This document shows positions 1 through 55,472 of a stretch of 55,472 nucleotides of DNA, in pieces. The position numbers and the translations under genes are program-made. The notes beneath the pieces are model-generated. The model did not search any database. It was given only the letters and a program-made list of their open reading frames with translations, and was not told where the DNA came from. Numbering within the stretch: position 1 is the first letter of the stretch; each line of letters begins with the position of its first letter. Source of the DNA: Acidimicrobiales bacterium (GTDB taxonomy: Bacteria; Actinomycetota; Acidimicrobiia; Acidimicrobiales; VFJN01); the NCBI GenBank assembly GCA_035316325.1, contig DATHJB010000107.1, forward strand, positions 1-55,472, written 5' to 3'.

Positions 1-1
1 G

Positions 2-229
2 GTCGGCGTGATCGTGGCCCAGGGGACGGTGGGCTACGCCCAGTACTTCTCGGGCGTGCCGGCGGTGCTCGTGGGCATCCACGTGCTGGGCGCGGCGCTG
101 GTGTGGATCGCCGTCGTCTCGGTGCGGTTGGGCCTCAGCGAGCCCGAAGCGGGTGCGACCACCTCGGACCCGCGGGCAGAGGCAGAGACCCACGTCGACC
201 CGACGAAGCGACCCGTCCGGCTCCCCTAG
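2..229 (+). CDS. ctaA: Heme A synthase (COX15/CtaA), C-terminal fragment
   Basis: Only the last 75 codons are in the window; the reading frame is open from base 2 and ends at TAG 227-229. The visible part reads QGTVGYAQYF followed by a hydrophobic helix with a conserved-looking His (VGIHVLGAALVW), which matches the last helices of actinobacterial COX15/CtaA proteins, where such His residues bind heme. The enzyme oxidises heme O to heme A for cytochrome aa3 oxidase in the membrane. The hydrophilic tail of about 35 residues is not conserved in the family. The next gene starts at the base after this stop codon. Assignment rests on a short fragment. Confidence 0.72.
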   Translation, partial: VGVIVAQGTVGYAQYFSGVPAVLVGIHVLGAALVWIAVVSVRLGLSEPEAGATTSDPRAEAETHVDPTKRPVRLP

Positions 230-1216
230 ATGGTCACTCGTGACCAGGTACCCGAGGAACGCGCCGCCGACCGGCTCAACTTGAAGCAGGTCGCCCGGGC
301 GCTCGGTGTCCACTACATGACCGCGTACCGCTACGTCCGCCAGGGACGGCTGCCGGCGGTGCGGGAGGGCAACGTGTGGATGGTCGACCCGGCCGACGTC
401 GAGTCGCTGGCGAGTCAGGTCGAACGACGCGCGCCCGACTGCGGGGTCACCGACGACTGCGACCCCGGCGCCGGCGCCAGAGGTCCGGTGGACTGGCTCG
501 GCCGGTTCCGTGACCGTCTGCTCGCCGGCGACGAGGTGGGCGGCTGGACCGTGGTCAGCCAGGCCTTGGCGAGCGGGTACTCGCCCCAGTGGTGCTACCT
601 GGAGCTGATCAGCGCGGCGATGGCCGGTATCGGGGAGGGCATCGCCTCGGGCCGATTGGCCGTCGCCGACCAGTACGTGGCCACGGCGACCGCGCAGCGG
701 GTAGGTGCCCGCCTCGGTGCCCGGTTCCGGCGGCGGGGACGGTCACGGGGGACCGTCGTGCTGGGTGCACCGACGGGCGAGCGACACGCGCTGCCCATCG
801 CGGTGGTGTCCGACCTGGTGCGCCTGGCCGGGTTCACGGTCGTCGAGCTGGGCGCCGATGTCCCGCCGGAGGCCTTCGGCCTGGCCGCCCGGCGGGCCGA
901 GCGGCCGATCGCGGTCGGCATCGGCGTCACCACCGTGGCGCACCTCGACGCCGCCCGCGCCGCGGTCGCCCGGGTGCGCGCCGACGCCCCGGGTGTGCCG
1001 GTGTTGATCGGTGGCCAGGCGGTCCGCAGCCCGGAGGTCGCAGGCCTGCTGGGCGTCACCGTGTGGGCGGCGGATGGTGACGAGGTCGTCGCCGCGATCG
1101 AGCGCCTGGCTGCCGACCGTCAGCGCGCCGCCCGCCGGAAACCGTCGGCCATGGCCGTGACGACGTCGCCGTTGCGGATGCCCGGGACGACGTCGGTCAG
1201 CTCGACGACGACGTAG
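230..1216 (+). CDS. HTH regulator with cobalamin-binding-like domain
   Basis: 328 residues. Residues about 15-62 are an excisionase/MerR-type winged helix (LNLKQVARALGVHYMTAYRY, then RQGRLPAVREGNVW). Residues about 85-165 resemble the helical B12_binding_2 cap and residues about 180-285 a Rossmann-type B12-binding domain (GTVVLGAPTGERHALP, ELGADVPPEAF, VLIGGQAV). This is the layout of CarH/LitR photoreceptor repressors. The lower-ligand motif survives as E-R-H, but the Gly normally three residues after the His is Pro, and the cap-domain Trp/Glu-His signature of CarH appears as Ile and Gln-Tyr. Function is therefore a DNA-binding regulator; light or cobalamin sensing is uncertain. The last 97 bases overlap the 3' end of the convergent gene and encode a non-conserved tail. 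Confidence 0.75.
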   Translation: MVTRDQVPEERAADRLNLKQVARALGVHYMTAYRYVRQGRLPAVREGNVWMVDPADVESLASQVERRAPDCGVTDDCDPGAGARGPVDWLGRFRDRLLAGDEVGGWTVVSQALASGYSPQWCYLELISAAMAGIGEGIASGRLAVADQYVATATAQRVGARLGARFRRRGRSRGTVVLGAPTGERHALPIAVVSDLVRLAGFTVVELGADVPPEAFGLAARRAERPIAVGIGVTTVAHLDAARAAVARVRADAPGVPVLIGGQAVRSPEVAGLLGVTVWAADGDEVVAAIERLAADRQRAARRKPSAMAVTTSPLRMPGTTSVSSTTT

Positions 1217-2121
1217 CGCTCGTCCTGCACCGCCTGGAGGGTGGAGGCGACGGGATGCGAGCGCAGGAAGTCCTCCTTCTGCTCGACGGTCTCGTCGCCG
1301 TAGTCGAGGACCAACACGACGTCCGGTTCGCGGGCCACGACGTCCTCCCAGCTGACCTCGACCCAGTCGTCGTCCACGTCGGCGAAGACGTTGCGGCCGC
1401 CGGCCAGCTCGACGAGCGCGGTCGTGTTCTCGCGGCCGCCGGTCGTGTAGGCCTGGTCGGTGCCCGAGTCGTAGACGAACACGTCGACCGGCTCGACGCC
1501 GTCCAGCGACGCCTCGACCTCGGCGATGGGTTCTTCGATGGTGGCGATCAGGTCCTCGGCCCGGTCGGGGACGCCGAAGATGGCGCCGAGCTCGGCGATG
1601 TCCTCACGGACGAGGTCGAGCGAGGGGTCCTCGGCGAAGTCGGGGCAGGAGCCGGTGCTGAGGTAGGTGTCGATGCCGAGCTCGGCGAGGGACTCCCGGC
1701 TGCCGGCCGAGTCGTCTTCGAAGGCGGAGGGCCAGCCGGCGACGACGATGTCGGGCTCGGCGGCCAGGACCTGCTCGCGCGACGGTGACTCCTTGGCCAG
1801 CTCGGGGACGGTCTCGTAGGCGTCGACCAGGTCGTCGCGGATGGCCGAGTCCATGTAGGCGGTGCCCACCATCCGGTCCTCGAGGCCGAGGGCCAGCATG
1901 ATCTCGGTGGTGTGCTGGTAGATGACCACGGCCTGCTCGGGAGGCGCGGCGTAGGTGGTCTCGGTGCCGCAGTTCTCGACCGTGACCGGGAAGCTCCCGG
2001 CCCCTTCGGCGTCGCCGGTGTCGGAGCCTCCGCCGGCCGTGTCGTCGTCGCCTCCGCAGGCGGCGGTGGCGAGGAGCAGGGCGGCCGCCAGGGCGGCGAC
2101 GGTCCGGGTGGTCGGGGTCAC
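1120..2121 (-). CDS. Iron-siderophore ABC transporter substrate-binding lipoprotein
   Basis: 333 residues with an N-terminal signal and lipobox (LLLATAACGG, acylated Cys about residue 22), so a surface-anchored lipoprotein. The remainder has the periplasmic-binding fold of the FepB/BtuF family (PF01497): TTEIMLALGLEDRMVG, EQVLAAEPDIVVAGW, and a C-terminal lobe ending in an Arg-rich helix. It would deliver a ferric chelate, or less likely cobalamin, to the permease encoded just upstream. The GTG start (2119-2121) overlaps the ATPase stop codon as GTGA, so translation is probably coupled. Co-location with a FhuF-like reductase favours iron. Exact ligand is unknown. Confidence 0.88.
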   Translation of the reverse strand: MTPTTRTVAALAAALLLATAACGGDDDTAGGGSDTGDAEGAGSFPVTVENCGTETTYAAPPEQAVVIYQHTTEIMLALGLEDRMVGTAYMDSAIRDDLVDAYETVPELAKESPSREQVLAAEPDIVVAGWPSAFEDDSAGSRESLAELGIDTYLSTGSCPDFAEDPSLDLVREDIAELGAIFGVPDRAEDLIATIEEPIAEVEASLDGVEPVDVFVYDSGTDQAYTTGGRENTTALVELAGGRNVFADVDDDWVEVSWEDVVAREPDVVLVLDYGDETVEQKEDFLRSHPVASTLQAVQDERYVVVELTDVVPGIRNGDVVTAMADGFRRAAR

Positions 2122-2897
2122 GGTGTCTCCTCGGGGAGGGAATGGAACAGCAGCTGGGGCCGGCCGGTCACCGGGTGGGCCACGACGGTGGCAGCCACCC
2201 CGAAGGCGGTCTCCACGGTGGCGGGCGTCAGCACCTCGTCGACCGGGCCGGCGGTCAGGACCGCACCGGCACGCAGGACGACCACGGCGTCGCAGTAGGC
2301 CGCGGCCAGGTTCAGGTCGTGCAGCGCGACCAGCGTGGTCAGGCCCAGCCGGCGCACCAGGCCCAGCACCTCGTGCTGGTAGCGGACGTCGAGGTGGTTG
2401 GTGGGCTCGTCCAGCAGCAGGACCTCGGGCCGCTGGGCCAGCGCCCGGGCCACCACGGCCCGCTGGCGCTCACCTCCCGACAGCTGGGCGAGGCTGCGGT
2501 GCCCGAGGCCGGCGAGGCCGGTGGCGGCCAGGGACTCCGCGACGATGCGGCGGTCGCCGGGACCGTCGCCGGCCAGCATCCGCTGGTGCGGCAGGCGCCC
2601 GAGCCGGACCAGCTCCTCGACGGTCAGGTCGAACTCGCTCGGCTGCTCCTGGGGTACGGCGGCCAGCACCCGGGCGGCGTGCCGGGGCGGCAGGTCCCAC
2701 AGCAGTCCGGCCCCGAGCCAGGCGGTGCCGTCCTGGGGGGCCAGGGCCCGGTAGAGGAGGCGCAGCAGGGTCGACTTGCCCGACCCGTTCGGTCCCACCA
2801 GGCCGACGACCGAGCCGCTCGGCACGTCCAGCGCCACGCCGGTCAGCAGGACGTGGCCGTCGATGCGGAACCCGACGCCGTCGGCGGCCAGCCTCAC
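2118..2897 (-). CDS. Iron-siderophore ABC transporter ATP-binding protein
   Basis: 259 residues from the GTG at 2895-2897, which overlaps the permease stop as GTGA. Walker A is GPNGSGKST (about residues 33-41), the signature is LSGGERQR, Walker B is VLLLDEPTNHLD and the switch His lies in VALHDLNLA. The YraVQEQ-like Q-loop reads AAVPQEQPSEFDLTVEELV, typical of FecE/FhuC/BtuD proteins. It powers import of the chelate bound by the lipoprotein encoded downstream. A longer open frame continues far upstream of this start but it only shadows the permease gene. Confidence 0.93.
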   Translation of the reverse strand: MRLAADGVGFRIDGHVLLTGVALDVPSGSVVGLVGPNGSGKSTLLRLLYRALAPQDGTAWLGAGLLWDLPPRHAARVLAAVPQEQPSEFDLTVEELVRLGRLPHQRMLAGDGPGDRRIVAESLAATGLAGLGHRSLAQLSGGERQRAVVARALAQRPEVLLLDEPTNHLDVRYQHEVLGLVRRLGLTTLVALHDLNLAAAYCDAVVVLRAGAVLTAGPVDEVLTPATVETAFGVAATVVAHPVTGRPQLLFHSLPEETP

Positions 2898-3886
2898 CGG
2901 GCCGCCACCCCGTCGTGGGTGCGCCGGTTGAGCGCCCACAGGAAGAACGGCGCCCCCAGGCCGGCCGTGATGATCCCCACCGGGATCTCCTCCGGCGACG
3001 CCACCGTGCGGGCCACCAGGTCGACCGCCACCAGGAACGTGGCCCCCAGCAGGGCCGTCACCGGGATCGACCGGCGGTGGTCGTGGCCGACCAGGAACCG
3101 GGCTCCGTGGGGCAGCAGCAGCCCCACGAACCCGATGGCGCCGCTGACCGCCACGACCGTCGCCGTCACCAGGGACGTGAGCACCACCAGCCAGCGCCGC
3201 AGCCGGGCCACGTCGACGCCCAGCGCCGCGGCGGTGTCGTCGCCCGCCAGCAGGGCGTTGAGGTGCCGGCCATGCGCCCACAGCACGACCGTGCCCGTCA
3301 CGACGGCCAGCGCCGCCGGGACGAGCTTGGCCCAGCTCGCCCCCGACAGGCTGCCCAGCAGCCAGAACACGACCGACCGCACGGCGTCCGCGCGGGGAGC
3401 GCGGTAGATCAGGAAGCTCGAGATCGCCGACGCCGTGTAGGCCACCGCCGTGCCGGTCAGCACGATCCGCAGCGGCGTCACCGCCCGCCGGGTCGCCAAC
3501 ACCACCACGACCCCGGTGGCCGTCAGCGCCCCGACGAACGCAGCGCCCGACAGTGCCCAAACCCCCAGGCCGGCGCCCGCCCCGAAGGCGATGACCGCCA
3601 CGGCCCCCACCGAGGCTCCCGACGAGATGCCCAGCAGGTACGGGTCCGCGATCGGGTTCCGCACCGCCGCCTGCAGCGCGGCCCCGACCACCGCCAGGCC
3701 CGCCCCCACCAACGCGGCGAGCAGCACCCGGGGGACGCGCACCACCCAGACGATCGTCTCGGTCGACCCTCCCGGTCCCTCGACCGGCAGGCCGAGGCGC
3801 TCGCCCACGACCGCCCACACGTCGCCGGCCGGTAGGCGGACCGACCCGATCGACACCGCCAGCGTCGCCACCCCGACCAGGACCAC
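2894..3886 (-). CDS. Iron-siderophore ABC transporter permease (FecCD family)
   Basis: 330 residues as called, with about nine to ten hydrophobic helices and FecCD signatures: RVPRVLLAALVGAGLAVVGA, NPIADPYLLGISSGAS and the coupling segment GFVGLLLPHGARFLVG. It is the membrane channel of the importer. First gene of a three-gene operon (permease, ATPase, lipoprotein) joined by two 4-base GTGA overlaps. The start is a problem: the first canonical codon is GTG 3884-3886, which begins inside the first helix. The frame stays open for about 37 more codons upstream, reaching a Shine-Dalgarno-like GGGAGG (minus strand of 4001-4006) followed only by GTC and ACG codons. A non-canonical start near 3992-3997 is possible. 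Confidence 0.88.
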   Translation of the reverse strand: MVLVGVATLAVSIGSVRLPAGDVWAVVGERLGLPVEGPGGSTETIVWVVRVPRVLLAALVGAGLAVVGAALQAAVRNPIADPYLLGISSGASVGAVAVIAFGAGAGLGVWALSGAAFVGALTATGVVVVLATRRAVTPLRIVLTGTAVAYTASAISSFLIYRAPRADAVRSVVFWLLGSLSGASWAKLVPAALAVVTGTVVLWAHGRHLNALLAGDDTAAALGVDVARLRRWLVVLTSLVTATVVAVSGAIGFVGLLLPHGARFLVGHDHRRSIPVTALLGATFLVAVDLVARTVASPEEIPVGIITAGLGAPFFLWALNRRTHDGVAAR

Positions 3887-4232
3887 GACCAGCGCGGCGG
3901 CCGCGCCGGCGGCCCGGCCCCGCCCCTCGTTCGGCGCCCGGCTCGCGGGCGGGGCGTCGCCATACGCGTCCGCCGGAGCGGCGATCGTGTCCGTGACGTG
4001 CCTCCCAGCTCAGGCGCTCCTCGGATCCCGGAGCGCAGGCGCACGGATCCTCACAGCGCCACGCTCCGGCGCCAACGACCACCATTTGGTGCTAACGGCG
4101 TGCGCCGGCAGCCAGGTCGGCTTGTGTCACTGCCGTCGGGCAGGTGGTCGTGCGTCGCCGGTGCGTCGGAGTTGAGGGCTGGCCGGGCTTAGCACTGAAA
4201 GAGGTGCCGCGGTCTCCCGGCTCGCCGGACCG

Positions 4233-5159
4233 ATGATGGGGTCGATGCCGACCGACCCCGCCCCGCGACCGGCCGAGATCGAGACCGCCGGCCCGGGCGC
4301 CGCCACGCTGGCCCGGCTCGCCTCGACGCGGTCGTGGCGGCGCTTCACGACCGACGTGTCCGGCCCGGGATGGGTGCGGCTCGCCGACCGGGTGGCCGAC
4401 CCGACCGGCCTGGATGCCTGGTTGGCGGCCGAGCTGGCCGGCACGGCGAAGGGCCACAGGGACCTGGCCGGCTCCCTCGTCGCCTACCGGCTCGCCGGGT
4501 CGCTGGCCGAGCTGGCGGTCCTGCCGCTGGTGGCCGAGCGGCGCGCGCTGGTCCTGTCGCCCGAGGGCCTGTGGTTGTCGTTCGCCGGCGGCGCCCGCAT
4601 CGAGGCTGTCGGCCTGCCGGCGCTCACCGTCGCGGTCCTGGCCGGCGACGCCGACGCCGGCCGGCCCGGCACCGTCGTCGTGGATGGCCCCGACGCGCTG
4701 CACGCCGTCGTCGCCGAGGGGCTCGTCGCCACCTTCGCTGATGTGGCGGACGCGGTGCGGTCACGGGCCCCGTTCGGGCTGGCGGGCATCTGGGGCACCC
4801 TCGCCGACCACCTGGCCGACGTGGCCCTGCGCTGGGCGCGTGACACCGGAGCCGACCCCGACCGGGCCTGGTCCGAAGCGAACGCGCTGATCGAGGCCCT
4901 CCGGGAGCGGCCGGAGCCCCGGCTGCGTGCCCGCCCACGGCGCCACGACGTCACCTGCGCCGCCGGCTCCGGCGCCTTCGTCACCCGGGGGACGTGCTGC
5001 CTGATCTACAAGGGCCACGAGCCGGCGCCCGGCGAGACGGGTGGCAGGCACGATCTGATCGCGGCGGCCGCCTGCACGTCGTGTCCGCTGCGGCCGTTCG
5101 ACGACCGTCAGGCCCTCCTGGTGCGGTACCTGACCGAGCGGGCGGGCCCCGGGCGTTAG
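4233..5159 (+). CDS. FhuF-like ferric-siderophore reductase, [2Fe-2S]
   Basis: 308 residues, soluble. The C-terminus carries the FhuF-type iron-sulphur ligand pattern Cys255-Cys256, Cys281-x2-Cys284 (GTCCLIYKG and CTSCPLRPF). Proteins with this arrangement reduce ferric siderophores in the cytoplasm to release iron. The N-terminal 240 residues are poorly conserved, as is usual in this family. The gene is divergent from the siderophore transporter operon, so import and reductive release are encoded back to back. ATG codons at 4233, 4236 and 4245 are all possible starts; no clear ribosome binding site separates them. Confidence 0.8.
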   Translation: MMGSMPTDPAPRPAEIETAGPGAATLARLASTRSWRRFTTDVSGPGWVRLADRVADPTGLDAWLAAELAGTAKGHRDLAGSLVAYRLAGSLAELAVLPLVAERRALVLSPEGLWLSFAGGARIEAVGLPALTVAVLAGDADAGRPGTVVVDGPDALHAVVAEGLVATFADVADAVRSRAPFGLAGIWGTLADHLADVALRWARDTGADPDRAWSEANALIEALRERPEPRLRARPRRHDVTCAAGSGAFVTRGTCCLIYKGHEPAPGETGGRHDLIAAAACTSCPLRPFDDRQALLVRYLTERAGPGR

Positions 5160-5170
5160 CACCGATAGCG

Positions 5171-5193
5171 GCCGCCCGAGGGTCCTGGGCGGC
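5171..5193 (+). terminator. Weak hairpin after the ferric reductase gene
   Basis: GCCGCCC (5171-5177) and GGGCGGC (5187-5193) form a 7-bp stem with a 9-base loop, 12 bases after the fhuF-like stop. No T run follows, as is common in high-GC genomes. Confidence 0.4.
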
Positions 5194-5204
5194 TCGTCAG
5201 GCGG

Positions 5205-5234
5205 TTGACACCGGTGTAGTTACAATGTTGTAGT
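5205..5234 (+). promoter_or_regulatory. Candidate promoter of nrdAB
   Basis: A consensus -35 TTGACA (5205-5210) is followed after 18 bases by TGTAGT (5229-5234) as a plausible -10. The predicted transcription start near 5241 falls inside the first NrdR box, so a bound repressor would block initiation. Confidence 0.5.
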
Positions 5235-5236
5235 TG

Positions 5237-5284
5237 CCACTAGATGTTGGGTGCAGGTCTCCCTCAGACCGCTACATCTTGCGT
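5237..5284 (+). promoter_or_regulatory. Tandem NrdR boxes controlling nrdAB
   Basis: Two copies of the NrdR-box core CTANATNTTG are visible: CTAGATGTTG at 5240-5249 (16-bp box 5237-5252) and CTACATCTTG at 5272-5281 (box 5269-5284). They are exactly 32 bases apart, about three helical turns, matching the known NrdR requirement for two sites on the same DNA face. NrdR is the zinc/ATP-cone repressor of ribonucleotide reductase genes. Its gene is not in this window. Confidence 0.85.
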
Positions 5285-5348
5285 TTTGGTCGTTCCTGAA
5301 CCGCGCCCTCCTGCCGCTGCCCGCCGACTGACACTAGGGATGGAACCG

Positions 5349-7745
5349 ATGGAGACGACCGCGCCGAGGTCGACGGCTGACCGAGACGACAATCCCGCGG
5401 GGATGACGGTGCGCAAGCGGGACGGCGGCACGGAGCCGGTACACGTCGAGAAGATCGTGCGAGCCGTGGCCAGGTGCGCCGACGGGCTGAACGTCGACGT
5501 CATGCGGGTGGCGACGCGCACGATCAGCGGTCTGCACGAGGGGATCACGACGTCGGAGCTCGACCAGCTGTCGATCGCCACGGCGGCGGCGCTGACCGCG
5601 GAGGAGCCCGACTACTCCCGCTTCGCCGCCCGCCTGCTGGCCGGCTACATCGAGAAGGAGGTGATGGGGCAGAACATCTACTCGTTCTCGCAGTCGATCA
5701 AGGCCGGCGCGGCCAACGGGATCATCGCCGAGCAGGTCGCGGAGCTGGTGGCGGCCAACGCCTACAAGCTCGACCTGGCCGTCGAACCCGAGCGCGACCG
5801 GGGCTTCGAGTACTTCGGGCTGCGCACGGTCTACGACCGCTACCTGATCAAGGACCCGGAGTCGCGGCTCGTCACCGAGACCCCGCAATACTTCTTCCTG
5901 CGGGTGGCCTGCGGGCTGGCCGACACGGCCAAGGAGGCGATCGCGTTCTACCGGCTGATCAGCAGCCTCGAGTACCTGCCGTCCACGCCGACGCTGTTCA
6001 ACAGCGGCACGAACCACAGCCAGATGTCGAGCTGCTACCTGCTCGACTCGCCGGCCGACGAGCTGGCGTCGATCTACGAGCGCTACGCCGACATCGCCAA
6101 GCTGTCGAAGCACGCCGGCGGCATCGGGGTGTCGTGGTCGCGGATCCGCTCGACCGGTAGCCACATCCAGGGCACCAACGGCCTGTCCAACGGCATCGTG
6201 CCCTGGCTGAAGACGCTCGACAGCTCGGTCTCGGCCGTCAACCAGGGCGGCAAGCGCAAGGGCGCGGCCTGCGTCTACCTCGAGTCGTGGCACGCGGATG
6301 TCGAGGACTTCCTCGAGCTGCGCGACAACACCGGCGACGAGATGCGCCGCGCCCACCACCTCAACTTCGCCAACTGGGTGCCCGACGAGTTCATGCGGCG
6401 GGTCGAGGCCGACGGCACGTGGTCGCTGTTCGACCCCAAGGTCGTGCCCCACCTCGTCGACCTCTACGGCGACGACTTCGCACAGGCCTACCGGGCCGCC
6501 GAGGACGCCGGCCTCGCCGTGCGGTCGACGCCGGCCCGGGCGCTCTACGAGCGGATGCTGCGCACGCTGGGCGAGACCGGCAACGGCTGGATGACGTTCA
6601 AGGACGCCTCCAACGCCAAGTCCAACCAGACCCGCTCCGACCGGCCCGACCACGTGGTGCACCTCTCCAACCTCTGCACCGAGATCATCGAGGTCACCGA
6701 CGCCGACACCCACGCCGTGTGCAACCTCGGGTCGATCAACGTCGGGGCCCTGGTCCGGCGCGACGCCGACGGTCGCCCGGCGTTCGACTTCGCCCGCCTG
6801 CACGAGATCGTGCGCACGGCCGTCACGTACCTCGACCGGGTCATCGACCGGAACTTCTACCCGACGCCCCAGGCCGAGTCGTCGAACGCCAAGTGGCGGC
6901 CGATCGGGCTCGGCCAGATGGGCCTCCAGGACGTCTTCTTCAAGCTCGGCCTGCCCTTCGACAGCCCCGAGGCCCTCGACATGTCGACCCGCATCGCCGA
7001 GGAGATCTACTTCTCGGCGGTCGAGCGGTCGGTCGAGCTGGCCGAGGAGCTGGGCGCCCACGCCTCCTTCCCCGACTCCAAGGCGGCGCAGGGCACGTTC
7101 CAGTTCGAGCTGTGGGGCGTCGCGCCGACCGAACCCGAGCGGTGGGACGCACTGCGGGAGCGGATGGTGTCGAGCGGGATGCGCAACAGCCTCCTGCTGG
7201 CCATCGCCCCCACGGCGACGATCGCCAGCATCGCCGGCTGCTACGAGTGCATCGAGCCGCAGCTGTCGAACCTGTTCAAGCGCGAGACCCTGTCGGGCGA
7301 GTTCCTGCAGGTCAACCGCTACCTGGCCGACGACCTCAAGCGGTTGGGCCTGTGGACGTCGGAGGTGCGGGACGCGATCAAGCGGTCGGAGGGCTCGATC
7401 CAGGACATCGCCCTGATCCCCGAGGACGTGCGCCGGACGTACCGCACAGCGTGGGAGCTGTCGATGCGGTCGCTGATCGACCTGGCCGCGGCCCGCGGCG
7501 CCTACATCGACCAGTCGCAGTCGCTGAACCTGTTCTCCGAGTCTCCGACGATCGACTCGCTCTCGGCCATGTACTTCCACGCCTGGAAGACCGGCCTGAA
7601 GACCACCTACTACCTGCGGTCCCGCCCCCGTACCCGTATCAACCAGGCGACCGTGGCGCTGGCCGACCCGGTTGCCGTCGTGAAGTCGCCGGAGCAGATC
7701 GCCTGCTCCCTCGAGAACCCCGAGTCCTGCGAGGCCTGCACCTGA
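5349..7745 (+). CDS. nrdA: Ribonucleoside-diphosphate reductase class I, alpha subunit
   Basis: 798 residues. An N-terminal ATP-cone ([19 protein letters not shown], about residues 19-100) is the allosteric overall-activity site. The catalytic barrel follows, with [19 protein letters not shown], the NLCTEI segment holding the radical-site residues, and [11 protein letters not shown]. The tail ends in a Cys pair (ESCEACT) that relays electrons from thioredoxin, whose gene lies at the far end of this window. It reduces NDPs to dNDPs with NrdB. I chose ATG 5349 because AGGGA at 5336-5340 is 8 bases upstream; the in-frame ATG at 5340 overlaps that site. The 3' end overlaps nrdB by one base. Confidence 0.96.
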
Positions 7746-8830
7746 TGACCGACACGATCGAACCCTCCGCCCTGTTCCACCCGGACAACGCCGCGGGCCT
7801 GCAGCACCTGCCTGGCATGGAGGCCCGCCAGAACATCCTCGACCCCGGGTTCTCGCTGACGCTGCGACCGATGCGCTACCCGGCGTTCTACGAGATGTAC
7901 CGCGACGCCATCGCCAACACGTGGACGGTGGAAGAGGTCGACTTCTCCACAGACCTCTCCGACCTGCGCGACCGGCTCACGCCCGAGCAGCACCACCTGG
8001 TGAAACGGCTCGTGGCCTTCTTCGCCACCGGCGACTCGATCGTCGGCAACAACCTGGTGCTGCACCTCTACAAGCACATCAACTCACCCGAGGCCCGCAT
8101 GTACCTGGGGCGCCAGCTGTACGAGGAGATGCTCCACGTGCAGTTCTACCTGACGCTCCTCGACAACTACGTCCCCGACCCCCGCGAGCGCCAGGCCGCG
8201 TTCGCCGCCGTCGAGAACATCCCGTCGATCAAGCGCAAGGCCGATTTCTGCTTCAAGTGGATGGGCTCGATGGACGAGATCGGCGAGCTCAAGACGATCC
8301 AGGACCGGCGCCGCTTCCTGCTCCACCTGATCTGCTTCGCCGCCTGTGTCGAGGGCCTGTTCTTCTTCGCCGCCTTCTCGTACGTCTACTTCCTGCGCGA
8401 CCGGGGGCTGCTCAAGGGGCTGGCCGACGGCACGAACTGGGTGTTCCGCGACGAGTCGATGCACATGAACTTCGCCTTCGAGGTCGTGCGCACGATCCGG
8501 GAGGAGGAGCCCGAGCTCTGGACCGACGACGTGCAGGCCGCGGTGCGCGACATGCTCGCCGAGGCCATCGAGTGCGAGCTCATGTTCGCCCGCGACATGA
8601 TCGGCGACGGCGTCCCCGGCCTCTCGATCGGCGACATCGGCCTCTACCTCGAGTACGTGGCCGACCAGCGCCTGGCCGTGCTCGGGATCGCCAAGCAGTA
8701 CGGCACCAAGAACCCGTTCTCGTTCATGGAGCTGCAGGACGTCCAGAGCCTCAGCAACTTCTTCGAACGGGGCGTCGCCTCCTACCAGATCGGCATCACC
8801 GGCACCGTCGACCTCGACGCCGCCTTCTAG
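7745..8830 (+). CDS. nrdB: Ribonucleoside-diphosphate reductase class I, beta subunit
   Basis: 361 residues, ferritin-like helical protein that holds the diiron centre and tyrosyl radical. Metal ligands can be placed by motif: Asp97, Glu128, His131, Glu203, Glu237 and His240. The radical Tyr is present at residue 135, four after His131 (LHVQFY), so this is a tyrosyl-radical enzyme and not the Phe-containing class Ic type. Starts at ATG 7745, sharing one base with the nrdA stop (TGATG), which indicates coupled translation and balanced subunits. Confidence 0.96.
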
Positions 8831-8862
8831 AAAGGAGTGTTCGCCGGCCGTCGCGTGCGACA

Positions 8863-9183
8863 ATGGAGGTGATGCCGACCGTCGGCTCACTGCCGCTTGA
8901 GGTTGCACCGGTCGAGGCGGACAGACCGGTCGGAGACACGGAGGTCGATCCCGACCGCCCGTGGGTGGTCATCGTGTGGAACGACCCGATCAACCTCATG
9001 ACCTACGTGACCTACGTGATCCAGAAGCTGTTCGGCTACCCCCGCGAGGTGGCCGAGAAGCTGATGCTGCAGGTGCACTACGAGGGCCGGGCCGTGGTGT
9101 CGAGCGGTCCCCGCGAGAAGGCCGAGCTCGACGTGTTCCGGCTGCACGAGCACGCCCTCTGGGCCACGATGCAGCAGGACTAG
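8863..9183 (+). CDS. clpS: ATP-dependent Clp protease adaptor ClpS
   Basis: 106 residues. The conserved core reads [20 protein letters not shown], then [17 protein letters not shown], which is the ClpS fold that binds N-degron residues and hands substrates to ClpC/ClpA. The NDP and the Met/His pocket region are intact. The N-terminal 30 residues are variable in this family. Start is ATG 8863 or ATG 8872: a GACAAT hexamer at 8859-8864 sits 7 bases before 8872, which resembles the leaderless pattern seen elsewhere here and would favour the shorter protein. Followed by a DUF2017 gene, the usual actinobacterial neighbour. Confidence 0.93.
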
Positions 9184-9193
9184 GGCGGTCGTC

Positions 9194-9679
9194 GTGAAGC
9201 GGGTGAAGCGCCGTGCGGCAGATCGGTTCCGGATCAAGCTGCCGTCGAACGAGCAGCTGCTGCTGACCGAGCTCGTCGACCAGCTCCACGACCAGCTGTC
9301 GGGCTCCACCGACGAGCCCCACCTGCGCCGGCTGTTCCCGCCCGCCTACGCCAACGACGCCGAGCGCGACGCCGGCTACCAGGTGCTGACCCGCGACGAG
9401 CTCCTCGAGCGGAAGATGCAGGCGATCGCCGTGGTGCGACGGACGCTCACGGGTGGCGACCTCGACTCCGAGGAGCTGGGCGCCTGGATGACCATCATCA
9501 ACTCGATGCGGCTGGTGCTGGGGACTCGTCTCGACGTCGACGAGGACCCGGTGGTCCCCGACGCCGACGATCCCCTGGCGCTCCCCTACGCCGTGTACGA
9601 GTACCTGGGCGTGCTGCTGTACCAGGTGGTCGAGGCCCTGGGCGACGACCTGCCGCCGCCCACCGCCACGTCGAACTAG
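9194..9679 (+). CDS. DUF2017 family protein
   Basis: 161 residues, soluble and mostly helical, starting at GTG 9194. The order clpS followed by DUF2017 is conserved across Actinobacteria, and the segments LFPPAYANDAERDAGYQVL, LDSEELGAWMTIINSMRLVL and YEYLGVLLYQVVEAL fit that family. Biochemical function is unknown; the context suggests a link with Clp proteolysis. Its TAG stop shares the palindrome CTAG (9676-9679) with the convergent gene's stop, so the two genes overlap by four bases. Confidence 0.85.
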   Translation: MKRVKRRAADRFRIKLPSNEQLLLTELVDQLHDQLSGSTDEPHLRRLFPPAYANDAERDAGYQVLTRDELLERKMQAIAVVRRTLTGGDLDSEELGAWMTIINSMRLVLGTRLDVDEDPVVPDADDPLALPYAVYEYLGVLLYQVVEALGDDLPPPTATSN

Positions 9680-10098
9680 CCGCTCGCGGCTGCGGCCGGG
9701 TCGGCTGGTGCCTGTCCGGGGACCGCGTCCTTGAGGCACTCCACGGCCTCGTTGAAGGGCGCGTCCTGCTCCGCCTGGGACGTGTCGGCCGTCAGCATCG
9801 TCATCTCCTGGCCCTCGTAGCCCCAGGCGAAGTCGTTCCAGACGAGCACCCGCTGGTCGGCGCAGGTCAGCGTCACCGGCCGGGGGACGACCATCTCCTC
9901 GCCCCGGCTGCAGGCCTCGCCGAACGTGATCGGGTCGATCACCAGGCCCGGCCCGAACACCTCTTCGCAGGGCGAGATCCCGTCGGGCAGCGGGACCGTC
10001 TTGGAGAGCTCTTCCTCGCCTCCGCCCCGGGAGCAGCCGGCGACGGCGACGACCGCTGCACAGAGGACGATCCCCACCCGACTACCGGCCCGCGTCAT
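9676..10098 (-). CDS. Putative lipoprotein of unknown function
   Basis: 140 residues. Signal peptide with lipobox VVAVAGCS (Cys about residue 22), then an acidic linker and a small domain with four further Cys residues (PCEEVFG, EACSRG, LTCADQ, VECLKD) that could form two disulphides outside the cell. This Cys layout and the GISPCEEVFG segment are reminiscent of actinobacterial DUF3558-type lipoproteins, but I cannot confirm membership. ATG 10098 is preceded by TAAGCT with a 9-base gap, the leaderless pattern of this genome. Confidence 0.75.
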   Translation of the reverse strand: MTRAGSRVGIVLCAAVVAVAGCSRGGGEEELSKTVPLPDGISPCEEVFGPGLVIDPITFGEACSRGEEMVVPRPVTLTCADQRVLVWNDFAWGYEGQEMTMLTADTSQAEQDAPFNEAVECLKDAVPGQAPADPAAAASG

Positions 10099-10107
10099 AG
10101 GGCGGGA

Positions 10108-10113
10108 AGCTTA
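10108..10113 (-). promoter_or_regulatory. -10 hexamer TAAGCT, leaderless-type
   Basis: Minus-strand TAAGCT ends 9 bases before the ATG at 10098 of the lipoprotein gene. Confidence 0.5.
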
Positions 10114-10151
10114 GAGCGTGGAAGCCGGTTTGGGCCGGTGGGACGGTTTGC

Positions 10152-10157
10152 TACTGT
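10152..10157 (+). promoter_or_regulatory. -10 hexamer TACTGT before the tRNA cluster
   Basis: TACTGT lies 28 bases upstream of tRNA-Glu, a spacing suited to a short 5' leader removed by RNase P. TTGGGC at 10130-10135 is a weak -35 candidate 16 bases upstream. Confidence 0.4.
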
Positions 10158-10185
10158 GTGCCCTCGCTCCTGCGGGGGATACCTG

Positions 10186-10258
10186 GCCCCCATCGTCCAG
10201 TGGCCTAGGACACCACCCTTTCAAGGTGGCGACACGGGTTCGAATCCCGTTGGGGGTG
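10186..10258 (+). tRNA. tRNA-Glu (anticodon TTC)
   Basis: 73 bases fold as a cloverleaf: acceptor GCCCCCA with TGGGGGT (terminal G-U), anticodon loop CTTTCAA within CCACC/GGTGG, and a normal T arm with loop TTCGAAT. The 3' CCA is not encoded, consistent with the CCA-adding enzyme gene in this window. Confidence 0.96.
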
Positions 10259-10276
10259 CGTAGAAAACAAGATCGT

Positions 10277-10351
10277 GGTCCCGTGGTGCAGTTTGGAGTG
10301 CACGCCGGCCTGTCAAGCCGGAGGTCGCGGGTTCAAATCCCGTCGGGACCG
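10277..10351 (+). tRNA. tRNA-Asp (anticodon GTC)
   Basis: 75 bases: acceptor GGTCCCG with CGGGACC, anticodon loop CTGTCAA, T arm with loop TTCAAAT, discriminator G. CCA is not encoded. It begins 18 bases after tRNA-Glu. Confidence 0.96.
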
Positions 10352-10357
10352 CCACCA

Positions 10358-10385
10358 CCGCTACCGCCCTCCGGGGCGGTAGCGG
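10358..10385 (+). terminator. Hairpin between tRNA-Asp and tRNA-Phe
   Basis: CCGCTACCGCC (10358-10368) and GGCGGTAGCGG (10375-10385) form a perfect 11-bp stem with a 6-base loop. It ends 3 bases before tRNA-Phe, so it may attenuate or serve as a processing site instead of fully terminating. Confidence 0.5.
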
Positions 10386-10388
10386 CAC

Positions 10389-10461
10389 GGTCGGGTAGCT
10401 CAGTTGGCAGAGCGTCCGCCTGAAAAGCGGAAGGTCACCGGATCGACGCCGGTCCCGACCA
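10389..10461 (+). tRNA. tRNA-Phe (anticodon GAA), island attachment site
   Basis: 73 bases: acceptor GGTCGGG with CCCGACC, anticodon loop CTGAAAA in TCCGC/GCGGA, discriminator A. The T loop reads ATCGACG, so position 54 is A where nearly all bacterial elongator tRNAs have U. From base 10427 to 10462 the sequence is repeated exactly at 13868-13903, and the last part again at 14434-14462, so this gene served as an integration site. Confidence 0.93.
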
Positions 10462-10462
10462 C
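10427..10462 (+). repeat. Attachment-site repeat copy A (tRNA-Phe 3' half)
   Basis: 36 bases from the anticodon stem to just past the discriminator are identical to 13868-13903 (copy B). Copy A lies in the intact tRNA-Phe and is the left boundary of island I. Confidence 0.85.
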
Positions 10463-10466
10463 TCAG

Positions 10467-10493
10467 ATGACCAGGCCAAAAAGCCTGGTCATC
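10467..10493 (+). terminator. Terminator hairpin of the tRNA-Phe gene
   Basis: GATGACCAGG (10467-10476) pairs with CCTGGTCATC (10484-10493). The two downstream att copies have the same stem with a different loop region (GATGACCAGGG/CCCTGGTCATC). Confidence 0.7.
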
Positions 10494-10570
10494 GCCAGTT
10501 TTCGGCCATCTGCCGTGCGGACAGGCGTTGCCCCCAGCGGCCACGGATTGCCCCCTCCTGACGGGCGTTC

Positions 10571-10586
10571 GTTGCACGTTCGCCGC
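10571..10586 (+). repeat. 16-base repeat inside the left end of island I
   Basis: GTTGCACGTTCGCCGC occurs here and at 13801-13816, near both inner ends of island I. It could be an integrase arm site or a relic of duplication. Confidence 0.55.
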
Positions 10587-10649
10587 GCGACAGCGTGAGC
10601 CACAGCGCCATTCGACCGCTACGCAGCGCGATGCGGCCACAATGAAGGC

Positions 10650-11798
10650 GTGGTGGTGCGCGTCGAGGTCAACCCGCGGTTGATTACGTGGGCGCGCCAC
10701 CGGTCCGGTGTAGAGCCTGCTGACCTCCGCCGGAAGTTCCCGAAGCTCGACGAGTGGGAACGGGGCGAGTCCAGGCCCACGCTTAGGCAGCTCGAAGGAC
10801 TTGCGAAAGCCACCCACACACCGGTGGGGTTCCTCTTCCTGGACCAGCCGCCCGTCGAGGCGGTGCCTATCCCCGACTACCGGGCGTTCGGTGACGCGGG
10901 TGTGGAAGCACCGAGCGCGGACCTCCTGGACACGATCTACCAGTGCCAGCAGCGCCAAGAGTGGTACAGGTCTTTCGCTCAAGCCGAGCAAGACATTGCT
11001 TTGCCCTTTGTGGGGTCGCTGTCCGTGTCCACCTCGATCGTGGCTGCCGCTTCCGCGCTCCGGGAAGTCCTGGCCTTCGAGCCCGGTGCTCGCGGATCTA
11101 CTTTCTCCGGTGCTTTCCGCCTGCTAGCTGAAGAGGCAGAGGAGCATGGAATCCTCGTAATGGTGAGCGGGATCGTCGGCAGTAACACACGTCGCAAGCT
11201 CGATCCCGAGGAGTTTCGTGGCTTCGCACTCGTCGATCCGCTCGCTCCTCTGGTGTTCGTGAACGGAGCGGACACCAAGGCAGCGCAGACCTTTACGTTG
11301 GCTCACGAATTAGCTCACATCTGGATTGGCGAGACCGCGCTTTCTGATGCAGATGTACTAGGCGAGGCACCCCAGAACATCGAACAGTGGTGCAACCGAG
11401 TAGCGGCGGAGTTTCTCGTGCCAATCGAGACCGTCTCTCGGCTATACAACCCGAACACCGAGCTGACTCCAGAACTCGACCGCCTCGCCAAGTGGTTCAA
11501 GGTCAGCACCCTTGTGATACTACGGCGCCTCTACGAGGGGGGATTCCTGAAGTGGGATTCCTACCGCAAGGCCTACCAGGCGGAGCTGGCGAGAGTCCTG
11601 GAACTCATGACAGGGCGCGAAGCCAGTGGAGGGGACTTCTACAACACTCAGCCCGTCCGCCTCAGTAAACGTTTTACCCGAGCCCTCGTCAGTAGCACCC
11701 TCGCCGGGCGGACGCTCTACACGGACGCGTTCGAAATGCTGGGGTTCCGGAAGCTCTCGACATTCAACGAGCTGGCGAGCCGCCTGGGAGTCCGTTGA
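10650..11798 (+). CDS. XRE-HTH and ImmA/IrrE-family metallopeptidase
   Basis: 382 residues. An N-terminal HTH-like segment (ITWARHRSGVEPADLRRKFP, then WERGESRPTLRQLEGLAKA, about residues 10-50) precedes an ImmA/IrrE zinc-peptidase domain with catalytic HELAH at residues 219-223 and a downstream AAEFLVP helix supplying the third ligand region. Proteins of this COG2856 type cleave or antagonise a partner regulator or act as the antitoxin-like half of paired modules. The stop overlaps the ATG of the DUF4411 gene (TGATG), so the two are one unit. The gene lies in a tRNA-Phe island and its base composition is less GC-rich than the chromosomal neighbours. GTG 10650 is the assumed start. Confidence 0.88.
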   Translation: MVVRVEVNPRLITWARHRSGVEPADLRRKFPKLDEWERGESRPTLRQLEGLAKATHTPVGFLFLDQPPVEAVPIPDYRAFGDAGVEAPSADLLDTIYQCQQRQEWYRSFAQAEQDIALPFVGSLSVSTSIVAAASALREVLAFEPGARGSTFSGAFRLLAEEAEEHGILVMVSGIVGSNTRRKLDPEEFRGFALVDPLAPLVFVNGADTKAAQTFTLAHELAHIWIGETALSDADVLGEAPQNIEQWCNRVAAEFLVPIETVSRLYNPNTELTPELDRLAKWFKVSTLVILRRLYEGGFLKWDSYRKAYQAELARVLELMTGREASGGDFYNTQPVRLSKRFTRALVSSTLAGRTLYTDAFEMLGFRKLSTFNELASRLGVR

Positions 11799-12286
11799 TG
11801 GCGTATCTCCTCGATACGGATGTCTTCATCCAGGCGAAGAACCTTCACTATGGCTTCGACTTTTGCCCTGGCTTCTGGGACTGGATCGACGACCAGTTCG
11901 CCAAGCACGACGTGTTCAGCATCGAGAAGGTCAAGGACGAGCTAGTAGCGGGAGGCGACGATCTGGCGACGTGGGCCAAGAATCGGTTGTCTGGATTCTT
12001 TGTTGCACCGAGCACACAAGACCTTGCCAGCCTTCGCGCAGTAAGCACCTGGGCAAACGGAGCTGGGTACGAGCCGGCTGCTGTGAGCATCTTCCTTCAA
12101 GCCGCCGACTACTACCTTGTGGCGCAGGCGCATGCGAGCGGCCATACCGTGGTGACTCATGAGGTTCCTTCGCCGTCCATAAGGAAGCTGAAGATCCCAG
12201 ATGCTTGCATCGGCATGGGCGTTAAGTGCATTACACCCTTCCAGATGCTACGTGTTGAACAGGCACGGTTCGTCTTAGGCACTTAA
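11798..12286 (+). CDS. DUF4411 family protein, PIN-like putative nuclease toxin
   Basis: 162 residues. The N-terminus MAYLLDTDVFIQAKNLHYGF has the acidic LLDTDVFI strand of PIN-like nucleases, and further acidic positions occur in IDDQF, VKDEL, QAADYYLVAQA and VVTHE. This fits DUF4411, which is often found directly downstream of an ImmA-type peptidase as here. The likely role is the toxic ribonuclease half of a toxin-antitoxin or abortive-infection module; this is inference from family and pairing. I chose ATG 11798, overlapping the upstream stop by one base, over the TTG one codon earlier. Confidence 0.82.
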   Translation: MAYLLDTDVFIQAKNLHYGFDFCPGFWDWIDDQFAKHDVFSIEKVKDELVAGGDDLATWAKNRLSGFFVAPSTQDLASLRAVSTWANGAGYEPAAVSIFLQAADYYLVAQAHASGHTVVTHEVPSPSIRKLKIPDACIGMGVKCITPFQMLRVEQARFVLGT

Positions 12287-12589
12287 GGGCCGAGCGGCTG
12301 AATGTTGCACTCAACCTGCGACACCTAACTCTCCGAACGTCCCATCGCCGCCGCCAGCACCCGCTGTGACATCCCGAGCGCCTTGCGGAAATGAGCCACG
12401 CGGCCGCCTCTCCCCTTCCGGGGGTCTGACTGGTTCGACGTCACAACTTCAAGAGTCGCCCCGCTGTCAGGCGTTTCGCAGCACGTTCGCAACGCCCGGG
12501 CATCTCGCCCGCACGAGAACCGCGGCATGACGAGGAAGCGGCCTCGGTCGAAGGAAGTAGATGGTCTCCTGGCGACGCCGGTGCATCGC
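12287..12589. other. Non-coding stretch with a possible HTH gene remnant
   Basis: No intact gene is evident. On the minus strand, 12328-12400 encodes VAHFRKALGMSQRVLAAAMG, which looks like the first helices of an XRE-type regulator, but an in-frame stop at 12325-12327 follows at once. Best read as decayed island DNA between the DUF4411 gene and the integrase remnant. Confidence 0.35.
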
Positions 12590-12740
12590 CACCGCGGCTT
12601 CACCTTCCACGACCGGCGCCACCATCCGAGACCTCATGCTCCGCCTCGGCCACGCCTCCGAAGCCGCCGCCCGCCGCTACCTCCACACCATCGAAGGCCG
12701 CGACGCCGAAATCGCCGCCCCCCTGTCAGGCCTTGCTCAA
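12590..12740 (+). pseudogene. Tyrosine recombinase (integrase) C-terminal remnant
   Basis: One frame encodes GFTFHD (about 12595-12613), the next frame encodes GATIRDLMLRLGHASEAAAR followed by RYLHTIEGRDAEIAA. Together they match the C-terminal catalytic region of actinobacterial tyrosine integrases, where FHDLRHT and about a dozen residues normally join these two parts. The catalytic Arg segment has been deleted with a frameshift, while the later Gly-His and the Tyr nucleophile region remain. The N-terminal part of the enzyme is gone. The enzyme cannot be active, so island I is no longer self-mobile. Confidence 0.72.
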
Positions 12741-12816
12741 GGCGCCCCTCATCAGCACGCCTGCCAGGCGCGGGCACGCCCGACATAGCCTGAACAGCGA
12801 GGAAGCTACGCAGGCC

Positions 12817-12822
12817 TAAGGT
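12817..12822 (+). promoter_or_regulatory. -10 hexamer TAAGGT, leaderless-type
   Basis: TAAGGT ends 8 bases before the GTG at 12831, supporting that start over the TTG at 12822. Confidence 0.5.
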
Positions 12823-12830
12823 TGGCACCA

Positions 12831-13799
12831 GTGACAGCCATCAAGATCGGTCCGTGGCGCCGCGAGCTGGTCAAGCTTCTAAGCGATCCCTCATCTACGG
12901 GCTCGTTCGGGCTTCAACTAAACCGAGATCGAGCCTACACCTATCTTCAATTTATCTACGAGAACCAACAGGACAGCCACCGACGAGCTGAACGACATCT
13001 CTTGTTTGCCGTAGTCGTGGTTGGCTTTGTAGAGCTGGCCAGCCGCTCTCAGGTTCAGGAGTTAGACATCCTCGGAATGAGGATTGCCAATATTGGCCTA
13101 CTTATCCGAGTCGCCGTTATCGCATACTGCTGGTTCGTCTCGCACGCATGGCGTGCCAGCGTCGTCGCCGGTAGTCTTGGCTATCGCAAGGCCCAGGTAC
13201 TTAACCTGCTTGGGGTAACGGAATCAAGTCCCGATGAGGTGGGATTTTCCTATTCGGGCATCAACCTTCTGAGCCTGGGTAGCCGAACTGGGCGTATAGC
13301 CCGAGTCGGTGAGGGGATCGGGACGGTCTACCTTCTCAGCATAACCATCGCGGCGGTAATCATCGCTGGTCATGTGACATGGGTAGCGTGGCGAGCCACA
13401 GGTCTAGACCTGTGGCTCGTGCTCGTAGTCATTTTCAGTTCAGTATTGCTGTTCATGGGAATGCTTGACATCTCGTACGCAATCGCCTTCACAAGGCAAG
13501 AGGACCCCGACACTCGCCGCTTCGTTCGATGGTTTTCGACTTATCGTCGACTGCGCCGAGACACCAGACGGCAGGTCCGAGTCACTGGCCAGACTCTGAT
13601 AGACAGATACCAGTCGATGGAGAAGCTTCCATGGTGGGCGCTAGCCCGGAAGTTCGATCGCCTTCGTCGCTATTACCGCGAATACAGCGCTGCGACTCAA
13701 GCTGCAGTTCGCGAGCGTGACGCGGCTGTTCATGAGTTACTTAAGGACGTCGACGACACCGACCACCACACCTCCCAAACACGCCGGGATGGCGCATGA
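12831..13799 (+). CDS. Four-helix membrane protein of unknown function
   Basis: 322 residues. I see four membrane segments: LLFAVVVVGFVELAS (about 60-75), IGLLIRVAVIAYCWFV (about 87-105), a pair-forming helix VYLLSITIAAVIIAGHVTWV (about 167-187) and LVLVVIFSSVLLFMGMLDI (about 195-215). A basic cytoplasmic C-terminal part of about 100 residues follows (RRLRRDTRRQVRV, LRRYYREYSAATQAA) and is probably coiled. No enzyme motif is recognised. It is cargo of island I and downstream of an ImmA/DUF4411 pair, so an effector or immunity role is conceivable but unproven. Codon use is less GC-biased than flanking chromosomal genes. Confidence 0.7.
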   Translation: MTAIKIGPWRRELVKLLSDPSSTGSFGLQLNRDRAYTYLQFIYENQQDSHRRAERHLLFAVVVVGFVELASRSQVQELDILGMRIANIGLLIRVAVIAYCWFVSHAWRASVVAGSLGYRKAQVLNLLGVTESSPDEVGFSYSGINLLSLGSRTGRIARVGEGIGTVYLLSITIAAVIIAGHVTWVAWRATGLDLWLVLVVIFSSVLLFMGMLDISYAIAFTRQEDPDTRRFVRWFSTYRRLRRDTRRQVRVTGQTLIDRYQSMEKLPWWALARKFDRLRRYYREYSAATQAAVRERDAAVHELLKDVDDTDHHTSQTRRDGA

Positions 13800-13800
13800 A

Positions 13801-13816
13801 GTTGCACGTTCGCCGC
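13801..13816 (+). repeat. 16-base repeat inside the right end of island I
   Basis: Second copy of GTTGCACGTTCGCCGC (first at 10571-10586), about 50 bases before att copy B. Confidence 0.55.
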
Positions 13817-13867
13817 ACGCGGCCGGTTCCCATGGTCCCTCATCAGCCCAAAGTCCGGAGCCTGAAA

Positions 13868-13903
13868 GCGGAAGGTCACCGGATCGACGCCGGTCCCGAC
13901 CAC
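13868..13903 (+). repeat. Attachment-site repeat copy B (tRNA-Phe 3' half)
   Basis: Identical over 36 bases to 10427-10462. A slightly altered anticodon-stem region (GTCCGGAGCCTGAAA at 13853-13867) precedes it, so it is a partial tRNA. It marks the boundary between island I and island II. Confidence 0.85.
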
Positions 13904-13905
13904 CA

Positions 13906-13934
13906 GATGACCAGGGTCCACCGCCCTGGTCATC
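13906..13934 (+). terminator. Terminator hairpin next to att copy B
   Basis: GATGACCAGGG (13906-13916) pairs with CCCTGGTCATC (13924-13934), 11-bp stem, 7-base loop, then TTTC. The 35 bases 13904-13938 are identical to 14463-14497. Confidence 0.7.
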
Positions 13935-13959
13935 TTTCATTTCGGGCGGAAAACCCGGG

Positions 13960-14292
13960 CTAGCAGAGCTTGCCGATGTACCACGCGTACTGGATCACCC
14001 AGGTGGACAGGTGGCCCAGATGCGTGTCCCCAGGCCCGACGCAGATGTTCCGGTAGGTGGTTCCCCAGATGTTCCGGGCGTCGATCAGGACATGGGTGTT
14101 GCCGCAGTGGCGGTAGGTCTCGCCCCCGACGAAGCCACATGCCTGGGCTTCCACATCGCCGGACGTCGCCGCGGCGTCGTCGACCACCGCGGACACTTCA
14201 CTTGCCTGAGCGGGCCCACCGACGTCGATCGACGTGATGCTGGCTGCAACGGCGACACCGAGGACTGCAGCAAGGCGCTTCATCTTGTGCAT
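13960..14292 (-). CDS. Small secreted Cys-rich protein (DUF6355-like)
   Basis: 110 residues with a Sec signal peptide (MHKMKRLAAVLGVAVAASI, probable cleavage after AQA near residue 30). The mature part has four Cys (ACGF, RHCGNTH, NICVGPG, and the C-terminal residue KLC), suggesting two disulphides. The ACGF...YRHCGNTHVLI...CVGPGDT pattern resembles small actinobacterial secreted proteins of the DUF6355 type; I am moderately unsure of that name. It is the only gene between att copies B and C and so the sole cargo of island II. The stop codon lies in a GCTAGC palindrome at 13959-13964. Confidence 0.72.
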   Translation of the reverse strand: MHKMKRLAAVLGVAVAASITSIDVGGPAQASEVSAVVDDAAATSGDVEAQACGFVGGETYRHCGNTHVLIDARNIWGTTYRNICVGPGDTHLGHLSTWVIQYAWYIGKLC

Positions 14293-14433
14293 GGCTTCCT
14301 TTCACAGGTTGACACCAGGAGACAGGCAGAGCCCGACATGGACGATGACGGGGTGGAGTCTGCGCGGTGCCTGCTAGCGGGCTGCTAGCGACCTGCTAGC
14401 CCCGGATCTCGCAGTGCGCGGCCAACGGGGAAC
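14293..14433. other. Upstream region of the island II gene
   Basis: No coding sequence is seen. It holds three CTGCTAGC repeats (listed separately) between the start of the secreted-protein gene and att copy C, so it may combine the promoter of that gene with recombination arm sites. Confidence 0.4.
14371..14400. repeat. Three CTGCTAGC iterons at 11-bp spacing
   Basis: CTGCTAGC occurs at 14371-14378, 14382-14389 and 14393-14400, exactly one helical turn apart. Each contains the palindrome GCTAGC. The set is 34 bases before att copy C and about 80-108 bases upstream of the divergent secreted-protein gene, fitting cooperative binding of an integrase, excisionase or regulator. Confidence 0.7.
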
Positions 14434-14462
14434 TCACCGGCTCGACGCCGGTCCCGACCACT
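14434..14462 (+). repeat. Attachment-site repeat copy C (tRNA-Phe 3' end)
   Basis: The tRNA-Phe 3' end recurs here (CACCGGCTCGACGCCGG, then TCCCGACCACT) with C instead of A at the T-loop position 54. It is followed by the same terminator hairpin as copy B. It is the right boundary of the tandem islands and probably the ancestral 3' end of the gene. Confidence 0.82.
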
Positions 14463-14464
14463 CA

Positions 14465-14493
14465 GATGACCAGGGTCCACCGCCCTGGTCATC
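14465..14493 (+). terminator. Terminator hairpin next to att copy C
   Basis: Same 11-bp stem and loop as at 13906-13934, followed by TTTC. Confidence 0.7.
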
Positions 14494-14499
14494 TTTCGT

Positions 14500-14655
14500 C
14501 TACGGGGCTGCGGGTTCCGACGTCGGGGTGGAGCCGGCGCTCTCGGCGCTGTGGAGGTGGAGGCGCTTCGATTTTGCGCGGGCGGCCATCACCTGGAGGG
14601 TGGTGAGGGCACCGCCGACGTAGGTGATCCCCTGGGCGACGCACGCTGCGCACAT
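14500..14655 (-). CDS. Small CxxC protein of unknown function
   Basis: 51 residues, starting MCAACVAQGITYVGGALTT and ending in a Ser/Thr/Pro-rich tail. A Cys-x2-Cys at residues 2-5 precedes a short hydrophobic helix and a basic segment (MAARAKSKRL), a layout seen in other very small actinobacterial membrane-associated proteins beginning with MC-x2-C. The start is supported by TACCGT on the minus strand, 7 bases upstream, the leaderless promoter pattern of this genome. It is divergent from the YibE/F gene with only 35 bases between starts. Function unknown; metal binding or disulphide chemistry is a guess. Confidence 0.5.
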   Translation of the reverse strand: MCAACVAQGITYVGGALTTLQVMAARAKSKRLHLHSAESAGSTPTSEPAAP

Positions 14656-14662
14656 GGCGACG

Positions 14663-14668
14663 ACGGTA
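14663..14668 (-). promoter_or_regulatory. -10 hexamer TACCGT, leaderless-type
   Basis: Ends 7 bases before the ATG at 14655 of the small CxxC protein. Confidence 0.45.
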
Positions 14669-14675
14669 GCTGTTC

Positions 14676-14681
14676 TAACCT
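14676..14681 (+). promoter_or_regulatory. -10 hexamer TAACCT, leaderless-type
   Basis: Ends 9 bases before the ATG at 14691 of the YibE/F gene. Confidence 0.5.
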
Positions 14682-14690
14682 CGGGCCGGC

Positions 14691-16052
14691 ATGCGTCCCA
14701 CCGTCGAGCGACCGCCCGCCGACGCCAAGACCTGGATCGGCATCGCGATGGCGATCGTCGGTGCCCTCACGCTCATCGGCCTCGTCGTGCTGTGGCCCCG
14801 GGGCGACGCACCCGACGTCGGACCGCAGCCGCAGGACTACGTGGACGGCACCATCGTCACCACGACGCCCGGCTCCACGTGCACCGACATCGAGGTGGAC
14901 GGAGCCACGGACTGCGTCACCTACGACGTCAGGGTCTCCGGGGGCGAGCAGGTGCAGTTCTCGGTCCGGCCGACGCAGACCGAGGTGCCCGACCTCGAGA
15001 CCGGCGACCGCATCGTCCTTCGCTACTTCCCCGACAGCCCCGCCGAGTTCCGGTACGCCTTCGCCGACTACCAACGGTCCACCCCGCTGCTGTGGCTGGT
15101 GGCGGCGTTCGTGGTGGTGGTGCTGGCGTTCGGCCGCCTGCAGGGGATCCGGGCGCTGGCCGGGCTGGGCCTGAGCCTCGCCGTGCTGGTCACGTTCGTG
15201 GTGCCCGCCCTGCTGCGCGACTCACCGGCCCTCATGGTGGCGCTGGTCGGCAGCGCGGCCGTCGCCTTCCTCGCCATCTACCTGGCCCACGGCGTCGGCG
15301 TCACCAGCTCCATCGCCCTGGCCGGCACACTGGCCAGCCTGGCCCTCACGGCGCTGCTGGCCGTGGTGGTGGCCTCGGCGGCGCAGCTCTCCGGCCTGGC
15401 CAGCGAGGAGGCCCAGACCCTCAGCATCACCGCCCAAGCCCTCGACCTGCGGGGGTTGCTGCTCGCGGGCATCGTCATCGGCGCGCTCGGCGTGCTCGAC
15501 GACGTCACCGTGTCGCAGGTGTCGACGGTGGCCGCCCTGCGCCGCGCCAACCCCCAGATGGGAACCCGGGCGCTCTACGGCGAGGCCAACCGCGTGGGCC
15601 GCGACCACGTCGCCTCGGCGGTCAACACGCTGGTGCTCGCCTACGCCGGCGCCTCGCTGCCGCTCCTGCTGTTCTTCGCCCAGGGCAACCAGCCCGTCGG
15701 CCGCCTGCTCACCGGCGAGCTGGTCGCCGTCGAGGTCGTGCGGATGCTGGTCGGGTCGATCGGGCTGGTGGTGTCGGTGCCGCTCACCACGTTCCTCGCC
15801 GCCACCATCCTCAGCCGCACCGACGACGTCCCCGACGACGGCCACGGACACGCGCACGGCCACATCGACGACCACGACCCGCACGACCCCTACGCCGTCG
15901 ACCGTTGGGCCGACCCCCAGCCGGTGCCGCCACTGCCCGCACCGCAGGCACCGCGAGCACCGGCATTGCGACCCCGGCCGAGACGACGAGCGCCCCGCCC
16001 CGAGTGGCCGACGCCCGGTCCCCAGGACGGCGATCCGGAACCCTGGTTCTGA
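14691..16052 (+). CDS. YibE/F family membrane protein
   Basis: 453 residues. One N-terminal helix (about 14-34), an external domain with two Cys (STCTDIEVDGATDCVTY), then about seven helices with the YibE/F core: GVTSSIALAGTLASLALTAL, ALDLRGLLLAGIVIGALGVL, DDVTVSQVSTVAALRRANP and a C-terminal helix pair. The C-terminus is a His-rich then Pro/Arg-rich cytoplasmic tail (GHGHAHGHIDDHDPHDP), which could bind metal. Family function is unsettled; transport of a small solute or ion is usually suggested. The leaderless -10 fixes ATG 14691 as start. Confidence 0.87.
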   Translation: MRPTVERPPADAKTWIGIAMAIVGALTLIGLVVLWPRGDAPDVGPQPQDYVDGTIVTTTPGSTCTDIEVDGATDCVTYDVRVSGGEQVQFSVRPTQTEVPDLETGDRIVLRYFPDSPAEFRYAFADYQRSTPLLWLVAAFVVVVLAFGRLQGIRALAGLGLSLAVLVTFVVPALLRDSPALMVALVGSAAVAFLAIYLAHGVGVTSSIALAGTLASLALTALLAVVVASAAQLSGLASEEAQTLSITAQALDLRGLLLAGIVIGALGVLDDVTVSQVSTVAALRRANPQMGTRALYGEANRVGRDHVASAVNTLVLAYAGASLPLLLFFAQGNQPVGRLLTGELVAVEVVRMLVGSIGLVVSVPLTTFLAATILSRTDDVPDDGHGHAHGHIDDHDPHDPYAVDRWADPQPVPPLPAPQAPRAPALRPRPRRRAPRPEWPTPGPQDGDPEPWF

Positions 16053-16088
16053 GCGCTGAGCGCCAACCGCTGAGGGCTCGCTGAGCGA

Positions 16089-17507
<1,419 letters not shown>

Positions 17508-17559
17508 GGAGGGTAAGTATCCCTCACCACGCAGACCGCCGAAACCGGGTTTGACGTCG

Positions 17560-17565
17560 TACTGT
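17560..17565 (+). promoter_or_regulatory. -10 hexamer TACTGT, leaderless-type
   Basis: Ends 9 bases before ATG 17575, or 6 before GTG 17572, of the amino-acid dehydrogenase gene. Confidence 0.5.
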
Positions 17566-17574
17566 CCACAAGTG

Positions 17575-18651
17575 ATGCCAGGCGACACGGTGTTCGAGGT
17601 TGTCGAGGCCGGCGGATGCGAGCAGGTGGTGTTCTGCAACCACCCGGCGAGCGGGCTGCGGGCGATCATCGCGATCCACTCCACCGCGCTCGGCCCGGCA
17701 CTCGGCGGCACCCGCTTCTACCCCTTCGCCAGCGAGCGCGAGGCCCTGGTCGACGTGTGCCGGCTGGCCCGCGGGATGACCTACAAGCACGCCGCCTGCG
17801 GCAACGACCTCGGCGGCGGCAAGGCCGTCATCCTCGGCGACCCGACGGCGCTGCGCAGCGAGGCCCTGCTGCGGGCCTACGGACGGTTCGTCGACGGCCT
17901 GGCCGGTCGCTACCTCACCGCCGAGGACGTGGGCACCACCCAGGCCGACATGGACCTGATCCGCCGCGAGACTCCGTACGTCACCGGGGTGAGCGAGTCG
18001 TTGGGCGGGTCGGGCGACCCCTCGCCCGCGACGGCCTGGGGCGTCATGTGGGCCATGCGGGCGGTGGCGGAACGACTCTGGGGGTCGTCGTCGCTGGCCG
18101 GCCGCCACGTGTGCATCTCCGGGGTGGGCAAGGTGGGAGCGGCGCTGGCCGGGCACCTGGCCGACGAGGGCGCCAAGCTCACGGTGGCCGACGTCGACAG
18201 CGGGCGCGCCAGCCTGACCGCCGAACGCCACGGCGCCCTGGTGGTCGCGCCCGAGGCGGCCCACACCGTCGGCTGCGACATCTTCTCGCCGTGCGCGCTG
18301 GGCGCGGTGCTCAACCGGCACTCGATCCCGGAGCTGGGCTGCGCCGCCGTGTGCGGGTCGGCCAACAACCAGCTGGACACCGAGGCCGACGCCGTGCGAC
18401 TGGCCGAGCGGCGCGTGCTCTACGCGCCGGACTTCGTCGCCAACGCCGGCGGGGTCATCAACATCGCCGAGGAGCCCCACGGCTACGTCCGGGACCGCGC
18501 CTACGAGCGGATCACCGGCATCCACGCGACGCTGCTCGACGTGTTCGCCCGGGCCGACGCCGAGCGGACCACCCCGTCCGACGCCGCCAACCGCCTCGCC
18601 GAGGACCGCATCCAGGCCGTCAGCCAGGTCAAACTCCTCCGCGGCCGCTGA
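17575..18651 (+). CDS. Leu/Phe/Val-type amino-acid dehydrogenase
   Basis: 358 residues. Residues LGPALGGTRFYPF, Lys71 in MTYKHAACGNDLGGGKAVI and catalytic-type Lys83 identify the Glu/Leu/Phe/Val dehydrogenase fold. The NAD domain has GVGKVGAALAGHL and a following acidic strand (VADVDSG), and the closing motif SANNQLDTEADA plus PDFVANAGGVINIAEE is typical of leucine/valine dehydrogenases. It would catalyse reversible oxidative deamination of a branched-chain or aromatic amino acid to the 2-oxo acid. Substrate cannot be fixed from sequence alone. The start at ATG 17575 (GTG 17572 also possible) follows a leaderless-type -10. Confidence 0.9.
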   Translation: MPGDTVFEVVEAGGCEQVVFCNHPASGLRAIIAIHSTALGPALGGTRFYPFASEREALVDVCRLARGMTYKHAACGNDLGGGKAVILGDPTALRSEALLRAYGRFVDGLAGRYLTAEDVGTTQADMDLIRRETPYVTGVSESLGGSGDPSPATAWGVMWAMRAVAERLWGSSSLAGRHVCISGVGKVGAALAGHLADEGAKLTVADVDSGRASLTAERHGALVVAPEAAHTVGCDIFSPCALGAVLNRHSIPELGCAAVCGSANNQLDTEADAVRLAERRVLYAPDFVANAGGVINIAEEPHGYVRDRAYERITGIHATLLDVFARADAERTTPSDAANRLAEDRIQAVSQVKLLRGR

Positions 18652-18719
18652 CCGGGGGTTGGGCCGCCACGGGGCGTGGAAACGCTGAGAGGTGGACAAG
18701 ACCCCCGCCCCGCCACCAG

Positions 18720-18725
18720 TAGTGT
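18720..18725 (+). promoter_or_regulatory. -10 hexamer TAGTGT, leaderless-type
   Basis: Ends 8 bases before ATG 18734 of murA, favouring that start over the GTG at 18692. Confidence 0.5.
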
Positions 18726-18733
18726 CGGTCCCC

Positions 18734-20059
18734 ATGAACGCGCACGCGGCCGAGCTCGCCTGGCAGATCGAGCCGAACGGGCCGCTCGTCGGTGAGGTCG
18801 AGGTCGCGGGGTCGAAGAACGCCGTGACCAAGCACATGGTGGCGGCCATGCTCGGCACGGCGCCCAGCACCATCACCAACGTGCCCGACGTCGGTGACGT
18901 GGGCATCACCGCCGACATCCTCACCTCACTGGGTGTGGGCGTCGGCATCGAGGGTGACCGGATCACGATCGAGCCCACCACCACGCCCGGCGCGCACGTG
19001 CCGCTCGAGTTCACCGGCCTCAACCGCATCCCCATCCTGCTGCTGGGCCCGCTGCTGCACCGCAACCACGAGGCGTTCGTGCCCCTCGTCGGCGGCGACC
19101 GCATCGGCCAGCGCCCGGTCGACTTCCACATCGCCGCGCTGCAGGCCATGGGCGCCGACATCGAGGTCGGCTCCGACGGCATCGTCGCCCGGGCCGAGCA
19201 GCTGCGGGGCGCCCGCATCACGCTGCCCTACCCCAGCGTCGGCGCCACCGAGAGCGTGCTGCTCACCGCCGTGCTGGCCGAGGGCCGCACCGTGCTGCGC
19301 AACGCCGCCATCGAGCCCGAGGTCACCGAGCTGGCCCTGTTCCTCCAGCGGATGGGCGCTCGCATCGGCTTCAGCCCCGACCGGCGCATCGTCGTCGAGG
19401 GCGTCGAGCGCCTCGGCGGTGCGTCGACCCGCCTCGAGGGCGACCGCCTGGAGGCCTTCTCGTACCTCGTGGCCGGCCTCATGACCGGCGGGCAGGTCCG
19501 GGTCGCCGGCTGCGCCCAGGACCGGATGGTCACCGCCATCAACACCCTGCAGGGCATGGGCGCCACGTTCGAGATCACCGACGACTGGATCTCGGCCCGA
19601 GCAGATCACGGCCTCCGACCGGCGGCGGTGCAGACCGACACCCACCCCGGGTTCATGACCGACTGGCAGCCGCCCCTCATCGTGCTCATGACCCAGGCCG
19701 AGGGCATGTCGGTCATCCACGAGACCGTCTACGAGGACCGGCTCGGCTACGTCGAAGCCCTCAAGGCGATGGACGCCGAGATCGAGCTGTTCGACACCTG
19801 CCTGGGCGGCCCGGCCTGCCGCTTCCACGACTCGTCGGCGGTCCACTCGGCCGTCGTGCGGGGCGTGTCGAAGCTGCACGGCGCCGAGGTCACCATCCCC
19901 GACGTGCGGGCCGGCTTCTCGTCGGTGATCGCCGCTGCGGTGGCCGACGGCCCGTCGCTGCTCCACGGCATCCACCACCTCGAGCGGGGCTACAACCAGC
20001 CCTTCGAGACGCTGGAGTCGCTGGGCCTGCGCCTCGAGCGGGTCGCGCTCCCGGCCTGA
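18734..20059 (+). CDS. murA: UDP-GlcNAc 1-carboxyvinyltransferase with Asp active site
   Basis: 441 residues. First committed step of peptidoglycan precursor synthesis: transfer of enolpyruvate from PEP to UDP-GlcNAc in the cytoplasm. Substrate-binding GSKNA (about residues 28-32), the GxRPVD loop (IGQRPVDFHI), the catalytic Asp segment GFMTDWQPPL and the Arg of DVRAGFSSV are present. The loop residue that is Cys115 in E. coli is Asp122 here (GGDRIGQ), the natural variant known in mycobacteria and chlamydiae that makes MurA insensitive to fosfomycin. An extended start at GTG 18692 would add 14 residues. A second MurA paralogue elsewhere in the genome cannot be excluded. Confidence 0.93.
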   Translation: MNAHAAELAWQIEPNGPLVGEVEVAGSKNAVTKHMVAAMLGTAPSTITNVPDVGDVGITADILTSLGVGVGIEGDRITIEPTTTPGAHVPLEFTGLNRIPILLLGPLLHRNHEAFVPLVGGDRIGQRPVDFHIAALQAMGADIEVGSDGIVARAEQLRGARITLPYPSVGATESVLLTAVLAEGRTVLRNAAIEPEVTELALFLQRMGARIGFSPDRRIVVEGVERLGGASTRLEGDRLEAFSYLVAGLMTGGQVRVAGCAQDRMVTAINTLQGMGATFEITDDWISARADHGLRPAAVQTDTHPGFMTDWQPPLIVLMTQAEGMSVIHETVYEDRLGYVEALKAMDAEIELFDTCLGGPACRFHDSSAVHSAVVRGVSKLHGAEVTIPDVRAGFSSVIAAAVADGPSLLHGIHHLERGYNQPFETLESLGLRLERVALPA

Positions 20060-20073
20060 CCCGGCGTCATCGG

Positions 20074-20301
20074 TCAGCTCGTCAGCAGCGTCGCCAGCGC
20101 CCAGATCGAGGCCAGCCCACCGAGCACGGCCATGGCGATGCTGCGGGCGACCGGCGCTTGGGTCAGGTCGCCGTCCTTGGGATTCTCGGGCGGCCTGACC
20201 AGCGCCATCACACTGCCGACACACATGGCGCCGCCCAGCGCCAGCACGATCCAGGCAAAGAAGTCGGGGCCTCCGAGCAAACCTGATCCCGAGTCGTCCA
20301 T
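20074..20301 (-). CDS. Small two-helix membrane protein
   Basis: 75 residues. Two hydrophobic helices, FFAWIVLALGGAMCVGSVMAL (about 14-34) and SIAMAVLGGLASIWALATLL (about 53-72), joined by a short polar loop with PPENPKDGDLTQAP. No family recognised. ATG 20301 is preceded by minus-strand TACGCT with a 9-base gap, which supports this start over upstream in-frame codons. Convergent with murA. Confidence 0.7.
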   Translation of the reverse strand: MDDSGSGLLGGPDFFAWIVLALGGAMCVGSVMALVRPPENPKDGDLTQAPVARSIAMAVLGGLASIWALATLLTS

Positions 20302-20310
20302 AGGCCGGCC

Positions 20311-20316
20311 AGCGTA
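20311..20316 (-). promoter_or_regulatory. -10 hexamer TACGCT, leaderless-type
   Basis: Ends 9 bases before the ATG at 20301 of the small membrane protein gene. Confidence 0.5.
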
Positions 20317-20391
20317 ATGGCGGCGCCCCGACCGGTACATCCCGCGTGCAAGACAGCACACAGAATGCGCAGTTTTGCTGTGTTACCTGGT

Positions 20392-20397
20392 TAGTGT
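20392..20397 (+). promoter_or_regulatory. -10 hexamer TAGTGT, leaderless-type
   Basis: Ends 9 bases before ATG 20407 of the RimB-like protease gene. Confidence 0.5.
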
Positions 20398-20869
20398 TTC
20401 GGATTGATGACCGTTCCGACGGTGATTGGCTGGCGAGAGTGGGTGGCGTTCCCGGATCTCGGTGGCGTGGCGGTGAAGGCCAAGGTCGACACCGGCGCAC
20501 GCTCTTCGTCGCTGCACGCCTGGGACATCGAAGTGGTCCCCGGCAGCTCACCACCGCGCCTGCGCTTCGTGCTGCACCCGTTGGAGAACGACGAGGTCTT
20601 CGGCATGCGCGTGGAGGCTCCGCTGGTCGACGCGCGCGACGTTCGCTCCAGCAACGGCGACGTGGAACGGCGGCCGGTCGTGCGCACCGGGCTGTCGCTC
20701 GCAGGCCGGCGCTTCCGCATCGACCTGACCTTGACACGGCGTGATGAAATGGGCTTTCGCATGCTGCTGGGCCGGTCGGCCATACGCCGCAGGTTCATGG
20801 TCGACCCGAACCGTTCGTTCGTGGCCGGTGGAAGTACAGTCACGCCGCCGACACGGCACCGTCACTCCC

Positions 20870-21775
<906 letters not shown>

Positions 21776-21889
21776 GCGAAGTCCCACCTCGCCGGCCACG
21801 GCCGTGTGCTCGGCCCTGGGGGTTCCCCACGAGGGGGTGGGGTCGGCGCCCGGTACGACCGAGGGCCGGGTTGGCGGAGAGTCGTCGGC

Positions 21890-23005
21890 ATGGCTTCCAC
21901 AACCCTCGACGTCGACACCTTGGTCGACGCCACCCCGGCCTCGCGGGACCGGGTCGTCGACTTCCTGCGGGCGTGCAGCATCGCCGTGGTGGTGCTGTGG
22001 CACTGGACCTTCTCGATCACCCACTGGCGCGGCGGGTCGCTGCGGATGCCGAACCCCATCGCCGACGTGCCCGGCCTGTGGGCGGCGACGTGGCTGCTGC
22101 AGGTGATGCCGCTGTTCTTCGTCGTCGGCGGCTACGCCAACCTGGCGGCCTGGGACGCGGTGCGGCGCACAGGTGCCGGCGAGGCGACTCGCCGGTTCTG
22201 GGGCAAGCGCTTCGGCCGGCTGCTGCGGCCGGTGGGCGTGTACGTGGCCTGCTGGGCCGTGGTCGACCTGGCGTGGCAGGCGGGTGGCGGCCGCTCGGTC
22301 CTCGACTGGGGGAAGGTGGTGTTCGTGCCGCTGTGGTTCCTCGGCGTGTACGTCGGGGTGGTGGCGCTGGCGCCGTTCACCGCTCGTCTCCATGCCTGGC
22401 GGCCGGTGGCGACCCTGCTGGCGCTGGCGGCGGGCATCGGCCTCGCCGACGTGGCCCGGCTGGGCTTCGGGGTCGGTGCGGCGGGCCTGGTCGGCTCGGC
22501 GCTGGTGTGGGTGTTCTGCCACCAGCTCGGCTACGTGTGGCGTGACTGGCCGTCGGGTCGGCGGGTGGCACCGGTGTGGCTGGCGGGCCTCGGAGCGCTG
22601 GCGGCGCTGACCACCTTCGGGCCGTACTCCCGGTCGATGGTGGCGGTGCGGGGCGAGGGCGTCAGCAACATGTCGCCGACGACGGCCTGCATCGCGGCGC
22701 TGGGTGTGTTCCAGCTGGGCGTGGTCCTGGCGATCGCTCCTCGGCTGCGGGTCTGGCTGCAGCGGCGCCGGGTGTGGAAGGCGGTCGTCTCGGCCAACGC
22801 CGTGGCGATGACCGTGTTCTGCTGGCACATGACCGCCCTGGTCGGCTTCCTGTTCCTGTACGAGGCAATCGGCTTCACGCTCGGCGACCAGGCCACGGCG
22901 GCGTGGTGGCTCACCCGCCCGCTGTGGGTCGTCGGCCCCGGCGTGCTGCTGGCAGGCCTGATGGCGGTGTTCGCCCGGGTCGAACTGCCGAGCCGCAAGG
23001 CGTAG
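21890..23005 (+). CDS. Acyltransferase family 3 membrane protein
   Basis: 371 residues, about ten hydrophobic helices. The N-terminal segment DRVVDFLRACSIAVVVLWHW carries the Arg and His typical of acyltransferase_3 (PF01757), with a second signature MPLFFVVGGYANLAAW. Such proteins transfer acyl groups to sugars, lipids or peptidoglycan at the membrane. Substrate unknown. ATG 21890 has GGCGGAGA about 10 bases upstream. Followed after 16 bases by a sensor kinase gene, possibly in the same transcript. Confidence 0.85.
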   Translation: MASTTLDVDTLVDATPASRDRVVDFLRACSIAVVVLWHWTFSITHWRGGSLRMPNPIADVPGLWAATWLLQVMPLFFVVGGYANLAAWDAVRRTGAGEATRRFWGKRFGRLLRPVGVYVACWAVVDLAWQAGGGRSVLDWGKVVFVPLWFLGVYVGVVALAPFTARLHAWRPVATLLALAAGIGLADVARLGFGVGAAGLVGSALVWVFCHQLGYVWRDWPSGRRVAPVWLAGLGALAALTTFGPYSRSMVAVRGEGVSNMSPTTACIAALGVFQLGVVLAIAPRLRVWLQRRRVWKAVVSANAVAMTVFCWHMTALVGFLFLYEAIGFTLGDQATAAWWLTRPLWVVGPGVLLAGLMAVFARVELPSRKA

Positions 23006-23021
23006 GTACCCTCGGGGCAGC

Positions 23022-24200
23022 ATGTCCGAGCTGCGTGAGGTGGTCCCCGACGAGTCCGTGCGCCTGCGGGCGCTGGCGGCGGTGAGCGACGCCCTCGTCG
23101 GGGCGACCACCGACCTGGCGATGGATGCGGTGCTCAAGCGGCTGGTGTGCGGGGCGCGCGACCTGGTCGGCGCCCGCTACGCCGCGCTGGGGGTGCCCGA
23201 CGGCGAGGGCGGCTTCTCCCGCTTCATCACCGACGGGATGGACGACGAGCTGGTCTCCGCGCTCGGTCCGCTCCCCCGCTCCCACGGGCTGCTCGACGCC
23301 ATGCTCACCCAGCCGGCCCCGTATCGCACCGCCGACATCCGGCAGGACCCCCGATTCCGGGGGTGGTGGCCGTCACGGCACCCCGACATGCGGTCGTTCC
23401 TCGGTTACCCGATCCTGCTGCGGGGCGACGTGATCGGCGCCTTCTACCTGACCGACAAGGTGGGGGCGCCGGCCTTCGACGAGACCGACGAGCAACTGGT
23501 GAGCGTGTTCGCCCCCCACGCCGCGGTGCTCGTGGAGCACTCGCGGCTCTACGAGGAGAGCCGCGAGCTGAGCGTCGCCGGCGAGCGCGACCGCATCGCC
23601 CGCGAGCTGCACGACGCCCTGACCCAGACGCTGTTCGGCGCCCGGCTGGCCGTGCAGACCGCGGCCCACGCGCTGGGCGACGGCGAGGTCGATCCCGACG
23701 TGGCCACCGCCGTGGAACGGCTGGGGCGGGCCAGCCGGCTGCTGGACGACGCGTTCGGCGAGCTGCGAGCCCTGATCTACGACCTGCGGCCGCCGGACCT
23801 CGCCGTCGACGGGCTGACCGGCGCCCTGCGCAAGCAGCTCGACCTGCTGGCCCGCACCACCGAGCTGACGGTCGACCTGACCGTGGACGGGGCAGCCAAG
23901 GAGGTGGCCCCGGAGACCGAGCGCCAGCTGTTCCGGATCGTCCAGGAGGCGGTGGCCAACGTCGTCCGGCACGCCGAGGCGTCGATGCTGACGGTCCGCC
24001 TGGGCGCCGACGGATCGATCCTGCGGCTGATCGTGGAGGACGACGGCGTCGGCTTCGACCCGGCGGAGCAGTCGATCCGCAGCCGGCGACTCGGGCTCAC
24101 CTCGATGTTCGACCGGGCCCGAGCCGTCGGTGGGAAGCTGGCCATCGACTCGCAGCCGGGCGCCGGCACCCGCGTGATCGCCGAGGTGCCCCATGGCTGA
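23022..24200 (+). CDS. Sensor histidine kinase, GAF plus HisKA_3 (NarL-type)
   Basis: 392 residues, no membrane helix. GAF domain about residues 28-175 (ARDLVGARYAALGVPDGEGG, SFLGYPILLRGDVIGAFYLT). HisKA_3 follows with phosphoacceptor His197 in ERDRIARELHDALTQTLFG, then an HATPase with EAVANVVRHAEA and DDGVGFDP. The cytosolic GAF suggests sensing of a diffusible ligand, redox state or gas, as in the DevS/DosT-like families, but no heme ligand can be named. It overlaps its response-regulator gene by 8 bases (ATGGCTGA). Confidence 0.92.
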   Translation: MSELREVVPDESVRLRALAAVSDALVGATTDLAMDAVLKRLVCGARDLVGARYAALGVPDGEGGFSRFITDGMDDELVSALGPLPRSHGLLDAMLTQPAPYRTADIRQDPRFRGWWPSRHPDMRSFLGYPILLRGDVIGAFYLTDKVGAPAFDETDEQLVSVFAPHAAVLVEHSRLYEESRELSVAGERDRIARELHDALTQTLFGARLAVQTAAHALGDGEVDPDVATAVERLGRASRLLDDAFGELRALIYDLRPPDLAVDGLTGALRKQLDLLARTTELTVDLTVDGAAKEVAPETERQLFRIVQEAVANVVRHAEASMLTVRLGADGSILRLIVEDDGVGFDPAEQSIRSRRLGLTSMFDRARAVGGKLAIDSQPGAGTRVIAEVPHG

Positions 24201-24858
24201 CGGGCCCGACGCCGCCGCGATCCGGGTGGTGGTGGCCGACGACCACCCGGTGGTGCGGGAGGGGCTGCGGTCGTTCCTGTCGTCCCGGCCGGGGATCGAC
24301 GTGGTGGGCGAGGCCGGGTCGGCCGACGAGGTCGTCGCCGCCGTGCAGGACCTGGCGCCCGACGTGGTGCTCGTCGACCTGATGATGCCCGGCGGCGGCA
24401 TCGAGGCGATCGGCCGGGTGGCCGAGCTGCCGGAGCCTCCCCGGCTGCTGGTGCTCACCAGCTTCGTCGGCGACGAGAAGGTGCTCCCGGCTCTACGGGC
24501 CGGAGCCGCCGGCTACCTGCTGAAGGACGTCGACCCGTCCGACCTCGAGGCCGCCATCCGCACCGTGCACCAGGGCGGCAGCGTGCTGGGGCCGGCGGTG
24601 GCGACCCGGGTGCTCGACCGGGCGACGTCGGCCCGGGCCGCCGACGACGACCGCCTCGCCGAGCTGACGCCCCGGGAGCGCGACGTGCTGGCACGGCTCG
24701 GCCAGGGCATGTCGAACCGGCAGATCGCCGAGGCGCTGTTCGTCGCCGAGAAGACGGTGAAGACCCACATGAGCAGCATCCTCACCAAGCTGCGGGTCAC
24801 CGACCGCACGCAGGCGGCGCTGTACGCGGCCCGACACGGGGTGGGCGCGGCGGAGTAG
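24193..24858 (+). CDS. Response regulator, NarL/FixJ family
   Basis: 221 residues. Receiver domain with acidic pair VVVADDHPVVREGL, phosphoacceptor Asp62 (VVLVDLMMPGG), Thr/Lys switch residues (VLTSF, YLLKDVDPSD), and a LuxR-type HTH (LTPRERDVLARLGQGMSNRQ, then IAEALFVAEKTVKTHMSSIL). It is the cognate partner of the kinase encoded immediately upstream and overlapping it. Target genes are unknown; the adjacent SDR gene has its own promoter. Confidence 0.94.
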   Translation: MADGPDAAAIRVVVADDHPVVREGLRSFLSSRPGIDVVGEAGSADEVVAAVQDLAPDVVLVDLMMPGGGIEAIGRVAELPEPPRLLVLTSFVGDEKVLPALRAGAAGYLLKDVDPSDLEAAIRTVHQGGSVLGPAVATRVLDRATSARAADDDRLAELTPRERDVLARLGQGMSNRQIAEALFVAEKTVKTHMSSILTKLRVTDRTQAALYAARHGVGAAE

Positions 24859-24929
24859 TAGGTGGGCGTAGGCCCTCCGACCTAGGCAGAACCGGTCCCA
24901 GGGCCGATGGCGGCTGACCAGGGCGTCCA

Positions 24930-24935
24930 TAGGTT
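24930..24935 (+). promoter_or_regulatory. -10 hexamer TAGGTT, leaderless-type
   Basis: Ends 6 bases before ATG 24942. The string TAGGTTGCGG(T/A)CATGA is nearly the same at the padR start (37420). Confidence 0.5.
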
Positions 24936-24941
24936 GCGGTC

Positions 24942-25676
24942 ATGACCACGACCCACACGCCAACCGCACTCATCACCGGCGCCTCCCGGGGCCTGGGTCG
25001 GGCTCTGGCCCGTGACCTCGCCCGGGACGGCTGGCAGCTGGTGATCGACGCCCGCAGCCCCGAGGCCCTGACGGAGGCCGCGGTCGAGCTGGACGGGTTC
25101 ACCACGGTCCGGGCCGTCGCCGGCGACGTGACCGACGCCTGGCACCGCGCCGCGCTGGTCGCCGAGGTGGAGGAGTTCGGCGGGCTCGACGCGCTGGTGC
25201 TCAGCGCCTCGACGCTCGGCCTGAGCCCGATGCCGCCGGTGCTCGAACACCCGGTCGAGGTGCTGCGGCGGATCTTCGAGGTCAACGTCGTCGCCCCGAT
25301 CGCCCTGACGTCGGACCTCCTCCCCCAGCTCCGGCCCGGGGCACGGGTGGTCGCCGTCACCTCCGACGCCGCCGTCGCCGCGTACCCCGGCTGGGGCGGC
25401 TACGGCTCCTCCAAGGCCGCCCTGGAGCAGGCCTTCGCCGTCGTGGCCGAGGAGCACCCGGACCTGCGGGTCTACCGGGTCGACCCGGGTGAGATGCGCA
25501 CGCAGATGTACCAGGAGTCGGCGCCGGAGCAGGACATCTCGGACCTGCCACCGCCCGAGGTGAGCGTCCCCGGGTTCCGCCGGCTCCTGACCGGCCACCT
25601 GCCCAGCGGGCGCTACGAGGCTCGGGAGGTGTCGCTGCTCGCACCAGTGCCCACGCCGTCGGGGGTGGCGTCGTGA
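24942..25676 (+). CDS. Short-chain dehydrogenase/reductase
   Basis: 244 residues. Rossmann motif LITGASRGLGRALARDLA (about residues 10-27), NNAG-like position replaced by LSAST, catalytic Tyr154 and Lys158 (YGSSKAA) and a preceding Ser in VTSDAA. A classical SDR of the NAD(P)-dependent oxidoreductase type; substrate unknown. It overlaps the QueA-like gene by four bases (GTGA), so the two are co-translated, an arrangement also seen in other Actinobacteria (from memory). Confidence 0.9.
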   Translation: MTTTHTPTALITGASRGLGRALARDLARDGWQLVIDARSPEALTEAAVELDGFTTVRAVAGDVTDAWHRAALVAEVEEFGGLDALVLSASTLGLSPMPPVLEHPVEVLRRIFEVNVVAPIALTSDLLPQLRPGARVVAVTSDAAVAAYPGWGGYGSSKAALEQAFAVVAEEHPDLRVYRVDPGEMRTQMYQESAPEQDISDLPPPEVSVPGFRRLLTGHLPSGRYEAREVSLLAPVPTPSGVAS

Positions 25677-26755
25677 GCGCCGTCGCCCTCACCCAGCCGC
25701 TGGCGCCGCGGGCCCCGCTCGACCTCACCGGTCGGCGGCGGGACGACGCCCGCCTGCTGGTGACGTACCGCGACGACCAGTCGATGGTCGAGACGACGAT
25801 GGCCGACCTGCCGGCGTACCTCGATCCGGGCGACGTCCTGGTGGTGAACGTGTCGACCACCCGGCCGGCTGCCCTGGTGGCCGACGGCGTGGGCGACGTG
25901 CTGCCGGCGCCCGACCACCGCAACGGCCTGGTGGTCCACCTGTCGACGCAGCTCGACGAGGCGGCGGGCCTGTGGGTGGTGGAGCCCCGCCACCGCCACG
26001 GCGCAGGGAGCGTCCCGTGGCTCGACTTCCCCCCGGACCGCCCGGTCGTCCTGCCCGGCGGCGCGCGGCTCGACCTGATCGAGCCCTACCACCCGACCGG
26101 CCACGAGCCCTCGGGCCTGCCGGTGCGGCTGTGGGTGGCCCGGTTGCGGGTGCCGCGGCCGTTGGACGAGCACCTGGCGCGGTTCGGGCGTCCCATCCGC
26201 TATGGCAAGGACGCCCGGCCGTGGCCGCTGTCGGCCTACCAGACGGTGTTCGCCACCGTGCCGGGCAGCGCCGAGATGCCCTCCGCGGCGCGGGGCTTCA
26301 CGCCGGACCTGGTGACCCGGCTGGTGAGCCAGGGCGTGGTGCTGGCGCCGATCACCCTGCACACCGGAGTGGCCTCCCAGGAGGCCGGTGAGACGCCGTA
26401 CCCCGAGCGCTACGCCGTGCCGTCGGCGACGGCGGCCGCGGTGAACCACGCCCGTTCCGAGGGACACCGTGTCGTGACCGTGGGGACGACGGCGACCCGG
26501 GCCATCGAGACCGTGGCCGACCGGTCGGGCCGGGTCCACGCCGGCGAGGGCTGGACCGACCTGGTGATCACGCCCGAGCGTGGTGTGCGGGCAGTCGACG
26601 GGCTGATCAGCGGCTGGCACGACCCCGAGGCGTCGCACCTCATGCTGGTGGAGGCGGTCGCCGGCCGCGTGACGCTCGACCGCAGCTACGAGCGAGCCAT
26701 CGCGGCAGGCTTCGCCGGCCACGAGTTCGGCGACTTCCACCTGGTGCTGCGCTAA
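25673..26755 (+). CDS. QueA-like S-adenosylmethionine:tRNA ribosyltransferase-isomerase
   Basis: 360 residues from GTG 25673. QueA-type features: DARLLVTYRDDQ, LDPGDVLVVNVSTTRPAAL, PIRYGKDARPWPLSAYQTVF, TLHTGVASQE and the terminal GFAGHEFGDFHLVLR. QueA transfers and isomerises the ribosyl moiety of SAM onto preQ1-tRNA. Some motifs differ from E. coli QueA (for example VNVSTT where QueA has VNDTRV-like residues), as in the actinobacterial QueA-like branch in genomes that often lack other queuosine genes. True reaction is therefore uncertain. Stop overlaps the convergent tetR-type gene by three bases. Confidence 0.83.
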   Translation: MSAVALTQPLAPRAPLDLTGRRRDDARLLVTYRDDQSMVETTMADLPAYLDPGDVLVVNVSTTRPAALVADGVGDVLPAPDHRNGLVVHLSTQLDEAAGLWVVEPRHRHGAGSVPWLDFPPDRPVVLPGGARLDLIEPYHPTGHEPSGLPVRLWVARLRVPRPLDEHLARFGRPIRYGKDARPWPLSAYQTVFATVPGSAEMPSAARGFTPDLVTRLVSQGVVLAPITLHTGVASQEAGETPYPERYAVPSATAAAVNHARSEGHRVVTVGTTATRAIETVADRSGRVHAGEGWTDLVITPERGVRAVDGLISGWHDPEASHLMLVEAVAGRVTLDRSYERAIAAGFAGHEFGDFHLVLR

Positions 26756-27450
26756 CCCCCGACCAGGTAGGTCCCGGCCCGGCGGGTCTGGTGGTCGAAG
26801 AAGGCGTCGTAGTCCTCGACGACCCGGTGCAGGTGGCCGAACAGCTCGTAGCTGATGTGGCCGAAGAGGCCCGTCCACACCAGCATGGCTCGGGCCAGCA
26901 CCTCGTCGGGGATCCCCGGGGCGGCCAGGTCGCGCAGCCGGGCCAGGTCGCGGTGGACCACCCGGGGCACCGAGGCGGTGGAAGCCGTGTCGATGGCGCC
27001 CGACGCCACCCCGTCGCCCACCACCTGCAGCAGCGCCCCGCTGACCCGGCCCGCCGGCGTGACGGTGTCGTCGGGCGCCCGGTAGCCGGGGACGGGGCTG
27101 CCGTAGACGAGGGCGTAGTCGTGCGGGTGGGCCAGCGCCCAGCCCCGGATCGCCGTGGCGAGGGCGCACCAGCGGGCCAGCACGTCGTCGTCCGCCGTGG
27201 CGGCGATCGCCTCCTCCGCCACCTCGCCCACGGCGTCGAAGGCGTCGACGATCAGGGCGGTGAGCAGGGCATCACGGCTGGCGAAGTAGCGATAGACCGC
27301 CGACGACGCCATCCCGAGCTCCCGGGCCACCGCCCGCAGCGAGAGACTCGACGCCCCGGCCTCGGCGAGGTGGCGCCGGGCCGTGGCCTTGATCTCGGCG
27401 GTCAGCATCTCCCGCGCCCGAGCCCGGGCCGTCGTTGGCGCGCTCGTCAT
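26752..27450 (-). CDS. TetR/AcrR family transcriptional regulator
   Basis: 232 residues. N-terminal HTH with LTAEIKATARRHLAEAGASS, LSLRAVARELGMASSAVYRY and FASRDALLTALI (about residues 15-62), then a helical ligand-binding domain resembling TetR_C_33-type actinobacterial regulators (LARWCALATAIRGWALAHP, DYALVYGSPVPGY). It is divergent from an F420-type nitroreductase gene; a perfect palindrome between them (27472-27484) is the likely operator. ATG 27450 has minus-strand TATGCT with a 7-base gap; the longer open frame upstream is not used. Confidence 0.9.
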   Translation of the reverse strand: MTSAPTTARARAREMLTAEIKATARRHLAEAGASSLSLRAVARELGMASSAVYRYFASRDALLTALIVDAFDAVGEVAEEAIAATADDDVLARWCALATAIRGWALAHPHDYALVYGSPVPGYRAPDDTVTPAGRVSGALLQVVGDGVASGAIDTASTASVPRVVHRDLARLRDLAAPGIPDEVLARAMLVWTGLFGHISYELFGHLHRVVEDYDAFFDHQTRRAGTYLVGG

Positions 27451-27457
27451 GCGGAGC

Positions 27458-27463
27458 AGCATA
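27458..27463 (-). promoter_or_regulatory. -10 hexamer TATGCT, leaderless-type
   Basis: Ends 7 bases before the ATG at 27450 of the TetR-family gene. Confidence 0.5.
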
Positions 27464-27471
27464 CCGAAACG

Positions 27472-27484
27472 AGAGCAGTGCTCT
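27472..27484. promoter_or_regulatory. Palindromic operator candidate for the TetR regulator
   Basis: AGAGCAGTGCTCT is a perfect 13-bp palindrome between divergent promoters. It touches the TTGCAT -35 of the nitroreductase gene (27484-27489). A half-site AGAGCACT recurs at 27527-27534, just inside that gene. Confidence 0.6.
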
Positions 27485-27512
27485 TGCATTCGGGACGAAC
27501 ACCCGGTAGAAC
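27484..27512 (+). promoter_or_regulatory. Promoter of the nitroreductase-family gene
   Basis: TTGCAT (27484-27489), 17-base spacer, TAGAAC (27507-27512), then 7 bases to ATG 27520. A leaderless transcript is likely. Confidence 0.5.
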
Positions 27513-27519
27513 GTTGCTC

Positions 27520-27987
27520 ATGAACGAGAGCACTGATCACAGTTCGCCCGATCGCTACCTCGCGCCCGGCTGGTTCACCCGGACGGTCTTCAACCCCACG
27601 GTGCACTGGCTGGCTCGGCGGGGCGTCAGCCTGATGGGCAGCCGGGAGCTGCGCGTCGTCGGGCGCACCAGCGGAAAGACCCGGACCACGGTCGTGAACC
27701 TCCTCGACCTCGAGGGCCGCCGCTACCTCGTCGCTCCCCGGGGGACCACCCAGTGGGTCCGCAACATGCGAGCCGCCGACGGCGTCGGTGAGCTGCACAT
27801 CGGCCGCAAGTTCGAGTCGTTCCAGGCGACGGAGCTGGACGACGACGCCAAGGCGCCGGTCCTGCGGGCCTACGTCGAGCGCTGGGGCTGGGAGGTCGGC
27901 CAGTTCTTCGAAGGCGTCGGCAAGAGCTCCACCGACGACGAGCTCGCCGCCATCGCCCCCGGCTTCCCGGTCTTCCGCCTCGACTGA
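27520..27987 (+). CDS. F420-dependent nitroreductase-like protein (DUF385/Ddn family)
   Basis: 155 residues, split beta-barrel of the deazaflavin-dependent nitroreductase family: RELRVVGRTSGKTRTTVVNL, YLVAPRGTTQWVRNMRAA and a C-terminal PGFPVFRLD. Members use cofactor F420 to reduce quinones, enones or nitroaromatics and often sit on the membrane face via an amphipathic N-terminus (TVFNPTVHWLARRG). Control by the divergent TetR-type regulator is likely. This gene also supports an F420-using actinobacterial host. Confidence 0.87.
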   Translation: MNESTDHSSPDRYLAPGWFTRTVFNPTVHWLARRGVSLMGSRELRVVGRTSGKTRTTVVNLLDLEGRRYLVAPRGTTQWVRNMRAADGVGELHIGRKFESFQATELDDDAKAPVLRAYVERWGWEVGQFFEGVGKSSTDDELAAIAPGFPVFRLD

Positions 27988-30297
27988 CTACTCGACGCGG
28001 GCCATGTTGGCGAACCGGGTGTACTGCGACAGGAACGCCAGTCGCGCCACCCCGGTCGGCCCGTTCCGGTGCTTCGCCACGATGATCTCCGCCTGCCCCC
28101 GGTCGGGCGAATCGCTGTTGTACACGTCGTCTCGGTAGATGAACATCACCACGTCGGCGTCCTGCTCGATCGACCCCGATTCACGGAGGTCGGCGAGCAT
28201 GGGGCGCTTGTCGGCCCGCATCTCCAGCTGGCGGGAGAGCTGGGAGAGCGCGACGACGGGGCACTCCAGCTCGCGGGCGAGGATCTTGAGGCCTCGGCTC
28301 ATCTCCGACACCTCGACCTGGCGGTTCTCGGCGCTACCCCGGCCGGTCATCAGCTGGAGGTAGTCGATGACCACCATGCCGAGCGAACCGGTCTGGCTCT
28401 TGAGCCTCCGGGCCTTGGCCCGGATCTCCATCACCGTGAGGTTCGGGTTGTCGTCGATCCAGATCGGCGCCTGGGCGAGCCGGCCGATCGCCTGACTGAT
28501 GCGGCTCCAGTCGTCCTCGTTGAGGTTGCCGGACCGAACCCGCTGCGAGTCGATCCGGGCCTCGCCGCACAGCATGCGCTGGCTCAGCTCGAGGTTCCCC
28601 ATCTCCAGGCTGAAGACCAGCACGGGATGGCTCGCGTACAGGGCCGCGTGCGTGGCCATGCCCAGCGCGAACGAGGTGTTGTGGGTCGGGACCAGCGTGT
28701 GGCCCGCCAGGTAGAGGTGGCTCGACGAGTCGACGGTGATGCAGCGCACCGGCACCGAGGCGACCGGGCGGATCGCCCGCACGGTGCGCCGGGTCATGGC
28801 GCCGAAGGCGCGGTGGCTCCTCGTGCGCTCCAGCTGCTCGGCCTTGCGGGCCAGGCGGAACACCGGGTCGAGCGGCGTCCAGCTGAACTCCCAGGCCGCG
28901 CCGGTGCGCCGGATCCTCCCGGGCTTGTGGCCCAGCGTGCACACGAGCTCGTGCGCCTGCTGCAGCAGCGGTCGGCTCGCCAGGTGCAGCTCGACCGTGC
29001 CGAAGGGGTCGACGACGCGGCCGTCGGTGTCGAGCAGGCCCTGGAGGAGCGCCAGCCGCTGCTTGGGGGACGCCCGCAGGTAGAGGGCGGGGATGTGGTC
29101 GAGGGGGGCGTGGCCCTTCAGGAGCTGATGTCCGGCCATGGCCAGCTCGCCCTCGAAGTGGGCGCGGTCCCCGTCGTCGACGGTCGTGCCGGCGCCCAGC
29201 TCGCACCCGAGCACGTAGGGGTCGACCGGCAGCTCCTGCTCGGGGAGGTCCAGCGCCTGCGCCACCGGGATGTACCAGTTGGGGCGGTCGTCGGGGCCGG
29301 CCCGGAGGCCCTCGTCGAGCATCTGCCAGGTGGTCACCACCCGAGCGCCCGGCGGGTTCGACCCCTGGCCGTAGCTGCGTGCGCCCGCGGCCTTCCAGGC
29401 CCGCCGGTCGTAGGCGGACCACTGGTGGTCGGCGTCGGCGACGACCGTCGTCCCGTCGTCGAGCTCGACCTCGTAGCACTGCCGGTCGAGCTGCTCCGGG
29501 GTGGCGTAGGTGACCGAGCAGGGTCGACCGGCGTCGTCGAGCACGCGGTCGCCGACGGCCAGGTCGCCCATCGTCGTCCAGCCGTCGGGCGTCGGGATGG
29601 GCGTGTCCAGCGCCAGGGCCTTGCCCATGGCGGGGCGGGCGCCGACGATGACGAGGTTGTTGGGCTGGAGGCCGGAGAGCAGGTCGTCGAGGTCGGCGTA
29701 GCCGGTGGGGGTGCCGGTGATGGCGTCGCCCCGGCCGTAGAGCTGCTCCAGGCGGTCGAGGTTGAGGCCGAGCAGCTCCTCGATCTTCGCGGTGGTGTCG
29801 GTGACCCGGCGCTGGTTGACCTCGTAGACCAGCGACTCGGCCCGGTCGAGCGCCTTGGTGACGTCGTCGGGCAGCCCGTAGCCGATCTCGGCGATCTCGC
29901 CGGCGACGCCGATCAGCCGCCGGAGCAGGGCGTGCTCCTCGATGATGTGGGCGTAGCCGGCAGCGTTGGTGGTCGCCGGCGTGGACGACATGATCTGGAC
30001 CAGCGTCTGGTGCCCGCCCACGGCGTCGAGCAGCCCGCTGCGGCGTAGCTCGTCGGCCACCGTGACCGGGTCGACCGCCTGGCCCGAGGCGTACAGCGAG
30101 TGGATCGCCTCGTAGACGTGGGCGTGCGCCGGCTTGTAGAAGTCGTCGGCCCGGATGACGCCGGCGGCGTTGGCGATGGCCTCCTGCTCCAGCATCATCG
30201 CGCCGAGCAACGACTCCTCCGCCTGCAGGTCGTGCGGCGGCACGCGACCACCAGGAGCCTTGCGCCGGGATGTCGTGTCGTCGTCGGGCCGTGCCAT
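27988..30297 (-). CDS. dnaB: Replicative DNA helicase DnaB, intein-containing precursor
   Basis: 769 residues; without the intein 455, the usual DnaB length. N-terminal domain (VPPHDLQAEESLLGAMMLEQ) binds primase; the RecA-type ATPase has Walker A GARPAMGK followed after the intein by TSFALGMATHAAL, Walker B LGMVVIDYLQLMTG, and C-terminal motifs ALSQLSRQLEMR, KRPMLADLRESGSIEQDAD and the sensor FIYRDDVYN. The intein (residues 227-540) splits the P-loop between Lys226 and Thr541, so the helicase is inactive until splicing. ATG 30297 was chosen because DnaB homology begins just after it; upstream in-frame codons read through a repeat-rich intergenic region. Confidence 0.96.
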   Translation of the reverse strand: MARPDDDTTSRRKAPGGRVPPHDLQAEESLLGAMMLEQEAIANAAGVIRADDFYKPAHAHVYEAIHSLYASGQAVDPVTVADELRRSGLLDAVGGHQTLVQIMSSTPATTNAAGYAHIIEEHALLRRLIGVAGEIAEIGYGLPDDVTKALDRAESLVYEVNQRRVTDTTAKIEELLGLNLDRLEQLYGRGDAITGTPTGYADLDDLLSGLQPNNLVIVGARPAMGKALALDTPIPTPDGWTTMGDLAVGDRVLDDAGRPCSVTYATPEQLDRQCYEVELDDGTTVVADADHQWSAYDRRAWKAAGARSYGQGSNPPGARVVTTWQMLDEGLRAGPDDRPNWYIPVAQALDLPEQELPVDPYVLGCELGAGTTVDDGDRAHFEGELAMAGHQLLKGHAPLDHIPALYLRASPKQRLALLQGLLDTDGRVVDPFGTVELHLASRPLLQQAHELVCTLGHKPGRIRRTGAAWEFSWTPLDPVFRLARKAEQLERTRSHRAFGAMTRRTVRAIRPVASVPVRCITVDSSSHLYLAGHTLVPTHNTSFALGMATHAALYASHPVLVFSLEMGNLELSQRMLCGEARIDSQRVRSGNLNEDDWSRISQAIGRLAQAPIWIDDNPNLTVMEIRAKARRLKSQTGSLGMVVIDYLQLMTGRGSAENRQVEVSEMSRGLKILARELECPVVALSQLSRQLEMRADKRPMLADLRESGSIEQDADVVMFIYRDDVYNSDSPDRGQAEIIVAKHRNGPTGVARLAFLSQYTRFANMARVE
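28678..29619 (-). mobile_element. Class 3 intein in DnaB
   Basis: 314 residues between Lys226 and Thr541 of the precursor. It begins with Ala, not Cys or Ser (ALALDTPIPTPDGW), and ends VPTHN before Thr+1. The three residues that define class 3 inteins are present: Trp67 in the block B sequence ADADHQW, Cys293 in block F (VPVRCITVD) and Thr312 in block G (VPTHN). A LAGLIDADG endonuclease is embedded: block E keeps Asp (LLQGLLDTDG), but block C reads LGCELGAGT with Ala where the catalytic Asp is expected. Splicing is therefore probably intact and homing probably lost. Confidence 0.92.
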
Positions 30298-30507
30298 GGG
30301 AGACCTCACACTCGCAGCTGCGCCCTGTGCGGAGGAAGACGGATAACCCTGTTGAAAAGGCGGGGGAATCCTGTTGAAAACCTTGCTGACCTGGGGATGA
30401 CCGGCGCACGGACAGCGGCGCGCAGGCGCGCATGCCCAGCATGTGGCGGTGACAACACCGAACGAACGGTGTGGAGAAGCTGTGGATCGCCAGGGGAGGC
30501 GATCGCG
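30298..30507. other. dnaB upstream region with direct repeats
   Basis: No gene is seen. On the minus strand it holds two TTTTCAACAGG repeats (30348-30358 and 30370-30380, 22 bases apart) and, further up, TGTGGAGAA (30470-30478) and TGTGGATCG (30481-30489), which differ by one or two bases from the DnaA box TGTGGATAA. Confidence 0.5.
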
Positions 30508-30538
30508 GACCGCCGGCAGCACCGCGCTGCCGGCGGTC
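30508..30538 (-). terminator. Strong hairpin after rplI
   Basis: GACCGCCGGCAGC (30508-30520) and GCTGCCGGCGGTC (30526-30538) make a perfect 13-bp stem with a 5-base loop, 9 bases past the rplI stop. No U tract follows on the minus strand. Confidence 0.7.
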
Positions 30539-30546
30539 GCACGGGC

Positions 30547-30993
30547 CTACTCGGCCACGACCTCGACGGTGATCGGGAACTGCACATCGGCGTGCAGCTT
30601 GACCGGGATCACATGGGTACCCAGGGTCTTCACCGGCTCGGGGAGGTCCAGCTTGCGACGGTCGATCTCGACGCCCGTCTGCGCCTCGACGGCGGCGGCG
30701 ATGTCGGACGCCGTGACCGAGCCGAACAGCTTGCCCTCGCTGCCGGCTCGAGCCGTGAGCGTGACGACCTTCGCCACGATGGTGGTGGCGACCTCTTCTG
30801 CCGCCGACCGGTCCTGCGCGTCACGCAGGTCGCGCGCTCGGCGCATGGCCTTCGCCTGGGACTGCGTGCCGTCGGACGCCTTGATGGCGATGCCCTTGGG
30901 CACGAGGTAGTTGCGGGCGTAGCCATCGGCGACGTCGAGGATGTCGCCCCGCTTGCCCAGGTCGTTCACGTCGGTGCGGAGGATGACCTTCAT
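30547..30993 (-). CDS. rplI: 50S ribosomal protein L9
   Basis: 148 residues. N-terminal rRNA-binding domain MKVILRTDVNDLGKRGDILD, then DGYARNYLVPKGIAIKA, a long connecting helix and a C-terminal domain (GKLFGSVTASDIAAAVEAQT). Standard length. ATG 30993 overlaps the rpsR stop codon by one base (TGATG); a GTG one codon upstream is less likely. Last gene of the rpsF-ssb-rpsR-rplI operon, followed by a strong hairpin that separates it from dnaB. Confidence 0.96.
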   Translation of the reverse strand: MKVILRTDVNDLGKRGDILDVADGYARNYLVPKGIAIKASDGTQSQAKAMRRARDLRDAQDRSAAEEVATTIVAKVVTLTARAGSEGKLFGSVTASDIAAAVEAQTGVEIDRRKLDLPEPVKTLGTHVIPVKLHADVQFPITVEVVAE

Positions 30994-31478
30994 CACGACG
31001 CCGCACCTTCGCTCGGGCTGTCGCCAGCCGCGGCCGCGGCGGGCACCGGCGGCGGTGCCGACGCCGGCGGCGCCGCCGACGCGTCGCCACGGGGCGGGCG
31101 ATCGTCACGGTCGGGACGGGGCGGACGGTCGTCACGGTCGGGACGGGGACCGCGATCGTCGCGATCGCCACGGGGGCCCCGGTCGCCACGGTCGCCCTTG
31201 TCGCCGCGACCGCCACGCTGCTGGGTGATGCGCGTGACGTACGGCAGCAGGGCCATCTCCCGCGCGTTCTTGATCGCCTTGGCGATCTCGCTCTGCTGCT
31301 GGGCGTTGTTGCCCGTCACCCGGCGGGCCCGCACCTTGGCCCGGTCGGACATGAACCGCCGCAGCAGGTTCACGTCCTTCCAGTCGACGTACTTGACGGC
31401 CTCGGTGTTGAGGATGCTCGTCTTCTTCTTGGCCCTGCGGGCGTTGTCCTTGTTCTTCGAACGCGATTTGTTGATCAA
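30993..31478 (-). CDS. rpsR: 30S ribosomal protein S18 with long C-terminal tail
   Basis: 161 residues, about twice the usual 75-85. Residues 1-88 are a normal zinc-free S18 (SILNTEAVKYVDWKDVNLLR, then RRVTGNNAQQQSEIAKAIKN and MALLPYVTRI). Residues 89-161 are low complexity: GDRGDRGPRGDRDDRG, two PDRDDRPPR units, then an Ala/Pro run. At DNA level 20 bases repeat exactly at 31102 and 31129 (27-base period, 9 residues). The start is TTG 31476-31478, overlapping the ssb stop (TTGA), with GGAGGAG about 5 bases upstream. The tail is translated unless recoding occurs, as the frame is uninterrupted to the rplI start. Confidence 0.93.
   Translation of the reverse strand: MINKSRSKNKDNARRAKKKTSILNTEAVKYVDWKDVNLLRRFMSDRAKVRARRVTGNNAQQQSEIAKAIKNAREMALLPYVTRITQQRGGRGDKGDRGDRGPRGDRDDRGPRPDRDDRPPRPDRDDRPPRGDASAAPPASAPPPVPAAAAAGDSPSEGAAS
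31102..31148. repeat. 27-bp tandem repeat in rpsR tail
   Basis: TCGTCACGGTCGGGACGGGG occurs at 31102-31121 and 31129-31148. It encodes the repeated PDRDDRPPR unit of the S18 tail. Confidence 0.75.
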
Positions 31479-31942
31479 AACGGCTCCTCCGCCGGATCGT
31501 AGGTGGGCGGGGGCTCGTTGGAGGCCGGCTTGGGGCTCCAGCCACCGCCACCGCCGCCGTTGGCCGAGCCACCCTCGGCGGTGCGGCGCTCGTTGCGGTT
31601 GATGGTGGCGGTGGCCCAGCGGAGGCTGGGACCGATCTCGTCGGCGACGACCTCGACGACCGAGCGCTTCTCGCCGTCCTGGGTCTCCCAGGAACGCTGC
31701 TCGAGGCGCCCGGACACGAGCACGCGCGAGCCCTTCTCGAGCGACTCGCTCACGTTCTGGGCCAGGTCACGCCAGCAGGTGACGTTGAAGAAGGACGTCG
31801 CCTCCTCCCACTGCTGGCTGTCACGGTTCTGCCAGCGGCGGTTGACAGCCACGCCGAAGGTGGCGACGGCTGCGCCGTTGGGGGTGTAGCGGAGCTCGGG
31901 GTCGCGGGTGAGGTTCCCGACGATGGTGACGGTGGACGACAT
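31475..31942 (-). CDS. ssb: Single-stranded DNA-binding protein
   Basis: 155 residues from ATG 31942. OB fold: MSSTVTIVGNLTRDPELRYT, TSFFNVTCWRDLAQNVSESL, KGSRVLVSGRLEQRSW. The C-terminal linker is Gly-rich and ends in the acidic tip AEEPF, which recruits replication and repair partners (the canonical tip is DDDIPF-like, here slightly altered). Lies between rpsF and rpsR as in most bacteria. Its TGA overlaps the TTG start of rpsR. Confidence 0.96.
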   Translation of the reverse strand: MSSTVTIVGNLTRDPELRYTPNGAAVATFGVAVNRRWQNRDSQQWEEATSFFNVTCWRDLAQNVSESLEKGSRVLVSGRLEQRSWETQDGEKRSVVEVVADEIGPSLRWATATINRNERRTAEGGSANGGGGGGWSPKPASNEPPPTYDPAEEPF

Positions 31943-31955
31943 GACAGTCCTCTTC

Positions 31956-32282
31956 TCAGGTCGCCGTCGACGCGAGCCAGCCGCGGCGGGCGGCCTCGCG
32001 GTCGGGCAGACGGAACAGCTTGTGGCGGACGATCTCGTCCGCGAGTCGCAGCGCCCGCTCGAGCTGGGCAAGCTCGCTGCCTCCCACAAACTCGTAGACC
32101 ACGTAGTAGCCCTCGGTCTTGTGGTTGATCTCGTAGGCGAACCGCCGGCGTCCCCAGCGGTCTTCGGCCTTGATCTCGCCGCCGCGCTGGGTGACCAGCT
32201 CGGCGACTCGTTTGACCTGTGCGTCGATGATCTCGTCGTCGAGCTCGGCGTCGACGATGATCATCAGTTCATAGGCTCGCAT
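31956..32282 (-). CDS. rpsF: 30S ribosomal protein S6
   Basis: 108 residues. MRAYELMIIVDAELDDEIID, RWGRRRFAYEINHKTEGYYV and the C-terminal helix EIVRHKLFRL are diagnostic. The C-terminus is DREAARRGWLASTAT, lacking the Glu-Glu end that RimK extends in E. coli. First gene of the rpsF-ssb-rpsR-rplI operon; GGAGGAG lies about 11 bases upstream of ATG 32282. Confidence 0.96.
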   Translation of the reverse strand: MRAYELMIIVDAELDDEIIDAQVKRVAELVTQRGGEIKAEDRWGRRRFAYEINHKTEGYYVVYEFVGGSELAQLERALRLADEIVRHKLFRLPDREAARRGWLASTAT

Positions 32283-32404
32283 GGCGAGCGGTCTCCTCCT
32301 GTGAGCCCGGCTCCCACCGGGGCCCCCACGACGACGCGTGGGAGCAGGGGCCATCAATTGCAACCGGGTGACTGTAGCGGGAGAGCATGCTCCCTTTGTA
32401 AACG

Positions 32405-32481
32405 CGGGGTGTGACAGTGAAGGCGAAGCCCTTCGCCTTTTGGGGCGGCGGCGGGGTGGTTGGTGGGGTGTGACAGTAAAG
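32405..32481. repeat. Direct repeats flanking a hairpin upstream of rpsF
   Basis: GGGGTGTGACAGT occurs at 32405-32417 and 32465-32477. Between them lies an 8-bp hairpin (AAGGCGAA/TTCGCCTT, 32420-32439) followed by TTGGGGCGGCGGCGGGG. The latter string recurs next to another hairpin near 37227. It lies after the DUF192 gene and upstream of the rpsF operon. Confidence 0.6.
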
Positions 32482-32483
32482 GG

Positions 32484-33146
32484 CTAGGTCGCGCAGGTTC
32501 CGCCGACGCGCAGCGTGGCTCCGTCGACCAGGCCCACCTTCCCGAGGTCCCCCTTCGGCACCTCGAGGGCGAACCGGTAGGGCCCCGCCGGTGGGTAGAG
32601 CGGGCAGCCGGGCAGGTCGTCGCACGGCTCCATGTCGGTGCTCGACACGATCTCGCCCTCGGCGTCGACCCAGGCGATCGACAGCGGCGTCGGCGTGTTG
32701 CGCATGTAGAAGCTCGACGAGTTGTCGTCGGCCCACACGAACAGCATCCCCTCGTAGCCACCGAAGTCGGTGACCTCCATGAGGCCCCGCCCCCGCTGCT
32801 CCTCGGTCTCCGCCAGCAGCACGCACCAGCCCTTCACCGACCCGTCCGGGTTGGTGATCGCGATGGCCACCTCGCCGAAGCCGTCGAGCAGCTCACGGTC
32901 GTCCGGGCCCGGCGCCTCGGAGAGCCCCGCACCCTGGGCCGCCGGCGCATCCCCCGCCGAGACGAGCACCCCGTCGCCCGGGGACTCCGGCTCGACGCCG
33001 GTGGTGGCGCTGGTGTCGGCGGAGTCGCCGATCGAGCTGCTGTCGGCGGCCTCCTCGTCGTCGTCCCCGCCACAGGCGGCGACCAGCAGGCTCAGGCCGG
33101 CCACCAGCACGACGAGACGGCGACCACGCGACGGTGTCCGGTGCAC
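32484..33146 (-). CDS. DUF192 domain lipoprotein
   Basis: 220 residues from GTG 33146, with AAGGATC as ribosome binding site. Signal and lipobox LSLLVAACGG (Cys about residue 21) followed by an acidic linker of about 70 residues. The DUF192 domain carries ETEEQRGRGLMEVTDFGGYE, GMLFVW, SFYMRNTPTPLSIAWVDAEG and a Cys pair (PCDDLPGC) likely to form a disulphide. Function of DUF192 is unknown; an extracellular anchoring is clear. Confidence 0.88.
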   Translation of the reverse strand: MHRTPSRGRRLVVLVAGLSLLVAACGGDDDEEAADSSSIGDSADTSATTGVEPESPGDGVLVSAGDAPAAQGAGLSEAPGPDDRELLDGFGEVAIAITNPDGSVKGWCVLLAETEEQRGRGLMEVTDFGGYEGMLFVWADDNSSSFYMRNTPTPLSIAWVDAEGEIVSSTDMEPCDDLPGCPLYPPAGPYRFALEVPKGDLGKVGLVDGATLRVGGTCAT

Positions 33147-33202
33147 GGCACCGATCCTTGCACGACCGGATTCGGCGACGCGCACCGGCACCCGTCACCA
33201 GG

Positions 33203-34075
33203 TCAGTGGGCGCTCCCGTAGAGGCCGAGGCTCTCCACGACGTCGGCCGAGAGGTGGTAGCTCTCGTCGTCGGCGGGGAAGCGACCGGTGCGCACGTCGT
33301 CGGCGAACGCCCGGAGCGCCACCACCGAGGCGTCGCCCAGCTCGGCGTAGCGACGCACGAACTTGGGCCGCATCCGGTTCTCCAGGCCCAGCAGGTCGTG
33401 GTACACGAGCACCTGGCCGTCGCAGTGCGGCCCGGCGCCGATGCCGATGGTGGGGACGTCCACCGAGTCGGTCACCATGCGGGCGACCTCGTCGGGCACG
33501 CCCTCCAGCACCAGCGAGAAGCAACCGATGGCGGCCAGCGCCTTGGCCTCGTCGACCAGGGCGAGCGCCGCGTCGTGCTGGCGCCCCTGCACCTTGAAGC
33601 CGCCCATGGCGTGCAGCGACTGCGGGGTGAGGCCCAGGTGACCCTGCACCGGCACCTCGGCGTCGAGGATCGCCTCGACGACCGGGAGCCGCTTGCGACC
33701 GCCCTCGAGCTTCACTGCCGACGCCCCCGCCCGGATCAGCGTGGCCGCGTTGCGGACGGCCTCGGCCGGGGTGGTGTGGTAGCTCATCCACGGCATGTCG
33801 CCGACGACCAGGGGCGCCGGGCCCTCGGCCGTCGAGCTCGTCAGGCCCCGGCGCACCGCGCCGACGTGGTGGGCGATGTCGTCGACGGTCACCTGGAGCG
33901 TGTCGTCGTAACCGAGGACCACCATGGCGAGCGAGTCGCCGACGAGCACCATGTCGACGTCGGCCTCGTGGGCCTGCCGGGCACCCGGCGCGTCGTACGC
34001 GGTGACCATGACCAGGGGCTCGCCCCCGTCCCGCACCTTGCGGGCCCGGATGGCGGGAGCAGTTCGCGTGCTCAT
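33203..34075 (-). CDS. panB: 3-methyl-2-oxobutanoate hydroxymethyltransferase
   Basis: 290 residues from ATG 34075, with an excellent GAAGGAGG 6-7 bases upstream. PanB barrel motifs: MVTAYDAPGARQAHEADVDM, LVGDSLAMVVLGYDDT (Mg ligands), MPWMSYHT, AVKLEGG, VPVQGHLGLTPQS and the catalytic Glu in LVLEGVPDEVA. It makes ketopantoate from 2-oxoisovalerate and methylene-tetrahydrofolate for pantothenate and CoA synthesis. panC and panD are not in the window. Confidence 0.96.
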   Translation of the reverse strand: MSTRTAPAIRARKVRDGGEPLVMVTAYDAPGARQAHEADVDMVLVGDSLAMVVLGYDDTLQVTVDDIAHHVGAVRRGLTSSTAEGPAPLVVGDMPWMSYHTTPAEAVRNAATLIRAGASAVKLEGGRKRLPVVEAILDAEVPVQGHLGLTPQSLHAMGGFKVQGRQHDAALALVDEAKALAAIGCFSLVLEGVPDEVARMVTDSVDVPTIGIGAGPHCDGQVLVYHDLLGLENRMRPKFVRRYAELGDASVVALRAFADDVRTGRFPADDESYHLSADVVESLGLYGSAH

Positions 34076-34207
34076 GTGGCACACCTCCTTCTCCGTCCAG
34101 CGCCTGTGTGGCTGCCGGCGGTGCTCACGACGGTAGTGCCGACGGAACCGCTTGGCCAGTGGTGTCAACCCACCGAGGGCGCGCCGGATTCCCCTGCGGA
34201 GCGAGCG

Positions 34208-36742
34208 CTAGTCGCCGCCACCGCCGCCGCCAGGTGGCCCACCGCCGCGCGGATCGGTCGTGGTGGTCGTGTCGGGGACCGGGGGGTCGGTCGGCGGAAT
34301 CGAGGTGGTAGGGATCTGCGGGAACGACGGCAGCGTCATCGTCGGTTCGGTGACGACCGGGCCGGTCGGTCCGGTCGGGAGCGTGGTGGTGGTCGTGGTG
34401 TCGGTGACGTACTCGCCGGTCTCGAAGTCCTTGCCCGCGCGCAGCTCCTCGGGGGTGAGCTGCCGGAACGGGTCGTTGGTGCCGGCGGTGGCCTTGTCCA
34501 TGTAGAGCTTCCAGATGATCGCCGGGATCGACCCGCCGGTGACCATGTCCCACTCGTAGACGGGCTTGCTCTGCTCACCGGCGGTGCCCATGCTCGCGAT
34601 CTTGGCCGGGCACTTCTCGGGCTGACCGGCGAAGTCGGCCCACTGGCCTTCCGTGACACCGGCCGCGGCGTCGGCCTTGCACTCGGGGTTGTCCTGGTCC
34701 GGGATCTCGAAGCCCATCCACACCGCGGTGGTGAGCTTGGGCGTGTAGCCGACGAACCAGGCGTCCTTGTTGTCGCCCGTGGTGCCGGTCTTGCCCGCAG
34801 CCGGGATGTTCAGCTTGGCCCGCCAGCCGGTGCCGTCGGCGATGACCCGCTCCAGGCTGGCGGTCACCCGGGCGGCCTCGATCTCGTTCAACGCCCGGCT
34901 GCTCTCCTCCGCTGCCTGGTAGATGAGCGTGACCTTGCCCTCCTGGTCGACGCGCTCGATCTTGAGGATGACCTTGGGCGGCCGGTGGACACCGCCGTTG
35001 GCGAAGGTGGAGTACACCTCGGCCATCTCCAACGGCGTGCTGTTGTTGGACCCGAGCACCATCGTCAGGCACTTGTTGATCTGCTCGGGATCCATGCCCA
35101 GCGCCGCCGCCATCTCCGTCACCTTGGCGGTGCTGCCGCCGTTGCCGACCGCGAGCTCGTAGATGAGGTTGGCGTAGGCGGTGTTCACCGACTCCTGCGT
35201 GGCGGTCATGAGGTCGATGCGCTCGCCCGGGATCTCCGACTCGCCGGCGTTGCGGGGCTGCCAGTCGCCGCACTCGGGGATCGAGGGGATCTCGGCCTGC
35301 TGGGGTGCCGGCAGCATCGACTCCAACGAGTAGCCCTGGCGGATCGCCTCGGCCAGCACGATCGGCTTGAACGTCGAACCCACCGGCCGGCCGGAGGCAC
35401 CGTGGCCGGCGACGGCGAAGTTGGCGCCGCTGCCGTCGCCCCGACCGCCCACCATGGCCTTCACGTGGCCCTTGTCGTCGATCGACACCATCGCACCGAG
35501 GGGCAGGTCCGGGTTGTTCAGCGGGTAGCTCGTGTTGACCGCCGGGTTGTACATGGCGTCCCACGCCGCCTGCTGCATCGCGGGGTTGATGGTGGTGTAG
35601 ACCCGCAGGCCACCGAGGGCCAGCTCCTCTTCGGTCAGGTTGTAGGTCTCAGGATCGTTCAGGATCGACTGGCTGACGTACTGGGTGATGTAGCCGCCGC
35701 CGGCCCCCTGCATCTTGATCGTCTTGTTCCCACCCGTCACGGGCGCCGTCACGTAGTCGAACGGCAGGTCGACGGTGGCGTCGTAGTCGGCCTGGGTGAT
35801 GTGGCCCTCTTCGAGCATCGCGACGAGCACCTTGGTGCGCCGGTCCTTGGCCGCCTCCGGGTTGACGGTGGCGTCGGCGCGGTTGGGGGCACGGATGAGA
35901 CCCGCCAGGTACGTGACCTCCTTCAGCTCCAGCTGGTCGAGGTTCTTGCCGTAGTACGCCTGGGCCGCGGCCTTGATGCCGTAGACGTTGCGCCCGAAGA
36001 AGATGGTGTTGAGGTAGCCCTCGAGGATCTCCTCCTTCGAGTACGACTGCTCCACCTTGATCGCGAGCATCGCCTCCTTCACCTTGCGGGTGACGGTCTG
36101 CTCGTGGGAGAGGAAGGTGTTCTTGACGAACTGCTGGGTGATGGTCGAGCCGCCCTGCACGGTCGTGCCGCTACGGAGGTCCCAGTAGAGCGCCCGGCTG
36201 ATGGCGATGGGGTTGACGCCCTTGTGCTCGAAGAAGTCGGCGTCCTCGGAGTCGACCACGGCCTGCCAGACCAGCTCGGGGACCTCCTCGAAGCTGACGT
36301 TCTGACGGTCCTCGCCCTGGGAGATCTTGGCCATGGCGTTGGTGGAGTTGCAGTTGTCGGGGACCTCGGCGTCGCAGATGAAGCTCGACTGCTGCAGGTC
36401 TGCCGCCTCGGGCAGCTCGGTGTCGGCCATCTTGGCGACCGACGCGGCGATCAGCGCCATCACCAGGAGGCTGGCGACGAACAGGAACCGCCGCATCCGC
36501 CACACGATGCTGCGTTTGCGCGGCGGGCTCCCGTTGCCGCCGCTGCTGCCGGCCCCTCGCCCCGAGCCGCGGGGCGGGGGTGGCTGACCCGGGAACCCCG
36601 AGCTCGGCGGCTCGGCGCGGTCACCCGGGCCCGGGCCTGGGCGCGGGGCATCCACGAAGATCTGATTGGGGCCACCAGCTCGTTCGCTCGGAGGTCGTGG
36701 AGAGCGAGGCGGCGGCCGATCGGGGCGCTCGTAGCGGTCCAT
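34208..36742 (-). CDS. Bifunctional penicillin-binding protein (class A PBP)
   Basis: 844 residues. A Pro/Gly/Arg-rich cytoplasmic N-terminus of about 80 residues precedes one membrane helix (FLFVASLLVMALIAASVA). The transglycosylase domain has the catalytic EDADFFEHKGV and GGSTITQQFVKN, YLNTIFFGRNVYG. The transpeptidase has Ser456-Thr-Phe-Lys459, Ser518-Val-Asn520 and Lys651-Thr-Gly. It polymerises and crosslinks peptidoglycan. The C-terminal 90 residues are Thr/Pro/Gly-rich and probably span or bind the wall. Similar to mycobacterial PonA1 in layout. Confidence 0.95.
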   Translation of the reverse strand: MDRYERPDRPPPRSPRPPSERAGGPNQIFVDAPRPGPGPGDRAEPPSSGFPGQPPPPRGSGRGAGSSGGNGSPPRKRSIVWRMRRFLFVASLLVMALIAASVAKMADTELPEAADLQQSSFICDAEVPDNCNSTNAMAKISQGEDRQNVSFEEVPELVWQAVVDSEDADFFEHKGVNPIAISRALYWDLRSGTTVQGGSTITQQFVKNTFLSHEQTVTRKVKEAMLAIKVEQSYSKEEILEGYLNTIFFGRNVYGIKAAAQAYYGKNLDQLELKEVTYLAGLIRAPNRADATVNPEAAKDRRTKVLVAMLEEGHITQADYDATVDLPFDYVTAPVTGGNKTIKMQGAGGGYITQYVSQSILNDPETYNLTEEELALGGLRVYTTINPAMQQAAWDAMYNPAVNTSYPLNNPDLPLGAMVSIDDKGHVKAMVGGRGDGSGANFAVAGHGASGRPVGSTFKPIVLAEAIRQGYSLESMLPAPQQAEIPSIPECGDWQPRNAGESEIPGERIDLMTATQESVNTAYANLIYELAVGNGGSTAKVTEMAAALGMDPEQINKCLTMVLGSNNSTPLEMAEVYSTFANGGVHRPPKVILKIERVDQEGKVTLIYQAAEESSRALNEIEAARVTASLERVIADGTGWRAKLNIPAAGKTGTTGDNKDAWFVGYTPKLTTAVWMGFEIPDQDNPECKADAAAGVTEGQWADFAGQPEKCPAKIASMGTAGEQSKPVYEWDMVTGGSIPAIIWKLYMDKATAGTNDPFRQLTPEELRAGKDFETGEYVTDTTTTTTLPTGPTGPVVTEPTMTLPSFPQIPTTSIPPTDPPVPDTTTTTDPRGGGPPGGGGGGD

Positions 36743-36802
36743 GACGGAACCAGGAGGTTAGTGGCTCGACGGAGCCGAAGCCCTTCGGGCGGCGGCGGGT
36801 TG
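36743..36802. other. Intergenic hairpin-type repeat, copy 2
   Basis: GAAGCCCTTCGGGCGGCGGCGGG (split as GAAGCCCTTC and GGGCGGCGGCGGG) at about 36775-36800 resembles the G/C repeat at 32440 and 37227. Nothing coding is seen. Confidence 0.35.
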
Positions 36803-37189
36803 CTACCCGCCGACGTGGAACACCCGGGTCAGGTGGTTCCAGGCGCAGGCCGGACACACCTCGACCACGTAACACGTCACCTGGGCCTTGCCCCGCGACA
36901 GCTTGGCCATGTCGCGCGCCGTCGAGATGCAGCGACCACCGGGCGGCAGCCGGGGCCCGAAGGCGTAGGTGACGAGCGCGACGGTCTCGTCCTCGCAGAT
37001 CGGGCAGACCTCGGAGGTGGGCTGGCTGGCCCCCATCGCGGCCCGTCGCAGCTCGGGATGGGCGTCGCACACGTCGAGCCGCGAGAGCCGGCCCTTGTGG
37101 TACTGCTGGATCACCTGCTGACGGGCGAGGCGGTAGTCGACGACGCCCGTTCCGCTCGTGCCCCTGATCGCCTCAGGCCGCAGGTTCAT
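36803..37189 (-). CDS. DUF5318 family zinc-ribbon-like protein
   Basis: 128 residues. VVDYRLARQQVIQQYHKGRL, SRLDVCDAHPELRRAA, a Cys pair in VCPICEDET, VTYAFGPRL and a second pair in VEVCPACAWNHLTRVF match the actinobacterial DUF5318 family, typically located beside a class A PBP as here. The two CxxC pairs probably bind zinc. Role unknown; the association with the PBP suggests cell-wall regulation. ATG 37189 follows minus-strand TAACCT by 8 bases. Confidence 0.88.
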   Translation of the reverse strand: MNLRPEAIRGTSGTGVVDYRLARQQVIQQYHKGRLSRLDVCDAHPELRRAAMGASQPTSEVCPICEDETVALVTYAFGPRLPPGGRCISTARDMAKLSRGKAQVTCYVVEVCPACAWNHLTRVFHVGG

Positions 37190-37197
37190 GGCAAAAG

Positions 37198-37203
37198 AGG
37201 TTA
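37198..37203 (-). promoter_or_regulatory. -10 hexamer TAACCT, leaderless-type
   Basis: Ends 8 bases before the ATG at 37189 of the DUF5318 gene. Confidence 0.5.
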
Positions 37204-37253
37204 GAGGCTCGGCGCAGCCGAGGCCTCTTGGGGCGGCGGCGGGGCGGTTGGAG
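37204..37253. repeat. Hairpin plus G/C repeat, copy 3
   Basis: GAGGCTCGGC and GCCGAGGCCTC form an imperfect hairpin followed by TTGGGGCGGCGGCGGGGCGG and TTGG. The last part matches 32440-32463 with few differences. Confidence 0.5.
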
Positions 37254-37367
37254 GGTGCGTCCGGGGACGCGCCTGGGCGGCGGGCCCGGCCACCTGGTGG
37301 CACATGTCACGCCACGCTGGCGACACCCCGCGTTGACGTGTCGTTCACCGCCCGGCACACTGGCGCC

Positions 37368-37398
37368 CGATATATCGAGCCGATACTTCGGATCGATA
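37368..37398. promoter_or_regulatory. Operator candidate for the PadR regulator
   Basis: CGATATATCG (37368-37377) is a perfect palindrome. CGATAC then follows at 37381-37386 and 37393-37398, giving CGATA units every 12-13 bases just upstream of the -10 of padR. Confidence 0.5.
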
Positions 37399-37419
37399 CA
37401 ACTGCTGGAACAAACGACC

Positions 37420-37425
37420 TAGGTT
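37420..37425 (+). promoter_or_regulatory. -10 hexamer TAGGTT, leaderless-type
   Basis: Ends 6 bases before ATG 37432 of the PadR-family gene. Confidence 0.55.
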
Positions 37426-37431
37426 GCGGAC

Positions 37432-38082
37432 ATGATCGACATCGCCATCCTCGGCCTCCTCAAGGACCAGGATCTCCATGGCTACGAGCTGCGCAAACGG
37501 CTCGACGAGCTCCCGGGCGCACGCCCGACCGTGTCGTTCGGTTCGCTCTATCCCGCGCTCGGCCGCCTGGAGCGCGCCGGGTTCGTCAAGGCCGTCACCT
37601 TCCAGAAGACGCCGACGCCACCGGCCCCCATGAGCGGCTCGCTGGCCGGCGAACTGGTCGCCTTCCGTGCTCTCCGGCGCAACGCTGCCGGCGAGACGAA
37701 GCGCGGCAGCCGGGGGAAGAAGGTCTACGGGCTCACCGACGACGGCGATCGGCGGCTCCACGAGCTGCTGGTCGACGCCAACGTCGCCGACGACCGCGAC
37801 TTCGAGGTGCGCGTGGCGTTCTGCCACCACCTCGCGCCCGGCGAGCGCGTGGCTCTCTTCCGGCGGCGCCGGTCGGAGCTGGTGCGCCGTCGCGACGAAA
37901 CCCGCACAGCCGGGGGCCCCCGGCGCCTGACCACCTACCTGCGCTCGCTCATGGAGCACGACACGGAAGCTGTGACCGCCGACCTGGCGTGGCTCGACCG
38001 GCTCATCGCCGCTGAAGAAGCGGCCGAGCCGACCGGGGCCACCGAGGCCGGCGGCGCCGAGAAGGACAGGGGAGACAACTGA
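37432..38082 (+). CDS. PadR family transcriptional regulator
   Basis: 216 residues. Winged helix [40 protein letters not shown] and [18 protein letters not shown], with an unusually long insertion (about residues 60-95, [16 protein letters not shown]) in the wing region, then a helical C-terminal domain. Its stop overlaps the ino1 start by one base. The padR-ino1 pairing is conserved in Actinobacteria (family knowledge), implying that it controls inositol synthesis. A palindromic operator candidate lies 50 bases upstream. Confidence 0.92.
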
Positions 38083-39149
38083 TGAGCAAGATCCGCCTCG
38101 CCATCGCCGGTGTGGGGAACTGTGCCAGCTCGCTGGTCCAGGGCCTGGAGTTCTACAAGGACGCCAACCCCGACGACCAGGTCCCGGGCCTGATGCACGT
38201 CGACCTCGGCGGCTACCACATCCGCGACATCGAGGTCGTCGCCGCGTTCGACGTCGATGCCGACAAGGTGGGCATCGACATGGCCAAGGCCATCTTCTCG
38301 GGCCCGAACAACACCATCCGCTTCGCGGAGGTGCCCGAGAGCGGCATCACGGTGCTGCGGGGGCCCACCTACGACGGCTTCGGCCAGTACTACTCGGAGG
38401 TCTGCGAGGAGTCGGCGGCCGAGCCCGTCGACGTCACCCAGGCGCTGCGCGACGCCAAGGCCGACGTGCTGGTGTCGTACCTGCCGGTTGGCTCCGAGGA
38501 GGCGCAGAAGCACTACGCCCAGGCGTGCATCGACTCGGGCACGGCCTTCGTCAACGCCATCCCGGTGTTCATCGCGTCGAACCCCGAGTGGGCCGCCAAG
38601 TTCACCGAGGCCGGCGTACCGATCGTGGGTGACGACATCAAGTCGCAGGTGGGCGCCACCATCGTGCACCGCACGCTGGCCCGCCTGTTCGAGGACCGCG
38701 GCACCACCATCGACCACACCTACCAGCTGAACTTCGGCGGCAACATGGACTTCATGAACATGCTGGAGCGCACCCGGCTGATGTCGAAGAAGGTGTCGAA
38801 GACGAAGTCGGTCACCAGCCAGATCGAGTCGGGGATCGGCGACCGCGACGTGCACATCGGCCCGTCCGACCACGTGCCCTGGCTGGAGGACCGCAAGTGG
38901 GCCTTCATCCGCCTGGAGGGCCGCAACTTCGGCGACGTGCCGCTCACCGTGGAGCTCAAGCTCGAGGTGCACGACTCGCCCAACTCGGCGGGCGTGATCA
39001 TCGACGCGGTGCGGCTCGCCAAGCTGGCCGCCGACCGGGGCCTGGGCGGCCCGGTGCTGCCGGCCTGCCAGTACCTGATGAAGTCGCCGCCGACGCAGGT
39101 CCACGACGACGTCGCCCGCGACGACCTCCAGGCCTTCATCGAGGGCTAG
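38082..39149 (+). CDS. ino1: Inositol-3-phosphate synthase
   Basis: 355 residues. NAD-binding [46 protein letters not shown], and the core [14 protein letters not shown], with KSVTSQ and [20 protein letters not shown]. It converts glucose-6-phosphate to inositol-3-phosphate, the source of inositol lipids and, in Actinobacteria, mycothiol. Starts at ATG 38082 with GGGGAG upstream, in an operon with the PadR regulator. Confidence 0.95.
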
Positions 39150-39164
39150 CCAGTCAGTCAGTCG

Positions 39165-39851
39165 TCAGTCGGGGCAGCTCACGTCGGCGATCAACGCTCG
39201 GTGGTCGCCGACGGCCAGCTGCACGGCCTCCCACGGGACCACCGAGCAGCCCTGCCCCGACACGGCGACGTGGTCGATCTGCCGGCGCGGGCGCTGCGCC
39301 GGATGGGTCGCCGGGCCGATCGCCATGCGGTAGCTCTCGGCCGTGAGCGACGGCAGGAGGTGCGGCACCTCCAGGTTCAGGTCGCCGAGCAGCACCCGGG
39401 GCGCCGGCCACGACCGCAGGGCGTCGAGGAGGGCGACCAGTTGCTCGGCCGCCATCCGCCGGTGGGTGCTCAGGTGCGTGTTCGCCACGGTCCAGTGCCG
39501 GCCGTCGACCACCACCGCGGTGATCGACGCCACCCGCGGCTCGCTGCCCTTGCCGCGGCGCCGCCCCGGCAGCGGCAGCACCAGCTCGTCGCGCACCTCG
39601 CCCCGCACAAGCAGCGCGTTGCCGTATTCGCCGCCGTCCGAGAACGTGAACGCCGGCGCCCACGTCAGGTGGCCCCCGAACGCCTCCTGCACCATGGCCG
39701 CCAGATCACGCTGCTCCACCCGGCGTGAACCCCGGTCGACCTCCTGCATCGCCAGGACGTCCACGTCGAGCGCCGCCGCCTCCTCACCGATGCGGGGCGG
39801 CTCAGGGCGACCGTGCTGGCAGTTCCAGGTGGCGACCCTCATTCCGGCCAT
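39165..39851 (-). CDS. Endonuclease/exonuclease/phosphatase (EEP) family hydrolase
   Basis: 228 residues. EEP catalytic motifs are complete: ATWNCQHG, MQEVDRGS, VANTHLSTH, VLLGDLNLE, QIDHVAVSG and the closing GDHRALIADV. Metal-dependent phosphodiesterase; nucleic acid, lipid or sugar-phosphate substrates are all possible. No signal peptide. Starts at ATG 39851 or 39842; minus-strand TAGCTT (39862-39867) lies 10 bases before the former. Convergent with ino1. Confidence 0.87.
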   Translation of the reverse strand: MAGMRVATWNCQHGRPEPPRIGEEAAALDVDVLAMQEVDRGSRRVEQRDLAAMVQEAFGGHLTWAPAFTFSDGGEYGNALLVRGEVRDELVLPLPGRRRGKGSEPRVASITAVVVDGRHWTVANTHLSTHRRMAAEQLVALLDALRSWPAPRVLLGDLNLEVPHLLPSLTAESYRMAIGPATHPAQRPRRQIDHVAVSGQGCSVVPWEAVQLAVGDHRALIADVSCPD

Positions 39852-39861
39852 ACGGGCCGAG

Positions 39862-39867
39862 AAGCTA
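39862..39867 (-). promoter_or_regulatory. -10 hexamer TAGCTT, leaderless-type
   Basis: Ends 10 bases before the ATG at 39851, or 19 before ATG 39842; at the edge of the usual gap range. Confidence 0.35.
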
Positions 39868-39881
39868 CTTCCCGTCCGACC

Positions 39882-42170
39882 TCACTTGGTCGGCAAGGCC
39901 TTCAGGACGAGCACGGCCATGTCGTCGGTGGGCTCGTACTCCACGAAGCCGACCGCGTCGGCCTCCACCTGCTCGGCCATCTCGCGGGCACAGGCGGTAC
40001 GGCTGCGCAGCATGGCGGTGACCACGCCCTCCTCGCCGAACGTGCGCCGTCCCGAGCGCCGGTCCGTGAGGCCGTCGGTGTAGCAGACCAGCGACTCGCC
40101 CGGCGCCAGGTGGACGACCGTGTCGGTGAGCGACACCTCGTCGGTGACCCCCAGCAGCGTGCCGGGCACGCCCACGGGCACCACCTTGTCGGTGGACCGC
40201 CGCACCAGCGGCAACGGGTGGCCCCCCGAGCAGACGATGATGTCGACGCCCTCGAGCGTCGGCTGGACCGCACCCACCAGCACGGTGCAGAAGCGAGGCG
40301 TCATCGGCACGTCGCTGTCGTGCCGGGCCGACTCCTCGGAGGTGTGCTGCAGGAGCATGCGGTTGAGGTGGCCCAGCACCGCGGAGGGCATGACGCCGCT
40401 CATCGCCGCCGACCGGATCGTGTGACGGGCCAGGCCGGTGAGCGATGCGGCCTCCACGCCGTGGCCGCACACGTCGCCGACGGCGAACACCCACCAGTTC
40501 TCGTCGGCCTGGAAGGCGTCGTAGAAGTCGCCGCCGACGTCGAGCCCGTGGCCGGCCGGGCGGTAGCGGGCGCCCAACTCGACGCCGGGCACGTCGGGCA
40601 GCACGCCCGGCAGGAGGCTGTCCTGCAGCGCCCGGGCCACCACCGACCGTTCGGCGAACATCCGGGCGTTGTCGACCAGCACCGCGGCCCGCACGGCCAC
40701 GGCGTGCGCCAGGTCGAACTCGTCGGGGCTCATGGCCCGGGTCACGGAGTTGCCGAAGCCCAGCGCGCCGATGAGACGGCCGCGGGCGTAGAGCGGGAAG
40801 ATCACGACGTCCTGGGCGCCGATCGAGCCGATCGCGTCGCCGATCTGCGGGTCGCCCAGCTGGGACGCCAGCACGGCGGGGTCGACCGCCTCGCTGACGA
40901 ACGGGCGGGCGGCGCGGAAGGCCTCCCCCAGCTCGGCCTGCACCATCAGGTCGCGTGGCAGGCGCTCGGCCAGCTGGGTGAGCAGGCCGACCTTGGTGGG
41001 GTCGCGGTGAGCGACGCCGATCGCCGGGTGCGGGATCGCCGCCGACTCCACCACCCGCACGGCGCACCAGTCGGCGAGGCGGGGCACGGTCAGCTCGGCC
41101 AGGTGGGTCAGCGCCGTCTCCACGTCGAGGCTGCGGCTGAGGGCACCGCTGAGCGCGTCGAGGAACGCCAGCTGCTCCTGGTTGCGCTCGGCGACGGTGG
41201 CGAGGCGCGAGCGGTCGAGGGCCAGGGAGCACTGCCCGGCGACCTCCGTGAGGAACTCGTTGCTGAGCTGGTCGAGCACCGTGGTCGACGAGAAGCCCAG
41301 CCCGAACGCGCCGAACGGCTCGCCCGTGGCCCGGTACATCGGCACCACGACGAACGTCGGATCCCACTTGACCCGGACGGAGTCGAGCGCCGGGTAGCGC
41401 TCGCGCCGCTCCTCCAGCGTGCGGACCACCACCGGCTCGCCGCTGCGCATGGCATCGACGGCGGGCAGCTGGGCGTCGACCGCCAACCGCCCGAAGTCCT
41501 CGTGCAGCTCCTCCGGCGGGACGCCCACGGAGCCCATCATCACCAGCTCGCTGCAGGCGTCGTCGAGCACGTACACGGTCGCCGAGTGGGCCCCGAGCAG
41601 CGACACGCCCTCGCTGAGGATCGCCCGGACGATGTCGTCCTCGCGCCGCAGCTGGTTGAGGTTCTCGACCAGGCGGGCCAGCCGGGCGGTCGACCCGTAC
41701 GAGCGGCTGGCATCGACCAGGACGCCGCTGGCGCCACCGCTCTGGTTCTGGTGGACCCGCAGCACCGCCCAGCCGTCGGCGTCGCACAGGCGGATGCCGT
41801 CTTCGCCGCTGGTCACCTCGACGTCGTCGGCGAGCACGTTCTTCACCAGCGTGGTGGCACGGGAGCGGTCGTCGGGGTCGAGCAGGTCGAGCCAGCCGTC
41901 GCCCAGCAGGTTGTCGGCGATGGGCACGGCGTCGGCGACGTCGCGGACCGCGGGCTCGACCGCCGTGCAGCGGCCGGCGTCGTCCCACACCAACAGGATC
42001 GCGGGCGTGGCTCCGGCCGACGCCTCTTTCACGGGGCCGCTGTCCGCCGGTTCGGGAGGCCCGGCAAGGGTGACCGTCGGTTCTGGTGCTGGTGCCATGT
42101 CGCCGGAGACGAGTCTTGCACGCTGGTCGCGCTTGCGCTCGCGGTGGGAGCTCACACCCTTCGTAGCCAT
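39882..42170 (-). CDS. PP2C/SpoIIE phosphatase with tandem GAF sensors
   Basis: 762 residues. After a Pro-rich N-terminus there is a PAS-like region (about 45-165: AILLVWDDAGRCTAVEPAVR), two GAF domains (about 180-335 and 345-505) and a SpoIIE/PP2C phosphatase (about 525-760) with VGGDFYDAF, FAVGDVCGHG, SGGHPLPLV, CYTDGLTDR and DDMAVLVL holding the metal Asp residues. Such proteins dephosphorylate anti-anti-sigma factors to set stress sigma activity. Partners are not adjacent. ATG 42170 follows minus-strand TAACGT by 6 bases. Confidence 0.93.
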   Translation of the reverse strand: MATKGVSSHRERKRDQRARLVSGDMAPAPEPTVTLAGPPEPADSGPVKEASAGATPAILLVWDDAGRCTAVEPAVRDVADAVPIADNLLGDGWLDLLDPDDRSRATTLVKNVLADDVEVTSGEDGIRLCDADGWAVLRVHQNQSGGASGVLVDASRSYGSTARLARLVENLNQLRREDDIVRAILSEGVSLLGAHSATVYVLDDACSELVMMGSVGVPPEELHEDFGRLAVDAQLPAVDAMRSGEPVVVRTLEERRERYPALDSVRVKWDPTFVVVPMYRATGEPFGAFGLGFSSTTVLDQLSNEFLTEVAGQCSLALDRSRLATVAERNQEQLAFLDALSGALSRSLDVETALTHLAELTVPRLADWCAVRVVESAAIPHPAIGVAHRDPTKVGLLTQLAERLPRDLMVQAELGEAFRAARPFVSEAVDPAVLASQLGDPQIGDAIGSIGAQDVVIFPLYARGRLIGALGFGNSVTRAMSPDEFDLAHAVAVRAAVLVDNARMFAERSVVARALQDSLLPGVLPDVPGVELGARYRPAGHGLDVGGDFYDAFQADENWWVFAVGDVCGHGVEAASLTGLARHTIRSAAMSGVMPSAVLGHLNRMLLQHTSEESARHDSDVPMTPRFCTVLVGAVQPTLEGVDIIVCSGGHPLPLVRRSTDKVVPVGVPGTLLGVTDEVSLTDTVVHLAPGESLVCYTDGLTDRRSGRRTFGEEGVVTAMLRSRTACAREMAEQVEADAVGFVEYEPTDDMAVLVLKALPTK

Positions 42171-42176
42171 GGTTCC

Positions 42177-42182
42177 ACGTTA
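42177..42182 (-). promoter_or_regulatory. -10 hexamer TAACGT, leaderless-type
   Basis: Ends 6 bases before the ATG at 42170 of the SpoIIE-type phosphatase gene; it overlaps the CCA-enzyme stop codon. Confidence 0.5.
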
Positions 42183-43568
42183 GGTAACACGATGTTCGCG
42201 GGCTTCCCACCACTCGAGGAGACGTTTCTCCGCCTCCGCCTCCCCCAGGGGGCCCTCCTCGAGCCGCGCCTCGAGCAGCATGTCGAGCGCCTGGCCCACC
42301 ACCCGGCCCGGCTTCACGTCGAGCAGCTCCATCACCCGGTTGCCGTCGATGTCCGGGCGGATCGACTCCAGCGACTCGCGCTCGGACAGCTCGGCGATCC
42401 GGGCCTCCAGCGCGTCCATCCGCGCCGCCAGCATCCGGGCCTTGCGCTCGTTGCGGGTCGTGCAGTCGCAGCGGGTCAGCTCGTTCAGCTCGTCCAGCAG
42501 CGGCCCGGCGTCGCGGGCGTAACGGCGCACCGCGGCGTCGGACCACACCTCGTCCTGGTAGCCGTGGAAGCGCAGGTGCAGGAACACGAGCCGGGTCACG
42601 TCGTCGACCAGCTCGTTGGGAAACCGCAGCGCCCGCATCCGGTCACGCGCCATGCGGGCTCCGACCACCTCGTGGTGGTGGAAGCTCACGCCCCTCGGCC
42701 CGATCGCCCGGGTCTTCGGCTTGCCGACGTCGTGCAGCAGCGCCGCCAGCCGCACGACCAGCCGGGGCCGCGTCTTCGCGACCACCGCGATCGTGTGGGC
42801 CAGCACGTCCTTGTGCCGGTGGATCGGGTCCTGCTCGACGCGCATCGCCAGCAGCTCGGGCAGGAACTCGTCGGACAGCTCGGTGTTGGCCAGGAACCAC
42901 AGCCCGTCCGACGGGTCGTCGACCACCAGCAGCTTCGACAGCTCGCCCTGGATGCGCTCCGGCGACACGATCTCCAGCCGGGTGCGCAGCCGCGTCACCG
43001 CGTCGACCAGCGCCTCGTCGGGGACGAGGCCGTAGCCGGCGATGAACCGGGCCGCCCGCAGCATCCGCAGCGGGTCGTCGTTGAACGACTCGTCCGGGCC
43101 CAGAGGGGTGCGCAGGCGCGACGCCGCCAGGTCGTCAATGCCACCGTAGGGGTCGACCAGCTTCACGTCCGGCAGCCGCAACGCCATGGCGTTGACGGTG
43201 AAGTCGCGGCGCGACAGGTCGACCTCGACGTCGTCGGCGTAGACCACCTGGGGCTTGCGGGAGTCGCTGCGGTACGCCTCGGCCCGGTGGGTGGTCACCT
43301 CGAAGCTCGACGAGCCGTGGCGGGCGCCGATCGTCCCGAAGGCCTGGCCCTGGGTCCACACCGAGTCGGCCCACGGGGCGATGATCGCCTTCACCTCGTC
43401 GGGGCGGGCGTCGGTGGTGAGGTCGAGGTCGGAGTCGTCGGTGGAACGGCCGAGCATCAGGTCGCGCACGATCCCGCCGACGAGGTAGAGGCTGTGGCCG
43501 GCCGCCTCGAAGCGCTCGGCGAGCGGCCTGACCTCGTCAAGGATGGGTTGGAGCCGCTCGGGGATCAC
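42180..43568 (-). CDS. cca: CCA tRNA nucleotidyltransferase with HD domain
   Basis: 462 residues from GTG 43568. Nucleotidyltransferase head LYLVGGIVRDLMLG, metal pair DSDLDLTTDA, RRDFTVNAMALRLPD, and the neck FNDDPLRMLRAARF. An HD domain follows (AALLHDVGKPKTR, FHHHEVVGARMARD), as in actinobacterial PcnA-like enzymes. It adds or repairs the 3' CCA of tRNAs; all three tRNAs in this window lack encoded CCA. It is the usual left neighbour of the DUF6049 gene in Actinobacteria, here separated by the deacetylase and GNAT genes. Confidence 0.95.
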   Translation of the reverse strand: MIPERLQPILDEVRPLAERFEAAGHSLYLVGGIVRDLMLGRSTDDSDLDLTTDARPDEVKAIIAPWADSVWTQGQAFGTIGARHGSSSFEVTTHRAEAYRSDSRKPQVVYADDVEVDLSRRDFTVNAMALRLPDVKLVDPYGGIDDLAASRLRTPLGPDESFNDDPLRMLRAARFIAGYGLVPDEALVDAVTRLRTRLEIVSPERIQGELSKLLVVDDPSDGLWFLANTELSDEFLPELLAMRVEQDPIHRHKDVLAHTIAVVAKTRPRLVVRLAALLHDVGKPKTRAIGPRGVSFHHHEVVGARMARDRMRALRFPNELVDDVTRLVFLHLRFHGYQDEVWSDAAVRRYARDAGPLLDELNELTRCDCTTRNERKARMLAARMDALEARIAELSERESLESIRPDIDGNRVMELLDVKPGRVVGQALDMLLEARLEEGPLGEAEAEKRLLEWWEAREHRVT

Positions 43569-43576
43569 GCGCGGTC

Positions 43577-43582
43577 AGGGTA
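43577..43582 (-). promoter_or_regulatory. -10 hexamer TACCCT, leaderless-type
   Basis: Ends 8 bases before the GTG at 43568 of the CCA enzyme gene. Confidence 0.5.
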
Positions 43583-43618
43583 GCGAAAGGTCGTCGGGGC
43601 TCTGACCGACTTCTCGGG

Positions 43619-44638
43619 TCAAGCTTCGAGGTCGAGGGCCTGCTGGTGGGCCGACGCCGCGGCCACGAGCACCTCGTCGCCCGGACCGCCGCCCGTGGGG
43701 CGCTCGGGGTGCAGCCGGTCGCCGACGAGCGCCGCCATCGTGGCGGAGGTGCTCGACCGCAGGGCGTCCAGGTCGTAGCCGCCCTCCAGGAACAGCAGCC
43801 GGCGACCTGGCGGCGCCAGCTCCAGCAGGTCGACGGTGATGTCGGCGTAGTCGCCCGACGACAGCGCCAGGTCGGTCAGGGGGTCGTCGCGGTGGGCGTC
43901 GAACCCGGCGGAGACCAGCAGCCAGTCCGGCTGGATCTCGGTGGCCAGCGGCACCACGACCTCGGCGATCCCCCGCCGGTAGACGTCGCCGGTGGCACCG
44001 GGTGGCACCGGGATGTTCACGGTGGCTCCCCGGCCCACGCCGCTCCCCGTCTCGTCCAGCGACCCGGTGCCCGGCCACAGCGGGCTCTGGTGGAACGACA
44101 CGTAGACCACCCGGGGATCGTCGTAGAACATGGCCTGGGTGCCGTTGCCGTGATGGGCGTCGATGTCGACCACCAGCACGCGGTGGCCCCGCTCGGCCAG
44201 CGCCGCCGCCGTCACCGCCACGTTGTTGAAGAGGCAGAAGCCCATGGCCCGGCCGCTCAGCGCGTGGTGGCCCGGCGGTCGCACGGCGCAGAACGCGGCC
44301 GTGGCCTCGCCGCGGACCAGCTGCTCGCTCGCCTCCAGCCCGGCACCCGCGGCCATCAGCGCGGCATCCCACGAGCCCGGGGCGACGGCGGTGTCGGCGT
44401 CGAGGTGGCCGCCGCCGGCCCGGCAGAAGCGCTCCAGCGCGGCCACGTACTCGGGCGAGTGCACCCGCTCCAGCTCCGCCACCTCGGCCGCCCGGGGCGG
44501 GACGAAGGCCACCTCGCCGTCGAGGCCGGCGTCCAGCACCCCCGCCTCGACCGCCCACAGCCGCTGCGGGCGCTCGGGATGCCCGCGACCGGGATCGTGG
44601 TCGAGGTACGCCGGGTGTGTGACGAACAACACGGTCAT
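43619..44638 (-). CDS. Histone deacetylase superfamily amidohydrolase
   Basis: 339 residues. Zinc-site motifs of the HDAC/acetoin-utilisation family: RPPGHHALSGRAMGFCLFNN, VDIDAHHGNGTQ, and the second Asp in SAGFDAHRDDPL, closing with FLEGGYDLDAL. Bacterial members remove acetyl groups from protein lysines, polyamines or small molecules; the substrate here is unknown. A GNAT-family acyltransferase gene lies on the opposite strand 79 bases away, so an opposed acetylation pair is possible. Confidence 0.93.
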   Translation of the reverse strand: MTVLFVTHPAYLDHDPGRGHPERPQRLWAVEAGVLDAGLDGEVAFVPPRAAEVAELERVHSPEYVAALERFCRAGGGHLDADTAVAPGSWDAALMAAGAGLEASEQLVRGEATAAFCAVRPPGHHALSGRAMGFCLFNNVAVTAAALAERGHRVLVVDIDAHHGNGTQAMFYDDPRVVYVSFHQSPLWPGTGSLDETGSGVGRGATVNIPVPPGATGDVYRRGIAEVVVPLATEIQPDWLLVSAGFDAHRDDPLTDLALSSGDYADITVDLLELAPPGRRLLFLEGGYDLDALRSSTSATMAALVGDRLHPERPTGGGPGDEVLVAAASAHQQALDLEA

Positions 44639-44647
44639 CGTCTCTCG

Positions 44648-44653
44648 ACGCTA
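44648..44653 (-). promoter_or_regulatory. -10 hexamer TAGCGT, leaderless-type
   Basis: Ends 9 bases before the ATG at 44638 of the deacetylase gene. Confidence 0.5.
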
Positions 44654-44702
44654 CCGGGCCACTCTCTGGTGGCTCACCTGTCCCCCTGGTCGGCGGGTTG
44701 CG

Positions 44703-44708
44703 TACGCT
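44703..44708 (+). promoter_or_regulatory. -10 hexamer TACGCT, leaderless-type
   Basis: Ends 8 bases before ATG 44717 of the 14-codon leader, not of the GNAT gene itself. Confidence 0.45.
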
Positions 44709-44716
44709 CGGAGGCG

Positions 44717-44761
44717 ATGCAAGTCGTCGCCGGACTCGCAACGAAGCGGGGACCCAGATGA
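44717..44761 (+). CDS. Putative leader peptide, stop-start coupled to the GNAT gene
   Basis: 14 codons, MQVVAGLATKRGPR, ending in TGA 44759-44761 that overlaps the GNAT ATG at 44758 as ATGA. The leader start lies 8 bases after a TACGCT hexamer, so the transcript would begin at the leader's ATG. Ribosomes terminating here could restart on the GNAT gene, which lacks a strong ribosome binding site. Possible roles are plain coupling or attenuation; the peptide has no run of one amino acid. Confidence 0.4.
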   Translation: MQVVAGLATKRGPR

Positions 44762-45519
44762 GTGCGCTGCGGGTGCCCGCGCCGGTCACCTCGGCCGACG
44801 GGATCCGTCTGACCCCCTGGCGGGCCGAGCCGGCCGTCGTCCACCTGGCCCTCACCGCCACCCGCCGCCAGCCGCTGTCGTCCGACGTGCTCACCCGCGT
44901 CGTCGACGGCCTGCGCCAGCGGGGCATCCGGAGCGTCGTCACCGCGGCGCTGGCGTCGCCCGACCAGCGGGTGTTCGTCGACGCCGGCTTCCACATCGTC
45001 GAGCGCCTCTACCTGCTGCGCCACCGGCTCGACCCGATGCCGCCGCTGCTCCCGATCCCCACCCGCCGGGCGCGGCGCCGCGACCAGGAGCCCGCCCTGG
45101 CCGTCGACCGGGCCGCCTTCCTGCCGTTCTGGCAGATGGACGACGTCGCGCTCAACGAGGCGCTCGCCGCCACCCGGTCGTCACGGCTGCGGGTGATCGA
45201 CGGGCCCGAGGGCGACGTGGTCGCCTACGCCGTCTGCGGCCGCACCGCCTCGCGCGGCTACGTCCAGCGCCTCGCCGTCCACCCCGACCACCAGGGCCTC
45301 GGCTACGGCCGGGCGCTGCTGTTCGACGGTCTCCACTGGCTGGCGCGCTGGGGCGCCCGTGACGCCCTCGTCAACACCCAGGTGGGCAACGAGCGCTCGC
45401 GCACGCTGTACGAGCGGTCGGGCTTCAAGTTGCAGCCGGCGGGCCTGGCGGTGCTGCGACTCGACATCGAGGATCCCGCCCGCCCCGGGCCGCAGTCGCT
45501 CGATACCTTCGGGCCCTGA
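44758..45519 (+). CDS. GNAT family N-acetyltransferase
   Basis: 253 residues. The C-terminal half is a GNAT fold with the acetyl-CoA motif VQRLAVHPDHQGLGYGRALL and NTQVGNERSRTLYERSGF; the N-terminal half is a second, degenerate GNAT-like repeat (VVHLALTATRRQPLSSDVLT, VDAGFHIVERLYLL). RimI-like arrangement; substrate unknown. It is coupled to DUF6049 by a one-base overlap (TGATG) and preceded by a putative leader peptide. A TTG upstream start (44698) is open but less likely. Confidence 0.88.
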   Translation: MSALRVPAPVTSADGIRLTPWRAEPAVVHLALTATRRQPLSSDVLTRVVDGLRQRGIRSVVTAALASPDQRVFVDAGFHIVERLYLLRHRLDPMPPLLPIPTRRARRRDQEPALAVDRAAFLPFWQMDDVALNEALAATRSSRLRVIDGPEGDVVAYAVCGRTASRGYVQRLAVHPDHQGLGYGRALLFDGLHWLARWGARDALVNTQVGNERSRTLYERSGFKLQPAGLAVLRLDIEDPARPGPQSLDTFGP

Positions 45520-47477
45520 TGACCACACGACGCGGGCCCGTCCACGGGCTGGGCTGCCTGGCCGCGGTGCTCGTGCTGGCGGTGACGCTCACGTCAGGCA
45601 CCGCGGGGGCGACGTCGGCCGCCGCGCCACGGGCGCAGGCCACCACCATCCGGCTGCTGGACCAGGCGCCGTGGCAGCGGCTGGGCGACGTCCTCCAGCT
45701 GCGGGTGCAGGTCCAGGGTGCGCCGACCGACGCCACGATCCGGATCGAGCGGCACGGCGCCGTCGACTCCCGCACCGCGTTCGCCGAGACGATCGAGGAC
45801 GACGACGAGCTCGGCAGCGCCGAACGCCAGGTCGACGTGCCGCTCGCGTCGCTGACGCCCGCCGAGGGGGGCGGCGTCACGCTGGCCTACCCGATGGCCG
45901 ACGACCCCGGGCTCGACCGCTTCGGCGTCTACCCGGTGCGGCTCCTCGTGGTCGACGGTGGCGGCACCACCCTCGCCCAGCTCGTCACCTACCTGGTGGT
46001 GCTGCCGGAGGAGGAGTTCCCCCCGCTGTCGGTGGCCGTGCTCATGGAGGTCGGCGGCCCGACCGGCCTCCGACCCGACGGCAGCGTCCCGCCGAACGAC
46101 GAGATCCTGACGGCCTTCGCCTCCCGCACCGAGGTGCTGCAGGGCAGCCCCCTGCCGCTGACCGTGGCGCCGTCGCCCGAGACCCTCGATGCCCTCGGCG
46201 ACATGGGCGACCGCGGCCAGCAGCAGCTCGACGAGCTGCGCACCGCCCTGGCGGATCAGCTGCCGCTGGCCCGTCCCTACGTCGACCTCGACCTCGACGC
46301 CATGGTGTCGGCGAACCTCCTCACGCAGCTCCCGCCCGAGGCCGAAGCCGGCGCCCAGGTGGTGCGCACCCGCTTCGACCTCGAGCCGATCGGCGGCACC
46401 TGGCTCAGCGGGCCGACCCTGGGCGACGCGGCGGCCAAGGCGCTACGCGACGTCGGCGTCCCCTCCGCGGTCGTGCCGGAGAGCGCCATCGCCTCGGTGG
46501 AGGACCTCGACTCCGGCGAGGTGCCGACCGAGCCCGTCGCGCTCGGTGAGGGCGGTCCGCGGGGCTTCGTCGCCGACGAGTCGCTGAGCACCCGGCTCAC
46601 CGGCCAGGAGGGGGCGCTCGACGCCCAGCGCTTCCTGGCCGAGCTGGCCGTGGTGTGGATGACCCGGCCGTCGGTCGAGCGTGGAGTGCTGGTCCGGATC
46701 CCGGAGACCGCCCAGCTCGACGTCGACACCGTCGCCGCGGCGCTCGACGGGCTGGCCATCGGTCCGACCGCGCGGACGGTCACCACCCAGCAGCTGTTCG
46801 ACGACCTGGCGCCGGACGAGGGCGAGGCGGCGCCCACCGCCGAGCTGGCGCCCCACACCGACGCTCCCGACCTGCGGCCGCTGGTCGAGCCCCTGGGCCA
46901 GGCACAGGCCCGCGTCTTCGGGCTGGCCGGCACGCTCGACGACAGCGCGCTCATCGGCTCCCTGCAGCGCTCGCTGCTGATCGCGCTCGGGTCCGACACG
47001 ACGGAGCGGGAGCGGCGGGCCTACATCGGGCGGGTCGACGCCGTCGTCGCCGACATCGCCGACAAGGTCTCGGCCCCCGACGAGTTCACGATCACCCTCA
47101 CCGCCCGCGACGGCACGATCCCGCTCACGCTCACCAACGACACGGGCCAGCCCATCGTCGTGCGTGTCCACCTCGACAGCAGCCAGCTGACGTTCCCCGA
47201 CGGCGCCACGAGGACCGAGGTGCTGGAGCCCGGCACCAAGCGCCTCGACCTCGACGTGCGGACGCGCACGTCGGGCGCGTTCCCACTCGACATCTCCGTC
47301 ACCAGCCCCGACGAGACCATCGAGCTCGACGAGACCACGTTCACGATCCGCTCGACCGCGGTGTCGGGCGCGGGCCTGTTCCTGTCCGCCGGCGCCGGCC
47401 TGTTCCTGTTGATCTGGTGGGCCCGCCACTGGCGCACCGCCAAGCGCTCCCAGCGCCTCGTCGTCGAGAACCGCTGA
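45519..47477 (+). CDS. DUF6049 family secreted, membrane-anchored protein
   Basis: 652 residues. Sec signal at the N-terminus (CLAAVLVLAVTLTSGTAGA, cleavage near 32-36), a long extracellular region, and one C-terminal helix (GAGLFLSAGAGLFLLIWWAR) followed by a basic cytoplasmic tail. Position between the CCA enzyme and the kinase/sigma block matches the Rv3909 locus of mycobacteria (DUF6049). Function unknown; neighbours in other Actinobacteria point to cell-wall assembly. The MurJ gene that usually follows is not here. Confidence 0.87.
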   Translation: MTTRRGPVHGLGCLAAVLVLAVTLTSGTAGATSAAAPRAQATTIRLLDQAPWQRLGDVLQLRVQVQGAPTDATIRIERHGAVDSRTAFAETIEDDDELGSAERQVDVPLASLTPAEGGGVTLAYPMADDPGLDRFGVYPVRLLVVDGGGTTLAQLVTYLVVLPEEEFPPLSVAVLMEVGGPTGLRPDGSVPPNDEILTAFASRTEVLQGSPLPLTVAPSPETLDALGDMGDRGQQQLDELRTALADQLPLARPYVDLDLDAMVSANLLTQLPPEAEAGAQVVRTRFDLEPIGGTWLSGPTLGDAAAKALRDVGVPSAVVPESAIASVEDLDSGEVPTEPVALGEGGPRGFVADESLSTRLTGQEGALDAQRFLAELAVVWMTRPSVERGVLVRIPETAQLDVDTVAAALDGLAIGPTARTVTTQQLFDDLAPDEGEAAPTAELAPHTDAPDLRPLVEPLGQAQARVFGLAGTLDDSALIGSLQRSLLIALGSDTTERERRAYIGRVDAVVADIADKVSAPDEFTITLTARDGTIPLTLTNDTGQPIVVRVHLDSSQLTFPDGATRTEVLEPGTKRLDLDVRTRTSGAFPLDISVTSPDETIELDETTFTIRSTAVSGAGLFLSAGAGLFLLIWWARHWRTAKRSQRLVVENR

Positions 47478-47502
47478 GCGGGTGAGGGTCTCCGGCGAGC
47501 TG

Positions 47503-47508
47503 TAAGGT
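47503..47508 (+). promoter_or_regulatory. -10 hexamer TAAGGT, leaderless-type
   Basis: Ends 8 bases before ATG 47517 of the DegV gene. Confidence 0.5.
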
Positions 47509-47516
47509 CGCCGCCC

Positions 47517-48356
47517 ATGCCGGTCCGCATCGTCACCGACTCGTCGTGCGACCTCGACGCAGCCGAGGCCGAGGAGCTGGGCGTCGAGGTCGTCCCTCTC
47601 TCGATCCGCTTCGGCTCGGAGGAGTTCACCGACCGCGTCGACCTCACCGCCGAGGACTTCTACTCGAAGATGGCCGCCAGCGCGGGGCTGCCCGAGACGG
47701 CCGCCCCGTCGGTGGGCGCCTTCGAGCAGGCGTTCCGACGCCAGGCCGACGCCGGGGCCGACGCGGTGCTGTGCATCACGATCTCGTCCAAGCTGTCCGC
47801 CACCATGCAGGCCGCCGAGAACGCCGCCAAGGTCGTCGGCGACGACCTCGACGTGCGGGTGCTCGACTCGCTGTCGGTCACCGCGGGGCTCGGCACCATC
47901 GTCCGCCTGGCTGCCCGGGCTGCGGCCGGCGGCGCCGACGCGGCGACCATCGCCGCCACCGCGGCCGATCTCGCCGGCCGCACCCGTATCGCCGGCACGC
48001 TCGACACGATCGACAACCTCAAGAAGGGTGGCCGCGTCGGCGGTGCCCAGGCCGTGATCGGGTCGCTGCTGTCGATCAAGCCGTTGATCCACTTCGAGGA
48101 CGGCGTCGTCGGCCCTGCGGGCCGGGCACGCACCCGGCGCAAGGCGCTCGAGTGGGTGCGCGACCGGGTCTGGGATCAGCCGTCGGTCGAGGAGCTGGTG
48201 GTCATCCACAGCATGGCGCCCGACGTCGACGACCTGCTCGACCTCCTCGCACCCCGCTACGAGCGCGACCAGATCCCGGTGACCACCATCGGCCCCGTCG
48301 TCGGCACGCACGGCGGTCCCCGCATGCTCGGCGCCACCTGGGTCGACCCCCGCTGA
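47517..48356 (+). CDS. DegV family fatty-acid-binding protein
   Basis: 279 residues. VRIVTDSSCDLDAAEAEELG, VPLSIRFGSEEFTD, ETAAPSVGAFEQAF, CITISSKLSATMQAA, DSLSVTAGLG and KKGGRVGGAQAVIGSLLSIK are DegV family motifs. Characterised members bind fatty acids and can act with fatty-acid kinase FakA as the FakB subunit; a fakA gene is not in this window. It occupies the place where murJ stands in related origin-proximal blocks. Confidence 0.92.
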   Translation: MPVRIVTDSSCDLDAAEAEELGVEVVPLSIRFGSEEFTDRVDLTAEDFYSKMAASAGLPETAAPSVGAFEQAFRRQADAGADAVLCITISSKLSATMQAAENAAKVVGDDLDVRVLDSLSVTAGLGTIVRLAARAAAGGADAATIAATAADLAGRTRIAGTLDTIDNLKKGGRVGGAQAVIGSLLSIKPLIHFEDGVVGPAGRARTRRKALEWVRDRVWDQPSVEELVVIHSMAPDVDDLLDLLAPRYERDQIPVTTIGPVVGTHGGPRMLGATWVDPR

Positions 48357-48393
48357 TCGCCGGGCGCTGACCCTCCCGGGGGGACCGTCCAAC

Positions 48394-48399
48394 TAGGGT
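48394..48399 (+). promoter_or_regulatory. -10 hexamer TAGGGT, leaderless-type
   Basis: Ends 9 bases before GTG 48409 of the Ser/Thr kinase gene. Confidence 0.5.
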
Positions 48400-48408
48400 G
48401 GGCACTCC

Positions 48409-50097
48409 GTGGCCGTAACGCCTCCTCCTACCGGTTCGTCGCCCGCAGCCAGTGTGGCCTCCGGCACGGTGCTCACCGGCCGATACCGGCTGGACGAGCA
48501 ACTCGCGTCGGGCGGCATGGCTCAGGTATGGCGGGGCACCGACGAGGTGCTCCGTCGCTCCGTCGCGGTCAAGATCCTCCACCCCCACCTGGCGGCCGAC
48601 GACACGTTCGTGGCGCGGTTCCGCCAGGAGGCCATCGCCGTCGCCAAGCTGTCGCACCCGGCGATCGTCAGCGTCTACGACACGTGCAACGACAACGGCG
48701 TCCAGGCGATCGTGATGGAGCTCGTCCGGGGCGAGACACTGCGGCAGCGCCTCGACGCCGGGCCGCTCGACCCGTGGATCTCCGCCAACGTCGCCGCCCA
48801 CGTGGCCGGAGCGCTCGACGTCGCCCACGCCGCCGGGCTGGTGCACCGCGACATCAAGCCCGCCAACATCCTCATCTCCGAGGACGGCCGGGTGAAGGTG
48901 GGCGACTTCGGCATCGCCAAGGCCGCCGAGGAGTCCGCCGACCTCACCCAGGAAGGCTCCTTCATCGGCACCGCCAAGTACCTGGCGCCCGAGCAGGTGG
49001 AGGGCGCTGCGGTCGACGGCCGCACCGACCTCTACAGCCTCGGGATCGTGCTCTACGAGATGTTGTGCGGCCACGTGCCGTTCGAGGGCGACACGTCGTC
49101 GGCCACGGCCCTGGCCCGCCTCCACCAGGAACCGCGGCGCCCGCGCCTGGTGCGGGCCGCGATCCCGGCTGAGCTCGAGGCGATCACGATGACGCTGCTC
49201 GAGCGCGAGCCCGAGCGCCGCTACCCCACCGCCACGCACGCCCGGGCCGCGCTGATCGAGGCCGGTGCCAGCGACGCGCCCTCGGTGGTCGACACGTCGA
49301 GCACCGCCACTGTCTCCGCGATGCCGGCCGCGCCGCCGTCCTACCCACCGACGGGGCCGACCACGTCCACCGTGTCGCCCCCGCAGGGGCCCATCCGCCG
49401 GTTCGACCAGACCCAGGTCGGCCACCGCGACCGCGAGCGCCACTGGCTCGTGCCCACCCTGCTGGTTGTGCTGGCGGCGATCTCGATCGTGATCGCCGCG
49501 GTGCTCATCAACCGATCGGGCAGCGCCCTGTTCGGCGACAACGACCCAGCCGGCGGCGACGAGACCGCCGCGACCGAGCCTGTGGCGCAGCCGATCCTCT
49601 CCGCCCAGGACTTCGACCCTCTGGGCGATCGCGTCGAGTACCACCAGTCGGTGGGCGCGGTGTTCGACGGCGACCCCGCCACCTTCTGGCAGACCGAGCA
49701 CTACGGCGACTACACGCAGCTCTTCCGCAAGGACGGCGTCGGCATCTACGTCGTCCTCAACGACCTCGCAGACCTCCGGCAGCTGAAGCTCACGACCGAC
49801 AGCAGCGACTGGGTCATGGACGTCTTCGTGGCGGACGAGCCTCCGGCAGACCCGTTGAGCGCCGCCGGCGATGCCGCGATGGCCGCCTGGAGCGAACCGG
49901 TGGCGCACGTCGAGCCCGGCAAGGCCGACGAGAACCTCATCGACCTCCCCGACGGCACCCAGGGCAAGGCGGTGCTGCTGTGGTTCACCGGCGTCGGCAG
50001 CGAGCCGGTCGTCGGCGGCGAGTGGGCAGGCAAGCACATCATGACGGTCAACGAGCTCCAGGTCCTCGGCGACAGCGACAGCGGCGGCGAGGGGTAG
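48409..50097 (+). CDS. Membrane Ser/Thr protein kinase with discoidin-like ectodomain
   Basis: 562 residues. Hanks-type kinase (about 21-285): Lys55 in VAVKIL, HRDIKPANIL with Asp148, and Asp166 in GDFGIAKA, so it looks catalytically competent. A Pro/Thr linker, one membrane helix (about 347-368) and an extracellular domain (about 395-560) resembling F5/8 type C modules follow: VFDGDPATFWQTEHYGD, LKLTTDSSDWVMDVFV. In mycobacteria, Rv3910 at this locus fuses MurJ to a pseudokinase and a similar domain; here the kinase stands alone and intact. The ligand could be a cell-wall glycan. GTG 48409 follows TAGGGT by 9 bases. Confidence 0.92.
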   Translation: MAVTPPPTGSSPAASVASGTVLTGRYRLDEQLASGGMAQVWRGTDEVLRRSVAVKILHPHLAADDTFVARFRQEAIAVAKLSHPAIVSVYDTCNDNGVQAIVMELVRGETLRQRLDAGPLDPWISANVAAHVAGALDVAHAAGLVHRDIKPANILISEDGRVKVGDFGIAKAAEESADLTQEGSFIGTAKYLAPEQVEGAAVDGRTDLYSLGIVLYEMLCGHVPFEGDTSSATALARLHQEPRRPRLVRAAIPAELEAITMTLLEREPERRYPTATHARAALIEAGASDAPSVVDTSSTATVSAMPAAPPSYPPTGPTTSTVSPPQGPIRRFDQTQVGHRDRERHWLVPTLLVVLAAISIVIAAVLINRSGSALFGDNDPAGGDETAATEPVAQPILSAQDFDPLGDRVEYHQSVGAVFDGDPATFWQTEHYGDYTQLFRKDGVGIYVVLNDLADLRQLKLTTDSSDWVMDVFVADEPPADPLSAAGDAAMAAWSEPVAHVEPGKADENLIDLPDGTQGKAVLLWFTGVGSEPVVGGEWAGKHIMTVNELQVLGDSDSGGEG

Positions 50098-50113
50098 GGC
50101 TCGGAGTGAGCGG

Positions 50114-50683
50114 GTGGCAGGGGCTCCCGACGACGGCGTACTGATCGCGGCGGCGCAGTCCGGCGACCCGGGTGCGCTCGACACGCTGCTGCGGCGTCAC
50201 TACGACCGGATCTGGGCACTGTGCCGGCGACTCGCCGGCAACAACGCCGACGCCGAGGACGCCACGCAGGAAGCGCTGATCGCCGTCACCCGCGGGCTGC
50301 ACAGCTTCGACGGGCGCGCCGCGTTCACGACGTGGTCGTACCGGGTCGCCACCAACGCCTGCCTCGACGAGCTGCGCCGGCGAGCCCGACGTCCGGCGCT
50401 CCACGCCGGTGACGTCTCGCCCGATGCCGTCGACCCCGCTCCCCTCCCCGACCACGTCGTCGACCGGCTCGACGTCGACGAGGCGCTCGCCCAACTGCCC
50501 GACGACTTCCGCGTCGCCGTCGTGCTGCGCGACCTCTGCGACCTCGAGTACGGCGACATCGCCGAGCTGCTGGGCCTCCCGCCGGGAACCGTGCGGTCAC
50601 GCATCTCCCGGGGCCGCGCCCAGCTCGCCCGCCACCTCGGGAACCCCGACCGCTCCCCGGAACGTCCTACACCACAGCCATGA
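50114..50683 (+). CDS. ECF-type RNA polymerase sigma factor (SigM-like position)
   Basis: 189 residues from GTG 50114. Sigma region 2 (LRRHYDRIWALCRRLAGNNA, EDATQEALIAVTRGLHSFD, FTTWSYRVATNACLDELRRR) and region 4 (LPDDFRVAVVLRDLCDLEYG, DIAELLGLPPGTVRSRISRG) are clear. Location before trxB/trxA and parBA corresponds to sigM of mycobacteria. ATGA overlap with the next gene, the putative anti-sigma, implies stoichiometric production. Confidence 0.93.
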   Translation: MAGAPDDGVLIAAAQSGDPGALDTLLRRHYDRIWALCRRLAGNNADAEDATQEALIAVTRGLHSFDGRAAFTTWSYRVATNACLDELRRRARRPALHAGDVSPDAVDPAPLPDHVVDRLDVDEALAQLPDDFRVAVVLRDLCDLEYGDIAELLGLPPGTVRSRISRGRAQLARHLGNPDRSPERPTPQP

Positions 50684-51516
50684 CCGACCTCCCGCCCCGC
50701 GATCTGGACCAACTGGCGTCCGATCTGGTCGACGGCATCCTGCCGCCGGACGAAGCGGCGCGCCTCCGCGCCGATCCCGAGGTCGCCGCCCGGGTCGCCC
50801 GGATCGAGGCGCTGCGGGGTGCGCTGCGCGCCGTCCCGCCGGCTCCGCCGGGAGCGCTCGACCGCATGGTGGCCCGGGCGGTCGCCGCCGCGGTGGAGCC
50901 GACCCCGCCCCGGCTCCAGGCGGTGCGCCGGCCCGCCCACACGACTCCCCGACCCCTCCCTCGCTCGTCGTCGTCGTCCCGCTCGTGGCTGGTGGCGGCT
51001 GCTGCCGTGCTGGTTGCCGGCCTGGCGTTCGCGGGCCTGGCGTCGCTGGGCAGCGGCAGCGACGAGGACCAGGCGACCTCAGCGGGCGACAGCGGTGGCA
51101 GTGCCGAGACTGCGGACCCGTCTGCGGGCGTCGGCAGCGCCGAAGAGGGCGGCGAGCTGGACACGAACGCCTCCGACGACGACGCCGGGGCGGCCCCCGA
51201 GAGCGCCGACGGCGGGGCGGACGTCCAGCAGGCGCTCGGCTCGTTCAGCGATCCAGATGCGCTCGCCGACGCCGTCGCCGCTGACCAGACCCAGGCGGCA
51301 TCGTCGCTCGACGACGAGCTGAGCGCGGCCGCGGACACCTGTGCGGCGCTGATGGCCCGGGGCGACACGTCACGCGGGCTGTCCACCTACGTGGCCGACG
51401 CCGAGTACCAGGGCGCCACCGTGCGGGTGCACGTCTACGAGCGCGACGGTCGGCGCCGGCTGGTGGCCACCGACCAGGCGTGCACCGACGTCGTCGACGA
51501 GCCCTTCGACCGCTGA
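50680..51516 (+). CDS. Putative membrane anti-sigma factor
   Basis: 278 residues. Cytoplasmic N-terminus of about 95 residues (LDQLASDLVDGILPPDEAAR), one helix (SWLVAAAAVLVAGLAFAGLA, about 102-121) and an acidic, Ser/Asp/Ala-rich extracellular linker ending in a small domain with two Cys (DTCAALMARG, TDQACTDVV). No zinc-binding HxxxCxxC motif, so it would belong to the non-ZAS anti-sigma type. The assignment rests on the ATGA overlap with the sigma gene and topology, matching RsmA (Rv3912) by position. Confidence 0.8.
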   Translation: MTDLPPRDLDQLASDLVDGILPPDEAARLRADPEVAARVARIEALRGALRAVPPAPPGALDRMVARAVAAAVEPTPPRLQAVRRPAHTTPRPLPRSSSSSRSWLVAAAAVLVAGLAFAGLASLGSGSDEDQATSAGDSGGSAETADPSAGVGSAEEGGELDTNASDDDAGAAPESADGGADVQQALGSFSDPDALADAVAADQTQAASSLDDELSAAADTCAALMARGDTSRGLSTYVADAEYQGATVRVHVYERDGRRRLVATDQACTDVVDEPFDR

Positions 51517-51540
51517 GCCGACCGGGCTACTCGCCCGCCG

Positions 51541-52512
51541 TCAGCCGTGCTGCGACTCGAGCCAGCGCTCGGCGTCGATGGCCGCCATGCAGCCCGAGCC
51601 GGCGGCGGTGATCGCCTGCCGGTAGATGTGGTCCTGCACGTCGCCGCAGGCGAACACGCCCTCCACGTTGGTCGACGTGGCACCGGCGCCCAGCCCGGTC
51701 ACGAGGTAGCCGGAATCCTCCATCTCCAGCTGGCCCTTGAACAGGTCGGTGTTCGGCTTGTGGCCGATCGCCACGAACAGACCGCTCACGGCCAGCGGCG
51801 ACACGACGCCCGTCGTCACGTCCTGCACCTGGACGCCCGACAGCGCACCGTCGCCCTCCAACCCGTGCACCACGTTGTTCCACAGGAAGCTGATCTTCTC
51901 GTTGGCGAAGGCCCGATCCTGCATGATCTTCGACGCCCGCAGCTCCTCCCGCCGGTGGATCACCGTGACCGAGCGGGCGAACTTGGTGAGGAACAGCGCC
52001 TCCTCCAACGCCGAGTCGCCGCCGCCGGCGACGGCGATGTCGCGCTCGCGGAAGAAGAACCCGTCGCACGTGGCGCACGTCGACACGCCGTGGCCGATCA
52101 GCTCCGATTCCCGGGGGACGCCGAGCAGCAGCGCCTGCGCCCCGGTCGAGACGATGACGGTCTGCGCCCGGTAGGTGGGCTCGGCGTCGGTGGAGCCGTG
52201 GACCCAGATGCCGAACGGCCGGCGTGAGAAGTCGACCCTGGTGACCTTCTCGGTGCGCACGTCGGTGCCGAAGCGCACCGCCTGCTCCCGGAACCGACCC
52301 ATCAGGTCCGGGCCCATGATCCCCTCGGGGAAGCCCGGGTAGTTCTCCACGTCGGTCGTGAGCATGAGCTGACCGCCGGGTTGGTCCGTCGACGACGACG
52401 GCTCCCCCTCGATCAGCAACGGCGCCAGGTTGGCGCGCGCCGTGTAGACGGCGGCGGTCAGGCCGGCGGGGCCCGATCCGATGATGACGACCTGGCGGAT
52501 GTCGGAGCTCAT
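51541..52512 (-). CDS. trxB: Thioredoxin-disulfide reductase
   Basis: 323 residues. FAD-binding [20 protein letters not shown], redox-active CATC in [17 protein letters not shown]-binding [13 protein letters not shown], and closing [18 protein letters not shown]. It reduces thioredoxin with NADPH. In most Actinobacteria trxB and trxA are adjacent and co-directional; here trxB points the opposite way and a small membrane-protein gene lies between them. GAGGAAG precedes ATG 52512 by 3-4 bases. Confidence 0.96.
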
Positions 52513-52567
52513 GTCTTCCTCGGGTAGGCGGAGGTCTGCGCGTCGCTCAACATCAACGGGCGGCGCT

Positions 52568-52927
52568 CTATTCCCGCGACTCCCCCGCCTTGCGCCGGGT
52601 CCAGAGCACCAGGCCGGCGAAGGTGAAGAGCAGCCCCAGGAGGAGGTACACGGCCCATACGTGATCTTCGCCGAACACGCTGTCGGGCAGGTAGCTGTCG
52701 ACGAAGCGCACCAGCGCGATCACCAGCAACACGATGGCAGCGAGGCCGACCACGGCCACGAACGTGCCGTAGATCACGGCGCGGGCGATGGTGAGGAGCG
52801 GGCCGGTGGTCTTGTCGCGGACCGTCCCGACGAAGTTCTCGATCGAGTCGGCGACCTGCGCCGGCCAGTCCTCCCCCGGCTCTTGGCCCTGGGCGAACGG
52901 AGTCATCGGTGAACCAGTCGACACCAT
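52568..52927 (-). CDS. Small membrane protein with two helices
   Basis: 119 residues. Two hydrophobic helices, [20 protein letters not shown] (about 48-75) and [20 protein letters not shown] (about 90-110), with a basic C-terminus ([10 protein letters not shown]). Resembles small holin-superfamily-like or DUF-type membrane proteins seen near trx genes in Actinobacteria; no function can be assigned. ATG 52927 is preceded by minus-strand TACGCT with an 8-base gap; the second Met (residue 8) is an alternative start. Confidence 0.75.
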
Positions 52928-52935
52928 GACTGGGC

Positions 52936-52941
52936 AGCGTA
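52936..52941 (-). promoter_or_regulatory. -10 hexamer TACGCT, leaderless-type
   Basis: Ends 8 bases before the ATG at 52927. Confidence 0.5.
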
Positions 52942-53087
52942 GTGCCAGCTCTACCGGCGGCCGGGTTGCGCGCCCTCACGGCCGGTGGCGGAACGTGCGT
53001 TCGTTTAAACTCCCCCTGGGAAGATTCGGGTGGGGCCGAGTGTTCCGTCAATCACGGTTGTTTCTCCGCAGGAAGGTCACCAACTCC

Positions 53088-53411
53088 ATGGCAACTGCCT
53101 CCGTCACCGACGCCACCTTTGACGAGACGATCAACGGCTCGAGTGAGCCCGTCCTGGTCGACTTCTGGGCCGAGTGGTGCGGTCCTTGCAAGGCGATCGC
53201 GCCGATCCTCGATGAGATCTCCGCCGAGAACGCCGGCAAGCTGACCATCGCCAAGCTGAACGTCGACGAGAATCCCGACGTGGCGCTGCGCTTCGACGTG
53301 ATGAGCATCCCGACGCTGATCCTCTTCAAGGACGGCCAGCCGCAGAAGCGCCTCGTCGGGGCGAAGGGTAAGCGTCAGCTTCTTGCTGAGCTGGAAGAGT
53401 TCCTGCCCTGA
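53088..53411 (+). CDS. trxA: Thioredoxin
   Basis: 107 residues. Active site WCGPC in LVDFWAEWCGPCKAIAPILD, followed by LNVDENPDVALRFDVMSIPT (cis-Pro) and LILFKDGQ. General disulphide reductant and electron donor to the ribonucleotide reductase in this window. ATG 53088 has AGGAAGG about 11 bases upstream. The region upstream (52942-53087) contains the promoter; unlike many genes here it has a normal leader. Confidence 0.97.
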   Translation: MATASVTDATFDETINGSSEPVLVDFWAEWCGPCKAIAPILDEISAENAGKLTIAKLNVDENPDVALRFDVMSIPTLILFKDGQPQKRLVGAKGKRQLLAELEEFLP

Positions 53412-53426
53412 CCAGGGCGTTCTGGG

Positions 53427-53468
53427 TTATCCCAGTTGTCCACAGGCTGGGTACAAAGTTGTGGACTG
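53427..53468. promoter_or_regulatory. DnaA-box cluster between trxA and parB
   Basis: TTGTCCACA (53436-53444) is the high-GC actinobacterial DnaA box. TTATCCCAG (53427-53435) directly precedes it and TGTGGACTG (53460-53468) is a reverse-oriented weak box. The region adjoins parBA, where origin-associated sites are expected, but it is too short to be oriC itself. Confidence 0.5.
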
Positions 53469-53516
53469 ACTCGACCCCGACTTGAGGTGCACGCAGGCTC
53501 AAGTCGGGGTCGAGTC
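53468..53516. terminator. 18-bp inverted repeat, bidirectional terminator
   Basis: GACTCGACCCCGACTTGA (53468-53485) and its exact complement at 53499-53516 form an 18-bp stem with a 13-base loop between the convergent trxA and parB genes. Confidence 0.8.
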
Positions 53517-53519
53517 GCG

Positions 53520-54419
53520 TCAGCTGCCGTTCGGGCCCATGGCCCGGTAGATCCGTTCGAGGTCCTCGAGGTCGGCGAACTCGATCACGACCTTGCCCCG
53601 CTTCGGCCCCATGTCCACCCGCACCCTGGTGTCGAGCTGGTCGGAGAGCAGGTTCTCGAGCTCCAGGAGGCCTGGTGCCCGCAGCTTGGGCGTACGGGCT
53701 GCTCCGGGGCTCGTGGGGCCCTCCGAGGGGTCCGTGTGGGCCTCCTCGTTGCGCTGCCGGACCAGCTCCTCGGTGTCGCGGACGGTCAGGCCCTCGCCGG
53801 CGATGCGGCGGGCCAGCTCCTCCTGGAACACCCGATCGGGCGTGCTGAGGAGGACCTTTGCGTGACCGGCAGAAAGCCTGCCTTCCGCAACTAATTTCTG
53901 GACCTGGGGCGGCAGCTGGAAGAGCCGCAGCAGGTTGGCGACCGCACTGCGGCTCTTGCCGACGCGCTGGGCCACCTCCTCCTGCGTCAACCCGAACTCC
54001 TCGACCAGCTGCTGGTAGGCGGCCGCTTCCTCGAGGGGGTTGAGGTCGTCGCGGTGGAGGTTCTCCACCAGCGCCTGCTGCAGTGACAGCGTGTCGGTGA
54101 CCTCGCGCACGATCACCGGCATCAACTGGAGGCCGGCCCGCTTGGCCGCCCGCCAGCGGCGCTCGCCGGCGATCAGCTCGTAGCGGTCGGCGGCGACCTC
54201 GCGCACCAGGATCGGCTGCAGCACACCGAGCTCCCGGATCGACGCCGTCAGGCCCGCCAGGGCCTCCTCGTCGAATTGGCTGCGGGGCTGGAACTGGTTG
54301 GGCTCGACCTGCGTGATCGGAACCTCACGGATGCCGCCCTTGCCGGTGTCGCGGCGATCCGTCGAGAGATCTCCGGGGATGAGGGCCCCGAGGCCCTTAC
54401 CCAACCCTCGCCGCTCCAC
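53520..54419 (-). CDS. parB: Chromosome partitioning protein ParB
   Basis: 299 residues from GTG 54419. N-terminal GLGKGLGALIP, CTP/parS-binding ParB domain (QVEPNQFQPRSQFDEEALAG, ELIAGERRWRAAKRAGL, ENLHRDDLNPLEEA), an HTH (LTQEEVAQRVGKSRSAVANL) and a C-terminal dimer domain. It spreads from parS and loads SMC. Overlaps the 3' end of parA by 23 bases; GGAGGTGAGC supplies the ribosome binding site inside parA. No parS 16-mer is seen in this window. Confidence 0.96.
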   Translation of the reverse strand: MERRGLGKGLGALIPGDLSTDRRDTGKGGIREVPITQVEPNQFQPRSQFDEEALAGLTASIRELGVLQPILVREVAADRYELIAGERRWRAAKRAGLQLMPVIVREVTDTLSLQQALVENLHRDDLNPLEEAAAYQQLVEEFGLTQEEVAQRVGKSRSAVANLLRLFQLPPQVQKLVAEGRLSAGHAKVLLSTPDRVFQEELARRIAGEGLTVRDTEELVRQRNEEAHTDPSEGPTSPGAARTPKLRAPGLLELENLLSDQLDTRVRVDMGPKRGKVVIEFADLEDLERIYRAMGPNGS

Positions 54420-55398
54420 CGCTCACCTCCTTCGCGAGATCGCGGTAGGCGATCGAGCCGCGGGACGCGGGGTCGAAGGTGATGATCGGCTGACCGAAGG
54501 AGGGCGCCTCGCTGAGGCGGACCGTGCGCGGCACGATGCTGTTGCAGACCTTCTCGCCGAAGTGGTCGCGGACCTCCCGCACCACCTGGTCGGCGAGCTT
54601 CGTGCGGGCGTCGTACATCACGAGCACCATCGCCGACAGCTCCAGGACCGGGTTGAGGTTGCGCTGCACCAGCTGGACGTTGCGCAGCAGCTGGCCCAGA
54701 CCCTCGAGTGCGTAGTACTCGCACTGGATGGGGACGATCACCTCGGTGGCGGCCGAGAGGCCGTTCACCGTGAGGAGGCCGAGCGAGGGCGGGCAGTCGA
54801 TGAGGACGAAGTCGTAGTCGTCACGCACGGCTTCGAGCGCTCGACGCAGGCGGAGCTCGCGACTGAAGGCCGGGACCAGCTCGATCTCGGCGCCGGCGAG
54901 GTCGAGAGCAGCAGGAGCGACGAAGAGGTTGCGCAGTGCAGTGGCCTCGACGGCGTCCTCCAGGGGGAGGTCGTTGAGGATGACGTCGTACATGGACGTC
55001 TGCAGGTCCCGGATGTTGATCCCCAGGCCGGTGCTGGCGTTGCCCTGGGGGTCGAGGTCGATCACCAGGGTGCGATAGCCCAGCTCGGCGAGGCAGGCGC
55101 CGAGGTTCACGGCTGTCGTGGTCTTGCCGACGCCGCCCTTCTGGTTGGCGATCGCGATCGTGCGGGGGAGCGGCCGAATGAACGGAGACGAGTCATCCGG
55201 GGATCGGTCTTGGTCAATGGTGAGTGCCGTCAATTCACTTCCATCAGGTGGAGACGCCACGGTTGGGGGTTCCTGGCCCAAGCCCCGGGGAGGGGGTGGG
55301 GGCGGCGGCGGGACCGTCCCGGGACCAGCGGTAAGAGGCTCCGCCTGCCCGACGACCTGCCGACCGCTCGATGTAGAACCGGGGGAGCTGGCGGTCAT
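54397..55398 (-). CDS. parA: Chromosome partitioning ATPase ParA
   Basis: 333 residues from ATG 55398; GGAGAGG lies 9 bases upstream, while ATG 55407 sits directly on that site. Deviant Walker A KGGVGKTTTAVNL, VIDLDPQGNASTGLG, switch FVLIDCPPSLGLLTVNGL and the closing TRVRLSE-like IVPRTVRLSEAPSFGQPI identify a Soj/ParA ATPase that drives chromosome segregation. The N-terminal 70 residues are a Pro-rich extension (a run of eight prolines). The gene upstream, expected to be rsmG, is outside the window. Confidence 0.95.
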   Translation of the reverse strand: MTASSPGSTSSGRQVVGQAEPLTAGPGTVPPPPPPPPRGLGQEPPTVASPPDGSELTALTIDQDRSPDDSSPFIRPLPRTIAIANQKGGVGKTTTAVNLGACLAELGYRTLVIDLDPQGNASTGLGINIRDLQTSMYDVILNDLPLEDAVEATALRNLFVAPAALDLAGAEIELVPAFSRELRLRRALEAVRDDYDFVLIDCPPSLGLLTVNGLSAATEVIVPIQCEYYALEGLGQLLRNVQLVQRNLNPVLELSAMVLVMYDARTKLADQVVREVRDHFGEKVCNSIVPRTVRLSEAPSFGQPIITFDPASRGSIAYRDLAKEVSGGAARVG

Positions 55399-55472
55399 CC
55401 GGGACATCCTCTCCGCGTCGGCCCACCGGGTCAAGCCACATGGCGTCCCACATCGAGCACCCCTCACCCACC
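55399..55472. other. Window edge upstream of parA
   Basis: 74 bases, too short to assign. Synteny predicts the 3' end of rsmG further upstream, but no rsmG-like residues are recognisable here. Confidence 0.3.

Follow-up and report, generated by a model that had tools for sequence, protein, structure and literature searches.

The window, a stretch of 55,472 nt from an Acidimicrobiales contig, carries a GNAT acetyltransferase gene that is preceded by a 14-codon open reading frame (the leader ORF) and followed by a DUF6049 gene and by DegV and Ser/Thr kinase genes (Table 1); in other actinobacteria, the position after DUF6049 is often occupied by MurJ. The GNAT start at 44758 is plausible, as the N-terminus (MSALRV...IRLTPWR) matches, in a by-eye alignment, those of relatives such as MPGLRVVRWGTERLRVGPWR. 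An upstream TTG (44698) was considered as the GNAT start and rejected, because it precedes the predicted transcript start and the N-termini of relatives align at 44758. The overlap between GNAT and the next gene was -4 (NTGA) in 21 of 30 loci and -1 in four, including the window; when ten partial downstream proteins were tested, three reached DUF6049 and seven had no family match. The divergent histone-deacetylase-family (HDAC) gene is encoded on the minus strand, starting at 44638, and leaves a gap of about 119 nt, so that the promoter must sit in this gap or inside the divergent gene; transcription from far upstream is unlikely because of this gap, the divergent gene filling the region leftwards of 44638. 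The HDAC-family gene, too, looks leaderless, since its ATG stands 9 nt behind a TAGCGT.

The box TACGCT is separated by an 8-nt spacer (CGGAGGCG) from the ATG (44717-44719) that opens MQVVAGLATKRGPR, and the TGA of this frame (44759-44761) overlaps the GNAT ATG (44758-44760) as ATGA. When the coordinates were re-read, the box, the 8-base spacing, the 14-codon frame and the overlap described in an earlier note on this DNA proved exact. No sigma-70 consensus pair was found.

Table 1. Features at the GNAT locus of the window (direct relatives: GNAT start itself placed behind the box)
Feature	Position	Strand	Remarks
-10-like box TACGCT	44703..44708	+	TANNCT forms dominate direct relatives; TACGCT itself is the box in 6/82
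Leader ORF, 14 codons + TGA, MQVVAGLATKRGPR	44717..44761	+	Spacing peak; predicted transcript 5' end within 0-2 nt of 44717
GGGGA, possible weak Shine-Dalgarno (SD) site of GNAT within the leader	44748..44752	+	Duplex energy
ATGA stop/start overlap	44758..44761	+	NTGA with boxed leader in 22/190 genomes
GNAT acetyltransferase gene	44758..45519	+	PF00583, E 2.4e-14
DUF6049 gene	45519..47477	+	PF19516; start overlaps GNAT stop as TGATG (45517-45521)
Divergent histone-deacetylase-family gene	43619..44638	-	PF00850; TAGCGT at 44648-44653
DegV and Ser/Thr kinase genes	47517-50097		After DUF6049

The GNAT protein was found in all seven genomes of the family and in 190 of 298 genomes of the order. 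Upstream regions were read in two batches, comprising 149 of the 190 GNAT-positive genomes and 41 further genomes from family searches around leader-bearing genomes, which gives 190 genomes with one locus each; 41 of the 190 GNAT-positive genomes had been absent from the first reading, some of which entered later via the family searches, two genomes from these searches (G313, G303) were left out of the reading, and a partial match (L270) was counted among the 190 as 'none'. Loci were classed by a TANNNT box followed 5-11 nt later by ATG or GTG: in the direct class this is the GNAT start itself, and in the leader class it opens an out-of-frame ORF (9-34 codons in the set ending as NTGA). The direct class accounts for 99 of the 190 loci, and 22, among them the window and the two genomes most closely related to it, have a boxed leader whose end overlaps the GNAT start exactly as NTGA; the rate for leaders is biased since the second batch was picked around leader cases. 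Dinucleotide shuffles (500 rounds) yielded on average 3.4 direct loci (maximum 9) and 0.28 leaders (maximum 3). Two of the 22 are doubtful, L105 having an alternative GTG at +2 and L128 possibly carrying a homopolymer frameshift; the remaining loci comprise 19 with another out-of-frame ORF and 50 with no such start. The first batch alone contained 15 leader and 82 direct loci among 149, against shuffle means of 0.2 and 3.4.

Six altered (mock) boxes gave 5-13 direct loci and 0-7 leaders among the 190 loci; the seven leaders were obtained with the reversed mock box TNNNAT, so part of the signal is independent of the box. With the spacing widened to 0-30 nt, direct starts and leader starts shared a peak at 6-11 nt, as expected if both sit at the transcript 5' end, and the 8 nt of the window fall inside this peak, which makes its leader ATG a predicted leaderless start. 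That the start codon lies at leaderless spacing had already been claimed, and the claim is borne out by a box-to-start distance that leader starts share with the GNAT starts of direct relatives. The divergent HDAC gene, used as a control, was found at 40 of 149 loci, a number limited by the text motif used for finding it; 35 were direct and none had a leader. Within a 411-kb sample of the window genome, whose genes were called by a simple script based on GC by codon position, the pattern occurred in three of 263 testable genes (GNAT being one, and one of the three being also direct) and is therefore uncommon there. On contig C229 of this genome (G000; L176:9755), a further gene has TATGGT, 6 nt, a 15-codon ORF and an ATGA overlap.

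Exact NTGA endings might arise by chance, as 29 of 82 direct GNAT starts already carry NTGA (an A follows the start). When random leaders, restricted to the 15 lengths observed at that stage, were set in front of real GNAT starts, 12.8% ended as NTGA, 26% stopped earlier and 61% ran past. By comparison, NTGA endings were present in 22 of the 41 loci with out-of-frame leaders (binomial p 5e-10, shared ancestry ignored), or in 20 of 39 when the doubtful L105 and L128 are omitted (p 8e-9, shared ancestry again ignored); the proposed coupling into GNAT through the stop/start overlap is thus backed by leader endings far commoner than chance. The other 19 leaders end at -14 (seven), -10 (two), -7, -1, +1 and +32 (one each), or stop far away or run past. 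The -14 leaders (L051, L158, L296, L306, L307, L310 and L311; one f3 genus and a neighbour) stop 14 nt inside the GNAT gene, within the conserved N-terminus at its 5' end, and may represent a second overlap type or a coincidence. A leader frame broken in a relative that retains GNAT was named in the earlier note as a finding against coupling, and one relative fits: in L297 (G329), the GTG at the leaderless position is followed immediately by TAG (a start-stop leader) and GNAT is kept, while further down the stop of a 5-codon ORF overlaps the GNAT start as GTGA (both by eye).

The GGGGA motif lies 5 nt before the GNAT ATG, and the 17-nt stretch holding it forms an anti-SD duplex of -8.0 kcal/mol, a strength reached by 11.7% of random sites and typical of ordinary coupled operon junctions in the same genome (mean -8.35 kcal/mol). 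GNAT might, on this evidence, be an ordinary gene with a short leader: the ribosome would bind straight to GGGGA, and the 14-codon ORF would exist only because a start codon happens to lie close to the 5' end. Some relatives (L283, L287, L039, L042) do resemble leadered genes, having either an SD-like GAAGGAG or a long gap without a leader. However, the recurrence of exact NTGA endings far above the null and the persistence of the same architecture almost without SD in the nearest relatives (G005, -2.7; G006, -1.8 kcal/mol) argue against this explanation, which we regard as unlikely. GNAT starts behind leaders reached -6 kcal/mol or below in five of 22 cases, versus 13 of 17 ordinary NTGA junctions of the window genome (Fisher p 0.001). 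The supposition that GNAT has no binding site of its own is therefore only partly right for the window, whereas most relatives do lack such a site; if GNAT is reached by reinitiation from the leader, the restart in the window, one of the five SD-bearing loci, may be SD-assisted.

In the 21 distinct leaders (338 codons), G+C content does not vary with codon position in the manner of a coding signature (GC3-GC2 0.009, null p 0.39), and no shared run or conserved regulatory codons are seen; their peptides are barely conserved and are unrelated between lineages, while the coupled architecture persists. The missing coding signature agrees with a relay in which translating counts and not the product. 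A gene preceded by a short translated leader has the usual build of an attenuator, and a regulatory role had been suggested for this one. However, leader sequence and length vary by lineage, a scan of 44560-44900 for Rho-independent terminator-like sites gave none, no Rfam match was obtained at E up to 1, and the stop is pinned to the GNAT start, which leaves no space between them for an attenuator. As neither codon bias nor the terminator and RNA-family checks pointed to sensing or attenuation, a regulatory peptide was dropped as the main reading, and control of GNAT by an attenuator or stalling peptide appears very improbable. Fusion of leader and GNAT into a longer protein by frameshift or stop read-through, for which the M. 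tuberculosis PPE2 uORF with its reported minor fusion product offers a precedent (PMC11260477), is more improbable still, since in direct relatives the N-termini of GNAT line up from the protein's own start (by eye) and the leader peptides are unrelated among lineages.

In a tree of 93 GNAT proteins, the window forms a clade with G005 and G006 (SH-aLRT support 96), and four genomes of another genus, all direct, are sister to it (support 85 for the join). Conservation of leader length and overlap among relatives had been named as a check of the proposal; within this clade the overlap is conserved (always NTGA) but the length is not (14 codons in the window, 33 in G005 and 32 in G006). Leaders are present in seven families. 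On the tree, at least nine changes (unpolarised) are required between the direct and the leader state, and 21 changes for all four classes versus 41.6 when shuffled. Both forms occur within one genus, where G063 is of the direct type and the 10-codon leader of G103 terminates as GTGA; within another, G271 and G315 retain a 26-codon leader with some residues changed. By this tree, the leader at GNAT has been gained, lost or altered repeatedly across the order.

The box, its spacing, the frames, the overlap, their recurrence and a leader without coding signature are read directly from the sequences, and from them we infer a transcript start, translation of the leader and reinitiation: the 14-codon ORF is probably a leaderless relay from which ribosomes reach GNAT through termination-reinitiation. 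The transcript would begin at A44717 or at most two bases away, and translation of the ORF would be leaderless; after terminating at the UGA at 44759, the ribosome would back up one base and restart at the overlapping GNAT AUG, perhaps aided by GGGGA at 44748, and DUF6049 would be reached through the second stop/start overlap, TGATG. The leader would thus act as a relay whose peptide is itself irrelevant, and in relatives the equivalent promoter would give GNAT directly as a leaderless gene. The odds appear even for a wider proposal, in which the promoter fixes the first start codon, lineages alternate between GNAT and a disposable relay ORF in that place, and Acidimicrobiales-like actinobacteria generally use the relay as a fast-evolving frame-adaptor where genes are poor in SD sites. 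The evolutionary record at the GNAT locus is unusually clear, and, with a single orthologous gene occurring naturally in direct, relay and leadered form, the cost or gain of the relay could be tested by exchanging upstream regions. Starts of the relay type may be misplaced or overlooked by gene callers.

No report of this GNAT leader locus was found in the literature searched. Among sources combining 'leaderless' and 'Acidimicrobi', the accessible part of PMC10783764 mentions the class in an anti-SD table only. The accessible part of PMC9094748 has nothing further on coupling; a review of coupling (PMC12548453) mentions short ORFs that deliver ribosomes. The 5'-terminal uAUGs of E. coli, e.g., that of ptrB (PMC4965119), likewise place an AUG at the 5' end before a gene and there affect expression, but the downstream genes have SD sites and, at ptrB, part of the effect does not depend on translation of the uORF. 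M. tuberculosis PPE2 is reported to need translation of a uORF, mainly through termination-reinitiation (PMC11260477), and this uORF, like the GNAT leader, is out of frame and overlaps the downstream gene as AUGA; however, it has its own SD site and is accompanied by a B12 riboswitch, whereas the GNAT leader locus is without an Rfam match. The closest resemblance is to the RTGA-'coupled' leaderless small ORFs of M. tuberculosis and M. smegmatis (23 of 220 coupled), of which in some cases the coupled architecture alone and not the peptide is conserved (Shell et al. 2015; PMC4633059). Both have an RTG start at the leaderless position (predicted here), a TGA sharing the downstream start as RTGA and an architecture that is kept while the peptide is not, and the 14 codons of the window leader fit the 5-50 codon range of the mycobacterial class. 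Transcription starts are mapped in the mycobacterial class, whereas those at the Acidimicrobiales locus are predicted from sequence; the order is also different, and here a single gene has changed many times between the direct and the relay form. Most likely, the GNAT leader belongs to this class known from mycobacteria and extends coupled leaderless small ORFs to another actinobacterial order.
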